The notes under the pieces are model-generated. The model was not told the DNA's origin. It did no database searches and worked only from the letters and a program-made list of their open reading frames with translations. This document shows, piece after piece, positions 1 through 64,000 of a stretch of 64,000 bases of DNA. The stretch covers positions 11,866 through 75,865 of the forward strand of contig DYIY01000010.1 of the NCBI GenBank assembly GCA_020723405.1, read 5' to 3'. The stretch is from Thiobacillus denitrificans. GTDB lineage: Bacteria; Pseudomonadota; Gammaproteobacteria; Burkholderiales; Thiobacillaceae. Each line of letters starts with the position of its first letter. The stretch's first letter is position 1. The translations under genes were made by a program, and so were the position numbers.

Positions 1-140
1 GCATGTCCGGGATGAGCGGCATGGGTGGCATGTCCGGGATGAGCGGCATGGGCGGTATGTCCGGGATGTCCGGGATGTCCGGCATGGGCGGCATGTCCGG
101 CATGGGCGGCATGTCCGGTTGGACCCCGCCCGCCCATTAA
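1..140 (+). CDS. C-terminus of a Met-Ser-Gly-rich protein (5' partial)
   Basis: An open frame enters from the left edge (codons in phase with position 3) and stops at TAA 138-140. The visible 45 residues are thirteen MSG or MGG tripeptides followed by WTPPAH. Such Met-rich low-complexity tails occur in copper-handling and some exported electron-transfer proteins, but the catalytic part is outside the window, so no function is assigned. It is about 100 bp upstream of the 42-aa membrane peptide and probably heads the same operon. The nearly identical 9-bp DNA units mean the tail length could vary by slippage. Confidence 0.7.
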   Translation, partial: MSGMSGMGGMSGMSGMGGMSGMSGMSGMGGMSGMGGMSGWTPPAH

Positions 141-237
141 GCGGGCGTGATCAGGGCGCGCTTTGTTCGCGCCTCCCGAGCGGACACGGCGGCTGCCGTG
201 TCCGCCCCCCGATCCACGGCACCAGGAGGGCAATGCA

Positions 238-366
238 ATGATGACCGATCTCGATGGGCGCGAAGCCGGCATGGAGGAACGCGTCGGCAAGTTCATGGTG
301 GTGTTGGGCGCGGTACTGACCGGCCTGACCCTGCTGGTGGTTTTCCTGGGCTGGCTCATGCGCTGA
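238..366 (+). CDS. Small single-pass membrane protein (42 aa)
   Basis: A short gene with a good ribosome binding site (AGGAGGG at 222-228) before a tandem ATG (238 or 241). The product has a charged N-terminus of about 15 residues and one hydrophobic helix, roughly residues 19-40, ending in a Leu-Met-Arg tail. The family is not recognised. Because the DmsA/DmsB-like pair downstream lacks a multi-span DmsC or NrfD anchor, this peptide may help anchor or assemble the cytochrome/molybdoenzyme complex. That role is inference from position only. The longer in-frame extension to 163 has no ribosome binding site and is not used. Confidence 0.6.
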   Translation: MMTDLDGREAGMEERVGKFMVVLGAVLTGLTLLVVFLGWLMR

Positions 367-427
367 GGTCCGCCCTTCATGGGCTTCAGGCCAAGCCTCC
401 ACTCCATCCACTCAAGAGGTCACGCAT

Positions 428-1393
428 ATGTTTGGCATGGTATTCCGCCTGTTCCTCGCCACGCTCCTGGCCCTGTTCCCGGGCCTGGCGAGCGCCGGCC
501 AGGACAGGCCGCCCTACGAGGCGGCCCGCTGGGACCCCCGACACTTCAAACCGCTCATCGACAAGACGCCGGATTCGGAATGCCTGCAATGCCACGCCGA
601 GGTGCTTGCGCCCAGCGTGCGGCCCCGTTCTCCGGCCGGTCTCGGGGCGGAACCGTCCCTGGCCTGGTACCAGACCCTGGATACCTATGCCGGTGCCCAG
701 GACACCTTTCATCGTCGCCACCAGTCCAGCGACTTCGCCAGGCAGGTCATGGACCTGCGCTGCAATACCTGCCACCAGGGCCATGATTCCCGCGAGGAAG
801 CCCCGGGCGGCTCGGCCACCGCCCAGGCCACGGGCTATGCCCTGCGCAAGCAGGTGGAGCCCAGGACCTGCCTCATGTGCCACGGCCAGTTCAACTGGCA
901 GGTCATGGGCCTGCCCGGCCCCTGGAAGGAGCATGGCGAGACTTTCGGCAACAACTGCCTGACCTGCCATTCGGGCATCCGCACCACCCGCCACAACGTC
1001 AACTTCCTCAAGCCCCAGGCCATCGAGGCGGCCGGGGCGGAGAACGGCGATGTCTGTTACGGCTGCCATGGCGGCCGGGCCTGGTATCGCCTCAGCTTCC
1101 CCTATCCCCGCCATGCCTGGGAAGGCATGGACAAGGATCTGCCGGACTGGGCCAGGGGCCGGCCCAGCGAGTCCGAACCGCGCTTCCGCCTCCCGCCCAA
1201 GCCGGCCGCCTCGATCCCGGACGCGGCCACCCGGACGGGGGGCGGGGACACACCGGCCAAGCCCCGGGCCGGGAAGGGTGCCGCCCGGGGCAAGCCGGCG
1301 ACCCGGGACGTTCCGGCCTGGCACAGGCTGACGGACAAGCCGGCGCGTCCGGCCATGACCACACGCCATGTGCAGCGTGATGCCGCGGGCTAA
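428..1393 (+). CDS. Periplasmic pentaheme cytochrome c
   Basis: A 321-aa protein with a Sec signal peptide (about residues 1-23, ending ASA) and five CxxCH heme-binding motifs: CLQCH (starting at residue 52), CNTCH, CLMCH, CLTCH and CYGCH. The last 100 residues are heme-free, rich in Pro, Ala, Lys and Arg and probably disordered. A ribosome binding site (AAGAGGT, 413-419) supports ATG 428. It lies directly upstream of a DmsA-like molybdoenzyme gene and is the likely periplasmic electron partner of that enzyme, linking it to the quinone pool or to the small cytochrome at 5503. It could be described as NapC/NrfB-like in a broad sense, but the heme spacing does not match a named family I can recognise. 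Confidence 0.85.
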   Translation: MFGMVFRLFLATLLALFPGLASAGQDRPPYEAARWDPRHFKPLIDKTPDSECLQCHAEVLAPSVRPRSPAGLGAEPSLAWYQTLDTYAGAQDTFHRRHQSSDFARQVMDLRCNTCHQGHDSREEAPGGSATAQATGYALRKQVEPRTCLMCHGQFNWQVMGLPGPWKEHGETFGNNCLTCHSGIRTTRHNVNFLKPQAIEAAGAENGDVCYGCHGGRAWYRLSFPYPRHAWEGMDKDLPDWARGRPSESEPRFRLPPKPAASIPDAATRTGGGDTPAKPRAGKGAARGKPATRDVPAWHRLTDKPARPAMTTRHVQRDAAG

Positions 1394-1417
1394 GCGGCCA
1401 TTTCAGCAGGAGAAGAC

Positions 1418-4003
1418 ATGAACTTGAATCTCGAAGCCCTGGCGGGCCGGCTCAACCCCGACCGACGGGAATTCCTCAAGGCCGGCGCGGCCGGTGCCGG
1501 CATGCTGGCGGCGGGGGGGCTGGTGAATCTTGCCGCGGTGAAGGACGCCAAGGCCTTTGCCTACGAGCCCTATCCCCGGGACGACGAGCTGACCACCGTG
1601 GTCACCTCCTGTGCCCACAACTGCGGCTCCCGCCACATGCTGGTGGCCCACAAGAAGGGCGACGTCATCGTCCGCCTGTCCACCGACGACGGCCGCTACC
1701 AACTGGGCGGCCACTTCGGCAAGGACACCCTGGAGGAGCCCCAGTTGCGGGCCTGCCTGCGGGGCCGTTCCTATCGCCAGCGCCTCTATTCCGCCGAGCG
1801 CCTGCTCTACCCCATGGTGCGGGTGGGCAAGCGCGGCGAGGGCAAGTTCAAGCGCGTGTCCTGGGACGAGGCCCTGGACTACGTGGCGCGCAAGATGATC
1901 GCCATCAAGGACCAGTACGGTTCCACCGCCCTGCTGGACCAGAGCTATGCCGGCGCCTCCTACGGCGTGCTGCACAAGTCGGACCAGATCGAGGGCCTGC
2001 TGGGCCGCTTCCTGGGCATGTTCGGCTGCCGCACCAACTCCTGGTCGGTGCCCTCCTACCAGGGCACCACCACCAGCTCCCGCTGGACCTTCGGCACCAT
2101 CGAGGACGGCAACGAGGACGACGCCTTCGCCCACAGCAAGCTGATCATCATGTGGGGCTGGAACCCGGCCTACACCTTCCACGGCGGCAACACCTTCTAC
2201 TACATGCGCAAGGCCAAGCAGGCCGGCTGCAGGTTCGTGCTGGTGGACCCGCAATACACGGATTCGGCCGCCGCCTACGACGCCTGGTGGATCCCCATCA
2301 AGCCCAACACCGACGCCGCCATGATGGCCGGCATGGCCCACCACATCTTCACCAGCCAGCTCCAGGACCAGGCCTTCATCGACAAGTTCTGCCTGGGCAT
2401 GGACGCGGGCACCATGCCCGAGTGGACGGCCCACAGCCCCAACGGCAGGGAGAACTTCAAGGACTACATCCTGGGCACCTACGACGGTGTGCCCAAGTCG
2501 CCGGAATGGGCGGCGGACATCTGCGGCGTGCAGGCCGAGGACATCAAGAAGCTGGCCCGGATGTACGCCACCACCAAGCCGGCGGCCCTCAAGGCCAGTT
2601 GGGCGCCGGGCCGGGCCAACTTCGGCGAGCAGTACAACCGCATGGCGGCGGCCCTCCAGGCCATGACCGGCAACATCGGCAAGCTGGGCGGCTGCGCCGA
2701 GGGCGTGGGCAAGGCCTGGCACGCGGAGGCGGTGGCCTATCCCTACGATCAGTACGCCAACATCTGGTTCGCCTCCATCAAGTCGGACCGCTGGGCCCAC
2801 TGCGTGCTCAACTACCCCGACGTGAGGCGGGAAGAGATCGGCCTGTGGCCGCGCCAGGACAAGCTGGACGGCGTCATCCCCAACATCAAGGGCATCTTCT
2901 GGCAGGGCTCCGACTGGTTCAACCAGCTCACCAACATCAACAAGGAGATCCAGGCCATCAACAGGATGGAGCTGGTGGTGTGCATGGATTCCACCATCAC
3001 GCCGTCGGGCCTGTTCGCCGACGTGCTGTTCCCCATCGCCACCCACTTCGAGCGGCACGACGTGGCCCTGCCCTGGTACAAGGGCCACTACTACATCCAC
3101 CGGCCCAGGGTCATCCAGCCCCTGGGCGAATCCAAGACCGACTTCCAGGTGTTCACCGAACTCGCCTACCGCATCGGCCACCTCACCGGCATCGGCGACC
3201 ATTTCGGCAAGAGCTACAACCCCAAGGCCAACCGCGACTATTTCCACCACGACGACGCGGTGGACGAGGCCTACCTGCGGGAATGGTGGGAGCACAAGGT
3301 CATGGCCCACCAGCACGTCACCATGAGCTGGGAGGACTTCAAGAAGCACGGGGTCTACAAGTTCAAGCTGGACAAGCCCCACGTGGCCTTCCGCGAGCAG
3401 ATCGAGCACGGCAAGCCCTTCCAGACCCCCTCGGGCAAGATCGAGATCCTCAGTTCCGAGCTGGCGGTGGTGGAGGACTGGACCCGCACCCGCTACGGCA
3501 GCCCCATCCCCTCCATCCCCAAATGGATCGAGCCGGTGGAGTATCTGGACAGCCCCATCGCCAGAAAGTACCCCTTCCACCTGATCTCGCCCCACCCGCG
3601 CCACCGTACCCATTCCATCTTCAACAACTGCGCCTGGCTGCGGGAAACCTACGAGCAGGAGGTGACCATCAACGCCAGCGACGCCGAAAAACTGGGCATC
3701 CGGACCGGCGACACGGTGGAAATCTGGAACGACCGGGGCGGCGTGGTGGTGCCCGCCTACGTCACCGAACGGGTGCTGCCCGGCGTGCTGGTGCTCCACG
3801 AGGGCGCCTGGCTGGACCTGGACAAGGAAGGCTGGTGCCGCGCCGGCAACCCGGACGTGCTCACCGACGACGCGCCCAGCCCGGCCGGGGCCTTCGCCTA
3901 CAACAACGCCCAGGTGCGCATCCGCAAGAGCGACAAGGAACACCGCCCGGGCTGGGACAAGCTGGCCACGTCCCGTGCCCACGTGTTCCGCCGGGACTAT
4001 TGA
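1418..4003 (+). CDS. Tat-exported molybdopterin oxidoreductase, DmsA-like catalytic subunit
   Basis: An 861-aa member of the DMSO reductase superfamily. The N-terminus has a twin-arginine signal (DRREFLKAG, about residues 16-24) followed by a hydrophobic stretch, so the folded enzyme is exported. The body aligns by eye with E. coli DmsA: ACLRGRS near residue 112, the VGKRGEGKF segment, a WIPIKPNTDAA segment and the C-terminal molybdopterin-binding domain (NASDAEKLGIRTGD). The N-terminal iron-sulfur motif is unusual: it reads C65-x3-C69-x3-H73...C113, with His where DmsA has its third Cys. AGGAG at 1406-1410 supports the start. The DmsB-like gene follows after 12 bp. The substrate is unknown; a sulfur, nitrogen-oxide or selenium/arsenic compound would be plausible, and the direction of catalysis is not evident. 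Confidence 0.9.
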   Translation: MNLNLEALAGRLNPDRREFLKAGAAGAGMLAAGGLVNLAAVKDAKAFAYEPYPRDDELTTVVTSCAHNCGSRHMLVAHKKGDVIVRLSTDDGRYQLGGHFGKDTLEEPQLRACLRGRSYRQRLYSAERLLYPMVRVGKRGEGKFKRVSWDEALDYVARKMIAIKDQYGSTALLDQSYAGASYGVLHKSDQIEGLLGRFLGMFGCRTNSWSVPSYQGTTTSSRWTFGTIEDGNEDDAFAHSKLIIMWGWNPAYTFHGGNTFYYMRKAKQAGCRFVLVDPQYTDSAAAYDAWWIPIKPNTDAAMMAGMAHHIFTSQLQDQAFIDKFCLGMDAGTMPEWTAHSPNGRENFKDYILGTYDGVPKSPEWAADICGVQAEDIKKLARMYATTKPAALKASWAPGRANFGEQYNRMAAALQAMTGNIGKLGGCAEGVGKAWHAEAVAYPYDQYANIWFASIKSDRWAHCVLNYPDVRREEIGLWPRQDKLDGVIPNIKGIFWQGSDWFNQLTNINKEIQAINRMELVVCMDSTITPSGLFADVLFPIATHFERHDVALPWYKGHYYIHRPRVIQPLGESKTDFQVFTELAYRIGHLTGIGDHFGKSYNPKANRDYFHHDDAVDEAYLREWWEHKVMAHQHVTMSWEDFKKHGVYKFKLDKPHVAFREQIEHGKPFQTPSGKIEILSSELAVVEDWTRTRYGSPIPSIPKWIEPVEYLDSPIARKYPFHLISPHPRHRTHSIFNNCAWLRETYEQEVTINASDAEKLGIRTGDTVEIWNDRGGVVVPAYVTERVLPGVLVLHEGAWLDLDKEGWCRAGNPDVLTDDAPSPAGAFAYNNAQVRIRKSDKEHRPGWDKLATSRAHVFRRDY

Positions 4004-4015
4004 GAGGAATCCGCC

Positions 4016-4681
4016 ATGGCTGAAGAGAAGGATCTGGACAAGATCAAGCAGGCGGTGAAGCGCCGCAGGAAAGCGGTCTACACCCCGGTGGTGCCCGAGA
4101 TGCAACTGGGCTTCATCCACCACAACGTGGACTGCATCGGCTGCCGCGCCTGCGAGATCGCCTGCAAGGACAAGAACGGCCTGGCCGCCGGGCCCCGCTT
4201 CCGCCGCGTGATGTACGTGGAGGGCGGCAAGTTCCCCGAGGTGTTCGCCTACAAGGTGAACATGTCCTGCAACCACTGCGCCGAGCCCGCCTGCCTGCCC
4301 ACCTGCCCCACCGGCGCCATCTTCAAGCGCAAGAAGGACGGCATCGTCGACATCGACTCCACCCTGTGCATCGGCTGCCGCAAGTGCGAGGCCGCCTGCC
4401 CCTACGGCGCGCCCCAGTTCATCCCGGAGGAGAACGTGGTCTCGAAATGCAATATGTGCGTGGACGAGATCGATGCCGGCCGCAAGCCCTACTGCGTCAT
4501 GGCCTGCATGATGCGGGTGCTGGACATCGGCCCCATCGACAAGCTGTGGGCCGGGGAGCATCCCACCACCGCCCTGGCCCCCGGCGAGATGCCCGTCAAG
4601 GCCGTGAAGAACCTGGCCGATCCGGAACTCACCAAACCCTCCATCGCCTTCGTGCCCCATAGCAAGGGCAAGCTGGAATGA
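4016..4681 (+). CDS. DmsB-like 4x[4Fe-4S] electron-transfer subunit
   Basis: A 221-aa ferredoxin-type subunit with four cysteine clusters: CIGCRACEIAC at the N-terminus, CNHCAEPACLPTCP, CIGCRKCEAACP, and CNMCVDEI...CVMAC. The pattern and the phrases SCNHC, PACLPTCP and ACPYGAPQ match DmsB/PhsB/NrfC-type subunits that pass electrons to or from the molybdenum subunit. There is no signal peptide; such subunits are exported in complex with the Tat-bearing catalytic partner. GAGAGGAAT ahead of ATG 4016 is a good ribosome binding site. In the last cluster the usual Cys-Pro is Cys-Met. The stop codon overlaps a possible ATG of the chaperone gene. Confidence 0.9.
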   Translation: MAEEKDLDKIKQAVKRRRKAVYTPVVPEMQLGFIHHNVDCIGCRACEIACKDKNGLAAGPRFRRVMYVEGGKFPEVFAYKVNMSCNHCAEPACLPTCPTGAIFKRKKDGIVDIDSTLCIGCRKCEAACPYGAPQFIPEENVVSKCNMCVDEIDAGRKPYCVMACMMRVLDIGPIDKLWAGEHPTTALAPGEMPVKAVKNLADPELTKPSIAFVPHSKGKLE

Positions 4682-4701
4682 GCCCGCAGGAGATGCACGC
4701 C

Positions 4702-5442
4702 ATGAATACCCGCACCCTGGACCAGTTCCGCCTGGCCGTCGCCCAGGACCTCACCCTCCTGGCCGCCCTGCACAACGCCGAGCTGGAGGACGGCTTGCTC
4801 GGCCGCCTGCAGGAGGCCGGTTTTCCCCGGACCCTGGGCCTGACCCTGGCCGGCGACGCGGGCCGCGCCGCCCGGGACCTGCTGGCCCGGGCCCTGGCCG
4901 AACTGCTTCCCCCCATGGGCCTGGAAGCCCGGGACGAGCTGGCCGCCGACTACGCCGCCATCTACCTCACCTACGCCCTGCACGCCTCGCCCTGCGAATC
5001 CGTGTGGCTGGACCAGGAAAACCTGGCCATGCAGGCCCCCATGTTCCAGGTGCGGGATTTCTACCGCCACCACCGCCTGGCCGCCGCCGACTGGCGCACC
5101 CGGCCCGACGACCACCTGGTCCTGGAACTGCATTTCCTCGCCTGCCTGCTCCGGGATGACCATCCCCTGGCCCTGCCCGAGGCGGCAAGGTTCCTGGACG
5201 AACACCTGTTGCGCTGGCTGCCCCGCTTCGCCGAACGGGTGGCCGCCCGTTGCGCCACCCCCTTCTACGCCGGCGCCGCCCGCCTCACCGCCGCCTACTG
5301 CGACGAACTGCGGGACCTGCTGGCCGACCTGCTCGGCGAACCCCGTCCCAGCGCAGCAGCGGTGGAGGCGCGCATGCAGCCCCGCCCCGGCGCCAACGCC
5401 GCCCCCCTGCAATACATGCCCGGCCTGTCGCCCTCCTGGTGA
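4702..5442 (+). CDS. TorD/DmsD-family molybdoenzyme chaperone
   Basis: An all-helical protein of about 246 aa fitting the TorD-like chaperones that bind the Tat leader of a molybdoenzyme and assist cofactor insertion. Supporting signs are the length, an internal segment LAADYAAIYLTYALHASPCESVWLD (quoted as YAAIYL and SPCESVW) and the position directly after the catalytic and iron-sulfur genes. ATG 4702 is chosen because AGGAG at 4688-4692 is well spaced. An upstream ATG at 4678 overlaps the stop of the previous gene as ATGA and would add eight residues. The product should act in the cytoplasm on the enzyme encoded at 1418. Confidence 0.8.
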   Translation: MNTRTLDQFRLAVAQDLTLLAALHNAELEDGLLGRLQEAGFPRTLGLTLAGDAGRAARDLLARALAELLPPMGLEARDELAADYAAIYLTYALHASPCESVWLDQENLAMQAPMFQVRDFYRHHRLAAADWRTRPDDHLVLELHFLACLLRDDHPLALPEAARFLDEHLLRWLPRFAERVAARCATPFYAGAARLTAAYCDELRDLLADLLGEPRPSAAAVEARMQPRPGANAAPLQYMPGLSPSW

Positions 5443-5502
5443 CAGACCGATCCCTCCTCCCCATCCCCTATTTCCCATTCCCCACTGCACAAGGATCCCC
5501 CC

Positions 5503-5805
5503 ATGAAACACACCCTCGTCACTCTGCTGGTCCTCGCCTTTTCCGCCACCCCCGCCTGGGCCAGCGACGACCTGGCCAGGAAGAACGGCTGCGCCGCCTG
5601 CCACGCCGCCGACAAGAAGGTGGTCGGCCCCGCCTGGAAGGACATCGCCGCCAAATACAAGGGCGACGCCAAAGCCGTGGACACCCTGGCCGGCAAGGTC
5701 AAGGCCGGCGGCAAGGGTGCCTGGGGCCAGGTGGCCATGCCCCCCCAGGCCAAGGTGGCCGACGCCGACCTCAAGGCCATCCTGGGCTGGGCCCTGAGCC
5801 AATAG
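5503..5805 (+). CDS. Class I monoheme cytochrome c (c551/c8 type)
   Basis: A 100-aa exported cytochrome: signal peptide about residues 1-21 (ending AWA), heme motif CAACH at residues 30-34, and a distal Met ligand in VAMPPQ (Met79). The length and the VGPAWKDIAAKY segment after the heme are typical of cytochrome c551/c552 small periplasmic shuttles. In this operon it is the probable soluble electron carrier for the molybdoenzyme complex. The 60-bp gap before it carries a C/T-rich stretch related to the dispersed repeat also seen near 12826 and 44909. Confidence 0.88.
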   Translation: MKHTLVTLLVLAFSATPAWASDDLARKNGCAACHAADKKVVGPAWKDIAAKYKGDAKAVDTLAGKVKAGGKGAWGQVAMPPQAKVADADLKAILGWALSQ

Positions 5806-5815
5806 GTCCCGCGCC

Positions 5816-6835
5816 GTGTCCGGCCGTCCGGTCCTGGACGGCGACCGCTGCGTCCACGCCCGCATCGAAACCGCCTCCTGCCGCGCCTGCGTGGACGCCT
5901 GTCCGCGCCGGGCCTGGCGGCTGGACGACGACGGCCTGAGCCTGGACGAGGCGGCCTGCGACGGCTGCGGCCTCTGTGTTGCCGCCTGTCCGCTTGGCGC
6001 CATCGGCGGCCTGGCCCTCCAGCCCGCCCGCCGCCGGGTGGCCGGCCGGGAAGTCCTGCTGGCCCGTTGCGATCGCGTCACTGGCGAAGACGGCGAAGGC
6101 CGCCCGGCCTGCCTCCACGGCATCGGCCTGATGCCCCTGCTGGAAGCCTGGCGGCAAGGGCAGCGCATCTGGCTGGTGGCCGCAGCGGACTGCGCCGCCT
6201 GCCCCCGGGGCGCGGGGGAACGCCTGGAAACCCGCGTCGAACGTCTCAACGGCCTGTTCCAGGCCCGGGGCCTGGCCCCCATCCACCTGCGCCGCCTGGG
6301 CCCGGAAAGCCTGGACACCCTCCTCGCCGGCAGCGACACCCCCGCCGCCGACCCCCCGCCCGACCCGCGCAAGCGCAGTTGGCTGGGCCTGTCCCCCGAA
6401 CCGGCCCACGCCCCGGAGAAGCCGCTCCCGGCCCCCGGCGCCTACTTCACCGGCAAGGGTCCACTGCCCTGGACCCTGCGCCTGGACAGCGCCTCCTGCG
6501 TGGCCTGCCACGCCTGCGTCCGCGTCTGCCCCAACGGCGCCCTCAGCCAGCAAGACCTGGTGGAGCCCCCCCACGGCGGCCCCGCCAGCCTCTACCGCCT
6601 CGACTCCGCCCGCTGCACCGGCTGCCACCTCTGCCGGGATGTCTGCGAACACGACGCCCTTCACCTGACCCCCTGGACCCGCCCCACCCAGGACACCGTC
6701 TACCTGCGCACCAAACCCTGCCCCGCCTGCGGTACCCGCTTCCACTACCCCGCCGACCGGCCAAACCCGCCCATCCGCTGCTGGGTCTGCGCCGGCGGGA
6801 AACCGGCGGGGAGGTTGTATCAGGTGATGGAGTAG
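5816..6835 (+). CDS. Polyferredoxin-type 4x[4Fe-4S] protein with zinc-ribbon tail
   Basis: A 339-aa protein starting at GTG 5816, ten bases after the cytochrome stop. It has two ferredoxin pairs, one near residues 11-65 (CRACVDACP, CDGCGLCVAACP) and one near residues 225-280 (CVACHACVRVCP, CTGCHLCRDVC). They flank a middle domain with CxxCPRG and an ARCDR segment reminiscent of small MvhD/HdrA-linked iron-sulfur domains. The C-terminus has a CPACGTRFHYP...CWVC ribbon. No signal peptide is visible, so it is probably cytoplasmic. It may deliver or receive electrons for the operon or help cluster assembly. I do not recognise a named family. Confidence 0.7.
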   Translation: MSGRPVLDGDRCVHARIETASCRACVDACPRRAWRLDDDGLSLDEAACDGCGLCVAACPLGAIGGLALQPARRRVAGREVLLARCDRVTGEDGEGRPACLHGIGLMPLLEAWRQGQRIWLVAAADCAACPRGAGERLETRVERLNGLFQARGLAPIHLRRLGPESLDTLLAGSDTPAADPPPDPRKRSWLGLSPEPAHAPEKPLPAPGAYFTGKGPLPWTLRLDSASCVACHACVRVCPNGALSQQDLVEPPHGGPASLYRLDSARCTGCHLCRDVCEHDALHLTPWTRPTQDTVYLRTKPCPACGTRFHYPADRPNPPIRCWVCAGGKPAGRLYQVME

Positions 6836-7083
6836 CAGGGGGGTGGAGCCGGGCTGATGGGGTTCCGCGATGAAGGATGAGGGGAGGAAATGGCTGCAAC
6901 AAGGGCAATGTGACCGGCTGTTCAGGCCAGGACCGGAAGTCGGCCTGAGCCGACGTTGGCGGTGGCTTGGTGGAACGGCCGATGTCGTGCAGGTTCCCGT
7001 CATTCACTGAGGGTTGCCAATTGGACTTTGACAGCCGTCCATCCGGGATGGTGATCGGTAACTCTGCTGATGTACGCGGAAAC
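6836..7083. other. Intergenic region between operon end and STAND gene
   Basis: About 250 bp between two convergent genes. Composition shifts here from very GC-rich to clearly lower GC, which marks one edge of the putative island. No gene, tRNA or convincing terminator hairpin was found. Confidence 0.4.
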
Positions 7084-10000
7084 TCACTGACGCGATTTGA
7101 GCTCTATTGCCCGCGCCTGAAGCTCAGCCAGTCGTGCATTCTCAATCCCGCGTTGCTTAGCCAAGCCTGTAATTCTGATGACCTCATCAAGGTTTCCCTG
7201 AGCCAACTGCCATTCCGCCTCCGCGATGAAAACTGGAAGGTATTTGCTCCCCCTATTGATCATCCGTTGCCGTATCCGAGAGGCCTCTTCGTTGCGCCCC
7301 GCTTTGCACAACGCCACGGCACGCAATCCATTTGCGTATTCGTTCCCCAGTCCTCGTTCGTCAAGAACATCCAATACTTGTAGAGCTTTCTCAGTCATGC
7401 CCCCATCAAGCAACCATTTTGCTTCCGCTGTATAGAAGGCCGGATTGCGACTGTTTGCATCGATCTTTTCAGTTCGTAGTTTGGAGGCATCCGCCCCTTT
7501 GCCGGTGGTTTCGAATACAGATGCACGGATTAACAGTGTGTATTCGTCTGCAATGCCGAACTCATCAACGCAATCAAGCAGCCGCGCGGCCACATCGGGG
7601 TTGCTTTGCTCTAGCTGCCACTTTGCTTCGTCGTGATAGATCGCCGCATCCTTACTATTTCCATCAATCAGTTTCATCCGGTATCTGGAGGCTTCAGCCT
7701 CTTGGCCCATTTCACCAAGCACATGGGCGCGTGCAGACTCGATGTATTCATTCCTACAGCCCCGCTTTTCAGCCTGCTCAACTAGCTTCTTTGCTCGATT
7801 TAGCCTGTTTTGACCGATTAGGTGTGCAATTTCTGCTGAGAAAATGGCTGGATTGCGAGTCCCTCGATCAATCATTGATTGGCGTAGACGGGATGCCTCC
7901 GTGCCTCGTCCCAACTTTTCAAAGGCGGTGGCTTTGATGGAGGCGTTTATCTCATCGTCACATTTTCTTTCTTCGGCAAGATTAAGGATACGCAGTGCTT
8001 CGGCAGGATCACCGTGCTCCAGTTGCCAAGATGCCTCCGCGCCGTAAAACGCAGCATGCCTACTGCCCGAGTCTATCAACTCAAGTCGCTTACGTGAGGC
8101 AGCCGCAGGATCGGGGGACACGAGATCAAGACAGTCAAGCTCTACAGCCACAACGTAATGATTGACAGCGGTTGGGTTCTGTTTTCTTGCCATTTCCACA
8201 ACGCGAAGATACTCGCTGGCACCATCTGGCCCCAAGGCCAGAAGGGAGACACCAAGGTTTGCAAGGTTAGGCGCATAAGACGGCTGTACTTCAAATGCAC
8301 GTCGGAGAAATTTCAGGGCTTCTACGTCGTTCCGACCGCGTACTCGGCGGAGAGTCTCACCTAGGAACCGAAGTGCCTTTGGATCATCAGGGCTAATCAG
8401 AAGGATGTATCTGAGTACACTTTCAAGAAGGTCATCCCCTTTCTTCTCTTTGTGCAGCCCTCTGCAGATTGTCCAGAGGCGGTCCAGCGCCCCGTCGTGA
8501 TGACCGGCAATCAATTCGATCGCAATTTCCCTTACTGACCAAAGCTCACCAGCGGCGATCAAATGATGGAAGGCTTCTAGCGCCCGCTCGATGTTCACGG
8601 CTGTCACGAGTCGCCTACCGCGAACTTGCTCAAGCCAGCAATCCCCAATGGTCTGATGGAGTTCCTTCGTAAGGTCATGCGCCACTTCCTCATGGGCAGT
8701 CTGGTCGGCGTCCGAGCCATCCTCGTTTTGATATCCAAGTTTTTGTCGAAGCCAGGCAGACAGAAAGCCGTGAAGATAGAACCGCTCTTGTCGGCTATCC
8801 GCTGGCAACAAGCAACGTTGATCCAGCCCAGTCCACGCGTTGGTAACGGTTAGGCGTGCTTCCAGTGGTTCAATGTGGTCATGTGGAATTGCTCCTCTAT
8901 ATAGGCTCAATGCGAGCAGCAATCTCTGTTCTGAAACCGACAACACATGATTGAACAGATCGGCCAGTAAGAATTGTTCGACTTGGTCTTCAGCTTGTTT
9001 CAAGAACCGCTGCCGTACCTCCATTGGCGACACACCCAAACCCAGTGCAACGTCTATTAGAAGCCTCGTGGCGAAAGGATGCGCTTGGTGCCCTTGCCCA
9101 CCGCCAAGCCACTGATACAGGGCGCGTAGGTCGTTGCCCGAGATTTGCCAATCCGTGCTATCGGCGTTCGGTGCCGAATTGGCAAGCCATTCCCTTAATG
9201 AATCCTTATCAAGTCCAGTAACCTCGACTGCTGTTCCGCTAGGAAATAATCCTTGGGGAGGTCGCTCACGAAGCTCAAATATCCAACCCCAATGGCCACC
9301 GGCAACTCGTTGAAGCGCTGCAACCAACACGCCCAACTGGGGATTCCGCCAGTTATCCCGGTCAAACCAAAGATGTGCCTGATCGACCCAGACTACTGTC
9401 CGTCTTAGTCGACCAACGCTTCTTGAGAGAGCTGCGATTTGCTCCTGAAGCGTACCTGTCGGTGGCTGTGGGCATTCGTCATTGATACCCAAAGCCTTTG
9501 CAATCGAGCGAAAGAAATCCGATGGCTCTCGCACAACGCTGGCCACGATACGAATTTCTGGATCCCAAGAGGTCCAAGGTTCCTGGTCAATCAATGCATC
9601 AATGACAGATGACTTGCCATTGCCACGCATTCCGTAGAGCAACAGACACCCAGTTGCACCAAAATCCTGGAAAAGGCGTTCGAGCAGCTTTTCTCGACCG
9701 TAGAGCCTTGGGTGCGAAGGAGAATGAGGTTTCTGCACATCATCCTTGGCTAAGGGCAACACTCTCCCCGAACTTGATCCGCTAATGGGCGGTATGGGGC
9801 GCAGGGTTTGTAACTTCGAGTTTGTTTCCGGGTGGCTGTCAGTACTGGCCGTATTTGAGGGACTGTCGCTCTGCGCTGCTCTGCGCACTAGTCGGAAACG
9901 ATCAATCGTGGCGACACATAGCTCTGCTGCATTCCGGGAAGCATTGATCTGGTCCTGTTCCTTCTGTACTGGGTCCTTGTTCTTATTGAAACCCCAGTCA

Positions 10001-10647
10001 CAAATTGCCTTGACTATTAGCCAGTCAACCCGACGATCCCTCACGCTTCTTAGGGACATGAGGAGACCGCTGCCCTCCATCTCGCCTCCGATTGCCTGAT
10101 CCTCATCCGCAGCGATGAATTTATCCCGGTGTTGTTCGTCGTCGAACAGCGTTTCTATCGAAATCAGCAAGCCCTCGTGCGTACGTTTGCCGGAGTCTTC
10201 GGCGGCTCTGATGAATGTTTTAAGTAAGGTTCCGCTTGCCTCTACGATCGTTCCGCGGGGGGTGACCTTCTCCGGAGTTACCTTGTGGTGTTGGGCGTCA
10301 CGTAACCGCGAGGAAAGAAGGATATCTCCGATGCATTGTCCGTCGGCGTTCTTGGCACCCCACGCAATACCCACCGCGATAATCACCTGGGGCGACAGGT
10401 CATCAAGAATATTGGTAACCGTGTCGAAGGATGCACCTGATGCAGTCGAGCCGATCCTAGACTGCGCGACCATGACGTGCTGGCCGTTAATTTCTCCCGC
10501 ATCGAAATAGACCTCGTTGCTAGCGCCCTGGATCTGTTCCAATCGTTGATTCAAATGGTGTTCGAGGACGGCTATAAGCTGCATCAGTTCATGCTTGTTG
10601 ACCGTCAACAGCACGATGTCCGCGCTTATTTTTGGACTCATGGTCAT
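7084..10647 (-). CDS. PNP-type nucleosidase / STAND NTPase / helical-repeat protein (candidate antiphage NLR-like protein)
   Basis: A 1187-aa multidomain protein. Residues about 8-245 form a phosphorylase-superfamily domain like MTA/SAH nucleosidase, with the ribose-binding GEMEG motif (188-192) and the catalytic-type Asp in AICDW (D217). Residues about 315-600 hold a STAND/NB-ARC-like ATPase with Walker A GMRGNGKSS (K345) and Walker B VVWVDQAH (D422). From about 690 to the end there are degenerate 35-40-residue TPR/Sel1-like repeats (AxxLxxxGrxxEASrlR). Effector-STAND-sensor order is the layout of bacterial NLR/Avs proteins, and phosphorylase-superfamily effectors that destroy ATP are known in antiviral systems. 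GC is clearly lower than in the neighbours, which suggests transfer. Start ATG 10647 follows GGGAGGGGGG at 10650-10660. No partner gene is adjacent. Confidence 0.85.
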   Translation of the reverse strand: MTMSPKISADIVLLTVNKHELMQLIAVLEHHLNQRLEQIQGASNEVYFDAGEINGQHVMVAQSRIGSTASGASFDTVTNILDDLSPQVIIAVGIAWGAKNADGQCIGDILLSSRLRDAQHHKVTPEKVTPRGTIVEASGTLLKTFIRAAEDSGKRTHEGLLISIETLFDDEQHRDKFIAADEDQAIGGEMEGSGLLMSLRSVRDRRVDWLIVKAICDWGFNKNKDPVQKEQDQINASRNAAELCVATIDRFRLVRRAAQSDSPSNTASTDSHPETNSKLQTLRPIPPISGSSSGRVLPLAKDDVQKPHSPSHPRLYGREKLLERLFQDFGATGCLLLYGMRGNGKSSVIDALIDQEPWTSWDPEIRIVASVVREPSDFFRSIAKALGINDECPQPPTGTLQEQIAALSRSVGRLRRTVVWVDQAHLWFDRDNWRNPQLGVLVAALQRVAGGHWGWIFELRERPPQGLFPSGTAVEVTGLDKDSLREWLANSAPNADSTDWQISGNDLRALYQWLGGGQGHQAHPFATRLLIDVALGLGVSPMEVRQRFLKQAEDQVEQFLLADLFNHVLSVSEQRLLLALSLYRGAIPHDHIEPLEARLTVTNAWTGLDQRCLLPADSRQERFYLHGFLSAWLRQKLGYQNEDGSDADQTAHEEVAHDLTKELHQTIGDCWLEQVRGRRLVTAVNIERALEAFHHLIAAGELWSVREIAIELIAGHHDGALDRLWTICRGLHKEKKGDDLLESVLRYILLISPDDPKALRFLGETLRRVRGRNDVEALKFLRRAFEVQPSYAPNLANLGVSLLALGPDGASEYLRVVEMARKQNPTAVNHYVVAVELDCLDLVSPDPAAASRKRLELIDSGSRHAAFYGAEASWQLEHGDPAEALRILNLAEERKCDDEINASIKATAFEKLGRGTEASRLRQSMIDRGTRNPAIFSAEIAHLIGQNRLNRAKKLVEQAEKRGCRNEYIESARAHVLGEMGQEAEASRYRMKLIDGNSKDAAIYHDEAKWQLEQSNPDVAARLLDCVDEFGIADEYTLLIRASVFETTGKGADASKLRTEKIDANSRNPAFYTAEAKWLLDGGMTEKALQVLDVLDERGLGNEYANGLRAVALCKAGRNEEASRIRQRMINRGSKYLPVFIAEAEWQLAQGNLDEVIRITGLAKQRGIENARLAELQARAIELKSRQ

Positions 10648-11148
10648 TACCCCCCTCCCTTCTCGATGACGGGACAGCACGCATTCCTGTCCCGGACCGA
10701 GGAATTATCTGTCAAATTGCCGCTGCATCAGCGAGACCCATATCACCAGTTCTCAGTGACTGTCGGGAGCCACCACGTCACCGGCCGTTCTGCAGTACCA
10801 CCGCCAACGGCCGCTTCGGCCGATTTCCAGCCACACAAAAGGCACCCTCAGAGTCCTTTCTATCCCGCATCCCCTCCAGCCTTAGCCATCATCGACAGCC
10901 CAGCTACGAGCAACTGTAGAGCGGCCCACGAGCCCCCTGCGGCGCCCGCCCATCGACATGCTCCACCGGCCGGGCCGCGTATTCCACGCATGGCCTTTGC
11001 CGTAGCGGGATGCTGCATTCGGGACAGCAGCGGTGCTGGGGGGGCTTGTCGCCGAACAGACGGGCCGGGCTGTTTTTCCCGGGGGTGAGCGGGCGCAGCT
11101 TGTGCCGGGATACGAACCCGAGCAGGGCGCCCGGGCGGGGGCGGGGTC
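10648..11148. other. 500-bp intergenic region with no supported gene
   Basis: Between the STAND gene start and the recN stop. GC rises again from left to right. A minus-strand open frame here contains a CPEC motif but has no convincing start or ribosome binding site and may be a decayed fragment. No tRNA, integrase or direct-repeat attachment site was found. Confidence 0.4.
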
Positions 11149-12804
11149 TCAGCCCCCGCCCAGCAGTTCCGCGGCGTGGGCCCGGGTGGCTTCGGTGATG
11201 GTGACGCCGCCCAGCATGCGGGCCAGTTCCCCCACCCGGGCGTCGGCGTCCAGCAGGGTCACTTCCGACACCGCCCGGCCGTTCCGGCTGGCCTTGCTGA
11301 CCCGGTAGTGGCCGGCGGCCCGGGCGGCCACCTGGGGCAGGTGGGTGACGCACAGCACCTGCCGGGAATTGCCCAGGTCCGCCAGCAGGCGGCCGACGAT
11401 TTCCGCCACGCCGCCGCCGATGCCCGCGTCCACTTCGTCGAAGATCAGGGTGGCGGCGCCGGAAACGCCGGACAGCACGGTCTGCAGGGCCAGCCCCACG
11501 CGGGACAGTTCGCCGCCGGAAGCGGTCTTCGCCAGGGGCTTCAGGCCCTGGCCGGCGTGGGGGGCCACCTGGAATTCCACTTCTTCCAGGCCGTGGGCGG
11601 CGGGCTCTCCGGCGGGCAGTTCCACCTCGAAGCGGCCGCCCTGCATGGCGAGTTGCTGCATGGCGGCGGTGACGGCCTTGGCCAGTTTCGCGGCGGCTTT
11701 GCGGCGCAGCCCGGACAGGGCCCCGGCGTCCTTGCGGTAGGCCGCCTCGGCTTCCGTTTCGGCCCGGGCCAGGGCTTCCGGATCGGCGTCGCCGCCCAGC
11801 TGGGCCAGGCGGGCGCGGGTGGCGGCCAGGTGCTCGGGAATCTCTTCGGGCTTGAGGCGGAACTTGCGGGCGGCGGCCTGGATCGCGGCCAGGCGCTGCT
11901 CGGCGTCGTTCAGGGCTTCCGGGTCCAGGTCCACCCGGTCGGCGTAGCGGGACAGTTCCCGTTCGGCCTCGTGCAGGGACTCGCCGGCGCTTTCCAGCAG
12001 GGCCAGGGGGCCGGCCAGGGCCGGGTCGATGCCCGCCAGGTCGGCCAGTTGGTGGCGCAGGGCCCGCAGCCGGTCCAGCAGGCCGGTCTCGTCTCCGTCC
12101 AACAGCGCGCCGGCCGCCCGGGCGCCGGCCACCAGGTCGGCGGCATGGGCCAGGCGGCGGTGGTCTTCCTGGAGGGTCTGCCAGCCGTCGGCGGTGAAGG
12201 CCAGGGCGGCCAGTTCCCGTTCCGTCCAGGCAAGGCGTTCCCGTTCCGCGTCCAGTTCGCCGGCCTGGCGCTGGGCGGCTTCCCGGCGGGCGCTGGCGGC
12301 GCGCCAGGCCCGGTGCCGTTCCGCCGTGGCGGCGGCCAGGTTGGCGCAGCCGGCGTATTCGTCCAGCAGGCGGCGCTGTTCGGCGCTCTTGAGCAGGGAG
12401 TAATGGGCGTGCTGGCCGTGGATGTCCACCAGGAATTCACCGGCTTCCTTGAGCTGCTGGGCCGTGGCGGACCGGCCGTTGACGAAGGCGCGGGAACGGC
12501 CGCCGGCTTCCACCACCCGGCGCAGCAGCAGCACGCCGTCGTCGCCGGCCAGGTCGTTGTCTGCCAGCCAGGCGTTCAGGCCGGGCACCCGGTCGGCGGC
12601 GAACTCGGCGGCCACTTCGGCCCGGCTCGCGCCTTCCCGCACCACCCCGGCGTCGGCCCGCTCTCCCAGTACCAGGGCCAGGGCCCCCAGCAGGATGGAT
12701 TTGCCCGCCCCCGTCTCGCCGGTGAGGGCGGCGAAGCCGGCCTGGAAATCCAGGTCCAGGCGGTCCACCAGGACGAAGTCGGCTATGGATAGGCTCAGCA
12801 GCAT
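11149..12804 (-). CDS. recN: DNA repair protein RecN
   Basis: A 551-aa SMC-like ATPase acting in double-strand-break repair. The N-terminus MLLSLSIADFVLVDRLDL is typical of RecN, with Walker A GETGAGKS at residues 29-36. A central coiled coil rich in Arg, Glu and Ala (about 160-370) separates it from the C-terminal ABC signature (SGGELSR), Walker B (TLIFDEVDAGIGG) and the VTHLPQVAA switch region. Length matches the family (553 aa in E. coli). The first ATG of the family-conserved N-terminus is at 12804. A longer open frame upstream only reads through the repeat at 12817-12905. It is co-directional with nadK, as often seen in proteobacteria. Confidence 0.96.
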   Translation of the reverse strand: MLLSLSIADFVLVDRLDLDFQAGFAALTGETGAGKSILLGALALVLGERADAGVVREGASRAEVAAEFAADRVPGLNAWLADNDLAGDDGVLLLRRVVEAGGRSRAFVNGRSATAQQLKEAGEFLVDIHGQHAHYSLLKSAEQRRLLDEYAGCANLAAATAERHRAWRAASARREAAQRQAGELDAERERLAWTERELAALAFTADGWQTLQEDHRRLAHAADLVAGARAAGALLDGDETGLLDRLRALRHQLADLAGIDPALAGPLALLESAGESLHEAERELSRYADRVDLDPEALNDAEQRLAAIQAAARKFRLKPEEIPEHLAATRARLAQLGGDADPEALARAETEAEAAYRKDAGALSGLRRKAAAKLAKAVTAAMQQLAMQGGRFEVELPAGEPAAHGLEEVEFQVAPHAGQGLKPLAKTASGGELSRVGLALQTVLSGVSGAATLIFDEVDAGIGGGVAEIVGRLLADLGNSRQVLCVTHLPQVAARAAGHYRVSKASRNGRAVSEVTLLDADARVGELARMLGGVTITEATRAHAAELLGGG

Positions 12805-12816
12805 GGCGTGTGGGAT

Positions 12817-12905
12817 ATGGGGGATGGGTGATGGGGAATGGGTGATGGGTAACGGGATTGGCGCGCTTCCGGGGTCCCCATTCCCCATCCCCCATCCCCC
12901 ATCCC
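12817..12905. repeat. GGGGATGGG/CCCCATCCC dispersed imperfect palindrome
   Basis: An intergenic inverted repeat between nadK and recN. The left arm is several GATGGG(GAAT) units and the right arm is the complementary CCCCATTCCCCATCCC units. Related sequence occurs near 5447-5490 and inside hrpA near 44909-44963, so it is a dispersed family. Confidence 0.65.
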
Positions 12906-12913
12906 CGCTTTCA

Positions 12914-13786
12914 TCACAGTTTCTCCCCCCAGTGCAGCTTCTGCCTGAGGGTGTCGTAGTAGTTGTGGCCCTCGGGGTGGAGCAGGCGCAGAGTGCGGGC
13001 GGCCCGGCGGATCACCACCCGGTCGCCCACCACCAGGTCCGAGTGGAGCTGGCCGTCGAAGTGGACCCGGGCGTCGCTGGCGTGGATGAGGTTGATCTCG
13101 ATCTCGGAGCGGCTGTTCACGGCGATGGGCCGGGCCGACAGGGTGTGGGGGCAGATGGGCACCATGACCACCGCTTCCAGGGTGGGGTGGAGGATGGGCC
13201 CGCCGGAGGACAATGCGTAGGCGGTGGAGCCGGTGGGGGAAGCCACCACCAGGCCGTCGGCCCGCTGGCTGTAGACGAACTGGTTGTCGATGTAGACCTC
13301 GAACTCGATGAGCCGGCCCATGGTGCTCTTGCTCACCACCACGTCGTTGAAGGCGTAGGAGGCGATAAGCACGTCCTCGTGGCGTTCCACGCTGGCCTCC
13401 AGCATGATGCGGTCTTCCGCAACGTATTGGCCGGAGAGCATGTCGTCCAGGGTGGTGAACATGGTGTCGATGGACACGTCGGCAAGAAAGCCCAGGCGGC
13501 CCTGGTTCACGCCGATCAGGGGCACTTGCGCGTCCAGCAGGCTGCGGGCGATGTTGAGCAGGGTGCCGTCGCCGCCCATGACGATGGCCAGGTCCACCTG
13601 GCCGCCGATCTCCTTCAGGGTGGCCACGGGAAACTCCCGGATGTCGCAGGCGTCGGCGGTGTGGGCGGTGAGCATGACCCCGTGGCCACGCTTCCTGAGG
13701 AAGTCGGCCAGGCGCAGCAGGGACCCCGTGCAGGACGGGGTGTTGAACTTGCCCACCAGGGCAATGGTCTTGAAATCGGCTTTCAT
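12914..13786 (-). CDS. nadK: NAD kinase
   Basis: A 290-aa ATP-NAD kinase that makes NADP from NAD. The diagnostic GGDGT motif is at residues 71-75, followed by NQGRLGFLADV, and the NE/D-type and GSTAYALSSGGPI motifs are in the second half. The length is normal for proteobacterial NadK. It is transcribed toward recN with a 109-bp gap filled by a palindromic repeat. It is divergent from hrcA, with 52 bp between the two start codons, a common arrangement in betaproteobacteria. Confidence 0.97.
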   Translation of the reverse strand: MKADFKTIALVGKFNTPSCTGSLLRLADFLRKRGHGVMLTAHTADACDIREFPVATLKEIGGQVDLAIVMGGDGTLLNIARSLLDAQVPLIGVNQGRLGFLADVSIDTMFTTLDDMLSGQYVAEDRIMLEASVERHEDVLIASYAFNDVVVSKSTMGRLIEFEVYIDNQFVYSQRADGLVVASPTGSTAYALSSGGPILHPTLEAVVMVPICPHTLSARPIAVNSRSEIEINLIHASDARVHFDGQLHSDLVVGDRVVIRRAARTLRLLHPEGHNYYDTLRQKLHWGEKL

Positions 13787-13838
13787 GGCGTGAAATTATA
13801 GCCATGCCCCCGTAACCGCCTTCCACCAAGCGTCCACC

Positions 13839-14873
13839 ATGGCCCTATCCCCCGCCCTCAACGACCGTGCCCGGTTGCTGCTCAAGCTGCTGGTGGAGCG
13901 CTACATCGAGGACGGCCAGCCGGTGGGCTCCCGTACCCTGTCCAAGGAAACGGGGCTCAACCTGTCGCCGGCCTCCATCCGCAACATCATGTCGGACCTG
14001 GAGGAGGGGGGCTTCATCGCCAGCCCCCATACCTCGGCCGGACGGGTTCCCACGCCCCGGGGCTACCGGATGTTCGTGGACACCATGCTCACCGTGAAGC
14101 CCCTGGAGCGGGAGCGGATGATGCAGATGGAATCCACCCTGGTGCCCGATGATCCCCAGCGCCTGGTGAGCGCCGCTTCCCATCTGCTGGCGGAACTCAC
14201 CGCCTATGCGGGGGTGGTGCTGATTCCCAAGCGGCGCAACCTGGGCCTGCGCCAGATCGAGTTCCTCAGCCTCTCGGACAAGCGCATCCTGCTCATCATG
14301 GTCACCGCCGAGGGCGAGGTGCAGAACCGGGTCATCCTCACCGACCGGCCCTACGACCCGAACCAGTTGGTGCGGGCGGCCAACTACTTCAACGCCCATT
14401 TCACCGGCCTGTCCTTCGAACAGGTTCAGCCCCGCCTGGCGGAGGAACTGGCGGCCCTGAAATCCGACATCAGCCAGCTCATGGAACTGGTGGTGGCCGC
14501 CGGCTCCGACGCCTTCAGCGGCAGCGGCCAGGAATACGTGCTGTCCGGGGAGCGCAACCTCCTGGGTGCGCCGGAACTGTCGGCCAACATGGTGCGCCTG
14601 CGGGAACTGTTCGGCCTGTTCGAGCAGAAGACCGAACTCATGCAGCTCCTCGACGTGAGCAACACCGCCAACGGCGTGCAGTTGTTCATCGGCGCCGAAT
14701 CCGGCGTGGCCTCCCTGGACGAATGCAGCGTCATCGCCGCTCCCTACGAGGCCAACGGCGAGGTGGTGGGCACCCTGGGGGTCATCGGCCCCACCCGCAT
14801 GGCCTATGAGCGGGTGATTCCCATCGTGGACATCACCGCCCGGCTGCTGTCCAACGCCCTTTCCTATCATTAG
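13839..14873 (+). CDS. hrcA: Heat-inducible transcription repressor HrcA
   Basis: A 344-aa repressor of class I heat-shock genes. The N-terminal winged helix (residues about 5-70) contains [15 protein letters not shown] and [15 protein letters not shown], and the [17 protein letters not shown] signature follows. The C-terminal GAF-like dimerisation domain includes IGAES and [11 protein letters not shown]. HrcA binds the CIRCE operator upstream of groE and dnaK. No CIRCE inverted repeat was recognised in the short nadK-hrcA gap, so autoregulation is not evident here. Confidence 0.96.
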
Positions 14874-14906
14874 GGCTTCGGTCCCTTACCCTCCTGAGGC
14901 TTCACC

Positions 14907-15794
14907 TTGCTCCCCATCCAGTCAGGCATCCTCGACCCCATTCCCGCCGCCGCCCGATACCTCCAGTTCGATCTGGCCGATGCATCGGGCCCCGCCCTCC
15001 AGGCGGCCCTGGTCCAGTTGCAGGCCCTGGCCGACGGCACGGCCACGGTGGCGGGCCTGGGCCGGACCCTGCTCCGGGCCCTGGGCGCCAGCGGCCCGGA
15101 GGTGCCGGATTTCCCTGCCCATGACGCGGCCGCCGCGCCGGTGCCCGCCACCCCGGGGGCCCTGCTGTGCTGGCTGCGGGGTGACGACCGGGGCGAGTTG
15201 CTGCACCGGGCCCGCCATCTCATCCGGGCCCTGGAGCCGGCCCTGGTGCCCACCTGGAACCTGGAGGCCTTCCGCTACGGCCCGGTGCTGGACCTGACCG
15301 GCTACGAGGACGGCACCGAGAATCCCCAGGGGGACGCAGCCCTGGCCGCCGGATTCACCCAGGGCCGGGGACCGGGTCTGGACGGCGGCAGCTTCCTGGC
15401 CATCCAGCAATGGGTCCACGACCTGGACCGCTTCGAGAGCCTGCCGGCCCTGGAACAGGACCACACCTTCGGCCGGCGCAAATCCGACAACGAGGAAATC
15501 GAGGATGCCCCTGCCAGCGCCCATGTGAAGCGCACCGCCCAGGAGGACTTCGACCCGGCAGCCTTCGTGCTGCGCCGCTCCATGCCCTGGGCGGAAGGGG
15601 ACCAGGCCGGCCTGGTGTTCACCGCCTTCGGCAAGGACACGTCGGCCTTCGCCGCCCTCCTGGGGCGCATGACCGGCCAGGAGGACGGCATCGTGGACGC
15701 TTTGTTCCGCTTCACCCGGCCGGTGACCGGCGCCTACTTCTGGTGTCCGCCCATGGCCGGTGGCCGTCTCGACCTGACCACCCTGGGGCGCTAG
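14907..15794 (+). CDS. DyP-type heme peroxidase
   Basis: A 295-aa dye-decolorising peroxidase family protein. The family motif GxxDG is present as GYEDGTENP near residue 132, with the catalytic Asp. The downstream AHVKR segment provides the likely proximal His, and an Arg in FVLRRSMPW matches the conserved distal-side region. No signal peptide is visible, so it is cytosolic or encapsulin-associated, although no encapsulin gene is adjacent. The start is uncertain: TTG 14907 follows CTCCTGAGGC and gives the right family length, and there is no ATG nearby. The next gene begins two bases after the stop. Confidence 0.88.
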   Translation: MLPIQSGILDPIPAAARYLQFDLADASGPALQAALVQLQALADGTATVAGLGRTLLRALGASGPEVPDFPAHDAAAAPVPATPGALLCWLRGDDRGELLHRARHLIRALEPALVPTWNLEAFRYGPVLDLTGYEDGTENPQGDAALAAGFTQGRGPGLDGGSFLAIQQWVHDLDRFESLPALEQDHTFGRRKSDNEEIEDAPASAHVKRTAQEDFDPAAFVLRRSMPWAEGDQAGLVFTAFGKDTSAFAALLGRMTGQEDGIVDALFRFTRPVTGAYFWCPPMAGGRLDLTTLGR

Positions 15795-15796
15795 CC

Positions 15797-16231
15797 GTGT
15801 CCGGCAGTCTCACCTGGTTCCACTGGGCCCTGCTGTCGGCCGTGTTCGCCGCCATGACCGCCATCTTCGCCAAGCTGGGCCTGCAGGGGGTGGATTCGGA
15901 TCTGGCCACCCTGATCCGCACCGCCATCATCCTGGTGATTCTCGGCCTGTTCGTGGTGTTCACCGGCAAGTGGAGCAACCCCCTGGCTTTGTCCGGCCAC
16001 ACCTGGGCCTTCCTGTCCCTCTCCGCACTGGCCACCGGAGCTTCCTGGGTCAGCTACTTCCGCGCCCTGCAGATGGGCGAAGCCTCCAAGGTGGCCCCCA
16101 TCGACAAACTCAGCGTGGTGCTGGTGGCCATCTTCGCCGTGATCTTCCTGGGAGAACGGCCCAGCTTGCGGGAATGGCTGGGCATCGCCCTGGTGGCCGG
16201 GGGCGTCATCGTCCTGGGCCTGAAACGCTGA
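15797..16231 (+). CDS. EamA/DMT-family small membrane transporter (single EamA domain)
   Basis: A 144-aa hydrophobic protein with about five transmembrane helices making a single EamA unit, similar to 140-aa half-size drug/metabolite transporter proteins that act as dimers. Recognisable pieces are [12 protein letters not shown] at the N-terminus and [22 protein letters not shown] followed by GGVIVLGL at the C-terminus. GTG 15797 lies two bases after the peroxidase stop, suggesting translational coupling. The substrate is unknown. Confidence 0.82.
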
Positions 16232-16295
16232 GCGTCGCTCCCCACCCGATACCGTCCACATTCGCCGCCGCGCCGGCGGCCCGCAACCTCCCGGG

Positions 16296-17390
16296 ATGAC
16301 CATGCCCTTCTATCTGCCCGAACCCCCCTTCCGCCACGACCAACCCGCCCGCTTGGGCGTGCTGCTCATCAACCTGGGCACCCCTGAAGCGCCCACGGCC
16401 CGGGCCTTGCGTCCCTATCTGAAGGAATTCCTCTGGGACCGGCGGGTGGTGGAAATCCCCCGGCCCCTGTGGTGGCTGATCCTCAACGGCATCATCCTCA
16501 ACACCCGGCCGGGCAAGTCCGCCGAGAAGTACGCCAGCATCTGGCGGCCCGAAGGATCCCCCCTCAAGCATTTCACCGAGCGGCAAAGCGTCCTGCTGGG
16601 GGAGGAACTGGCCCGCCGCCTGCCCAACCCGCCCCTGGTGGAGTACGCCATGCGCTACGGCAAGCCGGCCGTGGCCGAGCGGATCATGGCCATGAAAGCC
16701 CGGGGCGTGGACCGTTTGCTGGTGCTGCCCCTGTATCCCCAGTACGCCGCCAGCAGCAGCGGCTCGGCCCTGGATGCCGTGTGGCAGACCCTGCTGCACC
16801 TGCGCAACCCGCCGGAGATCCGGGCCCTGCGCCACTTCCACGACGACCCGGGCTATGTGGAGACCCTGGCCCGCAGCGTGGAAGACCACTGGGTCGCCCA
16901 GGGGCGGCCGGACGTGCTGGTCATGAGTTTCCATGGCGTGCCGCGCCAGACCCTGGACAAGGGGGACCCCTATTTCTGCGAGTGCCAGAAGACCGGCCGG
17001 CTTCTGGCCGAGCGCCTGGGGCTGGCGGCGGAGCAGTACCGGGTTACTTTCCAGTCCCGCTTCGGCAAGGCCGAATGGCTCCAGCCCTACACCGACAAGA
17101 CCCTGGAAGAACTGGGCCGGGCCGGTACCCGGCGGGTGGACGTCATGTGCCCCGGCTTCGTGGCCGACTGCCTGGAAACCCTGGAGGAGATCGCCCTGGA
17201 GGGCAAGACCACCTTCCTGAAGTCGGGCGGTGGGGAGTTCCACCATATTCCGGCCCTCAACGATCGCCGGGATTGGATCGCCGCTTTGGCTGATCTGGTG
17301 GAACGTGCACTGTCCGGTTGGTCCGCCACCGGGGAAGAAAATATTGCGGAACGGGTCCGCCGGGCGCGGGCCCTGGGGGCCGAAAACTGA
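16296..17390 (+). CDS. hemH: Ferrochelatase
   Basis: A 364-aa enzyme that inserts ferrous iron into protoporphyrin IX, the last step of heme synthesis. Family signatures include [13 protein letters not shown] near the N-terminus, [14 protein letters not shown] in the middle, MSFHGVP containing the catalytic His, and [19 protein letters not shown] followed by [15 protein letters not shown]. Length is normal. The abundant c-type cytochromes in the window imply high heme demand. It ends just upstream of the fccAB-1 promoter region and has its own probable promoter after the EamA gene. Confidence 0.97.
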
Positions 17391-17407
17391 CGGGAAGCCC
17401 CGTCAAT

Positions 17408-17423
17408 ATTAGCGTTTGCTTGT
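17408..17423 (+). promoter_or_regulatory. Imperfect palindrome upstream of fccAB-1
   Basis: ATTAGCG-TT-TGCTTGT, an imperfect version of the perfect palindrome before fccAB-2 (36851-36866). A shared ATTAGC...TGCT core in front of both sulfide dehydrogenase operons suggests an operator for a common regulator, possibly an ArsR-type sulfide or persulfide sensor. The regulator identity is inference. Confidence 0.45.
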
Positions 17424-17470
17424 TGACTGGTAGAAAAGCGCCATGCAAACATCGCCGCCCATACCAAGGA

Positions 17471-17484
17471 TTGACCTGGATCAA
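17471..17484 (+). promoter_or_regulatory. FNR/ANR-like box upstream of fccA-1
   Basis: TTGACCTGGATCAA matches the FNR/ANR/DNR consensus TTGAT-N4-ATCAA at nine of ten specified positions. It lies 86 bases before the fccA-1 start codon and suggests control by oxygen or nitrogen oxides. Confidence 0.5.
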
Positions 17485-17570
17485 GGCAAGGTTTTTTTTG
17501 ATCGCTCCAGGCCGAATTGGGTCTCCGTATGGCGGGTAACCGCCGTTTTCTTTTCAACCTGGAGGAGCAC

Positions 17571-17870
17571 ATGAAGAAATCCCTCGCCGCCGGCCTGCTC
17601 ATCGCGGGCGCTTTGGGCGTGGTCGTTTCGGCCCAAGCCGATTCCCGCACCCGTTTCATGGCCGCTAACTGCGCCTATTGCCACGGTCCCGACGGCAAGA
17701 GCCGTGGCGCCATCCCCAGCCTGGCTGGCCTGGAGAAGGGCTATTTCGTGGAACAGATGAAGGCCTTCCGCGACAACACCCGCCCCAGCACCGTGATGTC
17801 CAAGCATGCACAGGGTTATACCGACGCTGAATACGAGGCGCTGGGCGCCTGGTTCGCTTCCCACAAATAA
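17571..17870 (+). CDS. fccA: Flavocytochrome c sulfide dehydrogenase, monoheme cytochrome subunit (copy 1)
   Basis: A 99-aa exported cytochrome with signal peptide about residues 1-23 and one heme motif, CAYCH at residues 34-38, followed by GPDGKSRGAIPSLAGL. A likely distal Met sits in STVMSKHA. It is paired with fccB-1 twenty-one bases downstream. FccA accepts electrons from the FAD subunit during sulfide oxidation to sulfur and passes them to a soluble cytochrome. It is much shorter than copy 2 (190 aa, two hemes), so the two systems differ in electron exit. GGAGGAG just upstream supports ATG 17571. Confidence 0.9.
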   Translation: MKKSLAAGLLIAGALGVVVSAQADSRTRFMAANCAYCHGPDGKSRGAIPSLAGLEKGYFVEQMKAFRDNTRPSTVMSKHAQGYTDAEYEALGAWFASHK

Positions 17871-17891
17871 CCCGCCTCGAGGAGATACAAC

Positions 17892-19256
17892 ATGGCATTT
17901 GATCGCCGCGAATTTCTGAAGGTCTCCGCCGGTGTGGCCGGCGCGACTTCCCTGGGTGCCCTGACCGGCTGCGCCAGTGGCCCGTCCGCGGGCGGCGCCC
18001 GTCCCAAAGTGGTCATCGTCGGCGCCGGCTACGGCGGCGCCACCTGCGCCCGCTACCTGAAGATGTGGGAACCGAACATCGAAGTCACCGTCATCGAGCC
18101 CAACGACTTCTTCACTTCCTGCCCCTTCTCCAACACCGTGCTGGCGGGCATCAACAACCTGTCCGACATTTCCTTCACCTATGACTTCGTGAAGAAATCC
18201 GCCGACAACTGGGTCAAGGACATGGTCACCGGCATCGACACCGCCGCCCGCACCGTGAAGACCGCCGGCGGCAACACCTTCGCCTACGACCGCCTGGTCC
18301 TGGCCGGTGGTATCGAACTGCTGTTCGACAAGGTCAAGGGCTACGACGCCGAAGCCCAGAAGACCATCAAGCACGCCTGGAAGGCCGGTGCCGACCAGAC
18401 CGGTGTGCTGCGCAAGCAACTGGAAGCCATGCCCGACGGCGGCACCTTCGTCATGTCCGTGCCCATGGCCCCCTACCGCTGCCCCCCCGGACCCTACGAG
18501 CGGGCCTGCACCGTGGCCAGCTACTTCAAGAAGGCCAAGCCCAAGTCCAAGATCATCGTGCTGGACGGCAACCCGGACATCGCCTCCAAGAAGGGCCTGT
18601 TCCTGGCCGCCTGGAAGAAGCATTTCGGCTTCGGCACCGACAACAGCATGATCGACTACCGGCCCAACAACATGCCCCGCTCCGTGGATCCCGCGAAGAT
18701 GATGGTGGGTACCGAGTTCGACGACGTGAAGGGCGACGTGATCAACGTGGTGCCCCCCATGCAGGCCGCCACCATCTGCGCCATGGCCGGCGTGCGCAAG
18801 GGCATGGACGGCAAGGAAGGTCCGTGGTGTGCCATCGACTACCGTTCCTTCGAGTCCCTGCACGTGAAGAACGTCCACATCCTGGGCGACTCCACCCTCA
18901 CCAACTTCCCGAAATCCGGCTCCGTGGCCAACAACACCGCCAAGATGTGCGCCTCCGCCATCGTGGAAATGGTCAACGGCCGCGATCCGGACTCCGCTCC
19001 CGTGGTCACCAACACCTGCTACTCCGCCACCGGCATGGGCACCGCCTTCCACGTGGCCACGGTGTTCCGCTACCAGGGCGAGAAGAAGGCCGACGACGGC
19101 AAGGTCACCCCGGCTTCCATGGTGGCCCAGAAGGGCGGCGGCGTGTCCAAGGAAGAAAGCGAGCTGGAGTTCGCCTACATGGAGTCCTGGGCCAAGAACG
19201 TCTGGGCCGACACCCTGGGTCTGCCCGAGAACTTCAACTACACCGTCAAGGGCTGA
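17892..19256 (+). CDS. fccB: Flavocytochrome c sulfide dehydrogenase, FAD subunit (copy 1)
   Basis: A 454-aa Tat-exported flavoprotein of the sulfide:quinone reductase/FccB family. The N-terminus DRREFLKVSAG is a twin-arginine signal, followed by the FAD fold VVIVGAGYGGATCARYL. Cys77 in TSCPFSN corresponds to the residue that binds FAD covalently in Allochromatium FccB. Cys197 (RCPPGPYERA) and Cys313 (PWCAID) form the redox disulfide that reacts with sulfide. The C-terminal FCSD flavin-binding domain holds NTCYSATGMGTAFHVATVFRY (quoted as NTCYSATG). All key cysteines are present, so it should be active. A strong terminator follows. Confidence 0.94.
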   Translation: MAFDRREFLKVSAGVAGATSLGALTGCASGPSAGGARPKVVIVGAGYGGATCARYLKMWEPNIEVTVIEPNDFFTSCPFSNTVLAGINNLSDISFTYDFVKKSADNWVKDMVTGIDTAARTVKTAGGNTFAYDRLVLAGGIELLFDKVKGYDAEAQKTIKHAWKAGADQTGVLRKQLEAMPDGGTFVMSVPMAPYRCPPGPYERACTVASYFKKAKPKSKIIVLDGNPDIASKKGLFLAAWKKHFGFGTDNSMIDYRPNNMPRSVDPAKMMVGTEFDDVKGDVINVVPPMQAATICAMAGVRKGMDGKEGPWCAIDYRSFESLHVKNVHILGDSTLTNFPKSGSVANNTAKMCASAIVEMVNGRDPDSAPVVTNTCYSATGMGTAFHVATVFRYQGEKKADDGKVTPASMVAQKGGGVSKEESELEFAYMESWAKNVWADTLGLPENFNYTVKG

Positions 19257-19286
19257 TTCAGTTTCTGACTCGGTTCCCGACTGGCG

Positions 19287-19315
19287 AAAGAGGGGCTTAG
19301 GCCCCTCTTTTTTTT
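19287..19315 (+). terminator. Rho-independent terminator after fccAB-1
   Basis: Stem AGAGGGGC/GCCCCTCT with a TTAG loop followed by a run of eight T. It closes the fccAB-1 operon. Confidence 0.9.
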
Positions 19316-19342
19316 CGTCTGCCGTCCTGCTACACAGTCGTC

Positions 19343-19882
19343 ATGGACCTCGCCCGGCAACTCCTCGACTACTGGTATTCCCCCCGCCTGCGCACCCGCT
19401 GGTTCGCCTCCACGCCCACCCTGGACGAGGAAATCCGCAGCCGCTGGGAGGCGCTTTGGCGGCGGGGGCTGACCGGTGAACTGGACGGCTGGAGCGGGAC
19501 TTCGGAAGGGGCTCTGGCCCTGGTGATCCTGCTGGATCAACTGCCCCTCAACATGTTCCGGGGGCGGGCCGAAGCCTTCGCCAGCGAGCGCCAGGCCGTG
19601 GCCGCCGCCCGCCGGGCCGTGGACCAGGGCTTCGACCAGGCCATGGCGGCGGAGCAGCGCCTGTTCCTCTACATGCCCTTCATGCACAGCGAGGATCTGG
19701 CGGAGCAGGATCTGTCCGTGGACCTGTTCAGCCGGGCGGGCATGGATACCCGCTGGCCGGAACACCATCGGGCCATCGTCCGCCGTTTCGGGCGCTTCCC
19801 CCATCGCAACGCCATCCTCGGCCGGCCGAGCACGGCCGAGGAACTGGCCTGGCTGGCCTCCGCGGCCGCCTTCACAGGATGA
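19343..19882 (+). CDS. DUF924 family protein
   Basis: A 179-aa cytosolic helical protein. DUF924 hallmarks are LLDYWYSP at the start, the RWEALWRRGLTGELDGW segment, LALVILLDQLPLNMFRG, and LYMPFMHSEDLAEQ, resembling a TPR-like fold. The biochemical function of the family is not established. The stop overlaps the start of the methyltransferase gene (ATGATCATG), so the two are probably co-translated. It starts 28 bases after the fccAB-1 terminator and is therefore likely a separate transcription unit. Confidence 0.88.
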   Translation: MDLARQLLDYWYSPRLRTRWFASTPTLDEEIRSRWEALWRRGLTGELDGWSGTSEGALALVILLDQLPLNMFRGRAEAFASERQAVAAARRAVDQGFDQAMAAEQRLFLYMPFMHSEDLAEQDLSVDLFSRAGMDTRWPEHHRAIVRRFGRFPHRNAILGRPSTAEELAWLASAAAFTG

Positions 19883-20496
19883 TCATGACCGACAAGCCCT
19901 TCGCCGAATCGTCTTTTCAGAACCGGGAGCCCATCCAGGCCGTGCTGGCCGGGGCGTTCGACGACCGCCGCCGGGTGCTGGAACTGTCCAGCGGCACGGG
20001 CCAGCACGCCGTCTATTTCGGTGAGGCCTTTCCCCATCTCACCTGGCAGACCAGCGAACTGCCCGACAAGCATGCGGGCATCCAGGCCTGGCTCGACGAA
20101 GCGGGTCTGGCCAACGTGCTGCCGCCCCTGGCCATCGACCTGAACCGGGTGGATTGGCCGGCCGGGCCGGTGGATGCGGTGTTCAACGCCAACACCGTGC
20201 ACATCGTCGCCTGGCCCCTGGTGGAGAACCTGTTCGTGGGGGTGGGCCGGGTGCTGGAACCGGGGGGCCTGCTTTGTCTTTACGGGCCCTTCAACTACGG
20301 CGGTCAGTTCACGGCCGAGAGCAACGCCCGTTTCGACCTGTGGCTCAAGGAGCGGGACCCGGCCAGCGGGGTGCGGGATTTTGAGGCCCTGGATGCCCTG
20401 GCCCGGGCCCAGGGACTGGAACTGTGGCGGGACGTGGAGATGCCCCGGGACAATCGCACCCTCTTCTGGCGTCGGGTGCGGGGCGGGCCGGCGTGA
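19879..20496 (+). CDS. DUF938 class I SAM-dependent methyltransferase
   Basis: A 205-aa protein with SAM-binding motif [16 protein letters not shown] near residues 33-47 and the DUF938-specific [14 protein letters not shown]-terminus. The middle [13 protein letters not shown] and the [11 protein letters not shown] segment are also typical. The substrate is unknown for the family. The start overlaps the DUF924 stop and the stop overlaps the GTG of the MOSC gene, so three genes form a tightly coupled unit. ATG 19885 (MTDKPF) is an alternative start. Confidence 0.88.
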
Positions 20497-21050
20497 GCCC
20501 GGCGGGCGATCCGCCCGATCTGCGCGAACTGGGTGCCCGGTTCCCCCGTCCAGGCCGCATCGAGGCCATCTACCTGCGGCCGGCCCGTCTGGCGCCCGTC
20601 ACTCGCGTGGAACGGACCCTGGCAGTGGTGGACCGGGGCCTGGAGGGAGACCGGGGCGCTGCCCGGCCACCCAGTCAGTCTGGTGGCAGCAAGCGCCAGG
20701 TGACCCTGATCCAGGCCGAGCATCTGCCCGTGGTGGCGGCTCTGGCGGGTCTGGCGGTCCTGGACCCGGCCCTGTTGCGGCGCAATCTGGTGGTGTCCGG
20801 TCTCAACCTGCTGGCCGCCCGTTCCCTGTTTGCCGACCGTCCCTTGTTCCTGCATCTGGGGGCAACGGTGGTGCTGGAACTCAGTGGCCCCTGCGACCCC
20901 TGTTCGCGCATGGAGGCCGTGCTGGGTCCGGGGGGCTATAACGCCCTGCGGGGGCACGGCGGCATGACGGCCAGGGTGCGGGTGGGCGAGTGGATTCAGA
21001 TGGGCGATCCGATGCGCTGTCTGCCGGAGGGCGTCCCAGAGGGAGGGTGA
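20493..21050 (+). CDS. MOSC domain-containing protein
   Basis: A 185-aa protein from GTG 20493, which overlaps the previous stop (GTGA). It shows MOSC domain features: [12 protein letters not shown] at the N-terminus, [35 protein letters not shown] and a conserved cysteine in [15 protein letters not shown] domains bind molybdenum cofactor or act on sulfur and nitrogen hydroxylated compounds; a substrate cannot be given. Its presence fits a genome rich in molybdoenzyme chemistry. The longer upstream frame overlaps the methyltransferase and is rejected as start. Confidence 0.85.
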
Positions 21051-21077
21051 TATCAGGGAAGGCAGTAGGTGTTCACA

Positions 21078-21096
21078 CTGTCGGAATCGTTTACAG
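21078..21096 (+). promoter_or_regulatory. Candidate sigma-54 enhancer element (PEP-CTERM gene)
   Basis: CTGTCGGAATCGTTTACAG shares its left half and ACAG end with the palindrome 52150-52168 upstream of the sulfatase. It is about 60-70 bases upstream of a -24/-12 promoter candidate, a suitable place for an enhancer-binding protein. Confidence 0.45.
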
Positions 21097-21156
21097 GATG
21101 GGGAGGGGGCGTGGCCAATGGGATGCCAAGCCCCGTGGTGACAGGGGGGCGTGAGC

Positions 21157-21172
21157 AGGCATGAAATCTGCT
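21157..21172 (+). promoter_or_regulatory. Sigma-54 promoter candidate for PEP-CTERM gene
   Basis: AGGCATGAAATCTGCT has GG and GC separated by exactly ten bases and resembles TGGCACG-N4-TTGCT. It lies about 65 bases before the start codon of the PEP-CTERM gene. A weaker alternative, TGGCCAATGGGATGCC, lies at 21112. Confidence 0.5.
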
Positions 21173-21237
21173 TATGACTCCCTTGTGCCATGGCCGAGTG
21201 CGTGGCCCGGATCAAACCCTACATAAAAGGAAGACCC

Positions 21238-21828
21238 ATGCAGATCAAACCCAGCCTATTCGCCCTGGCCGTTCTGGCCACGGGCAGCTTTTCCGCCCAG
21301 GCCGCTCTGGTTCCCGAAACCCCGTCCTGCAACAACGGCGGTGCCGCCACCGCCATGGGGGCGCTGGCTTGTTCGGGTGCCTGGGATGGCAACAACGTCA
21401 ACCAGGAAGCCGACGTGCTGGCTCAACTGGGACTGGATTTCAGTGACGACGTGGGCCTGTCCGGCGACTGGTCCTATTTCGGCAGCACCGATGCCGGGCT
21501 GGCCGACGGCCCCTTTTCCGCCGTGCCCGCCGATCGTACGGGGACCCTGAGCTTCGACAGTGCCGTGACCGGTTACTTCGTGGTGGCCCTCAAGTCTTCC
21601 ACCAACTTCAGCCTGTATCTGTTCGATGGGGGCGATGCCGGCCTGGCCAGCATCGATTTCACCACCCGGGGCACCGCCCTGAATCCCCAGAATGGCCGGC
21701 CCCAGGCCTTGTCCCATGCCTCCCTCTACACCTTCACTCCGGCCGTGCCGGAAGCCGAAACCTATGCCCTGATGCTGGCGGGCCTGGGTCTGACCGGTTT
21801 CATGGTCCGTCGCCGCAAGCCGGCCTGA
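21238..21828 (+). CDS. PEP-CTERM sorting-signal protein
   Basis: A 196-aa exported protein with a Sec signal peptide (about residues 1-22, ending AQA) and a C-terminal PEP-CTERM signal: VPEAETYALMLAGLGL then GFMVRRRKPA, that is the PEP motif, a hydrophobic helix and a basic tail. Exosortase cleaves such signals in bacteria that make exopolysaccharide. The middle portion is Asp/Gly/Ser/Thr-rich, suits a surface or matrix protein and shows no enzyme motif. AAAGGAAG at 21226-21233 supports ATG 21238. A sigma-54-type promoter and palindrome lie upstream, and a strong terminator follows. No exosortase gene is in this window. Confidence 0.9.
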   Translation: MQIKPSLFALAVLATGSFSAQAALVPETPSCNNGGAATAMGALACSGAWDGNNVNQEADVLAQLGLDFSDDVGLSGDWSYFGSTDAGLADGPFSAVPADRTGTLSFDSAVTGYFVVALKSSTNFSLYLFDGGDAGLASIDFTTRGTALNPQNGRPQALSHASLYTFTPAVPEAETYALMLAGLGLTGFMVRRRKPA

Positions 21829-21847
21829 GCCTGTCCCCGGCAAAGAT

Positions 21848-21873
21848 AAAGGGGACTTGGGTCCCCTTTTTCT
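21848..21873. terminator. Bidirectional-type terminator between PEP-CTERM gene and spoVR
   Basis: Stem AAAGGGGAC/GTCCCCTTT with a TTGG loop, followed by T-rich sequence on both strands. It sits between convergent genes. Confidence 0.88.
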
Positions 21874-21898
21874 TTGCTGCGTCCAGCTTCCGGTCTGC

Positions 21899-23419
21899 TC
21901 AGACCTCGCAGACCCCCACCAACTGGGCGTCGCCGTTTTCGTCGGCGCTTTCCATCTTCACCGTGTAGCCCCACAGGCGGGCGATGTGGCGCAGCATTTC
22001 CGGCGTGGACTCTCCCAGGGGCCGGCGGTTGTGCATGAAGTGGCGCAGGGTCAGGGAGCGGTCGCCGTACACGTCCACGTTCCAGACCTGGATGTTGGGT
22101 TCCCGGTTGCCCAGGTTGTAATGGTCGGCCAGCAGTTGCCGTACCCGGCGGTAGCCGGCTTCATCGTGGATGGCGGTGATTTCCAGCTTTTCCCGCTGGT
22201 CGTCGTCCAGCACGGCGAACAGTTTGAAATCCCGGATCAGGCGGGGTGACAGGTACTGGGCGATGAAGCTCTCATCCTTGAAGTTGCGCATGGCGAAGTC
22301 CAGGGTCTTCACCCAGTCGCTGCCGGCGATCTCCGGGAACCACTGCCGGTCTTCCTCGGTGGGGTGTTCGCACATGCGGCGGATGTCCGAGAACATGGCG
22401 AAGCCCAGGGCGTAGGGGTTGATGCCGCTGTACATGCGGCTGTGGAAGGGGGGCTGGAAGACCACGTTGGTGTGGCTTTGCAGGAACTCCATCATGAAGC
22501 CGTCGGTGAGCTTGACTTCCTGGTAGAGGTGGTTGAGCAGGGTGTAGTGCCAGAAGGTGGCCCAGCCCTCGTTCATCACCTGGGTCTGCCGCTGGGGGTA
22601 GAAGTATTGGGCGATCTTGCGCACGATGCGCACGATCTCCCGCTGCCAGGGGGCCAGCCGGGGGGCGTTCTTCTCGATGAAGTAAAGCAGGTTCTCCTGG
22701 GGTTCCGGGGGGAAGCGGTCTTCCCGCCGGCCCTGTTCCGCCGCTTCCCGGGGGGGCAGGGTGCGCCACAGCAGGTTCACCTGGGATTGCAGGTATTCCT
22801 CCCGTTCCACCTGCCGCATCTGTTCCTTGGCCATGGACAGTTTGGCCGGGCGCTTGTAGCGGTCCACGCCGTGGTTCATCAGGGCGTGGCAGGAATCCAG
22901 CAGATCCTCTACCGCCTCCTCACCGTAACGCTGCTCGCATTCGGCGATGAAGTTACGGGCGAACACCAGGTAGTCCAGGATGCCTTCCGCGTCGGTCCAG
23001 GTGCGGAACAGGTAGTTGCCCTTGAAGAAGGAGTTGTGGCCATAGGCGGCATGGGCGATCACCAGGGCCTGCATGGTCAGGGTGTTCTCTTCCATGAGGT
23101 AGGCGATGCAGGGGCTGGAATTGATGACGATCTCGTAGGCCAGGCCCATCTGGCCCCGCTTGTAACTCTTCTGGGTGGACAGGAAATGCTTGCCGTAGGA
23201 CCAGTGGTGGTAACCCACGGGCATGCCGACGCTGGCGTAGGCGTCGATCATCTGTTCCGAGGTGATCACCTCGATCTGGTTGGGATAGGTGTCCAGGCCG
23301 TAGTGGGCGGCCACCCGGCCGATCTCCCGGTCGTAGAGGTCCAGCAGTTCGAAGGTCCATTCCGAGCTTTCGGACAGGGGCTGGCGGGTGACGCTGGGGG
23401 GGGTGAGGGTCTCTTCCAT
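21899..23419 (-). CDS. spoVR: SpoVR family protein (YcgB-like)
   Basis: A 506-aa protein of the SpoVR/YcgB family. Recognisable segments are DTYPNQIEVITSEQMIDAYAS, GMPVGYHHWSYGKHF and INSSPCIAYLMEENT in the first half, and NEGWATFWHYT and NPYALGFAMF later. The function is unknown in gram-negative bacteria, but it is regularly encoded with prkA and yeaH, and all three are linked to starvation responses. The start is set at ATG 23419 because GAGGTGG precedes it; ATG 23434 has no good ribosome binding site. It is the last gene of the prkA-yeaH-spoVR operon, separated from yeaH by a palindromic repeat. Confidence 0.93.
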   Translation of the reverse strand: MEETLTPPSVTRQPLSESSEWTFELLDLYDREIGRVAAHYGLDTYPNQIEVITSEQMIDAYASVGMPVGYHHWSYGKHFLSTQKSYKRGQMGLAYEIVINSSPCIAYLMEENTLTMQALVIAHAAYGHNSFFKGNYLFRTWTDAEGILDYLVFARNFIAECEQRYGEEAVEDLLDSCHALMNHGVDRYKRPAKLSMAKEQMRQVEREEYLQSQVNLLWRTLPPREAAEQGRREDRFPPEPQENLLYFIEKNAPRLAPWQREIVRIVRKIAQYFYPQRQTQVMNEGWATFWHYTLLNHLYQEVKLTDGFMMEFLQSHTNVVFQPPFHSRMYSGINPYALGFAMFSDIRRMCEHPTEEDRQWFPEIAGSDWVKTLDFAMRNFKDESFIAQYLSPRLIRDFKLFAVLDDDQREKLEITAIHDEAGYRRVRQLLADHYNLGNREPNIQVWNVDVYGDRSLTLRHFMHNRRPLGESTPEMLRHIARLWGYTVKMESADENGDAQLVGVCEV

Positions 23420-23449
23420 CTCAGGCCACCTCATGACTGGAATGGGATA

Positions 23450-23533
23450 GGTAGGATGTGGTGAGCGCAGCGAACCGCATCAGGCAATGGTGGCAAGGGC
23501 GATGCGGTTCGCGTTGCTCACCACATCCTACGG
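23450..23533. repeat. Dispersed REP-like palindrome (TAGGATGTGGTGAGCG family)
   Basis: Left arm TAGGATGTGGTGAGCGCAGC... (23452-23480) and an inverted right arm ending ...GCTCACCACATCCTA (about 23502-23532) make a long imperfect hairpin between yeaH and spoVR. Sequences of this type are common dispersed intergenic repeats in proteobacteria. Confidence 0.8.
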
Positions 23534-23548
23534 GGGGGAGCGGGGGCA

Positions 23549-24814
23549 TCATGCCCCCACCTTCTTCCTGAACAATTCCCGGAACACCGGGTAGATGTCC
23601 GCCAGGGTGAGGATGCGCTGCATGGCGAAGCGGGCACTGCCGGCGGCCACCCGTTCGTATTCGTGCCACAGGCTTTGCGGCTCCTCGGCTTCGATTTCCA
23701 CGTAGGCGAAGTACTGCACCAGGGGCAGGATGCCCTGGGAGAGGATTTCCCGGCAGCGGGGGGAATCGTCTTCCCAGTTGTCGCCGTCGGAGGCCTGGGC
23801 GGCGTAGATGTTCCAGGCCTGGCTGGGGTAGCGCTCCAGGACGATCTGGCGCATCAGTTCCAGGGCGCTGGACACCACTGTGCCGCCGCTTTCCCGGGAG
23901 TGGAAGAAGTCTTCCTCGTCCACTTCCACGGCTACGGTGTGGTGGCGGATGAATACCACTTCGATGCGTTCGTAGCTCTTGGTGAGGAACAGGTAGAGGA
24001 GCATGAAGAAGCGCTTGGCGATGTTCTTGCGGTCTTCATCCATGGAGCCGGACACGTCCATGAGGCAGAACATCACCGCCTGGCTGCTGGGGGTGGGTTG
24101 GTCCACCCGGTTGGCATAGCGCAGGTCCCAGGTGTCGATGAAGGGCACGGCGGCGACCCGGGCCTTGAGGCGCTCGATCTCTTCGCGCAGTTCGTCGGCT
24201 TCCGGGCTGGTGCCCAGGCCCCGGTCCTCCAGATCGGCCAGGGCTTCCTGGGCCTCCTTCAGGGCTTCCCGGGGTCCGGAGGCCATGGCCAGACGGCGGC
24301 CGATGGCCTGCTTCATGGAGCGCACCACGTGCAGGTTGGAAGGGTTGCCCTGGCTGACGAAGCCGGCCCGGGCACGCTTCACTTCCGGCACGGCGGCCAA
24401 CTGCTTCTTCACCAGGTCCGGCAGGGCCAGGTCCTGGAAGAAGAAGTCCATGAACTCTTCCTTGGAGAGTTCGAATGCGAAGTCGTCCTCCCCCTCGCCG
24501 TCCTGGGAGGCCTGGCCGCCCCCGCCACCGGCGCCGCCCTCGGGCCGGTCCACCTGGTCGCCGCTGACGAATTCCTTGTTGCCCGGGTGGATCATGTCCC
24601 GGCGGCCTCCGGGGCCGTGGTGGAAGATGGGTTCGGACAGATCCTTGGAGGGGATGGAAATCTTCTCCCCCCTTTCCAGGTCGCCGATCTTGCGGCCCGA
24701 CACGGCTTCCGTCACCGCCTTGCGGATCTGGCCCTTGAAGCGGCGCAGGAAGCGCTGCCGGTTGACGGCGCTGCGGTTCTTGCCTGACAGGCGGCGATCG
24801 ACGAGTTGGCTCAT
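23549..24814 (-). CDS. yeaH: YeaH/YhbH family protein (DUF444, von Willebrand A-like)
   Basis: A 421-aa protein of the DUF444 family. The N-terminus VDRRLSGKNRSAVNRQRFLRR (quoted as SGKNRSAVNRQRFLRR) is characteristic. A Gly/Asp-rich linker lies near residues 90-110, and a C-terminal VWA-like domain has a MIDAS-type motif DVSGSMDE. It is encoded between the kinase PrkA and SpoVR, and in enterobacteria yeaG-yeaH form an operon induced under nitrogen starvation. It probably works with the kinase as partner or substrate. The gap to prkA contains dispersed C-rich repeats. Confidence 0.93.
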   Translation of the reverse strand: MSQLVDRRLSGKNRSAVNRQRFLRRFKGQIRKAVTEAVSGRKIGDLERGEKISIPSKDLSEPIFHHGPGGRRDMIHPGNKEFVSGDQVDRPEGGAGGGGGQASQDGEGEDDFAFELSKEEFMDFFFQDLALPDLVKKQLAAVPEVKRARAGFVSQGNPSNLHVVRSMKQAIGRRLAMASGPREALKEAQEALADLEDRGLGTSPEADELREEIERLKARVAAVPFIDTWDLRYANRVDQPTPSSQAVMFCLMDVSGSMDEDRKNIAKRFFMLLYLFLTKSYERIEVVFIRHHTVAVEVDEEDFFHSRESGGTVVSSALELMRQIVLERYPSQAWNIYAAQASDGDNWEDDSPRCREILSQGILPLVQYFAYVEIEAEEPQSLWHEYERVAAGSARFAMQRILTLADIYPVFRELFRKKVGA

Positions 24815-24855
24815 GGTGATCTGTCCTTGGCCGGAAGGCGGTGAGACTCGGGCGT

Positions 24856-24958
24856 GAAAATCCCCCCTGTCCCCCCTTTTGCAAAGGAGGGAACCCCCAG
24901 GCAGACCTTAGCGCGGGTTTGCTCCCCCCTTATGTAAGGGGGGGGCGGGGGGGATTCA
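24856..24958. repeat. Dispersed CCCCCCTT/AAGGGGGG repeats
   Basis: Two imperfect inverted units, AATCCCCCCTGTCCCCCC...AAAGGAGGG and CTCCCCCCTTATG...AAGGGGGGG, lie between prkA and yeaH. Related units lie at 30512-30603, and a fragment lies in coding sequence near 62120-62142. Confidence 0.7.
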
Positions 24959-24993
24959 GCACGGCATGACATGACCAATGCCCCATCCATCCA

Positions 24994-26913
24994 TCACGAC
25001 GTCTTCCGCGCCCGCAGATACCACTCTGCCAGCAGCCGCACCTGTTTGTCGGTGTAGCCTTTGGCAGTCATGCGCTGGACGAAGTCCTGGTGCTTCTTCT
25101 GCTCGTCGCTGGAGGCTTTGGCGTTGAAGGAGATCACCGGCAGCAGGTCCTCGGTGCTGGAGAACATGCGTTTCTCGATGACCGCGCGCAGTTTCTCGTA
25201 GCTGGTCCAGGCCGGGTTCCGGCCCTGGTTCTGGGCCCGGGCCCGCAGCACGAAGTTCACCACCTCGTGGCGGAAATCCTTGGGGTTGGCAATGCCGGCG
25301 GGCTTTTCGATCTTCTCCAGTTCGGTGTTGAGCTGGCCCCGATCCAGGATCTCGCCGGTGTCCGGGTCCCGGTATTCCTGGTCCTGGATCCACATGTCGG
25401 CGTAGATCACGTAGCGGTCGAAGATGTTCTGGCCGTATTCGGAGTAGGACTCCAGATAGGCGGTCTGCAATTCCTTCTCGATGAACTCGGCGTAGTGGGG
25501 CGCCAGGTATTCCTTGAGGTGGGCCACGTAGCGCTGTTCCACTTCGGGGGGCAGTTGTTCCTGCTCGATCTGCTGTTCCAGCACGTAGAGCAGGTGCACC
25601 GGGTTGGCGGCGATCTCGCTGTGGTCGAAGTTGAACACCCGGGAGAGGATCTTGAAGGCGAAGCGGGTGGAGATGCCGGTCATGCCCTCGTCCACCCCGG
25701 CGAAGTCCCGGTATTCCTGGTAGGACTTGGCCTTGGGGTCCGTGTCCTTGAGGTTCTCGCCGTCGTAGATGCGCATCTTGGAATGGATGCTGGAGTTCTC
25801 CGGTTCCTTCAGGCGGGTGAGCACGGAGAACTGGGCCAGCATTTCCAGGGTGCCGGGGGCGCAGGGGGCCTCCGACAGGGAGCTGTGCTGGAGCAGCTTG
25901 CGGTAGATCTTCACTTCTTCGGAAACCCGCAGGCAGTAGGGCACCTTGACGATGTAGATGCGGTCCAGGAAGGCCTCGTTGTTCTTGTTGTTGCGGAAGG
26001 TGGTCCACTCGGATTCGTTGCTGTGGGCCAGCACCACGCCGTCGAAGGGGATGGCGCCGAAGCCTTCCGTACCCTTGTAGTTGCTCTCCTGGGTGGCGGT
26101 GAGCAGGGGGTGCAGCACCTTGATGGGGGCCTTGAACATCTCCACGAATTCCAGCAGGCCCTGGTTGGCCAGGCACAGGCCGCCGGAGTAGCTGTAGGCG
26201 TCCGGGTCGTCCTGGGAATATTTCTCCAGCTTGCGGATGTCCACCTTGCCCACCAGGGAGGAGATGTCCTGGTTGTTCTCGTCGCCGGGCTCGGTCTTGG
26301 CGATGCCCACCTGGCCCAGCACCGAGGGCCAGCGCTTCACCACGCGGAATTTGGTGATGTCGCCGTTGAACTCGTGGAGCCGCTTCACCGCCCAGGGGGA
26401 GAGCACCTTGCCCAGGTAGCGGCGGGGTATGCCGTATTCCTGCTCCAGGATGTCGCCGTCCTCATCGGGGGAGAACAGGGACAGGGGCGAGTCGTTCACC
26501 GGAGAACCCTTGATGGCATAGAAGGGGGCCTTCTCCATCAGGTGCTTGAGCTTTTCCGCCAGGGAGGATTTGCCCCCCCCCACGGGGCCCAGCAGATAGA
26601 GGATCTGCTTCTTCTCTTCCAGGCCCTGGGCCGCATGGCGGAAGTAGGACACGATCTGCTCGATGGTGTCCTCCATGCCGAAGAAATCCTTGAAGGCCGG
26701 ATAGACCTTGATCATCTTGTTGGAGAACAACCGGGACATGCGCGGGTCGCCGCGGGTGTCCACCAGTTCCGGCTCGCCAATGGCCGCCAGCATGCGTTCG
26801 GCGGCGGAGGCAAAGGCCATGCGATCCGTCTTGCAGATGGCCAGGAATTCCTCCAGGGAATATTCCTCCTCCACTCTGCGATAGCGTTCGATGTACTGGT
26901 TGAACAGGCTCAT
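24994..26913 (-). CDS. prkA: Serine protein kinase PrkA (YeaG)
   Basis: A 639-aa protein of the PrkA/YeaG family (644 aa in E. coli). The N-terminal AAA domain contains Walker A GPVGGGKSS and the EDTIEQIVSYFRHAA segment; the C-terminal kinase-like PrkA domain covers the last 200 residues. It is reported in E. coli as a stress-response kinase induced by nitrogen starvation. ATG 26913 follows CCTGGAGAC. A near-consensus sigma-54 promoter on the same strand at 26958-26973 and an inverted repeat at 26992-27013 point to NtrC-type control. It leads the prkA-yeaH-spoVR operon. Confidence 0.95.
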   Translation of the reverse strand: MSLFNQYIERYRRVEEEYSLEEFLAICKTDRMAFASAAERMLAAIGEPELVDTRGDPRMSRLFSNKMIKVYPAFKDFFGMEDTIEQIVSYFRHAAQGLEEKKQILYLLGPVGGGKSSLAEKLKHLMEKAPFYAIKGSPVNDSPLSLFSPDEDGDILEQEYGIPRRYLGKVLSPWAVKRLHEFNGDITKFRVVKRWPSVLGQVGIAKTEPGDENNQDISSLVGKVDIRKLEKYSQDDPDAYSYSGGLCLANQGLLEFVEMFKAPIKVLHPLLTATQESNYKGTEGFGAIPFDGVVLAHSNESEWTTFRNNKNNEAFLDRIYIVKVPYCLRVSEEVKIYRKLLQHSSLSEAPCAPGTLEMLAQFSVLTRLKEPENSSIHSKMRIYDGENLKDTDPKAKSYQEYRDFAGVDEGMTGISTRFAFKILSRVFNFDHSEIAANPVHLLYVLEQQIEQEQLPPEVEQRYVAHLKEYLAPHYAEFIEKELQTAYLESYSEYGQNIFDRYVIYADMWIQDQEYRDPDTGEILDRGQLNTELEKIEKPAGIANPKDFRHEVVNFVLRARAQNQGRNPAWTSYEKLRAVIEKRMFSSTEDLLPVISFNAKASSDEQKKHQDFVQRMTAKGYTDKQVRLLAEWYLRARKTS

Positions 26914-26957
26914 GGCAGTCTCCAGGTAGATGATCGAAAGGGCCTTTCCATCGCTAT

Positions 26958-26973
26958 AGCAATGGCCATGCCA
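26958..26973 (-). promoter_or_regulatory. Sigma-54 promoter of prkA-yeaH-spoVR
   Basis: Read on the minus strand, TGGCATGGCCATTGCT matches TGGCACG-N4-TTGCT at all but one specified position with correct GG-N10-GC spacing. The expected transcription start is about 30 bases before the prkA ATG. Confidence 0.72.
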
Positions 26974-26991
26974 TAGGCCAAGCACTGGTGG

Positions 26992-27013
26992 ATTGGACCA
27001 AAAAGGGTGCAAT
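26992..27013. promoter_or_regulatory. Inverted repeat upstream of the prkA sigma-54 promoter
   Basis: Arms ATTGGACC and GGTGCAAT around AAAAAG. The GGTGCA half resembles an NtrC half-site. The position just upstream of the -24 element is close for a classical enhancer, so the assignment is tentative. Confidence 0.35.
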
Positions 27014-27126
27014 AGGTGCCGCAGGCCCCGATATCAACGTTTTTCCGGTTATGTTGGTGCACGGCGCGCACCGCCCTGGTGCGAACGCTGGGGATTCGCC
27101 GCCACCCTGGCGAGATCCCGACGGAC

Positions 27127-28023
27127 TCAGGGCCCCTCGTGCCAGAGCCAGGCCGCCCCCCGCACCCCGCTGGAATCCCCGTGCAGTGGCGGCACCAGGC
27201 GGGTGGCCACATGGTCCGAGAAGACATGGCGGCCCCACAGGCGCGGCACGTTGGCGTAGAGCCGCCCGATGTTGGACAGGCCACCCCCCAGTACGATCAC
27301 GTCCGGGTCCAGCAGGTTGATCACCTGGGCCAGACCCCGGGCCAGCCGGTCCTCGTAGCGGGCCATGGCCGCCTCCGTCGCCGTGTCGGCGGCAAGGGCG
27401 ATGTCCCGGGCCGAGCGCTTCTTGCCGGTGGCGGCAAGAAAATCCCCCGCCAGCCCGGGTCCCGACAGCCAGGTCTCCAGGCAGCCGCGCTTGCCGCAAT
27501 AGCAGGCCGGACCCGGCCGTTCTTCGTCGGCGGGCCAGGGCAGGGGGTTGTGGCCCCATTCCCCGGCAATGGCGTTGGCTCCGGCCAGCACCTGGCCCCC
27601 CACCACCACCCCACCGCCACAGCCGGTGCCGATGATCACCCCGAACACCACTTCGGCCCCCGCCGCCGCCCCGTCCACTGCTTCGGAAAGGGCGAAGCAG
27701 TTGGCGTCGTTGGCCAGGCGTACGGGACGCTCCAGCAGGGCTTCCAGGTCCCGGCGCAGGGGCTGGCCGATGAGGCAGGTGGAATTGGCGTTCTTGATGA
27801 GGCCCGTGACCCGGGATTCGGCGCCGGGCATGCCTACCCCCACCGTCCCCTGGCAGCCCAGCCGGGCTTCCGCCTCCCTCACCAGCCCGGCCATGGCCGC
27901 CAGGGTTCCCGGGTAGTCCCCCTGAGGCGTGTCCACCCGCTGGCGCAGGACTTCCCGGCCCTTTTCATCCAGGCCCACGATCTCGATCTTGGTGCCGCCC
28001 AGGTCGATGCCCAGTCGCAACAT
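27127..28023 (-). CDS. ROK family sugar kinase (NagK/fructokinase-like)
   Basis: A 298-aa ROK kinase. The N-terminal phosphate motif is LGIDLGGTKIE, the sugar-binding region contains NDANCFALSEA, and the second ATP motif is IIGTGCGGGVV. The zinc-binding signature CYCGKRGCLE and the preceding EWGHNPL are intact, so an active hexose kinase is expected; GlcNAc, fructose or glucose are the usual substrates and cannot be told apart here. GAGGAGGGGACC before ATG 28023 is a strong ribosome binding site. It is divergent from the SseB-like gene, with 90 bases between starts. Confidence 0.92.
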   Translation of the reverse strand: MLRLGIDLGGTKIEIVGLDEKGREVLRQRVDTPQGDYPGTLAAMAGLVREAEARLGCQGTVGVGMPGAESRVTGLIKNANSTCLIGQPLRRDLEALLERPVRLANDANCFALSEAVDGAAAGAEVVFGVIIGTGCGGGVVVGGQVLAGANAIAGEWGHNPLPWPADEERPGPACYCGKRGCLETWLSGPGLAGDFLAATGKKRSARDIALAADTATEAAMARYEDRLARGLAQVINLLDPDVIVLGGGLSNIGRLYANVPRLWGRHVFSDHVATRLVPPLHGDSSGVRGAAWLWHEGP

Positions 28024-28113
28024 GGTCCCCTCCTCATCCGCGTAGCACCGGGATTCTATTGGCTTTCCCGGGGTGGTATCCTGCCCGGTCTTGCGCACTG
28101 CAACGTAATCGCC

Positions 28114-28533
28114 ATGGAAGCCCCCAACGCCCGAACCGACGTGGAACGCCTGCTGCTGGAAATGCATCAGGGTGATCTTGATCCGGAAGACTTCGCCCGC
28201 CGCCTGGTGGGCCTGGAAGTCTTCATGCCGGTGAAGGACGAGAAGCACCAGATCATGGGCTTCCAGACCAGCACCAAGGCCGAGCCCCTGGTGGTGGAGG
28301 ACGACGACGGCAACCGCATTCTCGTCACCTTCTCGTCTCCGGAACGGGCCAAGGATTTCCTCACCGCCTTCCCCGGCTTCAGCGGCGGCCTGCTCACCGA
28401 GATGTCCTGGATCCTGCGCCGCATGGGCGAGAACATGGGCATTTCCATCAATCCCGGCGAGGAACTGGGCTTCGATTTCGATCCCGACATGGTGGCCATG
28501 CTGGCCGGCCTGCTGCCCGAGGAGCCGGTCTGA
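28114..28533 (+). CDS. SseB-like protein
   Basis: A 139-aa acidic cytosolic protein. The N-terminal half, with LLLEMHQGDLDPEDFARRLVGLEVFMPVKDE (quoted as VGLEVFMPVKDE) and LVVEDDDGNRILVTFSSPERAKDF (quoted as ILVTFSSPERAKDF), matches the SseB N-terminal domain pattern of a helix, a small beta sheet and a second helix. The role is not established for this family in such bacteria. ATG 28114 is chosen because the upstream open frame is antisense to the ROK gene. Its stop overlaps the start of the next gene by one base (TGATG), indicating co-translation. Confidence 0.65.
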   Translation: MEAPNARTDVERLLLEMHQGDLDPEDFARRLVGLEVFMPVKDEKHQIMGFQTSTKAEPLVVEDDDGNRILVTFSSPERAKDFLTAFPGFSGGLLTEMSWILRRMGENMGISINPGEELGFDFDPDMVAMLAGLLPEEPV

Positions 28534-29066
28534 TGGGCAGCGCCAAGGTCGGCGAGGTCTTCGACCCCGCCTACAACCGTTATGACGAAGGGGCCCGTTA
28601 CCTCTACGAGGGCGAGGGCCATGAACTGGTGCTGTTCTGGCGGGGCCCGGGCCCGGCCGAGGTGGAAGGTTTCCGTTCCCGGCCCGTGGAAGTGGGCCTC
28701 TTCACCCATGGTCCGGCGGCCTTCCTGCTCTACAAGATCCAGGATGTGTGCGACTGGTCGGAAGTGGCTTTCAATGTCCATCTCGTGCCGGAAGGCCAGC
28801 GGCAATTGCCCAACGAGGAACCCGGCGACCGGGGCCGCCTGCGCCTGGTGCTGGTGGATGCCGACGATGGCGTGGTGCGGGCCCGGCGCATCGTCTCCCT
28901 GGACAAGGTCATGACCCAGGCCCTGCGCCACTGCATGGCCGAGCAGGCCCGCGGCGCCTTCAACCGCCTGATCTACGACGCCGCCGTCCAGGAAGTGTTC
29001 GGCCGCTTCCGCGACGGGGACGCCCTGGCCGCCGTGGCCGAAGTGGTGGAGCCCACTCTGGGTTGA
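28533..29066 (+). CDS. Conserved hypothetical protein
   Basis: A 177-aa protein without signal peptide or membrane helix. It has a beta-rich first half (HELVLFWRGPGPAEVEGF, VGLFTHGPAAFLLYKI) and a helical C-terminus (KVMTQALRHCMAEQARGAFNR, shown by KVMTQALRHCMAEQ). I do not recognise the family. It is translationally coupled to the SseB-like gene and followed after five bases by a GlcD-like oxidase, so the three probably form one operon. Confidence 0.75.
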   Translation: MGSAKVGEVFDPAYNRYDEGARYLYEGEGHELVLFWRGPGPAEVEGFRSRPVEVGLFTHGPAAFLLYKIQDVCDWSEVAFNVHLVPEGQRQLPNEEPGDRGRLRLVLVDADDGVVRARRIVSLDKVMTQALRHCMAEQARGAFNRLIYDAAVQEVFGRFRDGDALAAVAEVVEPTLG

Positions 29067-29071
29067 CCGCC

Positions 29072-30457
29072 ATGGCCTTCGATTCCGCCGTCCAGGGCGA
29101 ACTCCTGGCCCTGCTGGGCGAAGACCGGGCCTTCTTCGATCCCGCCACCCGCCAGCTCTACGCCAGCGACGAGACCCCCCGGGCCTGCCCCCCGGAAGCG
29201 GTGGTCTTCCCCACCCGCCATGAACAGGTGGCCGCCCTGGTGGCCCTGGCCAACCGCCGCGGCTTTCCCCTGGTGGCCCGGGGCGCCGGCTCCGGCAACG
29301 TGGGCGGCGCCCTGCCGGCCCCGGGCTCCGTGGTGGTGAGCTTCGAGTGCATGAACCGGGTGCTGGAATTCGACCCGGCCAACCGGCTGATGGTGGTCCA
29401 GCCCGGCGTGGTCACCGACGACATCGACGCCCTGGCCGCCAGCGCCGGCCTCATGTACGCCCCGGACCCGGGCTCCGGCGCCTACTGCCGCATCGGCGGC
29501 AACCTGGCCATGAACGCCGCCGGTCCCCGCTGCGTGAAGTACGGCGCCACCCGGGACCACGTCCTGGGCCTGCGGGCCGTGGCCGGCGACGGCCGGGAAC
29601 TGAAGGTGGGCGGCCGCACCAGCAAGTACGCCACCGCCTACGACCTGACCCGTCTGCTGGTGGGCTCGGAAGGCACCCTGGCCCTCATCACCGAAGCCAC
29701 CCTGAAACTGGTGCCGGCCCCGGAAACCGTGGCCAGCCTGCGGGTCTGCTACGCCGACAACGCCGCCGCCTGCGCCGCCGTGGAGCGGGTCATGGCCCAG
29801 CCCGTGGTGCCCTGCGCCCTGGAATTCATGGACAGCCGCTCCCTCTCAGCCATCCGCGAATACGGCGGCGCCGAGGGCCTGCCGGAAGGCACCCGGGCGG
29901 TGCTCATGGTGGAAGCCGACGGGGACCTGGACGACGTGCCCCACCAGATCGCCCTGCTGGAAAAGGCCCTGGCCGGCCCGGGCCTGCTGGAGATCCAGAG
30001 CGGCTTCGCCGCCGCCGACATCAAGAACCTGTGGACCGCCCGCAAGTCCCTGTCCCACGCGGTGAAGAAGATCGCCCCGTTGAAGATCAACGAAGACGTG
30101 GTGGTGCCGGTGGCCCGGCTGGACCGCCTGGTGGCCGCAATCGACGGCCTGGGCCACCGCTTCGCCCTGCCCATCGTCAGCTTCGGCCATGCCGGAAACG
30201 GCAACCTGCACGTGAACCTCATGGTCCACCCGGACGACCCCGACGAAATGGCCCGGGCCCGGGCCTGCCGGGACGCCCTGGTGGAAGCCGTGCTGGGCCT
30301 GGGCGGCAGCCTCTCCGGCGAACACGGCATCGGCTCGGAAAAACGCCGCTACGTGGCCCGGGAGCTGGACGCCGCCACCCTGGCCATGATGCGCGACGTG
30401 AAGCGCCTGTTCGACCCCAATGGCATCCTGAACCCGGGCAAGAAACTGCCGGATTGA
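29072..30457 (+). CDS. FAD-linked oxidase, GlcD/D-lactate dehydrogenase type
   Basis: A 461-aa flavoprotein of the GlcD family (glycolate or D-lactate oxidation). The PCMH-type FAD domain has VARGAGSGNVGGALP (about residues 68-82) and DPGSGAYCRIGGNLAMNAAGPRC (key GGNLAMNAAG), and LLVGSEGTLALITEATL follows. The C-terminal substrate domain ends with the FGHAGNGNLHVN and SGEHGIGSEKRRY motifs. No glcE or glcF gene adjoins, so it may be a stand-alone D-lactate or 2-hydroxyglutarate-type dehydrogenase. ATG 29072 follows the previous stop by five bases. Confidence 0.9.
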   Translation: MAFDSAVQGELLALLGEDRAFFDPATRQLYASDETPRACPPEAVVFPTRHEQVAALVALANRRGFPLVARGAGSGNVGGALPAPGSVVVSFECMNRVLEFDPANRLMVVQPGVVTDDIDALAASAGLMYAPDPGSGAYCRIGGNLAMNAAGPRCVKYGATRDHVLGLRAVAGDGRELKVGGRTSKYATAYDLTRLLVGSEGTLALITEATLKLVPAPETVASLRVCYADNAAACAAVERVMAQPVVPCALEFMDSRSLSAIREYGGAEGLPEGTRAVLMVEADGDLDDVPHQIALLEKALAGPGLLEIQSGFAAADIKNLWTARKSLSHAVKKIAPLKINEDVVVPVARLDRLVAAIDGLGHRFALPIVSFGHAGNGNLHVNLMVHPDDPDEMARARACRDALVEAVLGLGGSLSGEHGIGSEKRRYVARELDAATLAMMRDVKRLFDPNGILNPGKKLPD

Positions 30458-30504
30458 GGGGGCAGGCCCTTCGCTGGATCCCTGGGGATCCCATCCCCCA
30501 CGAC

Positions 30505-30606
30505 CTGTTCCTCCTTTGCAAAAGGGGGTTAGGGGGAATTCAGGCCGCCCGGTCAGGCCACCCCTTCCAAAATCCCCCCACCCCCCTTTTCCAAAGGGGG
30601 GAGTCG
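30505..30606. repeat. Dispersed AAAGGGGG/CCCCCTTT repeats
   Basis: Intergenic units TTTGCAAAAGGGGG and AAAATCCCCCCACCCCCC...CCAAAGGGGGG form imperfect hairpins downstream of the GlcD-like gene. They belong to the same family as 24856-24958. The remaining 150 bp before 30757 show no gene. Confidence 0.7.
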
Positions 30607-30756
30607 TCAGGACGGCGGATGTCATGCCGATGTCCGCCGTCACCCCTTCCACCTCCTCCATCGCGGAGGAGGGGCTTCCTGCTACGCCCAGGATGACGCG
30701 TGAACGTCACCACTTGAAGCGGGACGGGGCGGGCCCGGTTGTGTTATTCCTCCCCC

Positions 30757-31632
30757 ATGCACTGGTTCCCCCTCGCCCTTCTCTGCGCCCTGAGCCTGGC
30801 CCTGGCCGATGCAGCCAGCAAGAAGTGGCTGGGCAATCAGGGAGCGGCGGAGTTGACCCTGGTGCGCTTCGGGCTGCCGGCCCTGTTGCTGTTTCCCCTG
30901 CTCTGGTTTCTGGATTGGGGTTGGCCGCCGTGGGCTTTCTGGGGCTGGATCGGGGTGGCCATGCCCTTGGAAATCGCGGCCATGCTGCTCTACGTGCGGG
31001 CCATCCGCGACGGGCCTTTGGGGGACACGCTGCCCTACGTGGCCTTCACGCCGGTGTTCACGGTGCTGACCGGGTGGCTGTTGTTGGGGGAGGTGGTGTC
31101 CGGGCGGGGACTGGCGGGCATTCTGCTGGTGGTGCTGGGGGCCTGGGGGTTGAATCTGGAGGGGGCGCCGGGCCATCCCCGGACCTGGCTGGCGCCCTTT
31201 GCCCGCATCCTGGCCCGGCGGGGGTCCCGGTTCATGCTGGGGGTGGCGGCCATCTACAGCGTTACGGCGGTGCTGGGCAAAGGGGCCCTGAACATGATGC
31301 CCGGGGAGGCCGTGGCTTTCGGGGCGCTGTATTTTTCCGTGCTGGGGGGGTTGACCTGGCTGGTGCTCGGCCTGCGGGAGCCGGGCTGCGCCGGCCGGGT
31401 CCTGCGCCTGGGGCCCGCCGCCTGGCTGGTGGCGGGGCTCATGGCGGTGATGATCCTGACCCATTTCCTGGCCCTGGCCCAGGCGGCCACGGCCTATATG
31501 ATCGCAGTGAAGCGGCTGTCGGTATTGTTCGGCATCCTGCTGGGGGCCTGGCTGTTCCGGGAAGGGGAGCTGGGCCGCCACCTGCTGGCGGCGGGGCTGA
31601 TGCTGGCCGGGGTGGCGCTGATCGTCACCTGA
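30757..31632 (+). CDS. EamA/DMT-family transporter
   Basis: A 291-aa integral membrane protein with about ten helices in two EamA repeats (residues about 4-135 and 150-290). Each has the typical GxxW and GEVVSGRGLAGILLVVLGAWGL-type end (shown by GEVVSGRGL and GVALIVT). The substrate is unknown. ATG 30757 is preferred; an upstream TTG at 30739 would add six residues. It converges on the GGDEF/EAL gene, with stops four bases apart. Confidence 0.85.
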   Translation: MHWFPLALLCALSLALADAASKKWLGNQGAAELTLVRFGLPALLLFPLLWFLDWGWPPWAFWGWIGVAMPLEIAAMLLYVRAIRDGPLGDTLPYVAFTPVFTVLTGWLLLGEVVSGRGLAGILLVVLGAWGLNLEGAPGHPRTWLAPFARILARRGSRFMLGVAAIYSVTAVLGKGALNMMPGEAVAFGALYFSVLGGLTWLVLGLREPGCAGRVLRLGPAAWLVAGLMAVMILTHFLALAQAATAYMIAVKRLSVLFGILLGAWLFREGELGRHLLAAGLMLAGVALIVT

Positions 31633-31636
31633 GGCC

Positions 31637-34483
31637 TCACAGGCCCTGGAGAATGTTTTCCAGGGGCCGGGGTTTGCCGATGGCGTAGCCCTGGGCGTAG
31701 TCCACGCCGATTTCCTTCAGGGCGGCGATGATGTCGTCGCTTTCGGCAAATTCGGCCACGGTCTCCTTGCCCAGGGTGTGGGCCACCCGGTGGATGGCTT
31801 CCACGAAGGCCCGGTCGGCCGGGTCGTTCTGCATGTCGCGCACGAAGGCGCCGTCGATCTTCAGCACGTCCACCGGCAGGGTCTTCAGGTAGGAGAAGGA
31901 GGACATGCCGCTGCCGAAGTCGTCCAGGGCGAAACGGCAGCCCAGGGCCTTCATCTGGCGCATGAAGGCCACGGCCTGGGTGAGTTGGGCCACGGCGGCG
32001 GTTTCGGTGATCTCGAAGGTGATGCGGCCCGGGGCGATGCCGTGCCGTTCCAGGGCCTGGCGGATGCAGCGGACGGTGTCTTCGTCGCGGAAGCACAGGC
32101 CCGAGAGGTTGATGGTGAGGGCCATGTCCCGGCTGGAGTGCTCGGCCATGCGCGCCAGGGTGTTTTCCACCACCCAGCAGTCCACCTGGGGCATGAGGCT
32201 GTAGCGTTCGGCGGCGGGGATGAACATGCCCGGTTGCACCAGTTCGCCGTGTTCGTCGAGCATGCGCACCAGCACTTCGTAGTGTCGCCCTTCCCGCGTA
32301 CCGGGGTGCAGGGCACGGATTTCCTGGGCGTAGAGGACGAAGCGGCCTCCATCCAGAGCGGAGCGGATGTTGGCGGCCAGATGCATTTCCTGGCGTCGGG
32401 TGGCGCTTTCCTGGCTGCCCCGGGTATGGACGTGGACCCGGTTGCGGCCGCCGTCCTTGGCCGCGTAGCAGGCCACGTCGGCGGCGGCCAGGGCCTCGGC
32501 GGAAGAGGCGGTGTCCCGGTCCACCATGGTCAGGCCGATGGAGACGCCCACGTCGAAGTTCTTGCCCTCCCAGGTGAAGCGGAAATCCTGCACGGCCTGG
32601 CGCAGGTTTTCGGCGATGTCCTGGGCTTTTTCCAAGGGACAGTTCTCCAGCAGGGCGGCGAATTCGTCGCCGCCCAGGCGGCCCAGGGTGTCGTTGCGGC
32701 GCATGTGCTCGGCCAGCAGGAAGGCCAATTGTTTGAGCAGTTCGTCGCCGGCCAGATGGCCGCAGGTATCGTTGACGATCTTGAAGTTGTCCAGGTCCAT
32801 GTAGAGCAGGGCGTGTTCTCCGCGCCCATCCCGGGCTTCTTCCACCAGGGCGCCGAGCCGGTGCTCGAACTCCTGGCGGGAATGGAGGCCCGTGAGCCGG
32901 TCGTGGGTGACCTGCCAGCGCATCTGCCGGGTGAGTTCCCGGGTGGCGGTCACGTCGTGGAAGACCATGACCACGCCCACCAGCCGGCCTTCCCGGTCGT
33001 GGATGGGGGCGGCGGAATCATCGATGGCGTATTCACGGCCTTCCCGGTTGATGAGGAGGGTGTGCTCGGCCAGGCTGGCGGCTTGGCCGGTCTGGCGGCT
33101 CAGGGTGACCGGATTGGGGGCGTGCTCCCGGCTTTCCTCGTTGACCAGCACGACCACGCTTTCCACGGGCAGGCCGGCGGCTTCGCCCCGGCGCCAGCCG
33201 GTGAGGCTTTCGGCCATACCGTTCATGAAGGTGACGTTCCCCTCGGCGTCGGTGGTCAGCACCGCGTCGCCGATGGAGGCCAGGGTGACCTGGGCCCGCT
33301 CCCTTTCCTCATAGAGACGGGCTTCGATGGCCTTTTGCTCGCTGATGTCGGTATGCACGCCGACGAAACGCACCGCCCGGCCTGCCTCGTCCCGGAGGGC
33401 CTGGCCCCGGCTCATCAGCCAGTGCCAGCTACCGGTTTTGTGCAACACCCGGAAGGTGGCTTCGAAACGGGGCGTGGCGCCATCCAGGTGCTCCTGGTAG
33501 GCGTCGGCCACGGCCGCGTAGTCGTCGGGGTGGATGATGCCCCGCCAGCCGGGCAGGCCGGCGGGCAGTTCGCCGGGGGCATAGCCCAGCATCTCGGCCA
33601 GGCGGGGGGAGTGGAAGGCCTGGCCGCTGCGCAGATCCAGGTCCAGGATGCCGTCGTTGGCGCCGCGCATGGCCAGGTCGAAACGCTCTTCGCTGGCTCC
33701 CAGGGCGGTGAGCAGGTCGGCGCGCTCCGCGCCGCGCCGGCTTTGTTGCCAGCCGGCCCAGCCAATGCCGGTGAGGCCCAGCAGCCAGATGCCCAGGTGG
33801 GTCAGTCCCAGGGTGAGACGGGCCTGCTCCAGGGTGTTCAGATAGGGTGCCAGGGGCAGGTTGAGCCCGGTGGCGCCGCGCATGTCGCCCCGCTTGTAGC
33901 CCAGGATGGCGTGGCATTTCTCGCAGCCGGGCTCCATGTACATGGCACGCAGATAACGCAGGTAGGGTTTGCCGTCGATGTCGGCCACCGCCCAGACTTC
34001 CTGTTTGTCACCCCGGGTGAAGGCTTGCAACTGGGTCTTCTCCCAGGGGTCCGGCGCATTGCCCGGGTTCAGATATTTCAGGCCGGTGATGCGGCCCCGG
34101 ATGCCATATTCATCGGCGTAACGGTCCATCATCTGGCGCAGCATGGAAGCGGGATTGAGCAGGGTGAGGGCGCGGCCGTCCACGGTCATCACGTCCCGGC
34201 CGGGCACGTGGGACAGCCAGGGCACGGATTGTTGGCTGTCGGTGATGGGGACGTAGACCCCGCCGTGGCTGTTGCCCCAGCGCCGGAAGGTGATGTCCTT
34301 GTTCAGGTTGGCCCGGGCTTCGGCATAGGCCTGGCGCATGATCTGGGCTTCCTCCTGGTAGAGGTTCCAGCCCAGGGAGGCGCCCACGGCCAGGGTCCAG
34401 GCCAGGGCGGTAAGCCAGGCCATGCGTCTGTCGTTGCCGGGTCGATCTTGCGGGGTTGCGGCGTGCTTGCCGGCTCCCATCAT
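31637..34483 (-). CDS. Membrane GGDEF/EAL protein with a periplasmic heme c-type sensor and PAS domains
   Basis: A 948-aa c-di-GMP enzyme. Order: an N-terminal helix (about 22-40), a periplasmic DUF3365/Tll0287-like domain with one CEKCH heme-binding motif starting at Cys187, a second helix (about 228-246), two PAS domains (about 270-390 and 400-520), GGDEF (RLGGDEF, intact active site) and EAL (YEVLVRM, Val instead of Ala; DDFGSG and the later Lys/Glu residues present). Both activities are possible. Attachment of heme to the sensor domain suggests redox, oxygen or NO control of c-di-GMP. It is transcribed after the CbcL-like gene but separated from it by a terminator. Confidence 0.92.
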   Translation of the reverse strand: MMGAGKHAATPQDRPGNDRRMAWLTALAWTLAVGASLGWNLYQEEAQIMRQAYAEARANLNKDITFRRWGNSHGGVYVPITDSQQSVPWLSHVPGRDVMTVDGRALTLLNPASMLRQMMDRYADEYGIRGRITGLKYLNPGNAPDPWEKTQLQAFTRGDKQEVWAVADIDGKPYLRYLRAMYMEPGCEKCHAILGYKRGDMRGATGLNLPLAPYLNTLEQARLTLGLTHLGIWLLGLTGIGWAGWQQSRRGAERADLLTALGASEERFDLAMRGANDGILDLDLRSGQAFHSPRLAEMLGYAPGELPAGLPGWRGIIHPDDYAAVADAYQEHLDGATPRFEATFRVLHKTGSWHWLMSRGQALRDEAGRAVRFVGVHTDISEQKAIEARLYEERERAQVTLASIGDAVLTTDAEGNVTFMNGMAESLTGWRRGEAAGLPVESVVVLVNEESREHAPNPVTLSRQTGQAASLAEHTLLINREGREYAIDDSAAPIHDREGRLVGVVMVFHDVTATRELTRQMRWQVTHDRLTGLHSRQEFEHRLGALVEEARDGRGEHALLYMDLDNFKIVNDTCGHLAGDELLKQLAFLLAEHMRRNDTLGRLGGDEFAALLENCPLEKAQDIAENLRQAVQDFRFTWEGKNFDVGVSIGLTMVDRDTASSAEALAAADVACYAAKDGGRNRVHVHTRGSQESATRRQEMHLAANIRSALDGGRFVLYAQEIRALHPGTREGRHYEVLVRMLDEHGELVQPGMFIPAAERYSLMPQVDCWVVENTLARMAEHSSRDMALTINLSGLCFRDEDTVRCIRQALERHGIAPGRITFEITETAAVAQLTQAVAFMRQMKALGCRFALDDFGSGMSSFSYLKTLPVDVLKIDGAFVRDMQNDPADRAFVEAIHRVAHTLGKETVAEFAESDDIIAALKEIGVDYAQGYAIGKPRPLENILQGL

Positions 34484-34635
34484 GCTTGTTCCCCATCAAT
34501 TGCGGCTGCGTGAAACCCTGCTCAGGTGGACACGGGGCTGGATTGCCGATGTTTATATGTACATGTTAGCTCGATCACAGTGCGGCGAAAACAAACCAGG
34601 GGGTGCCTTAGGGGAGTGCCATCGTCCCGTCGCAA

Positions 34636-34664
34636 TAAAAAAACCGGACCCCGCAGGGTCCGGT
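34636..34664 (-). terminator. Rho-independent terminator of the CbcL-like gene
   Basis: On the minus strand, ACCGGACCC/GGGTCCGGT with a four-base loop is followed by seven T. It ends the transcript of the gene at 34687-36639. Confidence 0.9.
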
Positions 34665-34686
34665 CCTGGTTGGGCGGCGGGGCCGC

Positions 34687-36639
34687 TTAGTGGGTGGTGG
34701 CGCCGATGAGCACCAGGGTCAGCAGGATGAAGCCGGCCAGGATGAGGGCGGCGGAGAGGATGGTGGCCAGGCTTTCCACCGTGCGGGTGGGCCGCTTGAC
34801 CAGGTACTTCTCCAGTTCGCCGGCGGCCACCAGGCGGTTGTACTCCTCGGTGTGCTCGTACTTGAATTCCTCCAGGGGCACGGCACCGGTGAAGATGGTG
34901 GTGGACAGGGGGAATTTCTCCGGCCGGAAGTGCACGTTGAAGAAGTGCACCGAGAACAGGAACACCGTGGCCAGCAGGGCTTCCTCGGCGTGGACGATGG
35001 TGGCGATGTTGAACGCCCAGCCCGGCAGATACTGGGAGGTCAGGCTGGGGTTGAACATGACCGCCCCGGACAGGCCGATGACCGTGGCACCCCAGAACGG
35101 CGCCCAGTAGTCGAACTTCTGCCAGTAGGTCCAGCGTTCGAACTTGGGCCGGGGGGTGAGGCCCAGGAACCACTTGTACATGCGCACCACATCCTTCAGA
35201 TCCTGCCAGTTGGGGATCATGGAGGTGGGGCCGAACCAGCGGAAGGTCTTGCGGGTCTTCCAGATGTTGTACATGGCCACACCGATGTGGGTGACGAACA
35301 CGGTGACCCAGAAGGTGGCGGCGGTACGGTGGATCACGCCTTCCCAGATGGGACCGCCCAGGAAGGTCATGACCGCCTTGGCCCATTCGGTATGGGAGAA
35401 GAGCAAGGTGGTGCCGGTGATGACCAGGACCATGGTGCTCATGGCGAAGAGTACGTGGATCCAGCGCCAGATGGGGCTGAAGCGGCGGTAGAACACCGTA
35501 TCGGGATGCTCCACGTCCTCCCGGTGGCCGCAGCCGGCCATGTGGTCCTTCAGTTCGCGGTAGAACCAGAACAGCACGTGGGACCAGAAGAAGGCCATGA
35601 CGGCGAAGATCAGATATTTCATGAACTCGGTGACCACGAACAGTTCCGGGTATTTCTCCGCGTTTTCCGGATCGCCGTGGGCATAGAAGGTGAGGAAGCC
35701 TTCGTCGGCCTTTTTGTGGCAGGTGTTGCAGGTCTTCAGGCGGTTGTTGACGTGGATGGTGGAGGTGGGGTCGTCCACGTTCTTGATGTTGTGGGCGCCG
35801 TGGCAGTCATAGCACTTGGCCGTGTGGGTATAGCCCAGCTTGTTGACCTGGCCGTGATAGGACTTGAAGTAGGTCTCCCGGGCCTTCTCGTGGCAGTCGC
35901 CGCAATTCCGGGTGATCTCCAGTTTCATGGGATCGCCCTTGGCGGAACTGATGTTGTGGGTGCTGTGGCAGTCCGAGCAGACGGCGCTCTTGGCGTCCTT
36001 CTTTTCCAGCACCGCCTTGCCGTGCATGGAGGCCTTGTATTCGTCCAGTTGCTTTTCATGGCAGCGGCCGCACACCTCCGGATTCTTCATGCGGTGTTCG
36101 GCCCGTTGCAGGCTGCCCAGACTGCCGATGTTGTGGGCTTCGTGGCAGTCGTAGCAGGTGGCGTTGATCTTGGAGATGTCCTTCTTGTTGGGTTGGGCGT
36201 GGATGGAATGCAGGTAGCTCTGCATCTGTTCCACCACCACCCCCAGGCGCTTGTGCTCGGGATTGTTCTTGTCCTTCTCGGCGGCCCATTTCTGCTTGTG
36301 GCACTCGATGCAGCCCACGCTCTTGGGCAGGGGCTTCTCGTGGGGCAGCTTGGTGACGTTGTTGTGGCAACCGGTGCAGGGCTGTTTGCCGTGGACGCTG
36401 TGTTCGAAGGTCTTGGGGTCGATGAAGATGAAGTTCCTGCTGCCGTCTTTGCGCACCTTCACTTTCTCATCCGGATCGGCGTGGCAGCGCAGACAACGGA
36501 AATTGGCGATCCCACCGCCGGGATCTTCCGCCGACGGCGTGGCGGCGGCGTCCACCGTGGCCCAGCCCGGCAGGCCCAGCAACAACAGGCACAGCCCCCC
36601 CAAAATCCCCAACCATGACTTCCTGGCATGTGACGCCAT
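34687..36639 (-). CDS. CbcL-like membrane cytochrome: nine c-type hemes fused to a b-type quinol-oxidising domain
   Basis: A 650-aa protein with signal/anchor segment (about 8-27), nine CxxCH motifs from Cys49 (CLRCH) to Cys304 (CNTCH), then a cytochrome b561/FdnI-type membrane domain of about five helices (about 330-640) with His ligands in RWIHVLF, IHRTAATFWV, THIGVAMY and HAEEALLATVFL. This architecture matches Geobacter CbcL, a menaquinol oxidoreductase for low-potential extracellular electron transfer. Here it likely joins the quinone pool to periplasmic multiheme cytochromes. AGGAGAATCGAC supports ATG 36639. It is divergent from fccAB-2 and could share control with it. A NapC/NrfH-type alternative is excluded by the b-type domain. 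Confidence 0.88.
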   Translation of the reverse strand: MASHARKSWLGILGGLCLLLLGLPGWATVDAAATPSAEDPGGGIANFRCLRCHADPDEKVKVRKDGSRNFIFIDPKTFEHSVHGKQPCTGCHNNVTKLPHEKPLPKSVGCIECHKQKWAAEKDKNNPEHKRLGVVVEQMQSYLHSIHAQPNKKDISKINATCYDCHEAHNIGSLGSLQRAEHRMKNPEVCGRCHEKQLDEYKASMHGKAVLEKKDAKSAVCSDCHSTHNISSAKGDPMKLEITRNCGDCHEKARETYFKSYHGQVNKLGYTHTAKCYDCHGAHNIKNVDDPTSTIHVNNRLKTCNTCHKKADEGFLTFYAHGDPENAEKYPELFVVTEFMKYLIFAVMAFFWSHVLFWFYRELKDHMAGCGHREDVEHPDTVFYRRFSPIWRWIHVLFAMSTMVLVITGTTLLFSHTEWAKAVMTFLGGPIWEGVIHRTAATFWVTVFVTHIGVAMYNIWKTRKTFRWFGPTSMIPNWQDLKDVVRMYKWFLGLTPRPKFERWTYWQKFDYWAPFWGATVIGLSGAVMFNPSLTSQYLPGWAFNIATIVHAEEALLATVFLFSVHFFNVHFRPEKFPLSTTIFTGAVPLEEFKYEHTEEYNRLVAAGELEKYLVKRPTRTVESLATILSAALILAGFILLTLVLIGATTH

Positions 36640-37009
36640 GTCGATTCTCCTGTAAGCCGACCGAGTCGCTCTGGTACGAACGTATGTGTGATGCCTGCCT
36701 GCTAACCTGACAAAAAAGGTGGGAAATCAACAATTTCCAACCAAAGTAGGTATTTTTCTACCAAAAGCTGGCATAGACTACGTGCCTGACGGGGTTATTT
36801 CAATCCTTGTCTGTCATTTCCCTGGCGATGACCTGACGGATTCATGCAGTATTAGCAAATGCTAATGTTAGGCCGGGGAGGTTTTTTGAGGAAAAACCCG
36901 GGTTTGGCCTCCATGGCCAAGCCAACGCCGGCAGGCCCGGCCGGGATGCGGCGCCGCCGCTGCCGGTTACGGATGCCGTTTTTTCTTGCCAAGCTTGAAG
37001 GAGGCATCG
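36640..37009. other. Divergent promoter region, CbcL-like gene / fccAB-2
   Basis: A 370-bp region of noticeably lower GC than its surroundings. It holds the perfect palindrome at 36851-36866. A TGGTAGAAAA element (minus strand, 36756-36765) also occurs on the plus strand before fccAB-1 near 17427. No gene is supported. Confidence 0.5.
36851..36866. promoter_or_regulatory. Perfect palindromic operator upstream of fccAB-2
   Basis: ATTAGCA-AA-TGCTAAT, two 7-bp arms with a 2-bp spacer. An imperfect copy lies before fccAB-1 (17408-17423). Size and symmetry suit a small winged-helix repressor dimer. Confidence 0.6.
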
Positions 37010-37582
37010 ATGCGCAAGGGAGTTCTGGCCGTGGCCCTGTTCCTGACGGGCGGTTCGGCGATGGCGGCGGGTCCGGACGTGAGCCTGCTGGCACGTACCT
37101 GCAACAACTGTCACGGGGTGGGCGGCGTCAGTGCCGGAGCCTCCATGCCTTCCATCGGCGGGCTGCCCCGGGGCTATCTGGAAAGCGTGATGAAGCAGTG
37201 GAAATACGACGAGCGCGGCGCAGCCACCATGAACCGCATCGTCAAGGGCCTGTCCGACGACGAGATCAACGCCCTGGCTGCCTACTTCGCCAAGAAACCC
37301 TGGGTGCCCGTTTCCCAGCCCGTGGGCCCGGCCATGCACAAGAAGGGCAAGGCGGTCATCTCCGAGAATTGCGAGGACTGCCATGGTCCCACCGGCGGCG
37401 ATCCGGACGAGGATGCGCCGAAGATCAATGGCCAATGGGCCAAGTACATGGAGCTGGAACTGGATAAATACCGCGACGAGGAATTCCTGATGCCCCACCG
37501 CAAGATGAAGAAGACGGCCCGCAAGATGAAACCTGCCGAGGTGCCGGCCGCCGCCCATTATTTCGGCGCCCAGGGCCGCTGA
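37010..37582 (+). CDS. fccA: Flavocytochrome c sulfide dehydrogenase, diheme cytochrome subunit (copy 2)
   Basis: A 190-aa exported diheme cytochrome: signal peptide about residues 1-22 and heme motifs CNNCH (31-35) and CEDCH (121-125). Two tandem c4-like halves match the 21-kDa diheme FccA of purple sulfur bacteria. It is followed after 13 bases by fccB-2. It would pass electrons from the flavin subunit to a periplasmic carrier. AAGGAGGC just before ATG 37010 is a strong ribosome binding site. It differs from copy 1, which has only one heme. Confidence 0.93.
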   Translation: MRKGVLAVALFLTGGSAMAAGPDVSLLARTCNNCHGVGGVSAGASMPSIGGLPRGYLESVMKQWKYDERGAATMNRIVKGLSDDEINALAAYFAKKPWVPVSQPVGPAMHKKGKAVISENCEDCHGPTGGDPDEDAPKINGQWAKYMELELDKYRDEEFLMPHRKMKKTARKMKPAEVPAAAHYFGAQGR

Positions 37583-37595
37583 GGGAGAACGCATC

Positions 37596-38942
37596 ATGCA
37601 CAGCCAAATCGATCGCCGCGCCTTCCTCAAAGCCTTGTCCGCCGCTTCCGGCGCTTCCATCCTGAGCATTCCCCGGGCCCACGCCGCCAAGGCCAAGGCC
37701 CGGGTGGTGGTGGTGGGGGGCGGCTACGGCGGGGCCACCGCCGCCAAGTATCTGCGCCTCATGGACGATGACATCGAGGTCACCCTCCTGGAGCGGGAAA
37801 CCCTCTACACCTCCTGCCCCTTGTCCAACGAAGTCATGTCCGGGGAGCGGGACATCAAGACCCTGCAACGGGGCTACAAGGGTCTACAGAAGCACGGCGT
37901 CAACGTGGTCCACGACGAGGCCACGACCATCGACCCGGTGAAGAAGACCGTGGCCACGGCATCGGGCAAGACCTTCGCGTACGATTTCCTGATCCTGTCG
38001 CCGGGTATCGACTTCAACTTCGGCGCCGTGGAGGGCTACAGCAAGGAACTGGCCGACACCACCCTGCCCCACGCCTGGAAGGCCGGCCCCCAGACCCTGG
38101 CCCTGAAACAGCAGTTGGAGGCCATGCCCGACGGGGGCAAGTTCATCATCGCCGTGCCGCCCGGCCCCTTCCGCTGCCCGCCCGGGCCCTATGAGCGGGC
38201 TGCCCAGGTGGCCAACCACTGCATGCACCATGGCAAGAAGCGGGCCAAGGTACTGATTCTGGACGCCAACGATTCCTTCTCCAAGCGGCCCCTGTTCGAG
38301 CAGGCCTGGAAGGAACTCTACGGCTACGGTCCCGGCGGCATGATCGAATGGATCCCCGGTGCCCAGGACGGCAAGGTGGAGCGCCTCGACCCCAAGACCC
38401 TGACCTGCTACACGGGCTTCGGCGAACACCAGGGCGACGTGGTCAACATCATCCCGCCCCACCACGCCGGCAAGGTGGCCAAGGACCTGGGTCTGGCCAC
38501 CTTCAAGGACAAGTGGTGCGAGGTGAAGCCGGAGAACATGGAGTCCACCAAGTTGAAGGACGTGTTCGTCATCGGCGATTCCTGCGTGGGCGGCGAGCTG
38601 GCCACCAACAACGGTTTTCCCAAGTCGGCCCACATGGCCATCACCCAGGCCAAGGTGGTGGTGGCCAGCATCGTCGCCAAGGTCAACGGCCTGCCGCCGC
38701 CGGTGCCCATCTACACCAACACCTGCTACAGCGTGGTGGCGCCGGACTGGGGCTTCTCGGTGGTGCACCTCTACCGGGTGCAGAACGGCCAGTGGGTGTA
38801 CATCAAGGAAGGCAGCGGCATTTCGCCGGTGACCTTCGGCACCAAGGAACAGCCCAAGCCGGTGCCGCGCATCTACCGCAGGCTGGAGGTGGAATACGCC
38901 GACGGCTGGTTGCGCAACGTGCTGGCCGACGCTTTCGCCTGA
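37596..38942 (+). CDS. fccB: Flavocytochrome c sulfide dehydrogenase, FAD subunit (copy 2)
   Basis: A 448-aa FCSD flavoprotein. N-terminal DRRAFLKALSAASG is a Tat signal, and VVVVGGGYGGATAAKYL is the FAD fold. Key residues are Cys74 in TSCPLSN (covalent FAD attachment by analogy), Cys194 in RCPPGPYERA and Cys308 in KWCEV (redox disulfide). The C-terminal domain has NTCYSVVAPDWGFSVVHLYR (shown by NTCYSVV). It is predicted to oxidise sulfide in the periplasm with the diheme FccA. It is clearly paralogous to the 17892 gene but diverged along its length, so it is not a recent duplicate. Confidence 0.95.
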   Translation: MHSQIDRRAFLKALSAASGASILSIPRAHAAKAKARVVVVGGGYGGATAAKYLRLMDDDIEVTLLERETLYTSCPLSNEVMSGERDIKTLQRGYKGLQKHGVNVVHDEATTIDPVKKTVATASGKTFAYDFLILSPGIDFNFGAVEGYSKELADTTLPHAWKAGPQTLALKQQLEAMPDGGKFIIAVPPGPFRCPPGPYERAAQVANHCMHHGKKRAKVLILDANDSFSKRPLFEQAWKELYGYGPGGMIEWIPGAQDGKVERLDPKTLTCYTGFGEHQGDVVNIIPPHHAGKVAKDLGLATFKDKWCEVKPENMESTKLKDVFVIGDSCVGGELATNNGFPKSAHMAITQAKVVVASIVAKVNGLPPPVPIYTNTCYSVVAPDWGFSVVHLYRVQNGQWVYIKEGSGISPVTFGTKEQPKPVPRIYRRLEVEYADGWLRNVLADAFA

Positions 38943-39004
38943 TGCCGGAATCGGCGCAGCCTTGAGGCTGCAACATGGGGATGCAGGGGGCTCCACCCGC
39001 TCCC

Positions 39005-39036
39005 CGGGCCCCTCTCCCCGCGCGGGAGAGGGGGAT
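39005..39036. repeat. CCCCTCTCCC/GGGAGAGGGG hairpin
   Basis: GGCCCCTCTCCCCGCG/CGGGAGAGGGGG, a common dispersed hairpin between the convergent fccAB-2 and glnB genes. It may also act as a terminator. Confidence 0.6.
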
Positions 39037-39043
39037 CAGCCGG

Positions 39044-41016
<1,973 letters not shown>

Positions 41017-41163
41017 GCCGCGATTCTAAGGGGAAAATCCCGGCGGGACGCCACTCCCCGGGGCAAGGAGCCTGGCGAGCCCAGGTCGGCGAAAGGGAAA
41101 AGCGTCCTCGACGGGGGCGTGCCCAGCCGTGGATGCCAAAGTCCGACAGGCTGCCAGGGCAGG

Positions 41164-42780
41164 TCAGACGCGGAACTGGCCCACCAGGCGTTCCAGTTCT
41201 TCCGCCAGGCTGGCCAGTTTCTGGCTGGCGTCCTGGGTTTCCCGGGCGTGTCCGGCCGCTTCCTGGGCCACCGAGCCGATGTCGCCGATGCGCCCGCTGA
41301 TGCGCTCGGCCACCTGGCTCTGTTCGCCGGAACGGGTGGCGATCTGGGCGTTCATGCGGTTGATGACCCCCACCGAGCCGGAAATGGTGGCCAGGGCACC
41401 GGCGCTTTCCTCCACGCTTTGCACGCTGGATTCGGTTTTCTGCTCGGCGGTCTGGATGGCGCCCACCGCTTCCTGGGCCCGGCCCTGGACCTTGACGATG
41501 ATGGCTTCGATCTCTTCCGTGGCGGACTGGGTGCGCTGGGCCAGGGTGCGCACCTCGTCGGCCACCACGGCGAAGCCCCGGCCCTGTTCGCCGGCCCGGG
41601 CCGCCTCGATGGCGGCGTTGAGGGCCAGCAGGTTGGTCTGCTCGGCAATCTCCCGGATCAGGCCGATGACCCGGCCGATGTCCCGGCTGTCGGTGTCCAG
41701 GCGCTGGATGACCTGGACCGCCTGTTCCAGTTGGGTGGACATGGCGGAGATGGCGCCCAGGGCCTCGGTGGCCGTGGCGGCCCCGTCCTTGGCGTCGCTG
41801 TCCGCCTTCTGGGCGGCCTGGGCGGCTTCCTGGGTGTTGCGCGCCACTTCCTGCACCGTGCCGGCCAGGTGATGCAGGGTGTCGGCCAGTTGTTCGGTGT
41901 CGGTGAGTTGCCGTTGCACACCCTTCTGGGTGCGGCTGGACACGTCCACCAGTTGCCCGGCCACCGTGGCCAGGTTGTGGGTGGCGCCGCGCACCTGCTG
42001 GATGATCTCGGCGAAGCGTTCCAGCATGGCGTCGAAGGCGCAGGCCGCCTGGCCGATCTCGTCCCGGCAACTGCTGGGGATGCGCAAGCTCAGGTCCGAT
42101 TCCTTTTCGATGCGGCTCATGTAGCCCGTCAGGGTACGGATTGGGGTGGTGATGATGCGCTTGAAGGCCATGTGCAGCAGGGCCATGCCGATGAAGAACA
42201 GGGCCAGGTGGATGGCCAGGCTTTCCAGGCCGGAATTGCGGATGCGGGCATCCACCGGTGACAGATCGTAGCTGATGCGGACGGCCCCCAGGACGGTGCC
42301 GGCAGGGACGCCGTGGCAGCCCATGCAGTTCACGCCCCGGGTGTTTTCCGTGGCTTTGTAGGGGCGGACCACCACCAGTTGCCGGCCATTGTCCGTGTCC
42401 AGGATGCGGGCCACCTGTTCACCCTTGAGGGCCGCCCGGTCCAGGTCGTCCACGGGCTGTTCATGGCCGTTGCCGGGGCCGTATTGGCTGACCACGCCCT
42501 CGCCCCGGATCACCCGGGCATCCAGGACGTTGGGTTGTTCCGCCACGGTCTTGTGCAGGTCGGCCCGGCTGTCCATGGCGCCGGTGAGCATGAGCTTGTT
42601 GAGGCCGTCGAAATAGCCGTCGGCGATGGCCTGGACCTGGCTGGTGCTGAATTCCTCGGCCAGCCCGTCTTCGCTGAGATGGGAGTGGACCAGGGAGGCG
42701 GTTAAAAGCACCAGGAAAAGCATGGCCGTGAAGGCCATCATCTTGCCGGTGACCGAATTGGGGGTGATCTGGATGCCCAA
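41164..42780 (-). CDS. Methyl-accepting chemotaxis protein with periplasmic heme c motif
   Basis: A 538-aa chemoreceptor. TM1 is about residues 13-30 and is followed by a periplasmic DUF3365-like domain with a CMGCH heme-binding motif at Cys152. TM2 is about 185-205, then a HAMP domain and the signalling coiled coil with the conserved hairpin [32 protein letters not shown] (core [20 protein letters not shown]). Start TTG 42780 follows AGGAGACGCAC. The heme suggests redox or gas taxis. It shares its sensor type with the GGDEF/EAL protein at 31637. It lies downstream of hrpA on the same strand. Confidence 0.92.
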
Positions 42781-42850
42781 GTGCGTCTCCTCTGGTCGGG
42801 CGTTATGCCGAGGCTTAACGGCAATGCCCGCCGGAACTTGAGCGCTTCTC

Positions 42851-45800
42851 TCAAGCGAGCATGTCCGCCCAGTGTTTTTCCAGCCGCTTCACCGACACCG
42901 GTTCCGGCGTCTTCAGTTCCTGGGCGAACAGGGAGACGCGCAATTCCTCCAGCCGCCAGCGGAAATCCTCCATGTCCGCGGTGACGCCGCCGGCCTCTTC
43001 CTGGCGCTTGCGCCGGGCCTGGAAGTTGGCCAGCAGAGGCGTCATGGATTTGTGCTGCCGGGCATCCCGGTCCGGGTGGCTGGCCAGCTTGTCCAGGCGC
43101 CGTTCCATGGCCTTCAGATAGCGGGGCAGGTGGACCAGGCGGTCGGGGGGCAGCCTGGCCAGGAAGCCGGGAAAGACCAGACCCTGCAACTGGCTTCTCA
43201 TGTCCGCCACCGCCTCCCTGGCCGGGTGGGGCCGGGCCAGGGCCTGGCCCAGGCGGTGGGCGTGGTCCAGGCATTCGGCGGCCAGTCGGGCCGATTCCCG
43301 GGCGGCGTCGGCCAGGCGGGGGCGCACCGTCTGGGCGGCGCTCTCGAAGGCCGTCTGGCGGCGCAGGTCCGCCGGATCGCCGTTCAGCACCGAGCGGGCG
43401 GCGCTGTAGAGCACGTCCCGCAGGAATTGCTCGGCGGACAGGCCCTTGTCCAGCATCAGGTAGAGGAGGGCCGGGCCCTTGAGGCGCTGGGCCAGATCCT
43501 TCTCGGTCTGCTTCAGCAGGTCGGGGAAGTTGAGCCAGAGCAGGCGGCAGACTCCGCGCCGGTGCTTTTCCCGGGCCAGGGCCGGGCTGTCCAGCAGGCT
43601 GATCTTCAGGCCGTCCTTGTCTTCCACCAGGGTGGGGAAGGCGGCGATGCTGCGTCCGCCGCTGGTCACTTCCACCTGGTCGGGCAGGTCGCCGAAGTCC
43701 CAGCGGCTGATACCTTCCCGCTCGCCGGGCGCGGCAGCCTGGCGCAGGCTTTCCGTGGCCTGGCCCCCGAGCTGGCGGCGCAGGGCGGCCAGGTCCCGGC
43801 CCTCGGCCAGGATGCGGTTGGCCGGGTCCAGCACCCGGAAGTTCATGGTCAGGTGGGCGGGCAGGGCCTCGGGCCGCCAGGCATCCCGGGGGATGGCCTG
43901 GCCGGTGCTGCGGGTGAGGAAGTCGGCCAAAGCGTCGGTGAGGGGTGAGGGGTGAGGGGTGAGGCCGGCACCCAGGGCGTCCCGGGCGGCCCGGGCGAAT
44001 TCGGGGACGGGCACGAAGGCCCGGCGCAGGGATTGGGGCAGGCCCTTGATGAGGGCGGCGATCTTTTCCTCCAGCAGGCCCGGCACCAGCCAGTCGCAGG
44101 GGGCAGCGGGCACCTGGTTGAGGGCGGCCAGGGGCACCAGCAGGGTCACGCCGTCGTCGGGGGCGCCCGGGTCGAAGCGGTAGGCCAGGGGAAACTTCAC
44201 CCCGCCCAGGTCCAGTTCCGGGGGGAAGTCGGCGGCGTCGGCCCCCTTCTGGCGCAGCAGTTCCGCCCGTTCCAGGTGCAGCAGGCGGGGGGAGCGGGCT
44301 TCGCTTTCCCGGCGCCATTTCTCGAAGGCTGCGCCGTTGTGGATGCCTTCCGGGATGCGCTCGTCGAACCAGCGGTAGAGGGTTTCCTCGTCCACGGTCA
44401 TGCGGGCGTTGCGGGAGCGGTGGGCCAGGTCGTCGATCTCCTCCAGCAGGCGCCGGTTGTGCAGGAAGAAGGGGGCCCGGCATTCGTATTCCCCGTCCAC
44501 CAGGGCGCCGCGGATGAACAGTTCCCGGGATTTCACCGGGTCGATGGGGCCGTAATGGACCTTGCGCCCGTTCACCACCGGCAGGCCGTAGAGGGTGGCG
44601 CGCAGGCTGGCCGCCACGTGGGCCGGCTTCTTGGCCCAGTGGGGGTCGGAATAGCTCACCTTGAGCAGGTGCCGGGCGGCGTGCTCGATCCACTCCGGCT
44701 CGATCTTCGCCACCCCCCGGGCGTAGATGCGCCGGGTCTCCACGATCTCGGCGGCCATGACCCACTTGGGCTTCTTCTTCACCCCGGAGCCGGGGAACAG
44801 GGCGAACTTCATGTCCCGGGCCCCCAGGTAGCTGCCTTCCTCGGTGAGCATGCCCAGGTTGCCCAGCAGGCCGGTCAGCAGGGCCTGGTGCAAGGGGGCG
44901 TAAGGAATCGGGGGATGGGGGATGGGGAGCGTCCCATTCCCCATCCCCCTTTCCCCATCCCCCACCTTCCAGCCCAGTTCCTTCACCTGGGTGGTCAGTT
45001 GCCCGTACACGTCCCGCCATTCCCGCACCCGGTTGGGGGACAGGAAATCGGCCTGGAGGGCTTCCCGGTACTTGCGCTGGGATTTGCGGTGGACGTTCAA
45101 CTGCTCCACGTGGCGCCACAGGTTGACGAGGCTGACGAAGTCCGAGTTCTCGTCGGCGAAGCGCTTGTGCTTCTGGTCGGCGGCCTCCTGGCGGTCCAGG
45201 GGGCGCTCCCGGGGGTCCTGGACCGACAGGTAGGCGGCGATGACCAGCACCTCTTCCAGGCAGGCCTTTTCCCGGGCGGCGATGAGCATGCGGCCGATGC
45301 GCGGGTCCAGGGGCAGGCGGGCCAGTTGCCTGCCCACGGCGGTGAGCTGGTTGGCGTCGTCCAGGGCCCCCAGTTCGTGGAGCTGCTGCTGGCCGTCCCG
45401 CACCCGCTTGCCTTCCGGCGGGTCCAGGAAGGGGAAGGCGTCCACCTCCGGCAGGTGCAGGGACTTCATGCGCAGGATCACCCCGGCCAGGGAGGAGCGC
45501 AGCAGTTCCGGCGTGGTGTATCGGGGCCGGGCCAGGAAGTCCTGTTCGTCGTAGAGGCGGATGCAGACGCCCGCCGCCACCCGGCCGCAACGGCCGGCCC
45601 GCTGGTTGGCGGCGGCCTGGGCGATCTTCTCCACCTTCAGCTGCTCGATCTTGTTGCGCAGGGAATAGCGCTTCACCCGGGCCAGGCCCGCGTCCACCAC
45701 GTAGCGGATGCCGGGCACGGTGAGGGAGGTTTCCGCCACGTTGGTGGCCAGCACGATGCGCCGGCTGCCGTGGGCCTGGAACACCCGGTCCTGCTCGGCC

Positions 45801-46681
45801 ACCGACAGGCGGGCGAACAGGGGCAGGATCTCGGTGTGGGGCGGGTGGTGCTTGCGCAGGGCCTCCTGGGCGTCGCGGATCTCCCGCTCGCCGGGCAGGA
45901 ACACCAGGATGTCGCCGGGGCCTTCCCGGGCCAGTTCGTCCACCGCGTCCAGCAGGGGCTGTTCCAGGTCGGCATCCTCGTTGCCCTCGTTCCTCGTCGC
46001 CGGAGTGGTGGGTTTGCCCGGGGCCGGAGCACCGCCCTCCGCCTTGCCCCGGGCGGGTTCCACAGGCCGGTAGCGCATTTCCACCGGATAGGTGCGGCCC
46101 GACACCTCCACCACCGGGGCGTTGCCGAAGTAGGCGGAGAAACGGTCCGCCTCCAGGGTGGCGGAGGAGATCACCAGTTTCAGGTCCGGCCGGCGGGGCA
46201 GCAGGGTCTTCAGGTAGCCCAGCAGGAAGTCGATGTTCAGGCTGCGTTCGTGGGCTTCGTCCAGGATCAGGGTGTCGTAGGCGCGGAACTCCGGGTCCGA
46301 CTGGGTTTCCGCCAGGAGGATGCCGTCGGTCATGACCTTGATGCGGGTTTCCGGGCCCACCTGGTCGGTGAAGCGCACCTGCCAGCCCACCAGGCCCCCC
46401 AGGCGGGAGCGGGTCTCCTCGGCGATGCGGGCGGCCACCCCCCGGGCGGCGATGCGCCGGGGCTGGGTCATGCCGATCCTTCCGCCCCCCCGGCCCAGCC
46501 GGCCCCGGCCGGCGGCCAGGGCGATCTTGGGCAACTGGGTGGTCTTGCCGGAGCCGGTCTCGCCGCAGACGATGATCACCTGATGGCCGGTGAGGGCGGC
46601 GGCGATGTCGGCCCGCCGGGCACAGACCGGCAGGTGCTCGGGGAACTCCAGGTGGGGTAAGGTGTGCGGCGTTTCGGACAT
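42851..46681 (-). CDS. hrpA: ATP-dependent RNA helicase HrpA
   Basis: A 1276-aa DEAH-box helicase (about 1300 aa in E. coli). Walker A GETGSGKT is at residues 40-47 and DEAH in [10 protein letters not shown], followed by SAT and the QRAGRCGR motif VI, the HA2/OB-fold region and the HrpA-specific C-terminal domain. E. coli HrpA rescues stalled ribosomes. Start ATG 46681 (MSETP) is used; ATG 46699 would overlap the divergent gene. Odd feature: about 24 residues near 573-596 (containing GMGNG and PIPHPPIP) are encoded by a dispersed palindromic repeat inserted in frame. Confidence 0.94.
44897..44966. repeat. Palindromic repeat inserted within hrpA
   Basis: GGGGGATGGGG units on one side and CCCCATCCCCC units on the other form an imperfect palindrome inside hrpA. 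It is the same family as 12817-12905. The reading frame remains open through it. Confidence 0.7.
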
Positions 46682-46697
46682 GGGGCGGCGTTTTAGC

Positions 46698-47876
46698 ATG
46701 AATCGATGGATCGGGATGGGACTGGCGCTGGTCGGGTGGGCGATCGGCGCGGGGGCTGTGGCGGGGGAACTGTGGGTGGAATCCCTGCTGTTGCCCCACG
46801 AGGCGGGCTGGCAACGGGGCCCGGCCAGCCAGGAGGAAGAGGATGACGCCTATGCCCTGGAGCGCCGGGAGGCGGGCGGGCCGCCCCTGCTGCTGCTGCT
46901 CCCCCGCCGGGCGCCCCGGCTCAAGTCCGACGCCGACACCTACTACAGGAATCTGACCCGCCACTGGCGGGGCAGCTACGGCAAGGGGGTGCTCATCGAC
47001 TGGCTGGAGCTGGGGGGCGCCCGCTGGCTCTACCTGCGCCGGCCCGCCCGGGAGAACGGCCAGGGCCTGTTCCAGTTGTCCACCGTGCACCAGGGCCGGG
47101 CCTACAGTCTGCTGGCCTTCGTGCCCGGGGATGCGGTGACTCTGCCGGCCCCGGTGCAATCCCTGCTGGCGGGCCTGCGTTGGGTCCAGGGCGGACCGGG
47201 CCTGCCGGCCCGGACGGCCCGCTGGGCCCGCGCCGGCACCCATCGGCTGCTCCTGGCCGGGCCCGGTCTGGAGGCCGTGGCCCAGGCCGATGCCGATGCC
47301 CTGGGCGGAGACGGCTTGCTCACCGGGTTCGGTCTGGATTACGGCGTCGCGTCGGTGAACTGGTTCATGGAAGGCTACACCTGGGTGGGCAAGACCGAAC
47401 GCCGGCCCTGGTCCCTGGGCGGCAAGCTGGAAGTCGAGGCCCCCGCCGAACTGGATGGCCAGACGCCCTGGACGTTCCGCCTGTCCCTCCAGCCGGATCA
47501 ACCGGCGGTTCAGGTCAGCCTGGTGGAACGGGATCTGTGTGGGGCGCCTGACACCCTGCGGGAGGCCATGGGCAAGCTGGAACACGGTCTGCGCGGCCCC
47601 CTGGAGCGTTTGCTGGCCCATCGTTCGGTGGGGTGTCCGGCCCCGGAGGGTGGAGAAACCGCCGGTTTCCTGGCCGGCGAACCGGGCAGGACGGCCACGG
47701 CCAACTGGACGCCGCCGGCCGGTGGGGCGGGGCCGGCGGTAGGGGCGGGTTTGCTGCGGGTCCGGCTGATGGAGGCCGTGCTGGCCTACCCGCCGGGCAC
47801 CCCTGGGGGCCCGGAGCGGCCCGGTGAGGGGCTCCTGTCCCGGGCCCGGCTGTTCTTCGCCTATGAACTGCGCTGA
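46698..47876 (+). CDS. Exported protein of unknown function
   Basis: A 392-aa protein with a signal peptide (about residues 1-22, ending AVAG) and no further membrane helix. It contains a Tle/T6S-immunity-like look only in general composition; no motif or family is recognised. The middle and C-terminal parts resemble a beta-rich fold with WFMEGYTWVG and LQPDQPAVQVSLVERD. The start ATG 46698 lies 16 bases from the divergent hrpA start. The C-terminal third is rich in Gly and Pro. It converges on the CbiM-like gene with a three-base gap. Confidence 0.7.
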   Translation: MNRWIGMGLALVGWAIGAGAVAGELWVESLLLPHEAGWQRGPASQEEEDDAYALERREAGGPPLLLLLPRRAPRLKSDADTYYRNLTRHWRGSYGKGVLIDWLELGGARWLYLRRPARENGQGLFQLSTVHQGRAYSLLAFVPGDAVTLPAPVQSLLAGLRWVQGGPGLPARTARWARAGTHRLLLAGPGLEAVAQADADALGGDGLLTGFGLDYGVASVNWFMEGYTWVGKTERRPWSLGGKLEVEAPAELDGQTPWTFRLSLQPDQPAVQVSLVERDLCGAPDTLREAMGKLEHGLRGPLERLLAHRSVGCPAPEGGETAGFLAGEPGRTATANWTPPAGGAGPAVGAGLLRVRLMEAVLAYPPGTPGGPERPGEGLLSRARLFFAYELR

Positions 47877-47879
47877 AGA

Positions 47880-48542
47880 CTACTTATTGAACAGGTAGCG
47901 GCGGTCGTCGAAGGTGGCCACCCACTCGGGCTTGTAGACCACCATCACGGTCAGGGCCATGCCCGTGGCGAAGGCTTCGCTCCAGGCCATGAGCAGGTAA
48001 TAGGGCAGGTATTCCGCCAGCAGGTAGTCCAGGGCGTAGGCCCCGGTCAGGGCGGCGAAGGCCGTGGAGGCCACCCCTACGCTCAAGATTGCCAGGGCGG
48101 CGCCGAAAAAGGCATTGAGGAAGACGTAGATGAACAGGTGGTTGGGCAGTTTGCCGTCGATGAAGCGGTAGAGGGCCCAACTCACTGCCACGGGCACCGC
48201 GCCCATCAGCAGCCAGTTGCCCGGCAAGGCGGCCCAGTCGCCGTTCCACAGGGCCAGGGCCGAGGAGACCAGGGCGATGGCCAGCAGGGCGAAGAGGGGG
48301 CGGAACATGAGGGTGAGGGCGGTGGCGCCCAGCAGGTGGAAGCTCAGGCCGGGCTTGATGCCGGTCTTGATGAGCCACAGGCCCAGCACGGCCACGGTGG
48401 CGGCCAGGAACACGTTCAGGTTGCGCGTATCGGCCAGCATGGACCAACGGGCCCGGAAGGCGAGCAGGCCGGCCAGGCCGGCGCCCGCGAGCCACAGGCT
48501 CCACAACCAGGGAAGGGGGATGTTGGCGGTGACGAGGTTCAT
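47880..48542 (-). CDS. CbiM/COG3235-like energy-coupling factor-type membrane protein
   Basis: A 220-aa protein with about six to seven transmembrane helices. The pattern NxxVFLAATVAVLGLWLIKTGIKPGLSFHLLGATALTLMF (shown by KPGLSFHLLGAT) resembles CbiM-like S components of cobalt or nickel ECF transporters and the COG3235 predicted membrane proteins. The N-terminal metal-binding Met-His-Ile of true CbiM is absent, so it is not a proven metal transporter. No cbiQ or cbiO gene is adjacent. ATG 48542 is chosen since the longer frame upstream is antisense to the HD-GYP gene. Confidence 0.7.
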   Translation of the reverse strand: MNLVTANIPLPWLWSLWLAGAGLAGLLAFRARWSMLADTRNLNVFLAATVAVLGLWLIKTGIKPGLSFHLLGATALTLMFRPLFALLAIALVSSALALWNGDWAALPGNWLLMGAVPVAVSWALYRFIDGKLPNHLFIYVFLNAFFGAALAILSVGVASTAFAALTGAYALDYLLAEYLPYYLLMAWSEAFATGMALTVMVVYKPEWVATFDDRRYLFNK

Positions 48543-48695
48543 GGCGGGACGTGGGCGGTGGGTCGTTGATTGGAGCCCGCCGGTGGCCAGGCGTTCCCTG
48601 AAAACGCCTGAGGAATTCCCCGAGGGGATTCCGGGCATGCTCCCGGCTGGGGCCAAGATTACCATGGCGATTCCCACACCGAGGCGGATCATGGC

Positions 48696-51395
48696 ATGAC
48701 GCGCATGTTGCACCTGTGGAATCGGACCCGGCCTGTCGGCCCCGGGCCGGCGCGCTGGATGCGCACCTGGACCGGTCTGGCCTGGCTGTGTCTGGCACTT
48801 CTGGTCCTGCCGTTGCGGGGGGTTGCGGATACCCTGCCCGACACCGTCCGGGAGGTGCGCATCGGCGTGCTGGCCCTGCGGGGCCCCCAGCGGGTGATGA
48901 CCATGTGGGCCCCCACCGCCCACTACCTCCAGGGCCGGCTGCCGGACCTGCGTTTTCGCGTGGTGCCCCTGGATTTCGACGAGATCCATCTGGCGGTGCG
49001 CCAGAAGAGTGTGGATTTCGTCCTGGCCAACCCGGCCTTCTACGTGGAGCTGGAATCCCTCTACGGGGTGAGTCCCGTGGTCACCATGCGCAACCGGCAC
49101 GACGGGGGGCCGGGCTTCAGCCAGTTCGGCGGGGTCATCTTCACCCGGGCCGACCACAACGACATCCGCACCCTGTCCGACCTCAAGGGGTGCAGTTTCC
49201 TGGCCGTGGACCGCAATTCCTACGGGGGCTGGCACGTGGCCTGGCGGGAGATGCTGCGCCAGGGTGTGGACCCGGAAAAGGACTTCAAGAGCCTGGAGTT
49301 CGCCGGCACCCATGATGCCGTGGTGAAGGCCATCCTGGCCGGCAAGGCCGATGCCGGCACGGTGCGCACCGAAACCCTGGAACGCATGGTGGCCGAAGGC
49401 AGCCTGCGCATGGGTGACCTGTACGTCCTGAACGAACAGCAGCATGAGGATTTCCCCCTGGCCCTGAGCACCCCCCTCTACCCGGAGTGGCCCCTGGCCA
49501 AGGTGAAGGGGGTGCCGGACAGCCTGGCGGTGCGGGTGGCGGTGACCCTCATGCAGTTGCCGGCCGAGGATCCCGCCGCCCGGGCCGGTCAGATCGTGGG
49601 CTGGACCCTGCCCCTCAACTACCAGCCCATCCATGAAGTGCTGCGCACCTTGCGCATCGGTCCCTACACCCATCTGCGGGAACTGAAATTCGCCGACATC
49701 CTGGACCAGTACGGCAAGTGGCTGGCGGTGGGCCTGGCCTTCCTGTTCTTCGCCCTGGCCGTGGCCGCCCACGTGGGCCGCATGAACCACCGGCTGCGGG
49801 CCCAGAAGCGGGAACTGAACCAGCTCAACAGCGACCTGGAGGACCGGGTCAGGGAACGCACCGAGCGGGTGGAAAGCCTGCTGGACCGGGAGCGCTATCT
49901 GCGGGTCATTGTGGCCATGGTGGCGGACATCAACGAGATCCTCATCACCACCGGCAGCCAGGAGGAGATGCTCAAGGCCTGCTGCGACCGGCTGGTGGCC
50001 CACCCCGATTACCGTTTTGCCTGGGTCAGCCTGCTCCTGGAAGGGGAACTGGCCGTGGTCAGCAAATCCTACGGTGCGGCCAACCTGTCACGGAAGTTGC
50101 GCCACTGCCTGGATGCGGGGCCGGCCGTGCGGGCGGTGGAGGAGAACCAGACCATCCTGGTCATGGGGGACGAAATGGAAAAGGACCTGCGCGACCTGGG
50201 TATCGTCGCCGTCTCCTCCATTCCCCTGCGTCCGGATGCTTATTCCGAGCCCATCGGCGCCCTGTGCGTGCTGACCGTGCGGGTGGACGGCTTCGACCAC
50301 GAGGAAGTGGCCATGCTCGAACAACTGGCCGGCGACATGGGCTTCGCCATCCAGGCCTACCGGCAGCGGGGCCGGGCCGAGGACCTGCAACAGGAACGCA
50401 TCGCCAACTACGAGGAAACCATCATCTCCCTGGTGGACATGATCGAGAAGCGGGACACCTACACCGCCGGCCACACCCGGCGGGTGGCCCTGTACTGCGA
50501 GAAGGTCGCCCGGCATCTGGGGGTCGCCGACGCGGACATCGAGCGCCTCAAAGGGGCGGCCACCCTCCACGACATCGGCAAGATCGTCATCCCCGACGCC
50601 GTGCTGCTCAAACCGGGCAGCCTCACCCCCCTGGAATACGACCTCATCAAGCAGCATGCCGAGGTGGGCTATGAAACCCTGTCGGGCATCAAGATGTACC
50701 GGGATCTGGCCGAGATCATGCGCTACCACCACGAACGCCATGACGGCAGCGGCTATCCCCAGGGCCTGAAGGGGGAGGCCATCCCCCTGCTGTCGCGGAT
50801 CATGGCGGTGGCCGACGCCTTCGACGCCATGACCACCAACCGCATCTACAAACCCCGAAGGAGCGTGGGCCAGGCCCTGGAGGAACTGGTCCGCCTGGCC
50901 GGCAGTGAATTCGACCCGGAGGTGGTGGAAGCCGCCCGGGTCGCCCTGGCCGACGCCGCCCCCCCCTCCCTGGCCGATCAGTTGCCCAAGACCCTGCTGG
51001 AGCGGCAGCGCTTCGCCTACTTCTTCAACGACCATCTCACCGGCCTGCACAACGCCGAGTACCTGCGCTTCATGACCCGCAACGGCCTGGACGTGGCCTA
51101 CGGCCATGGCTGGCTGATCCTGCTGCGCCATTTCAGCGCCTACAACGCCCAGGCGGGCTGGGCGGCCGGCAACCGGCTGCTGGCCGAATTCGCCAACCTG
51201 CTGGTGGCCCGTTATCCCCAGGCCCTGCTCTGCCGGGTCATGGGCGACGATTTCGTCCTCCTCGCCGGCCAGCCCCTGGAACTGGACGCCGAGTCCCTGA
51301 ACCGCCTGGAGGTGCTGGCCGGCACCCCGGTGCGGGCGGAAGTGCGCAGCCTGGCCCTGGGCGGCGAACGATCGGACCTGCTGGGGCTGCTCTGA
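48696..51395 (+). CDS. PhnD-like sensor / GAF / HD-GYP phosphodiesterase with degenerate GGDEF
   Basis: An 899-aa membrane sensor. A signal/anchor region (about 20-45) is followed by a PhnD-like periplasmic binding domain (about 50-320; VDFVLANPAFYVELE, GTHDAVVKAILAGKADAG), a membrane helix (about 340-362), a short coiled coil, a GAF-like domain (about 405-560), and an HD-GYP domain with HDIGK (H625) and HHERHDGSGYP (H678 on). The C-terminus has a degenerate GGDEF reading MGDDF. HD-GYP enzymes hydrolyse c-di-GMP; the periplasmic domain may sense phosphate, phosphonate or another small anion. It is divergent from the CbiM-like gene. Confidence 0.9.
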   Translation: MTRMLHLWNRTRPVGPGPARWMRTWTGLAWLCLALLVLPLRGVADTLPDTVREVRIGVLALRGPQRVMTMWAPTAHYLQGRLPDLRFRVVPLDFDEIHLAVRQKSVDFVLANPAFYVELESLYGVSPVVTMRNRHDGGPGFSQFGGVIFTRADHNDIRTLSDLKGCSFLAVDRNSYGGWHVAWREMLRQGVDPEKDFKSLEFAGTHDAVVKAILAGKADAGTVRTETLERMVAEGSLRMGDLYVLNEQQHEDFPLALSTPLYPEWPLAKVKGVPDSLAVRVAVTLMQLPAEDPAARAGQIVGWTLPLNYQPIHEVLRTLRIGPYTHLRELKFADILDQYGKWLAVGLAFLFFALAVAAHVGRMNHRLRAQKRELNQLNSDLEDRVRERTERVESLLDRERYLRVIVAMVADINEILITTGSQEEMLKACCDRLVAHPDYRFAWVSLLLEGELAVVSKSYGAANLSRKLRHCLDAGPAVRAVEENQTILVMGDEMEKDLRDLGIVAVSSIPLRPDAYSEPIGALCVLTVRVDGFDHEEVAMLEQLAGDMGFAIQAYRQRGRAEDLQQERIANYEETIISLVDMIEKRDTYTAGHTRRVALYCEKVARHLGVADADIERLKGAATLHDIGKIVIPDAVLLKPGSLTPLEYDLIKQHAEVGYETLSGIKMYRDLAEIMRYHHERHDGSGYPQGLKGEAIPLLSRIMAVADAFDAMTTNRIYKPRRSVGQALEELVRLAGSEFDPEVVEAARVALADAAPPSLADQLPKTLLERQRFAYFFNDHLTGLHNAEYLRFMTRNGLDVAYGHGWLILLRHFSAYNAQAGWAAGNRLLAEFANLLVARYPQALLCRVMGDDFVLLAGQPLELDAESLNRLEVLAGTPVRAEVRSLALGGERSDLLGLL

Positions 51396-51441
51396 GCCGG
51401 CTCGGCTAGAATGCGGGCCCGTCCCCTGCCCGTGCTCCGCC

Positions 51442-52137
51442 ATGCCTGCCACCCCCCTGCGCCTCGCCCTGTTCGACCTGGACAACACCCTGCTGGCCGG
51501 GGATTCGGATTTCGAGTGGGCCCAGTACCTGATCGACCAGGGGGTGCTGGACCGGGAGGTCTATGAGGCCCGCAACCAGCACTTCTACGACCAGTACAAG
51601 GCCGGCACCCTGGACATCCTGGAGTTCCTGGATTTCCAGTTGAAGCCCCTGTCCCGCCACCCGCGCAGCCAGTTGGACGCCTGGCACCGGGACTTCCTGG
51701 CCAGCCGCATCCTGCCCGTGGTGGCCCCCGCCACCCAGGCCCTGCTGGCGCAGCATGCCGGCCACCAGCGGATCATCGTCACCGCCACCAACAGCTTCGT
51801 CACCGCCCCCATCGCCCGCCATCTGGGCGTGCCCCATCTGATCGCCACCGAGCCGGAACAGGTGGGCGGGGAGTTCACCGGCCGTCCCCACGGCCAGCCC
51901 GCCTTCCGGGAAGGCAAAGTGGCCCGGCTCGACCAGTGGCTGGCCGAGCGGGGCCACACCTGGGCCCATGTGGCGGAGAGCTGGTTCTACAGCGACTCCC
52001 TCAACGATCTGCCTTTGCTGGAGCGGGTCCACCATCCGGTGGCCGTGGATCCGGATCCCACCCTGGCAGCCCATGCCCGGGCCCGGGGCTGGCCGGTCCT
52101 GAGCCTGCGCCGGAATGGGGCGCCCGTCCCCCTCTGA
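51442..52137 (+). CDS. HAD-IB family hydrolase (SerB-like)
   Basis: A 231-aa HAD phosphatase. Motif I LALFDLDNTLLAGDSD gives the nucleophile Asp in DLDNT. Motif II is TATNSF, and motif III/IV combine the REGK lysine and YSDSLNDLPLL. This set matches the HAD-IB subfamily that includes phosphoserine phosphatase-like and GpH-type enzymes. The substrate is not determined. It lies 46 bases after the HD-GYP gene and before the sigma-54-controlled sulfatase. Confidence 0.9.
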   Translation: MPATPLRLALFDLDNTLLAGDSDFEWAQYLIDQGVLDREVYEARNQHFYDQYKAGTLDILEFLDFQLKPLSRHPRSQLDAWHRDFLASRILPVVAPATQALLAQHAGHQRIIVTATNSFVTAPIARHLGVPHLIATEPEQVGGEFTGRPHGQPAFREGKVARLDQWLAERGHTWAHVAESWFYSDSLNDLPLLERVHHPVAVDPDPTLAAHARARGWPVLSLRRNGAPVPL

Positions 52138-52149
52138 TCCGCCGCCCGG

Positions 52150-52168
52150 CTGTCGGAAAATCTGACAG
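52150..52168 (+). promoter_or_regulatory. Candidate sigma-54 enhancer palindrome (sulfatase)
   Basis: CTGTCGGAAAATCTGACAG, a near-perfect palindrome of form CTGTCnGA-N3-TCnGACAG. It lies about 100 bases upstream of the -24 element at 52266. Related sites lie at 21078 and 58566. Confidence 0.55.
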
Positions 52169-52265
52169 ACGGCATTTTTCCTCCCCGGCCGGGCAGGGTG
52201 GCATTCCCGGACGAAACCGCGCGGGTAGGGAAATTCCGATGGCTGTCCCCATGCCATTCGGATCA

Positions 52266-52281
52266 TGGCATGAGTATTGCT
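52266..52281 (+). promoter_or_regulatory. Sigma-54 promoter of sulfatase/PEP-CTERM unit
   Basis: TGGCATGAGTATTGCT fits TGGCACG-N4-TTGCT with one mismatch and the required GG-N10-GC spacing. The predicted start of transcription is about 55 bases before ATG 52348. Confidence 0.7.
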
Positions 52282-52347
52282 TTATGGGATCGACCCAGCC
52301 CTGCCTCATGGTGGGTATCAAAAAGCAATCCTCTTCGGGAGAAGAAA

Positions 52348-53775
52348 ATGAAGAAGAAAACGGGCTTCGCTCGTCTGCTGTTCCTGGCCAGCATATTGTT
52401 GTTGAGCATTTCCCCCCTGCGGGCCGATGGCCTGCCCAACGTGATCCTCATGGTCCTGGACGACATGCGCCAGGACGATCTGGAGCACATGCCCAAGGTC
52501 CAGTCCCTGCTGGTGGCCCAGGGCCTGAAGTTCACCGAAGCCTACGCCGTGAACGCCACCTGCTGTCCGGCCCGGGCGGCCATCCTGCGCGGCCAGTACC
52601 CCCACAACAGCGGCGTGCAGCGGGTGGGCGACGGTTTCCACAACTTCCGGGTGTCCGGCGCCGAGGCGGAAACCCTGGCCACCCACCTGAAGGACGCCGG
52701 CTACCGCACCGGGCTGTACGGCAAGTATTTCGTCGATTACCCGGAGGCCAAGGACAAGACCTACACCCCCCCCGGCTGGGAGGAATGGGTAGCCATGGGC
52801 AACAAGAAGGGCTACTACGACTACGACATGGTGGAAAACGGGGTGGCCACCCATTACGGCAGCAACCCCGAGGACTACGTCACCGACGTGATGGCCGGCA
52901 AGGTGGTGGCCGCCATCGGCCGGGCCGCCACCGATCCCCGGCCCTTCTTCCTGTACGTGACGCCCATGGCGCCCCATGACCCTGCCACCCCGGCGGATCG
53001 CCACCTGGGCCTGTTCAGCGACCTGAAATCGCCCCGGCCGCCCAGCTTCAACGAGAACTCGGTCACCGACAAACCCCTGTGGGTGCGGGAACTGGCCAAA
53101 CTGAACAGCACCCAGAAAACCACCATCGACAACACCTACCGGGATCGCCTGCGCAGCCTCCAGGCGGTGGACGAGATGGTGGAAAGCATGGTCGATGCCC
53201 TGGCCGCCCAGGGCAGACTGGACAACACCTATTTCATCTTCACCTCCGACCAGGGCTACATGCTGGGGGAACACCGCATCCCCTACGGCAAGGGCAATTC
53301 CTTTGAAGAGGCCATCCGGGTGCCCGTGGTGGTGCGCGGCCCGGGCGTGGCGGCCGGCGTGGCCAGCAGCAGCATCGTCCTGCATACCGACCTGATGCCC
53401 ACCATCCTGGACCTGACCGTGGGCGGCATCCCCGCCTTCGTGGACGGCCGCAGCTTCCGCACCCTGCTGGACGGCAGCGTGCCCAAGCGTTGGCGCAGCC
53501 GCTTCCTGGTGGAACATCCGCTGGAGCCCATGATCGACATCAACTTCGAACCGCCGCCCCACCATACCGTGCATACCAAGCGCTACACGTACACCGAGTA
53601 CGTCTACACCGGTGAGAAGGAGTTCTACGACCTGAGTACCGACCCCTACCAGTTGACCAACAGCTACGTTTATCCCAGCGGCACGGTGATCCTCGGCCTG
53701 CAGATCGATCTGGCGACCCTGAAGGCCTGTTCCGGCGCCAGTTGCGTCAATGCCGAAGACGATCCGTCGCCATGA
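52348..53775 (+). CDS. Exported arylsulfatase-family protein
   Basis: A 475-aa sulfatase with a signal peptide (about residues 1-26). The metal-binding start NVILMVLDDMRQDDL and the sulfatase motif C72-C-P-A-R76 (formylglycine position Cys72) are intact, followed by AAILRGQYPHNSG. Later motifs FTSDQGYMLGEHRIPYGKG (shown by TSDQGYMLGEH) supply metal ligands. It resembles N-acetylglucosamine-6-sulfatases and may modify a sulfated polysaccharide. CGGGAGAAG precedes ATG 52348. It lies upstream of a PEP-CTERM gene and exopolysaccharide genes and under a sigma-54-type promoter. No maturase gene is adjacent. Confidence 0.9.
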   Translation: MKKKTGFARLLFLASILLLSISPLRADGLPNVILMVLDDMRQDDLEHMPKVQSLLVAQGLKFTEAYAVNATCCPARAAILRGQYPHNSGVQRVGDGFHNFRVSGAEAETLATHLKDAGYRTGLYGKYFVDYPEAKDKTYTPPGWEEWVAMGNKKGYYDYDMVENGVATHYGSNPEDYVTDVMAGKVVAAIGRAATDPRPFFLYVTPMAPHDPATPADRHLGLFSDLKSPRPPSFNENSVTDKPLWVRELAKLNSTQKTTIDNTYRDRLRSLQAVDEMVESMVDALAAQGRLDNTYFIFTSDQGYMLGEHRIPYGKGNSFEEAIRVPVVVRGPGVAAGVASSSIVLHTDLMPTILDLTVGGIPAFVDGRSFRTLLDGSVPKRWRSRFLVEHPLEPMIDINFEPPPHHTVHTKRYTYTEYVYTGEKEFYDLSTDPYQLTNSYVYPSGTVILGLQIDLATLKACSGASCVNAEDDPSP

Positions 53776-53834
53776 GCGTCAAGGCTTCGCCATCGCCTTT
53801 GCCCAGACGACGCATCTTCCCGGGGAATTTGCCC

Positions 53835-55013
53835 ATGCCGCACCACACGATCCTGTCCCGACTGCTGTTGTCCCTGGCCTGCGCCGGGAGCCTGCCCGCC
53901 GTAGCCGCCTCCAGCTTTACCGGGATCGGCGATCTGGCTGGGGGGGATGCCTACAGCTACGCCGCCGCCGTGTCCGATGACGGCAAGACCGTGGTGGGGC
54001 AGTCCATTTCCGCCAATGGCTACAGCGCCTTCAAGTGGACCCGCCAGGGAGGCATGGTGGACCTGGGCGACCTGGCCGGGGGCAGTGCGTTGAGTTATGC
54101 CTCCGACGTTTCCTCGGACGGCTCGGTGATCGTCGGCTTCGGCACCAACGCCTCGGGTAACGAAGCCTTCAAATGGACCCAGTCCGGGGGCATGGCAGGG
54201 CTGGGCGAGCTGCCCGGCGGTGCCTACACCAGCAAGGCCACCGCCATTTCCGGCGACGGCACCACGGTGGTGGGGCGCAGCATATCCAGCCAGGGCAACC
54301 AGGTGTTCACCTGGACCTCGGCGGGGGGCATGACGGCCCTGCCCCTGACCGGCGTGGCGGCGGCCAAGGGCTATGACGTGAACAGCAACGGCAGCGTGGT
54401 CGTCGGCGCCACCCAGGCCACGCCCACCTCCGGCTACCTGGCCTTCCGCTGGACCAGCGCCGGGCTGTCCAGCCTGGGCGATCTGGCCGGCGGCAGCGAG
54501 AACAGCCAGGCCCTGGCCGTCTCGGCCAACGGCGGCATCGTGGTGGGCTACGGCACCTCGGCCTCCGGCACCGAGGCGTTCTACTGGAGCCAGGCCGGCG
54601 GCATGACCGGCCTGGGGGATCTGGCCGGCGGCAGCTTCATGAGCCAGGCCCTGGACGTTTCCAACGGCGGCGTGGTGGTGGGCTACAGCTATTCCGCCGC
54701 CGGACAGCGGGCCTTCATCTGGGATGCAGCCCTGGGTATGCGCGACCTCAACACCGTGCTGGCGGCCGACTACGGCCTGGACCTCACCGGCTGGACCCTC
54801 ACCGAGGCCACCGCCATCACCTCCAACGGCCGCACCCTCGTCGGCGCCGGGTATCACAACGGCGTCTATGAGTCCTGGATCGCCAGCCTGGACAAGCGCG
54901 GTACCGGCCTGGTGGTGGCCCAGGTGCCGGAAGCGGAGACCTGGGCCATGCTCCTGGCCGGCCTGGCGCTGCTGGGACCCTGGATGCGCCGTCGCGCCCG
55001 TAGCATCCCCTGA
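53835..55013 (+). CDS. HAF-repeat PEP-CTERM protein
   Basis: A 392-aa exported protein: signal peptide about residues 1-22 (LPAVAASS), then about seven HAF repeats of roughly 45 residues (GDLAGG..S.A..VS.DG..VVG......G..AF.WT..GGM), predicted to form a beta-propeller-like or repeat fold. It ends with a PEP-CTERM signal (VPEAETWAMLLAGLALLG, basic tail RRRARSIP). It would be processed by an exosortase and carried to the surface or matrix. GGGGAAT before ATG 53835 supports that start; ATG 53772 in the sulfatase end is an alternative. It is 59 bases downstream of the sulfatase and likely co-transcribed. Confidence 0.9.
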   Translation: MPHHTILSRLLLSLACAGSLPAVAASSFTGIGDLAGGDAYSYAAAVSDDGKTVVGQSISANGYSAFKWTRQGGMVDLGDLAGGSALSYASDVSSDGSVIVGFGTNASGNEAFKWTQSGGMAGLGELPGGAYTSKATAISGDGTTVVGRSISSQGNQVFTWTSAGGMTALPLTGVAAAKGYDVNSNGSVVVGATQATPTSGYLAFRWTSAGLSSLGDLAGGSENSQALAVSANGGIVVGYGTSASGTEAFYWSQAGGMTGLGDLAGGSFMSQALDVSNGGVVVGYSYSAAGQRAFIWDAALGMRDLNTVLAADYGLDLTGWTLTEATAITSNGRTLVGAGYHNGVYESWIASLDKRGTGLVVAQVPEAETWAMLLAGLALLGPWMRRRARSIP

Positions 55014-55086
55014 GGATTTCCCCAGCGGCGTCCTGCCGCCGGCCCCTGCTACACTCGCGCCGTTCAATTGCGCGGGTGGGTACGGA

Positions 55087-56187
55087 ATGAAGGTCGCCAT
55101 CGTTCACTACTGGCTGGTCGGCATGCGGGGTGGGGAAAAGGTGGTGGAGGCCCTGTGCGAGATGTATCCCCAGGCCCACATCTACACCCACGTCTATGAC
55201 CCCGCCGCGATTTCCGCCACCATCAACCGGCACCAGGTCCACACCACCTTCATCAGCCGTCTGCCCAAGGCCGTGGCCTGGTACCAGCGCTATCTGCCCC
55301 TCATGCCCCTGGCCCTGGAGCAACTGGACCTGCGCGGCTACGACCTGGTGATCAGCAGCGAGTCCGGCCCGGGCAAGGGCTTCCTGGTCTCCCCCGGGAC
55401 CCTGCACGTCTGCTACTGCCACACCCCCATGCGCTACCTGTGGGACATGTACCACGACTACCTGGGCAGCGCCGGCCGGCTCACCCGCTGGATCATGCGC
55501 CCGGCCGCCCACTACCTGCGCATGTGGGATCTGGCCGCCTCCTTCCGGGTGGACCATTTCATCGCCAATTCCCGCTACGTGGCCCGGCGCGTCGCCAAGC
55601 ACTACCGGCGCCAGGCCGAGGTGGTCCATCCTCCCGTGGCCATCGACGATTTCTACGTGGCTGACGGGCCGGAGGACTACTACCTGATGGTGGGGCAACT
55701 GGTGGCCTACAAGCGTACCGACCTGGCGGTGGAAGCCTTCAACCGCATGGGCAAGCGCCTGGTGATCATCGGCGACGGCGAACAACTGGAATCCCTGCGC
55801 CGGGTGGCCAAACCCAACGTGACCCTGCTGGGCCGGCAGCCCTTCGCGGTCATCCGCGAGTCCTACGCCAAGTGCCGGGCCCTGATCTTCCCCGGGGTGG
55901 AGGACTTCGGCATCGTCCCCCTGGAGGCCATGGCCTCCGGCCGGCCGGTGCTGGCCTATCGGGAAGGGGGCGCCCTGGAGACCGTGGTGGACGGCCGGAC
56001 GGGGCTGTTCTTCGACAGCCAGAGCGTGGCTGCCCTGGAGGACGTGGTGGCCCGTTTCGAGGCCCGGGCCGGGGAGTTCGTCCCGGCGGACATCCGTGCC
56101 CATGCCGAAGGGTTTCGCCTGGAGCGCTTCAAAGCGGAGATGGCCGCCAGCATCGAACGCCTGCTGGCCGAGGGCAAGGCGGGCTGA
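55087..56187 (+). CDS. Family 4 glycosyltransferase
   Basis: A 366-aa GT4 enzyme with GT-B fold: MKVAIVHYWLVGMRGGEKVVE at the start (shown by HYWLVGMRGGEK), the acceptor domain including CYCHTPMRYLWD, and the donor domain with VGQLVAYKRTDLAVEAF and the EX7E-type signature FPGVEDFGIVPLEAMASGRPV (shown by EDFGIVPLEAMASG). It likely transfers mannose or another hexose in exopolysaccharide assembly. The glycosylphosphotransferase gene follows after 168 bases. It has no membrane helix and acts at the cytoplasmic face. Confidence 0.93.
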   Translation: MKVAIVHYWLVGMRGGEKVVEALCEMYPQAHIYTHVYDPAAISATINRHQVHTTFISRLPKAVAWYQRYLPLMPLALEQLDLRGYDLVISSESGPGKGFLVSPGTLHVCYCHTPMRYLWDMYHDYLGSAGRLTRWIMRPAAHYLRMWDLAASFRVDHFIANSRYVARRVAKHYRRQAEVVHPPVAIDDFYVADGPEDYYLMVGQLVAYKRTDLAVEAFNRMGKRLVIIGDGEQLESLRRVAKPNVTLLGRQPFAVIRESYAKCRALIFPGVEDFGIVPLEAMASGRPVLAYREGGALETVVDGRTGLFFDSQSVAALEDVVARFEARAGEFVPADIRAHAEGFRLERFKAEMAASIERLLAEGKAG

Positions 56188-56355
56188 GTGCTTGGCGGGG
56201 CGGGCCCATTGTGCGCCGCGCAAGATTGTCCTTGACAAGGCTCCGGCAGCGGATTTCACTCCGCCCGGTCATGCGGAGCCAACAGATCGGCATGGCGCCC
56301 GGGGCCGGCTCTGGTTCGGGTGGGCAGCAGCGGATTCACATACGAGGTCGCTAGG

Positions 56356-58050
56356 ATGAGCGAAGAAAAACTGGATACCCTGGAACCAGAGAAGCCGGCG
56401 GACGCGATTCCGGTGGCCGATGCCTTGAGCGATCTCTGGCAGGACCGGAGGCGCAGCGTCCAGCCCATCGATTTTCCCGACCGCCGCTCAGGCCAGGACC
56501 GGCGCAAGGAAGCCGCCCGGAGTCTGGGCAAGGGCATGAACCGGCGCGGGTCGGTGGTCCGCTGGAGCATCACCAAATCCGGCAAGTTCCACGCCCTGCT
56601 GCTCATGGCGGGGGACATGCTGGCCTTCACCCTGTCCTTCCTGGTGGCCTTCGTCCTGACCCTGCTCCTGGAGGGCCTGGAGGGTTGGTCCAAACTGGAA
56701 TGGCTGGCCCAGGACACCCGCCTGTTCGCCTATTACGCCCGTATCTTCCAGTTCATCCTGGCCACCCTGGTGGCGGTGAGCGTGTTCTGGATCTACGGCC
56801 ACTATTCCCGGCGCAGGCCTTTCTGGGATGAGTTGCACGACACCACCAAGCTGCTGCTCATCTTCGCCGCCGCCGAGGCCACCATTACCTTCGCCCTGGG
56901 CATGAACATGCCGCGGATCTGGCTGCTGGGCACCTGGGCGGTGGCCATCCTGCTGATTCCCCTGTCCCGCTATCTGATCAAGCGGGTACTCAAAGGCCAG
57001 GGCCTGTGGTCCCGCCCCACGGTCATCATCGGTACCGGCAAGAACGCCCAGGATACCGCTGCGGCCCTGGACCACGAGGTGGGCCTGGGCTACAACGTCT
57101 CGGTCTTCCTGGTGCCGCCCACCGCCTGGACCCGCAAGGAAGGCGACGGCGAGAGTTTTCCCCAGGGCATCACCGTCAACGGCCGGCGGGTGCCGGTCCG
57201 CCGCCTGGGCGACGAGCCGGAGCGCACCCTGCTCACCCTGGGCCGTCCCAACATCATCGTGGCCCTGGAATCCGACGACCTCTGGGAAGTGTCCAAGCTC
57301 CTCCTGGACAAGCACCTGCCCTATTCCAGCCTGAACATCGCCCCATCCATGCGCGGTCTGCCCCTGGTGGGCATGGAAACCCTGCACTTCTTCAAGCACG
57401 ACGTCATGGTCCTGCGCGTGCAGAACAACCTGGCCCGGGCCATCCCCCAGCGCATCAAGCGCCTGTTCGACGTGTCGGTGGCCGCCACCCTGCTGGTGGT
57501 GCTCCTGCCCCTGTTCGCCTTCCTGGTGCTGGGCATCCGCCGCTCCGGGCCCGGGGTGTTCTTCGGCCACACCCGCATCGGCAAGAACGGCGAGAAATTC
57601 AAGTGCTACAAGTTCCGCACCATGGTGCCCAACGCCCAGGAGGTGCTGGACAAGCTGCTGGCCAGTGACCCGGCCGCCAAGGAGGAGTGGGACCGGGACT
57701 TCAAGCTGCGCAACGATCCCCGGGTCACCCCCGTGGGGGCCTTCCTGCGCAAGACCAGCCTGGACGAGCTGCCCCAGCTCTGGAACGTCCTGAAGGGCGA
57801 GATGAGCCTGGTGGGGCCCCGTCCCGTCACCGAGGCGGAACTCAACAAGTACGCCGACAAGAAGGATTTCTTCCTGGAGGCCAAGCCGGGCATGACCGGC
57901 CTGTGGCAGGTGAGCGGCCGCAACGACGTCTCCTACGAGGAACGGGTCCAGTTGGACGCCTGGTACGCCCGCAACTGGCAGCTCTGGTATGACATCGTCA
58001 TCCTGATGAAAACGGTGAAGGTGGTGTTCGGCGACAAGAGCGCCTACTGA
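56356..58050 (+). CDS. Undecaprenyl-phosphate sugar phosphotransferase (WbaP/exopolysaccharide polyprenyl glycosylphosphotransferase)
   Basis: A 564-aa initiating transferase. The cytoplasmic N-terminus contains DRRSGQDRR. It is followed by about four helices (about 75-210), a Rossmann-like CoA-binding domain (VIIGTGKNAQDTAAAL, about 225-330) and the C-terminal bacterial sugar transferase domain with KRLFDVSVA, CYKFRTM, TSLDELPQLWNVLKGEMSLVGPRP (core DELPQLWNV, SLVGPRP) and GLWQVSGR. It loads the first sugar phosphate onto undecaprenyl phosphate at the inner membrane. ATG 56356 follows GCTAGG; ATG 56320 is a less likely start. A polymer export cluster is expected elsewhere. Confidence 0.93.
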   Translation: MSEEKLDTLEPEKPADAIPVADALSDLWQDRRRSVQPIDFPDRRSGQDRRKEAARSLGKGMNRRGSVVRWSITKSGKFHALLLMAGDMLAFTLSFLVAFVLTLLLEGLEGWSKLEWLAQDTRLFAYYARIFQFILATLVAVSVFWIYGHYSRRRPFWDELHDTTKLLLIFAAAEATITFALGMNMPRIWLLGTWAVAILLIPLSRYLIKRVLKGQGLWSRPTVIIGTGKNAQDTAAALDHEVGLGYNVSVFLVPPTAWTRKEGDGESFPQGITVNGRRVPVRRLGDEPERTLLTLGRPNIIVALESDDLWEVSKLLLDKHLPYSSLNIAPSMRGLPLVGMETLHFFKHDVMVLRVQNNLARAIPQRIKRLFDVSVAATLLVVLLPLFAFLVLGIRRSGPGVFFGHTRIGKNGEKFKCYKFRTMVPNAQEVLDKLLASDPAAKEEWDRDFKLRNDPRVTPVGAFLRKTSLDELPQLWNVLKGEMSLVGPRPVTEAELNKYADKKDFFLEAKPGMTGLWQVSGRNDVSYEERVQLDAWYARNWQLWYDIVILMKTVKVVFGDKSAY

Positions 58051-58133
58051 AACGCCGAATCCGGACTGAAGAATTCCGCAGACCTGCCGATAACCGGCAA
58101 GTCCAATGCCCAAGCGTTCCTGCGCCCCGCATC

Positions 58134-58541
58134 ATGCCCAGCCCATCCCTCGTCGATGCCTATGCCGCCAGCATCCTGTCCAGGATCGAACCCGGGATCC
58201 GCGCCAGCTTCACCGACGAGCAGGTGCGGGCCATCGCCGAGGCCCTGGCCTCCCGGCACGGCAAGGGGGCCCATGCTCTGGACGTGCGGGGCCTGATCAA
58301 GGTCTATTTCGCCACCTACTACTACGTCTTCCAGTTCGGCCGGGACCGGCGCATGGGCCGTCGCCGCACCGAGGTGGAGCGCAGCCGCAAAGCCCAATTC
58401 GCCGGCAACGTGCTGTTCTTCGTCATGGCCATGTCGCCGGTCATCCTGCTGCTCCTGGTGGGCTTGTATTTCCTCAAGGCCGCCCTGGGCATCGATCTGT
58501 TTCCCACCCATCTGCCCAACCTGCTGGGTCTGGGGCGGTGA
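58134..58541 (+). CDS. Small membrane protein of unknown function
   Basis: A 135-aa protein with a helical cytosolic N-terminus (residues 1-90, acidic then Arg-rich around 73-87) and one or two hydrophobic helices near 92-125 ending in PTHLPNLLGLGR. No family is recognised. It lies 83 bases after the glycosylphosphotransferase and directly before the sigma-54-controlled halogenase promoter. It probably belongs to the former transcription unit. Confidence 0.65.
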   Translation: MPSPSLVDAYAASILSRIEPGIRASFTDEQVRAIAEALASRHGKGAHALDVRGLIKVYFATYYYVFQFGRDRRMGRRRTEVERSRKAQFAGNVLFFVMAMSPVILLLLVGLYFLKAALGIDLFPTHLPNLLGLGR

Positions 58542-58565
58542 GAAACGTCGGTGTTTCATCGCCCA

Positions 58566-58582
58566 TGGCGGAATATCGACAG
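58566..58582 (+). promoter_or_regulatory. Candidate sigma-54 enhancer element (halogenase)
   Basis: TGGCGGAATATCGACAG differs from the sulfatase palindrome by about two substitutions and one base deletion. It lies about 85-95 bases upstream of the -24 element. Confidence 0.4.
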
Positions 58583-58667
58583 TTGATCAAGGTCAAGGTA
58601 GGCATGAACTATTTGCAATCTCTCACAAACCTTTACAATCCTTAACAAAACCCAAACATAATCGAAC

Positions 58668-58683
58668 TGGCACGGGGATTGCT
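58668..58683 (+). promoter_or_regulatory. Sigma-54 promoter of the halogenase gene
   Basis: TGGCACGGGGATTGCT is a full match to TGGCACG-N4-TTGCT with GG-N10-GC spacing. The expected start of transcription is near 58693, giving a leader of about 110 bases. Confidence 0.8.
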
Positions 58684-58805
58684 GATGGATAACCTGTTGC
58701 ATGTTGGTCATTGTGAAGTGAATCACCCGCTAGCCATGTAGGGCGACGTACCTCATAAAAGCGGACTTTCGGATGTGTTCCACTGAATTGAATGGAGGTT
58801 TTGCG

Positions 58806-60077
58806 ATGAAGACTCAGGTTGTGATCGTCGGCGGCGGCCCCGCTGGAACCGGACTGGCCATTTCCCTGCAAAAGCACGGGATCGAAAGCATCATTCTTGA
58901 AAAGGAAAGCTTCCCCCGTCTGCACGTGGGCGAGTCCATGACCGGCGAGTGCGGCGCCTCCGTGCGCGCCCTGGGTCTGGAAGAAGAGATGGGCAAGTAC
59001 AAGTACCCCATCAAGTACGGCACCATGGTGTACGGCACCGACGGCCGCAACAGCTTCTACGTGCCGGTGATGGGCCGCAAGAAGGACACCAACGAACTGT
59101 TCGCCCAGCCCACCTGGCAGGTGCGCCGTTCCGACTTCGACAAGATGCTGCTGGACGTCTGCGTGGACAAGGGCATCAAGACCATCAAGGGCACGGCCCT
59201 GGAAGTCCTGAAGAACGAGCAGGGCGTGCCCTGCGGCGTCACCTACAAGACCCCCGAAGGCGAGATGGGCGAAATCCGCGCCGACATGGTGGCGGACGCC
59301 TCCGGCCAGCACACCTTCCTGAGCAACAAGGGCGTGACCGGCAAGCGCATGATGGGCAAGTACGCCAAGCAACTGGCCATCTACTCCCACTTCAAGAACG
59401 TCAAGCGCCCCGAAGTCGGCGAGGACCCCAACCTGAAGACCGATGACACCATCATCTTCTACCAGAAGCGTAACCACTGGGCCTGGATGATCCCCATCAA
59501 CGACGAGCTGGTCAGCATCGGCGTGGTGACTCCCGCCGAGTACTTCCGTTCCAGCCGGGAGGACATGAAGACCTTCCTGAAGCGGGAAATGATGTCCCTG
59601 AACCCGGAGCTGGCCAAGCGTCTGGAGGGGGCCGAGATGGTGGAGGATGCCCATTCCTGCGCCAACTATTCCTACCAGATCCCCGATTGGGCCGGTCCCG
59701 GCTTCATCTGCCTGGGTGACGCCCACCGCTTCGTGGACCCCATCTTCTCCCTGGGCCTGCACTTCACCCTGGTGGAATGCCGCAAGGCCGCCGACGCCAT
59801 CGCCGACTACATGAACGGCAAGTGCGCCGACATGGCCAACCCCTTCGAAGAGCACATGAAGTTCTGCGAACTGGGCATGGACAACGCCCAGGTGCTGCTG
59901 GACGTGTTCTGGGCCTATCCGTTCGCCTTCTCCCTGTACATCCGCGACGCCAAGTACCGGGACGGCTTCATCGACCTGTTCGCCGGCCGCTGCTACGTGA
60001 CCGATCCGCCCGCCTGCATCCCGGCCCTGCGCCGCCTGCAGGCCGAGGTGTCCAACGACGAGGCCGTGGCCGCCTGA
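58806..60077 (+). CDS. Flavin-dependent halogenase-like FAD monooxygenase
   Basis: A 423-aa FAD enzyme. The dinucleotide motif VVIVGGGPAG is at residues 5-14, HVGES at 40-44 is typical of phenol/pyrrole-type halogenases, and a KxG motif has Lys70 as candidate catalytic lysine. The halogenase signature WxWxIP is intact (WAWMIP, 225-230), as is the FxxPxxSxG motif (309-317, FVDPIFSLG). These features separate it from geranylgeranyl reductases. It should act with free FADH2 from a separate reductase on a small aromatic or carrier-bound substrate. GGAGG at 58794-58798 supports ATG 58806. It is controlled by a sigma-54 promoter and followed by a terminator. Adjacent genes suggest a pyrrole substrate. 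Confidence 0.82.
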   Translation: MKTQVVIVGGGPAGTGLAISLQKHGIESIILEKESFPRLHVGESMTGECGASVRALGLEEEMGKYKYPIKYGTMVYGTDGRNSFYVPVMGRKKDTNELFAQPTWQVRRSDFDKMLLDVCVDKGIKTIKGTALEVLKNEQGVPCGVTYKTPEGEMGEIRADMVADASGQHTFLSNKGVTGKRMMGKYAKQLAIYSHFKNVKRPEVGEDPNLKTDDTIIFYQKRNHWAWMIPINDELVSIGVVTPAEYFRSSREDMKTFLKREMMSLNPELAKRLEGAEMVEDAHSCANYSYQIPDWAGPGFICLGDAHRFVDPIFSLGLHFTLVECRKAADAIADYMNGKCADMANPFEEHMKFCELGMDNAQVLLDVFWAYPFAFSLYIRDAKYRDGFIDLFAGRCYVTDPPACIPALRRLQAEVSNDEAVAA

Positions 60078-60105
60078 GACAGGATGGGCTGACATCTGCA
60101 GAACC

Positions 60106-60137
60106 GGGGCCGGCCCTTTGACCGGCCCCATTCTTTT
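60106..60137 (+). terminator. Rho-independent terminator after halogenase gene
   Basis: Stem GGGGCCGG/CCGGCCCC with an eight-base loop and then ATTCTTTT. It partly separates the halogenase transcript from the acyltransferase genes. Confidence 0.8.
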
Positions 60138-60196
60138 GCGCTTCTTAACCCGGATGGACAGGTCTTTTGATCGATCCGTCCATCGGATTCCCAGCC

Positions 60197-61108
60197 ATGA
60201 GCCAAAACAACAAACCTGAAGCTCCTGTGGTTGCCCCGCGTCCCCGGCAACGTCTGCTTGCCCTGGCCGGCTTCATTCCCTACGGGTTGGGTTCACGCCT
60301 GCTCGGCCTGTTCTTCAGTAACCCTCTGGTGCAACGCTTCCTGTTGCGGGCTCCCCGTCGCCAATTCCTGGGCCTGTGCAGGCGGGCCGATGTGCTGGCC
60401 AAGCCGGCTTCCCAGTTCGTGGTCCATCTGTTTTCCCGGTTCACGATTCCCTGGCGGGTCGGCGTCCTGTCCCACGCCAGCGATGGGGAGTTCGAGCGCT
60501 GGGTCCACGTCGACAATGCCCAGCTCCTGGCCAAGCTCCAGGCCGAGGGCAAGCCGGTGCTGCTGGTCAATTGCCACACCGCCATCGCCCGTCTGACGCC
60601 CCTGGCCGTGCATCGCCTGGGCCACGAACTGGCGGTGATCGAACCGGAGCCCTACCTGCGCCTCATCGGTGCCCGGGATGCCGACAAGATCCGCTCCATC
60701 ACCCTGCGCGGCCAGGGTGAGAAATTCTGGATGAAGGAGCTTTATCAGGCCCAGAAGGTGTTGCTGGGCAAAGGCATCGTCCATCTGGCCCTGGACGGGC
60801 ACCAGGGCTCGGGGGGCGTGGAACATGCCTTCCTGGGCAGCAGACGCCTGTTCCACGTGAGCATGGCCCAGTTGGCCATCCAACTGGGTGCCGCCATCGT
60901 CCTCGTCCGGGCCTTGCTGGACCAGGACGGCAGGGTGAACCTGCACTTCACGGGCCCCCTGGATACGGGAACTTCCGAGCAGCCCGCAGAGTCACGGCTT
61001 GCCCGCTTCCTCGATCAATACGTCGCCTATCTGGAAGACCTGTGGCGCACCGAGCCAGGCAACATCTCGCCCCGGCATCTGCTGCACTTCATGCAGTCCG
61101 CCGGATAG
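60197..61108 (+). CDS. LpxL/HtrB-like acyltransferase homologue 1
   Basis: A 303-aa protein related to lauroyl/myristoyl acyltransferases of lipid A and lysophospholipid acyltransferases. Recognisable parts are the NCHTAIARL box and DGHQGSGGVEHAFLGSRRLFHVS (shown by DGHQGSGG). In the catalytic HX4D/E motif the acid is replaced, reading H-TAIA-R, so classical acyl transfer is doubtful or the substrate differs. A hydrophobic N-terminal segment (about 20-45) may bind membrane. ATG 60197 is used; TTG 60167 with a better spaced GGACAGG is an alternative. It is a paralogue of the next gene. Confidence 0.75.
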   Translation: MSQNNKPEAPVVAPRPRQRLLALAGFIPYGLGSRLLGLFFSNPLVQRFLLRAPRRQFLGLCRRADVLAKPASQFVVHLFSRFTIPWRVGVLSHASDGEFERWVHVDNAQLLAKLQAEGKPVLLVNCHTAIARLTPLAVHRLGHELAVIEPEPYLRLIGARDADKIRSITLRGQGEKFWMKELYQAQKVLLGKGIVHLALDGHQGSGGVEHAFLGSRRLFHVSMAQLAIQLGAAIVLVRALLDQDGRVNLHFTGPLDTGTSEQPAESRLARFLDQYVAYLEDLWRTEPGNISPRHLLHFMQSAG

Positions 61109-61220
61109 TCCATTTGTCCCGGTCCAATTCAAACAAAAAATGCCGATTCTTATAGGAGCACTCCCCAGCGCACATTGGAAGGTTTCATTCAGTAGTCTGA
61201 TTTTTGCGAAGGAAGATCCT

Positions 61221-62180
61221 GTGGCTGTCGATAATAATGTCCGCCCTCTCCGGGGGTGGAAGCGCCTTGTGCTGGAAACGGCAAGCAAGGTGCCTTATGG
61301 ACAGGGGGTTCGTGCCCTGTCCCTGTTGCTCAACAATCCGCTTGGGCAGCGTCTGCTGGTGCGTAAGCGGCGCTTCTATCTGGCCAGGATGATCCATGCC
61401 CTGGGGGTGTCCGCCGGGGTTGACCAGGCGGCAACCCGCAACGTGCTCTGCAACGATGCCTTGCCCTGGGTCGTGAATGCCCTGTCCCGCTGCGACGAAG
61501 CCGGATTCCGCCGCTGGGTGACCGTGGAGGGAGAGCCGGTGCTGGATGCGGCCAAGGCCCAGGACAAGGGGCTCCTGGTGGTCAACTGCCATTCGGGTGT
61601 GTCCCGGCTGGTGCCCCTGCTGCTCATGCTCAAGTGGGGCGATGTGTACGCCATGGAACCCGAGGCCTGGCTGTCCCGCATGGGGGTGCCAGGGGGTGCC
61701 CAGGTCCATTCCATCACCATGCGTGGCGATGGGGAGAAATTCTGGCTGCGCCAGATCTTCCAGGCCAACCGGGTCATGGCCGAAAAGAAGACCATGCACG
61801 TGGCTATGGACGGCCTCCAGGGCACGGGGGGCAAGGAACGCAATTTCCTGGGGCGCAAGCGGGTGTTCCACGTGGGTCTGGCGCAGATGGCCATCGCCCG
61901 GGGCACGCCCATCATCCAGGTGCTCACGCGCATCGACGAGACCGGCAGGGTCAGCATCCGTTATCGGGATCCCCTGGCGGGCGCCGGAGCGGATTTGAAT
62001 GAGGAAGCCCGGCTCGGGTATTTTCTCGACAACTACCTGTCGGCCCTGGAAGCGCTCTGGCTGGAAGATCCGGGCAATATCGCCGTGCGCCACCTGCGTC
62101 ACTATCTGACTTCTGAACCAATCCCCCCTGAAAAGGGGATAGCATCCAAAAACCGGGAAGAGGAGCCTGAGAACGTATGA
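61221..62180 (+). CDS. LpxL/HtrB-like acyltransferase homologue 2
   Basis: A 319-aa paralogue of the preceding gene, with NCHSGVSRL and MDGLQGTGGKERNFLGRKRVFHVG (shown by DGLQGTGGKERNF) in matching places. The catalytic box again reads HX4R rather than HX4D/E. GTG 61221 follows GAAGGA with good spacing; ATG 61140 would extend into a region without family similarity. The stop TGA overlaps the ATG of the adenylation gene (ATGA), so the two are translationally coupled. The last 20 residues are encoded partly by a C-rich dispersed repeat. A role in transferring the product of the adenylation pathway is inference. Confidence 0.75.
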   Translation: MAVDNNVRPLRGWKRLVLETASKVPYGQGVRALSLLLNNPLGQRLLVRKRRFYLARMIHALGVSAGVDQAATRNVLCNDALPWVVNALSRCDEAGFRRWVTVEGEPVLDAAKAQDKGLLVVNCHSGVSRLVPLLLMLKWGDVYAMEPEAWLSRMGVPGGAQVHSITMRGDGEKFWLRQIFQANRVMAEKKTMHVAMDGLQGTGGKERNFLGRKRVFHVGLAQMAIARGTPIIQVLTRIDETGRVSIRYRDPLAGAGADLNEEARLGYFLDNYLSALEALWLEDPGNIAVRHLRHYLTSEPIPPEKGIASKNREEEPENV

Positions 62181-63736
62181 ACAACAACACGCTGCATGCC
62201 ACCGTGCTGAACCTGGATCCCGCCTGGACCGACCGGCCGGCGGTGAAGATGCAGAAGGGGGCGGTGACCTATGGCCAGTTCCGCGATCTGGCCGTGCGCC
62301 TGGCCCAGCTGCTGGCCGATCGGGGCTGCCGGCGGGGTGACCGGGTGGCGGTCTGCCTGCCCAAGAGCATCGATTCCGTCACGGCCCTCATGGGCGTGAT
62401 GCTGTCCGGTGCCGCCTACGTGCCGGTGGACCCCACGGCCCCCGCCCAGCGCCAGGCCACCATCGCCCGGCTGGCCGGGGCGAAGTTCATCATCACCACC
62501 CCGGAGCTGGCGGCGGCCATGCGCGACGTGGCCGGCGAGCTGGAAGGCGAACCGACGCCCCAGATCGAAGTGGCCCCCGTGGGCATCGGCGACGGCATCC
62601 GCGCCCTGGTGGCCGACGTGGCGCCCGTGGCGCCGGAAGCCGGCGCGGAAGTGGGCGCCGAAGACCTGGCCGCCATCCTGTTCACCTCCGGTTCCACCGG
62701 CGTGCCCAAGGGCGTGAGCCTGACCCACGGCAACATCCTGGCCTTCGTGGACTGGACCGTGGACGCCTTCAAGTTCACCGCCGAGGACCGGCTCACCAGC
62801 CACGCCCCCTTCCACTTCGATCTGTCCACCATGGACCTCTACACCACCTTCCGGGTGGGGGCCTCGGTGTTCATCCTGGACGAGGTGCTGGTGCGCTTCC
62901 CCGCCGTGCTGGCCAAGATCATCGAAACCGAGAAGATCACCTCCTGGTACTCCGTGCCCACCGCCCTGCGCCTGCTGGAAGAGAAGGGCGCCCTGGGCCG
63001 CCGGGACCTGTCCAGCCTGCGGCAGATCTTCTTTGCCGGCGAGGTGTTCCCGGTGCCGGCCCTGCGCAAGGTCATGGAAGCCTTCCCGGGCGTGGAATTC
63101 ATCAATCTCTACGGGCCCACGGAAACCAACGTCTGCACCTATTACCGCATGCCCGGCGTGCCTGGCGACGACGTGCTGGACATCCCCATCGGCCTGCCCT
63201 GCGAGCACTACGTCATCACCATCCGCGACGAGGCGGGCAACATCCTGGCCCCGGGCCAGAGCGGCGAGATCTTCGTCGCCGGCCCCGGCTGCACCCCGGG
63301 CTACTGGCAGCGTCCGGACCTGACCGAGAAGTGCCATTTCGACGGGCGCATCGACACCTACCGCACCGGCGACTTCGGCTACTGGCTGCCCGACGGCAAC
63401 ATCCGCTTCCAGGGCCGCAAGGACGCCCAGGTGAAGATCCGTGGCCACCGGGTGGAGTTGATGGAGGTCGAGAACGTGATCCTCAACCATCCGGAGATCA
63501 AGGAAGCCGCCGCCGTGCTCCATTCGCCCCCGGACGGGGAGCAGGAACTCTATGCCTTCGTGGTGGCCCAGGCCGGCTGCGAGATGGACGAGACCAAGGT
63601 CTACGGCCAGTGTTCCAAGTTCCTGCCCCACTATGCCGAGCCCCACAAGGTGGTGATCATGGCCGACTTCCCCCGTACCTCCACCGGCAAGATCGACCGC
63701 CAGGGGCTCAAGGCCCTGTGCGGCGCGCCGGCCTGA
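62177..63736 (+). CDS. Stand-alone amino-acid adenylation enzyme, prolyl-AMP ligase-like
   Basis: A 519-aa ANL-superfamily enzyme without carrier domain. A3 is FTSGSTGVPKG, A5 YGPTETN, A7 YRTGDFGY, A8 FQGRKDAQVKIRGHRVE, and A10 STGKIDR with Lys505. The A4 Asp that binds the amino group is present (FDLSTMD, Asp215), so an alpha-amino acid is expected. By hand alignment to GrsA the code is D215 L216 M219 Y258 F285 A287 L311 V319 C320 K505, that is DLMYFALVCK. Prolyl-AMP ligases of pyrrole pathways (PltF/RedM) have DLLYLALVCK as I recall it. It would load proline on a separate carrier protein not seen here. Confidence 0.88.
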   Translation: MNNNTLHATVLNLDPAWTDRPAVKMQKGAVTYGQFRDLAVRLAQLLADRGCRRGDRVAVCLPKSIDSVTALMGVMLSGAAYVPVDPTAPAQRQATIARLAGAKFIITTPELAAAMRDVAGELEGEPTPQIEVAPVGIGDGIRALVADVAPVAPEAGAEVGAEDLAAILFTSGSTGVPKGVSLTHGNILAFVDWTVDAFKFTAEDRLTSHAPFHFDLSTMDLYTTFRVGASVFILDEVLVRFPAVLAKIIETEKITSWYSVPTALRLLEEKGALGRRDLSSLRQIFFAGEVFPVPALRKVMEAFPGVEFINLYGPTETNVCTYYRMPGVPGDDVLDIPIGLPCEHYVITIRDEAGNILAPGQSGEIFVAGPGCTPGYWQRPDLTEKCHFDGRIDTYRTGDFGYWLPDGNIRFQGRKDAQVKIRGHRVELMEVENVILNHPEIKEAAAVLHSPPDGEQELYAFVVAQAGCEMDETKVYGQCSKFLPHYAEPHKVVIMADFPRTSTGKIDRQGLKALCGAPA

Positions 63737-63758
63737 CGCTCCCGAGGAAAGGACGAAC

Positions 63759-64000
63759 TTGAAGATTGCGGTTTGCTTGAAGCAGGTGCCCTCCACCAGC
63801 GCGCCCCTGCAACTGGATGCCGCCACCCGCTGGGTGCGGGAGGCGGAAACGGCCTTCGAAACCAACGCCGCCGACAACAATGCGGTGGAAGCCGCCCTGG
63901 CCCTGCGGGACCAGTTGGGCGGCGAGGTCATCGTCGTCAGCCTGGGCCCGGAGCGGGCCACGGAAGCCCTGCGGGAAGCCCTGGCCAAGGGGGCCGACCG
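63759..64000 (+). CDS. etfB: Electron transfer flavoprotein beta subunit (3' partial)
   Basis: The first 80 codons of EtfB, running off the right edge. TTG 63759 follows GAGGAAAGGA and gives MKIAVCLKQVPSTSA, then NAADNNAVEAALALRDQ and VVSLGPERATEALREALAKGAD (shown by SLGPERATEALREAL), all typical of EtfB. It lies 22 bases after the adenylation gene. ETF accepts electrons from acyl-CoA dehydrogenases. In a pyrrole pathway it could serve the flavin dehydrogenase that oxidises prolyl-carrier protein. It could also be a general beta-oxidation ETF. Confidence 0.92.
   Translation, partial: MKIAVCLKQVPSTSAPLQLDAATRWVREAETAFETNAADNNAVEAALALRDQLGGEVIVVSLGPERATEALREALAKGAD

What the first reader, a model, noticed from the sequence alone, without database searches (positions are those of the whole stretch)
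58566..64000. Candidate proline-derived, possibly halogenated pyrrole cluster in a sulfur oxidiser
A halogenase-like enzyme with intact WxWxIP and FxxPxxSxG motifs, a stand-alone prolyl-AMP-ligase-like enzyme and etfB occur within 5 kb on one strand. In pyoluteorin-type pathways proline is adenylated, loaded on a carrier, oxidised by an acyl-CoA-dehydrogenase-like flavoenzyme and then chlorinated. The present cluster adds two acyltransferase homologues, which known pyrrole pathways do not usually contain, so the product may be a lipid-linked or acylated pyrrole. Function is inferred; the carrier protein and dehydrogenase are not visible.
Basis: partly seen in the sequence, partly recalled or inferred. 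Interest (0 to 1): 0.85.

Follow-up and report, generated by a model that had tools for sequence, protein, structure and literature searches.

The report
Halopyrrole gene set in polysaccharide locus
A bacterium carries what looks like a full set of genes for turning the amino acid proline into a probably halogenated pyrrole, placed among genes for a sulfated surface polysaccharide and next to enzymes that could attach the pyrrole to the cell envelope; this would be a new kind of surface decoration, but no product has been seen.

Summary
The FAD enzyme is closest to the pyrrole brominase Bmp2 (E 5e-84) and in its clade (100/99), apart from PltA/Mpy16. The ligase shares 7 of 10 specificity residues with Bmp4. 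The set sits between a WbaP-type transferase and polysaccharide export genes. Its ETF pair is the genome's only one. The annotated genes include no thioesterase or PKS, but three LpxL-like acyltransferases. In 399 genomes of the order this acyltransferase type (2 genomes) and a membrane-SGNH protein (4) were found, at the cut-offs used, only where the prolyl-ACP dehydrogenase is (7). Best reading: proline becomes a (poly)halopyrrolyl thioester that the acyltransferases move onto an envelope glycan or glycolipid. The pyrrole part is well supported, halogenation likely, the acceptor inferred. New variant of a known kind; ten searches of a partial library showed no description.

The parts
56320..58050 (+). 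WbaP-type undecaprenyl-phosphate sugar phosphotransferase (polysaccharide locus; context)
   Evidence: NCBIfam TIGR03022 475 bits, over cut-off 403; PF02397 223.7 bits
58134..58541 (+). 135-aa protein of unknown family, also beside the halogenase in a congener
   Evidence: no Pfam/NCBIfam hit; 79% over the 29 aa held in L038
58806..60077 (+). Bmp2-clade FAD-dependent halogenase (HAL)
   Evidence: PDB 5bva E 5.2e-84; clade with Pseudoalteromonas Bmp2, 100/99; motifs and Lys70
60197..61108 (+). LPLAT1, LpxL/PatA-fold acyltransferase; His127 and Asp200 kept, acidic residue of HX4(D/E) replaced by Arg
   Evidence: PF03279 29 bits; AlphaFold2 pLDDT 84.2, Foldseek PatA 1.1e-8, LpxM 1.7e-8; residues
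61221..62180 (+). LPLAT2, second acyltransferase of the same subfamily (GTG start chosen by me from an upstream GAAGGA); HX4R
   Evidence: 37% identical to LPLAT1; no Pfam hit of its own
62177..63736 (+). stand-alone prolyl-AMP ligase (ADEN), specificity residues D L M Y F A L V C K
   Evidence: PDB L-proline--carrier ligase 6o6e E 4.8e-87; residue table with Bmp4
63759..64000 (+). etfB (runs to 64526 outside the window). Outside, in window numbering carried on: etfA 64523-65515, ETF-QO 65521-67158, prolyl-ACP dehydrogenase 67200-68345, carrier protein 68383-68634, LPLAT3 68768-69730, sulfotransferases 69727-70650, 70647-71480, 71483-72409
   Evidence: contig C36 read on as L004

Best explanation
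A thiotemplated pyrrole pathway built into a polysaccharide locus. ADEN activates L-proline and loads it on the 83-aa carrier protein; the acyl-CoA-dehydrogenase-like enzyme oxidises the carrier-bound prolyl group to pyrrolyl, passing electrons through the cluster's own ETF and ETF-quinone oxidoreductase to quinone; HAL halogenates the carrier-bound pyrrole, possibly more than once; with no thioesterase among the annotated genes, the LpxL-like acyltransferases take the (halo)pyrrolyl group from the carrier and esterify it to a hydroxyl of a cell-envelope acceptor, most likely the sugar repeat or a glycolipid of the same locus, which the three sulfotransferases may also modify. Shown: gene content, family placement, motifs, specificity residues, conservation, co-occurrence. 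Inferred: each reaction, the halide, the number of halogens, the donor, the acceptor. No flavin reductase for HAL was seen among the genes from HAL to the sulfotransferases; FADH2 would have to come from elsewhere.
For: Dehydrogenase: best solved relative is prolyl-ACP dehydrogenase 4irn (E 6e-136), then 6cxt_B and PigA-type 5zw0; MEWER stretch kept. Carrier protein hits 6cxt_A and PCPs of pyrrole pathways and has LDSLS. ADEN residues match Bmp4 at 7 of 10 positions and the congener's at 10 of 10. HAL in the Bmp2 clade, with Lys70 and the F306 and A345 equivalents as in Bmp2; Y302S/F306V/A345W turned Bmp2 into a mono-halogenase (PMC5577590, passages). The genome's only ETF hits are the cluster's pair; 20 of 23 genomes of the genus have no ETF over the cut-off. 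LPLAT profile (E <= 1e-15) hits 2 of 399 order genomes, membrane-SGNH profile (E <= 1e-60) 4 of 399; all six are among the 7 with the dehydrogenase. Of 8 loci outside Pseudoalteromonas with HAL and ADEN in the DNA held, 6 carry an acyltransferase-like gene, of three unrelated kinds; the other 2 are contigs of 6.4 and 4.6 kb. Polysaccharide genes also flank L041, L048 and L036.
Against: No activity or product is known. The dehydrogenase scores best against 4irn (AnaB by recall), whose pathway is described as going to carrier-bound dehydroproline (title of a reference seen), and it misses the curated cut-offs for PigA (456 of 500 bits) and RedW (433 of 650). The acyltransferases lack the acidic residue of HX4(D/E) (0 of 10 examined have it), so their chemistry may differ; one of the genome's two housekeeping LpxL-like proteins also lacks it. 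The profiles were built partly from the same loci, and few candidates per genome were scored (up to 5 and 2); LPLAT3 alone weakly hits G010 (7e-11, 28%), a genome not among those with the dehydrogenase hit. 19 of 28 HAL loci outside Pseudoalteromonas show no acyltransferase found by these means, many being short contigs or lone halogenases. HAL's position 302 is Leu, not Tyr; its place next to Bmp2 within the clade is weak (87/60). 2 of 23 genomes in the genus have HAL.
Confidence: 0.5

Rival explanations
1. The pathway makes a free or lipid-linked halopyrrole: the acyltransferases build a membrane lipid that carries a halopyrrole, or the pyrrolyl group is simply hydrolysed off; the polysaccharide setting is coincidental.
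For: In the Pseudoalteromonas bmp pathway the bromopyrrole is offloaded by hydrolysis from Bmp1, an ACP with a TE domain (PMC5577590, passages). L032 (G132) has LPLAT-HAL-HAL-ACP-MFS transporter-ADEN-dehydrogenase, suggestive of an exported small molecule. LPLAT1's fold neighbours PatA and LpxM act on lipids. In the congener HAL-LPLAT1-LPLAT2-ACP sits on a 19.7-kb contig with no match to the cluster's glycosyltransferase or sulfotransferases.
Against: No thioesterase among the annotated genes of the window cluster; ACP, LPLAT3 and the sulfotransferases stay together beside polysaccharide genes in both species of the genus; relatives carry Acyl_transf_3 or membrane-SGNH proteins, in L041, L048 and L036 near polysaccharide genes.
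Confidence: 0.25
2. The ring is not halogenated, or not a pyrrole: the dehydrogenase stops at dehydroproline as in the anatoxin-type pathway, and the FAD enzyme is a hydroxylase or has another role; the envelope is decorated with a dehydroprolyl or plain pyrrolyl group.
For: Dehydrogenase closest to 4irn (456.8 bits against 334.7 for 6cxt_B). Four order genomes have ADEN, dehydrogenase and a membrane-SGNH protein with no halogenase seen beside them and no HAL hit at E <= 1e-40 in the genome, so halogenation is optional in the wider group.
Against: HAL keeps Lys70, WxWxIP and FxxPxxSxG and sits in the clade of brominase Bmp2; the same clade recurs beside ADEN, ACP or dehydrogenase genes in several phyla; other flavoproteins score far lower (3nix 111, reductase 3oz2 41, p-hydroxybenzoate hydroxylase 1cc4 21.5 bits, against 285.6).
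Confidence: 0.17
3. Decayed or silent cluster without present function.
For: HAL present in 2 of 23 genomes of the genus.
Against: Reading frames open; conserved at 51-93% in a congener, in the same order except that LPLAT1/2 with a second HAL and ACP lie on another contig there; tight, partly overlapping genes.
Confidence: 0.05

Closest known systems
bmp1-4 bromopyrrole pathway of Pseudoalteromonas (Bmp2 halogenase, Bmp3 dehydrogenase, Bmp4 ligase, Bmp1 ACP-TE)
   Same: Same activities; HAL in Bmp2's clade; ADEN specificity residues 7 of 10 the same.
   Different: Carrier protein stands alone without a TE domain; ETF, ETF-QO, three LPLATs and sulfotransferases added; dehydrogenase closer to 4irn than to Bmp3; HAL 37-39% identical to the Pseudoalteromonas loci, 40% to 5bva.
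Pyoluteorin / marinopyrrole type (PltA, Mpy16 halogenases)
   Same: Carrier-bound pyrrole halogenation logic; Mpy16 and PltA are the next solved relatives.
   Different: They fall in another clade of the tree; no PKS among the annotated genes here.
Prolyl-ACP dehydrogenase 4irn (AnaB of anatoxin-type pathways, by recall)
   Same: Best solved match of the dehydrogenase, E 6e-136.
   Different: No PKS among the annotated genes; a halogenase and ETF genes are present.
LpxL/LpxM/PatA lipid acyltransferases (PF03279)
   Same: Fold of LPLAT1 and catalytic His; Asp200 kept in all nine of A2.
   Different: The acidic residue of HX4(D/E) (taken to be Glu127 of LpxM, by motif, not by a structural alignment) is Arg or Lys; no fatty-acid genes among the annotated genes.
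Dlt D-alanylation, and pyrrolyl ester transfer to a sugar in clorobiocin/coumermycin (both recalled)
   Same: Same overall plan: an amino-acid-derived acyl group on a carrier protein moved to a hydroxyl of a glycan or sugar.
   Different: Transferases unrelated: LPLAT here, a membrane-SGNH protein in relatives (no PF03062 hit).

Membership tests
Carrier-dependent pyrrole halogenase (Bmp2/PltA kind) | GxGxxG, WxWxIP, FxxPxxSxG motifs | tested here: met
   GGGPAG, WAWMIP, FVDPIFSLG
Carrier-dependent pyrrole halogenase (Bmp2/PltA kind) | conserved lysine of the PxKxG stretch (taken as the catalytic Lys; position recalled) | tested here: met
   Lys70; Lys in 34 of 37 rows of the clade
Carrier-dependent pyrrole halogenase (Bmp2/PltA kind) | groups with a proven member in a tree | tested here: met
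   37-row clade with Pseudoalteromonas Bmp2, 100/99; direct pairing with Bmp2 only 87/60
Carrier-dependent pyrrole halogenase (Bmp2/PltA kind) | halogenates pyrrolyl-S-carrier protein | not testable with these tools
   needs enzyme assay
Thiotemplated proline-to-pyrrole pathway | ligase with prolyl specificity residues | tested here: met
   D L M Y F A L V C K; Bmp4 of L063 D L L Y I A F V C K, 7 of 10 (position numbers recalled)
Thiotemplated proline-to-pyrrole pathway | carrier protein with phosphopantetheine serine | tested here: met
   PF00550 26.2 bits over 20.8; LDSLS
Thiotemplated proline-to-pyrrole pathway | prolyl-carrier dehydrogenase with catalytic Glu | tested here: met
   MEWER kept; best hits are prolyl-carrier dehydrogenases
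Thiotemplated proline-to-pyrrole pathway | four-electron (pyrrole) rather than two-electron oxidation | tested here: inconclusive
   closest to 4irn by score; below curated PigA and RedW cut-offs
bmp tetrabromopyrrole cluster | ACP-thioesterase protein for release | tested here: not met
   83-aa stand-alone ACP; no TE hit among the genes scanned from HAL to the sulfotransferases
LpxL/HtrB acyltransferase (PF03279) | family profile over cut-off and fold | tested here: met
   LPLAT1 29.0 and LPLAT3 32.7 bits over 22.3; LPLAT2 no hit; fold tested for LPLAT1 only: PatA/LpxM
LpxL/HtrB acyltransferase (PF03279) | HX4(D/E) catalytic pair (motif recalled) | tested here: not met
   His kept, acidic residue replaced in all three (R, R, K) and in 10 of 10 examined

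The most novel reading that the evidence does not exclude
Bacteria of several phyla decorate an envelope polysaccharide or glycolipid with (halogenated) pyrrole-2-carboxyl esters, using a Dlt-like plan in which one pyrrolyl-ACP module is combined with any of three unrelated acyltransferase types (LPLAT, membrane-SGNH, Acyl_transf_3); in this sulfur oxidiser the module brings its own ETF/ETF-QO chain to quinone.
Probability: 0.33. Interest if true: 0.85.

Novelty: new variant of a known kind. Interest (0 to 1): 0.66.

Why it matters
Halogenated pyrroles are known as diffusible antibiotics and signals. A halopyrrole module coupled to envelope acyltransferases would be a new surface chemistry and a new biological source of bound organohalogen. 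It also opens a set of pyrrole-type halogenases (43-52% identical to this one) in MAGs named as Chloroflexota, Verrucomicrobiota, Gemmatimonadota, Acidobacteriota and Planctomycetota. The cluster's own ETF chain suggests that prolyl oxidation can be tied to respiration rather than to O2, which is directly testable.

Tried and rejected
MBOAT reading of the ~850-aa membrane protein in relatives: I suspected it from memory of MBOAT motifs, but PF03062 gave a match in 0 of 3 genomes even at E 10, the PDB search gave only weak hits, the best to an SGNH-type esterase (E 0.0064), and the model was poor (mean pLDDT 51.5). I call it membrane-SGNH; its SGNH part is itself below Pfam's cut-off (20.7-27.7 of 32.9 bits in the three scanned).

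First idea that the congener's polysaccharide locus had lost its carrier protein: wrong; tblastn found it (80%) between the dehydrogenase and LPLAT3.

HX4(D/E) loss as proof of new chemistry: weakened, because one of two housekeeping LpxL-like proteins of the same genome has Asn there.

ETF as a strict marker of the cluster: not strict; G404 has ETF without this halogenase, and G415 has a second pair.

Beta-oxidation operon reading: rejected; 3 acyl-CoA-dehydrogenase hits in the genome, and the one here belongs to the prolyl-carrier group.

Literature searches that showed no description of this system: (listings with abstract starts); the library lacks most subscription papers, and searches returned mostly irrelevant papers. 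VIA-align library was not available. PrnC not compared.
Full report
WHAT IS THERE. The window is C36:11866-75865 of a 4.15-Mb genome in 42 contigs. I read the contig on past the window end (L004 = C36:75000-94999). On the plus strand, in window numbering: HAL 58806-60077, LPLAT1 60197-61108, LPLAT2 61221-62180, ADEN 62177-63736, etfB 63759-64526, etfA 64523-65515, ETF-QO 65521-67158, dehydrogenase 67200-68345, carrier protein 68383-68634, LPLAT3 68768-69730, then three sulfotransferases to 72409; gaps range from -4 to +133 bp. Before it stands a WbaP-type sugar phosphotransferase at 56320-58050; after it a glycosyltransferase on the other strand, then Poly_export/SLBB, Wzz, Polysacc_synt and Wzy_C proteins. 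The set is therefore inside a Wzx/Wzy-type polysaccharide locus.

THE FAD ENZYME. Best solved relatives are 5bva (E 5.2e-84), then 5buk (6e-46) and PltA 5dbj (4e-45); 3nix, the reductase 3oz2 and p-hydroxybenzoate hydroxylase 1cc4 score 111, 41 and 21.5 bits against 285.6. That 5bva is Bmp2 is recalled, and fits: its triple mutant 5bul differs at Y, F and A to S, V and W, the Y302S/F306V/A345W of PMC5577590 (passages); 5buk as Mpy16 is recalled. HAL passes Pfam Trp_halogenase (72.3 bits over 21) but none of the 25 NCBIfam models shown. Tree: of 83 HAL-like ORFs, 67 went in with HAL itself and three typed chains (71 rows); left out were those of 11 Pseudoalteromonas loci, L031 (a copy of L037) and ORFs matching under 290 aa. 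HAL falls in a 37-row clade (100/99) with Pseudoalteromonas Bmp2 and halogenases of uncultured phyla; PltA, Mpy16 and ChlB4 lie elsewhere; within the clade the pairing with Bmp2 is weak (87/60). The root is midpoint and the tool warns of long branches. WxWxIP and FxxPxxSxG are in 37 of 37 clade rows, Lys70 in 34 of 37. At the three positions that set Bmp2's multiple bromination HAL has L, F, A.

PROLINE TO PYRROLE. ADEN resembles L-proline--carrier ligase 6o6e (E 4.8e-87; the six higher rows are synthetase chains). Its specificity residues D L M Y F A L V C K agree with Bmp4's (L063) at 7 of 10 positions and with its congener's at all 10 (position numbers mapped by motif from recalled GrsA numbering). 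The dehydrogenase matches prolyl-ACP dehydrogenase 4irn (E 6e-136; AnaB by recall), then 6cxt_B (Bmp3 structure 6CXT per PMC10849742) and the prolyl-carrier dehydrogenase 5zw0 (PigA by recall), and keeps the glutamate region. PMC10849742 (passages) describes this ligase-carrier-dehydrogenase logic, the essential glutamate, and that pyrrole formation has come before halogenation in known pathways. The carrier protein has LDSLS and matches 6cxt_A and PCPs such as PigG. Whether the oxidation goes to pyrrole or stops at dehydroproline cannot be told here.

THE ELECTRON CHAIN. The cluster's ETF pair gives the only 2 ETF hits of this 99%-complete genome. In the genus, 3 of 23 genomes have ETF over the cut-off: this one, G415 (which has the cluster and a second pair) and G404 (no such halogenase). 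So the cluster appears to bring its own route from the dehydrogenase to quinone. This is inference from gene content.

THE CONGENER. Of 23 genomes in the genus, 2 have HAL. G415 (JAGUXX01, MAG DeMMO4_3) has HAL 93%-LPLAT1 70%-LPLAT2 55%-ACP 51% on one contig (L031/L037), and 135-aa protein-HAL 78%-ADEN 73%-ETFB 65%-ETFA 62%-ETF-QO 70% (L038) plus ETF-QO end-dehydrogenase 86%-ACP 80%-LPLAT3 58%-three sulfotransferases 82-90%-glycosyltransferase 77% (L030) on two others. L038 and L030 both end inside ETF-QO, so they are probably one locus. Thus two modules exist there, which in the window genome are one.

RELATIVES ELSEWHERE. One scan of the genome collection gave 53 loci: 28 with HAL 43-93% identical outside Pseudoalteromonas (two of them the congener), 14 Pseudoalteromonas (37-39%), 11 at 28-33%. 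Of the 28, ADEN lies in the held DNA of 8 (L038-L042, L048-L050). Six of these 8 have an acyltransferase-like gene: LPLAT in L040 (weak, 33.5 bits over 22.3) and in L042 (two, on the strand opposite to HAL, with ACP, ADEN and dehydrogenase), Acyl_transf_3 in L039 and L041, membrane-SGNH in L048 and L050; the other two are contigs of 6.4 and 4.6 kb. Over all 28, 9 have one (adding L037, L062, L078) and 19 had none by these searches, many being short or lone halogenases. None of the 14 Pseudoalteromonas loci matched the LPLAT or membrane-SGNH profiles or the two Acyl_transf_3 proteins; L089, of the 28-33% group, matched membrane-SGNH. Other acyltransferase families were not sought. Taxon names are those of MAG records and may suffer from mis-binning. 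The scan used two peptide patterns, so relatives lacking both are missed.

CO-OCCURRENCE. In 399 genomes of the order: dehydrogenase at E <= 1e-110 in 7, LPLAT profile at 1e-15 in 2, membrane-SGNH profile at 1e-60 in 4. All six transferase-positive genomes are among the seven; the seventh (G126) matches at a contig end and was not examined. The profiles were built partly from these very loci and few candidates per genome were scored, so the informative part is the absence of any hit at these cut-offs in the other 392. Against this, LPLAT3 alone gave a weak hit in G010 (7e-11, 28% identity). The four membrane-SGNH genomes show no halogenase beside the dehydrogenase and no HAL hit at E <= 1e-40, so the acyl-transfer theme is wider than halogenation. 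ACP was hit in L033, L034 and L035 and is recognisable by eye in L036.

THE ACYLTRANSFERASES. LPLAT1 was modelled at mean pLDDT 84.2 and matches PatA (1.1e-8) and LpxM (1.7e-8). His127 and Asp200 are invariant in the nine of A2; the residue five after His is R, R, K in the three here and never acidic in the ten examined. In LpxM the catalytic residue replaced in 5knk is Glu127; that it is the same position is read from the recalled HX4(D/E) motif, not from an aligned structure. They look active but altered. Donor: the only carrier protein among the annotated genes is the pyrrolyl one, so pyrrolyl-ACP is the natural donor. Acceptor: inferred from the locus.

VERDICT. Observation confirmed, interpretation supported with the changes given. 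No description of such a system was seen in ten searches of a partial library. PMC12833800, PMC12645471 and PMC10770391 were seen in passages only and describe other halogenases or pathways. I file it as a new variant of the thiotemplated halopyrrole pathway; membership in the bmp cluster type fails on the ACP-TE feature, and membership in the LpxL family fails on HX4(D/E) although fold (LPLAT1) and His are met.

Noticed in passing
L033, L034, L035, L036 (G092, G140, G342, G039): Order genomes with ADEN, prolyl-ACP dehydrogenase and a ~750-890-aa membrane-SGNH protein (membrane part without Pfam family) but no halogenase beside them: a possible non-halogenated pyrrolylation system.
   Followed up: partly
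L058:1-3040 and L060:8565-11647: A PltA/Mpy16-clade halogenase sits directly before a Bmp2-clade halogenase and a carrier protein, so two halogenase types may act on one carrier.
   Followed up: partly
L032:4688-14266 (G132): Separate set LPLAT, two halogenase-like enzymes of another clade, ACP, MFS transporter, ADEN and dehydrogenase, with a sulfotransferase-like ORF further on; one of the two has WCWHIL instead of WxWxIP.
   Followed up: partly
L039:1-16525: Chloroflexi locus with large NRPS-like ORFs (by eye) around dehydrogenase-ADEN-HAL-ACP-Acyl_transf_3: the same module inside a larger biosynthetic cluster.
   Followed up: no
   Followed up: no
L091 (G000:C12:53356-55046): Two neighbouring housekeeping LpxL-like genes; one has HX4E, the other has Asn in place of the acidic residue.
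   Followed up: no
window 58134-58541: 135-aa protein without family, with a hydrophobic stretch, between WbaP and the halogenase, also beside the halogenase in the congener; possible unrecognised part.
   Followed up: no
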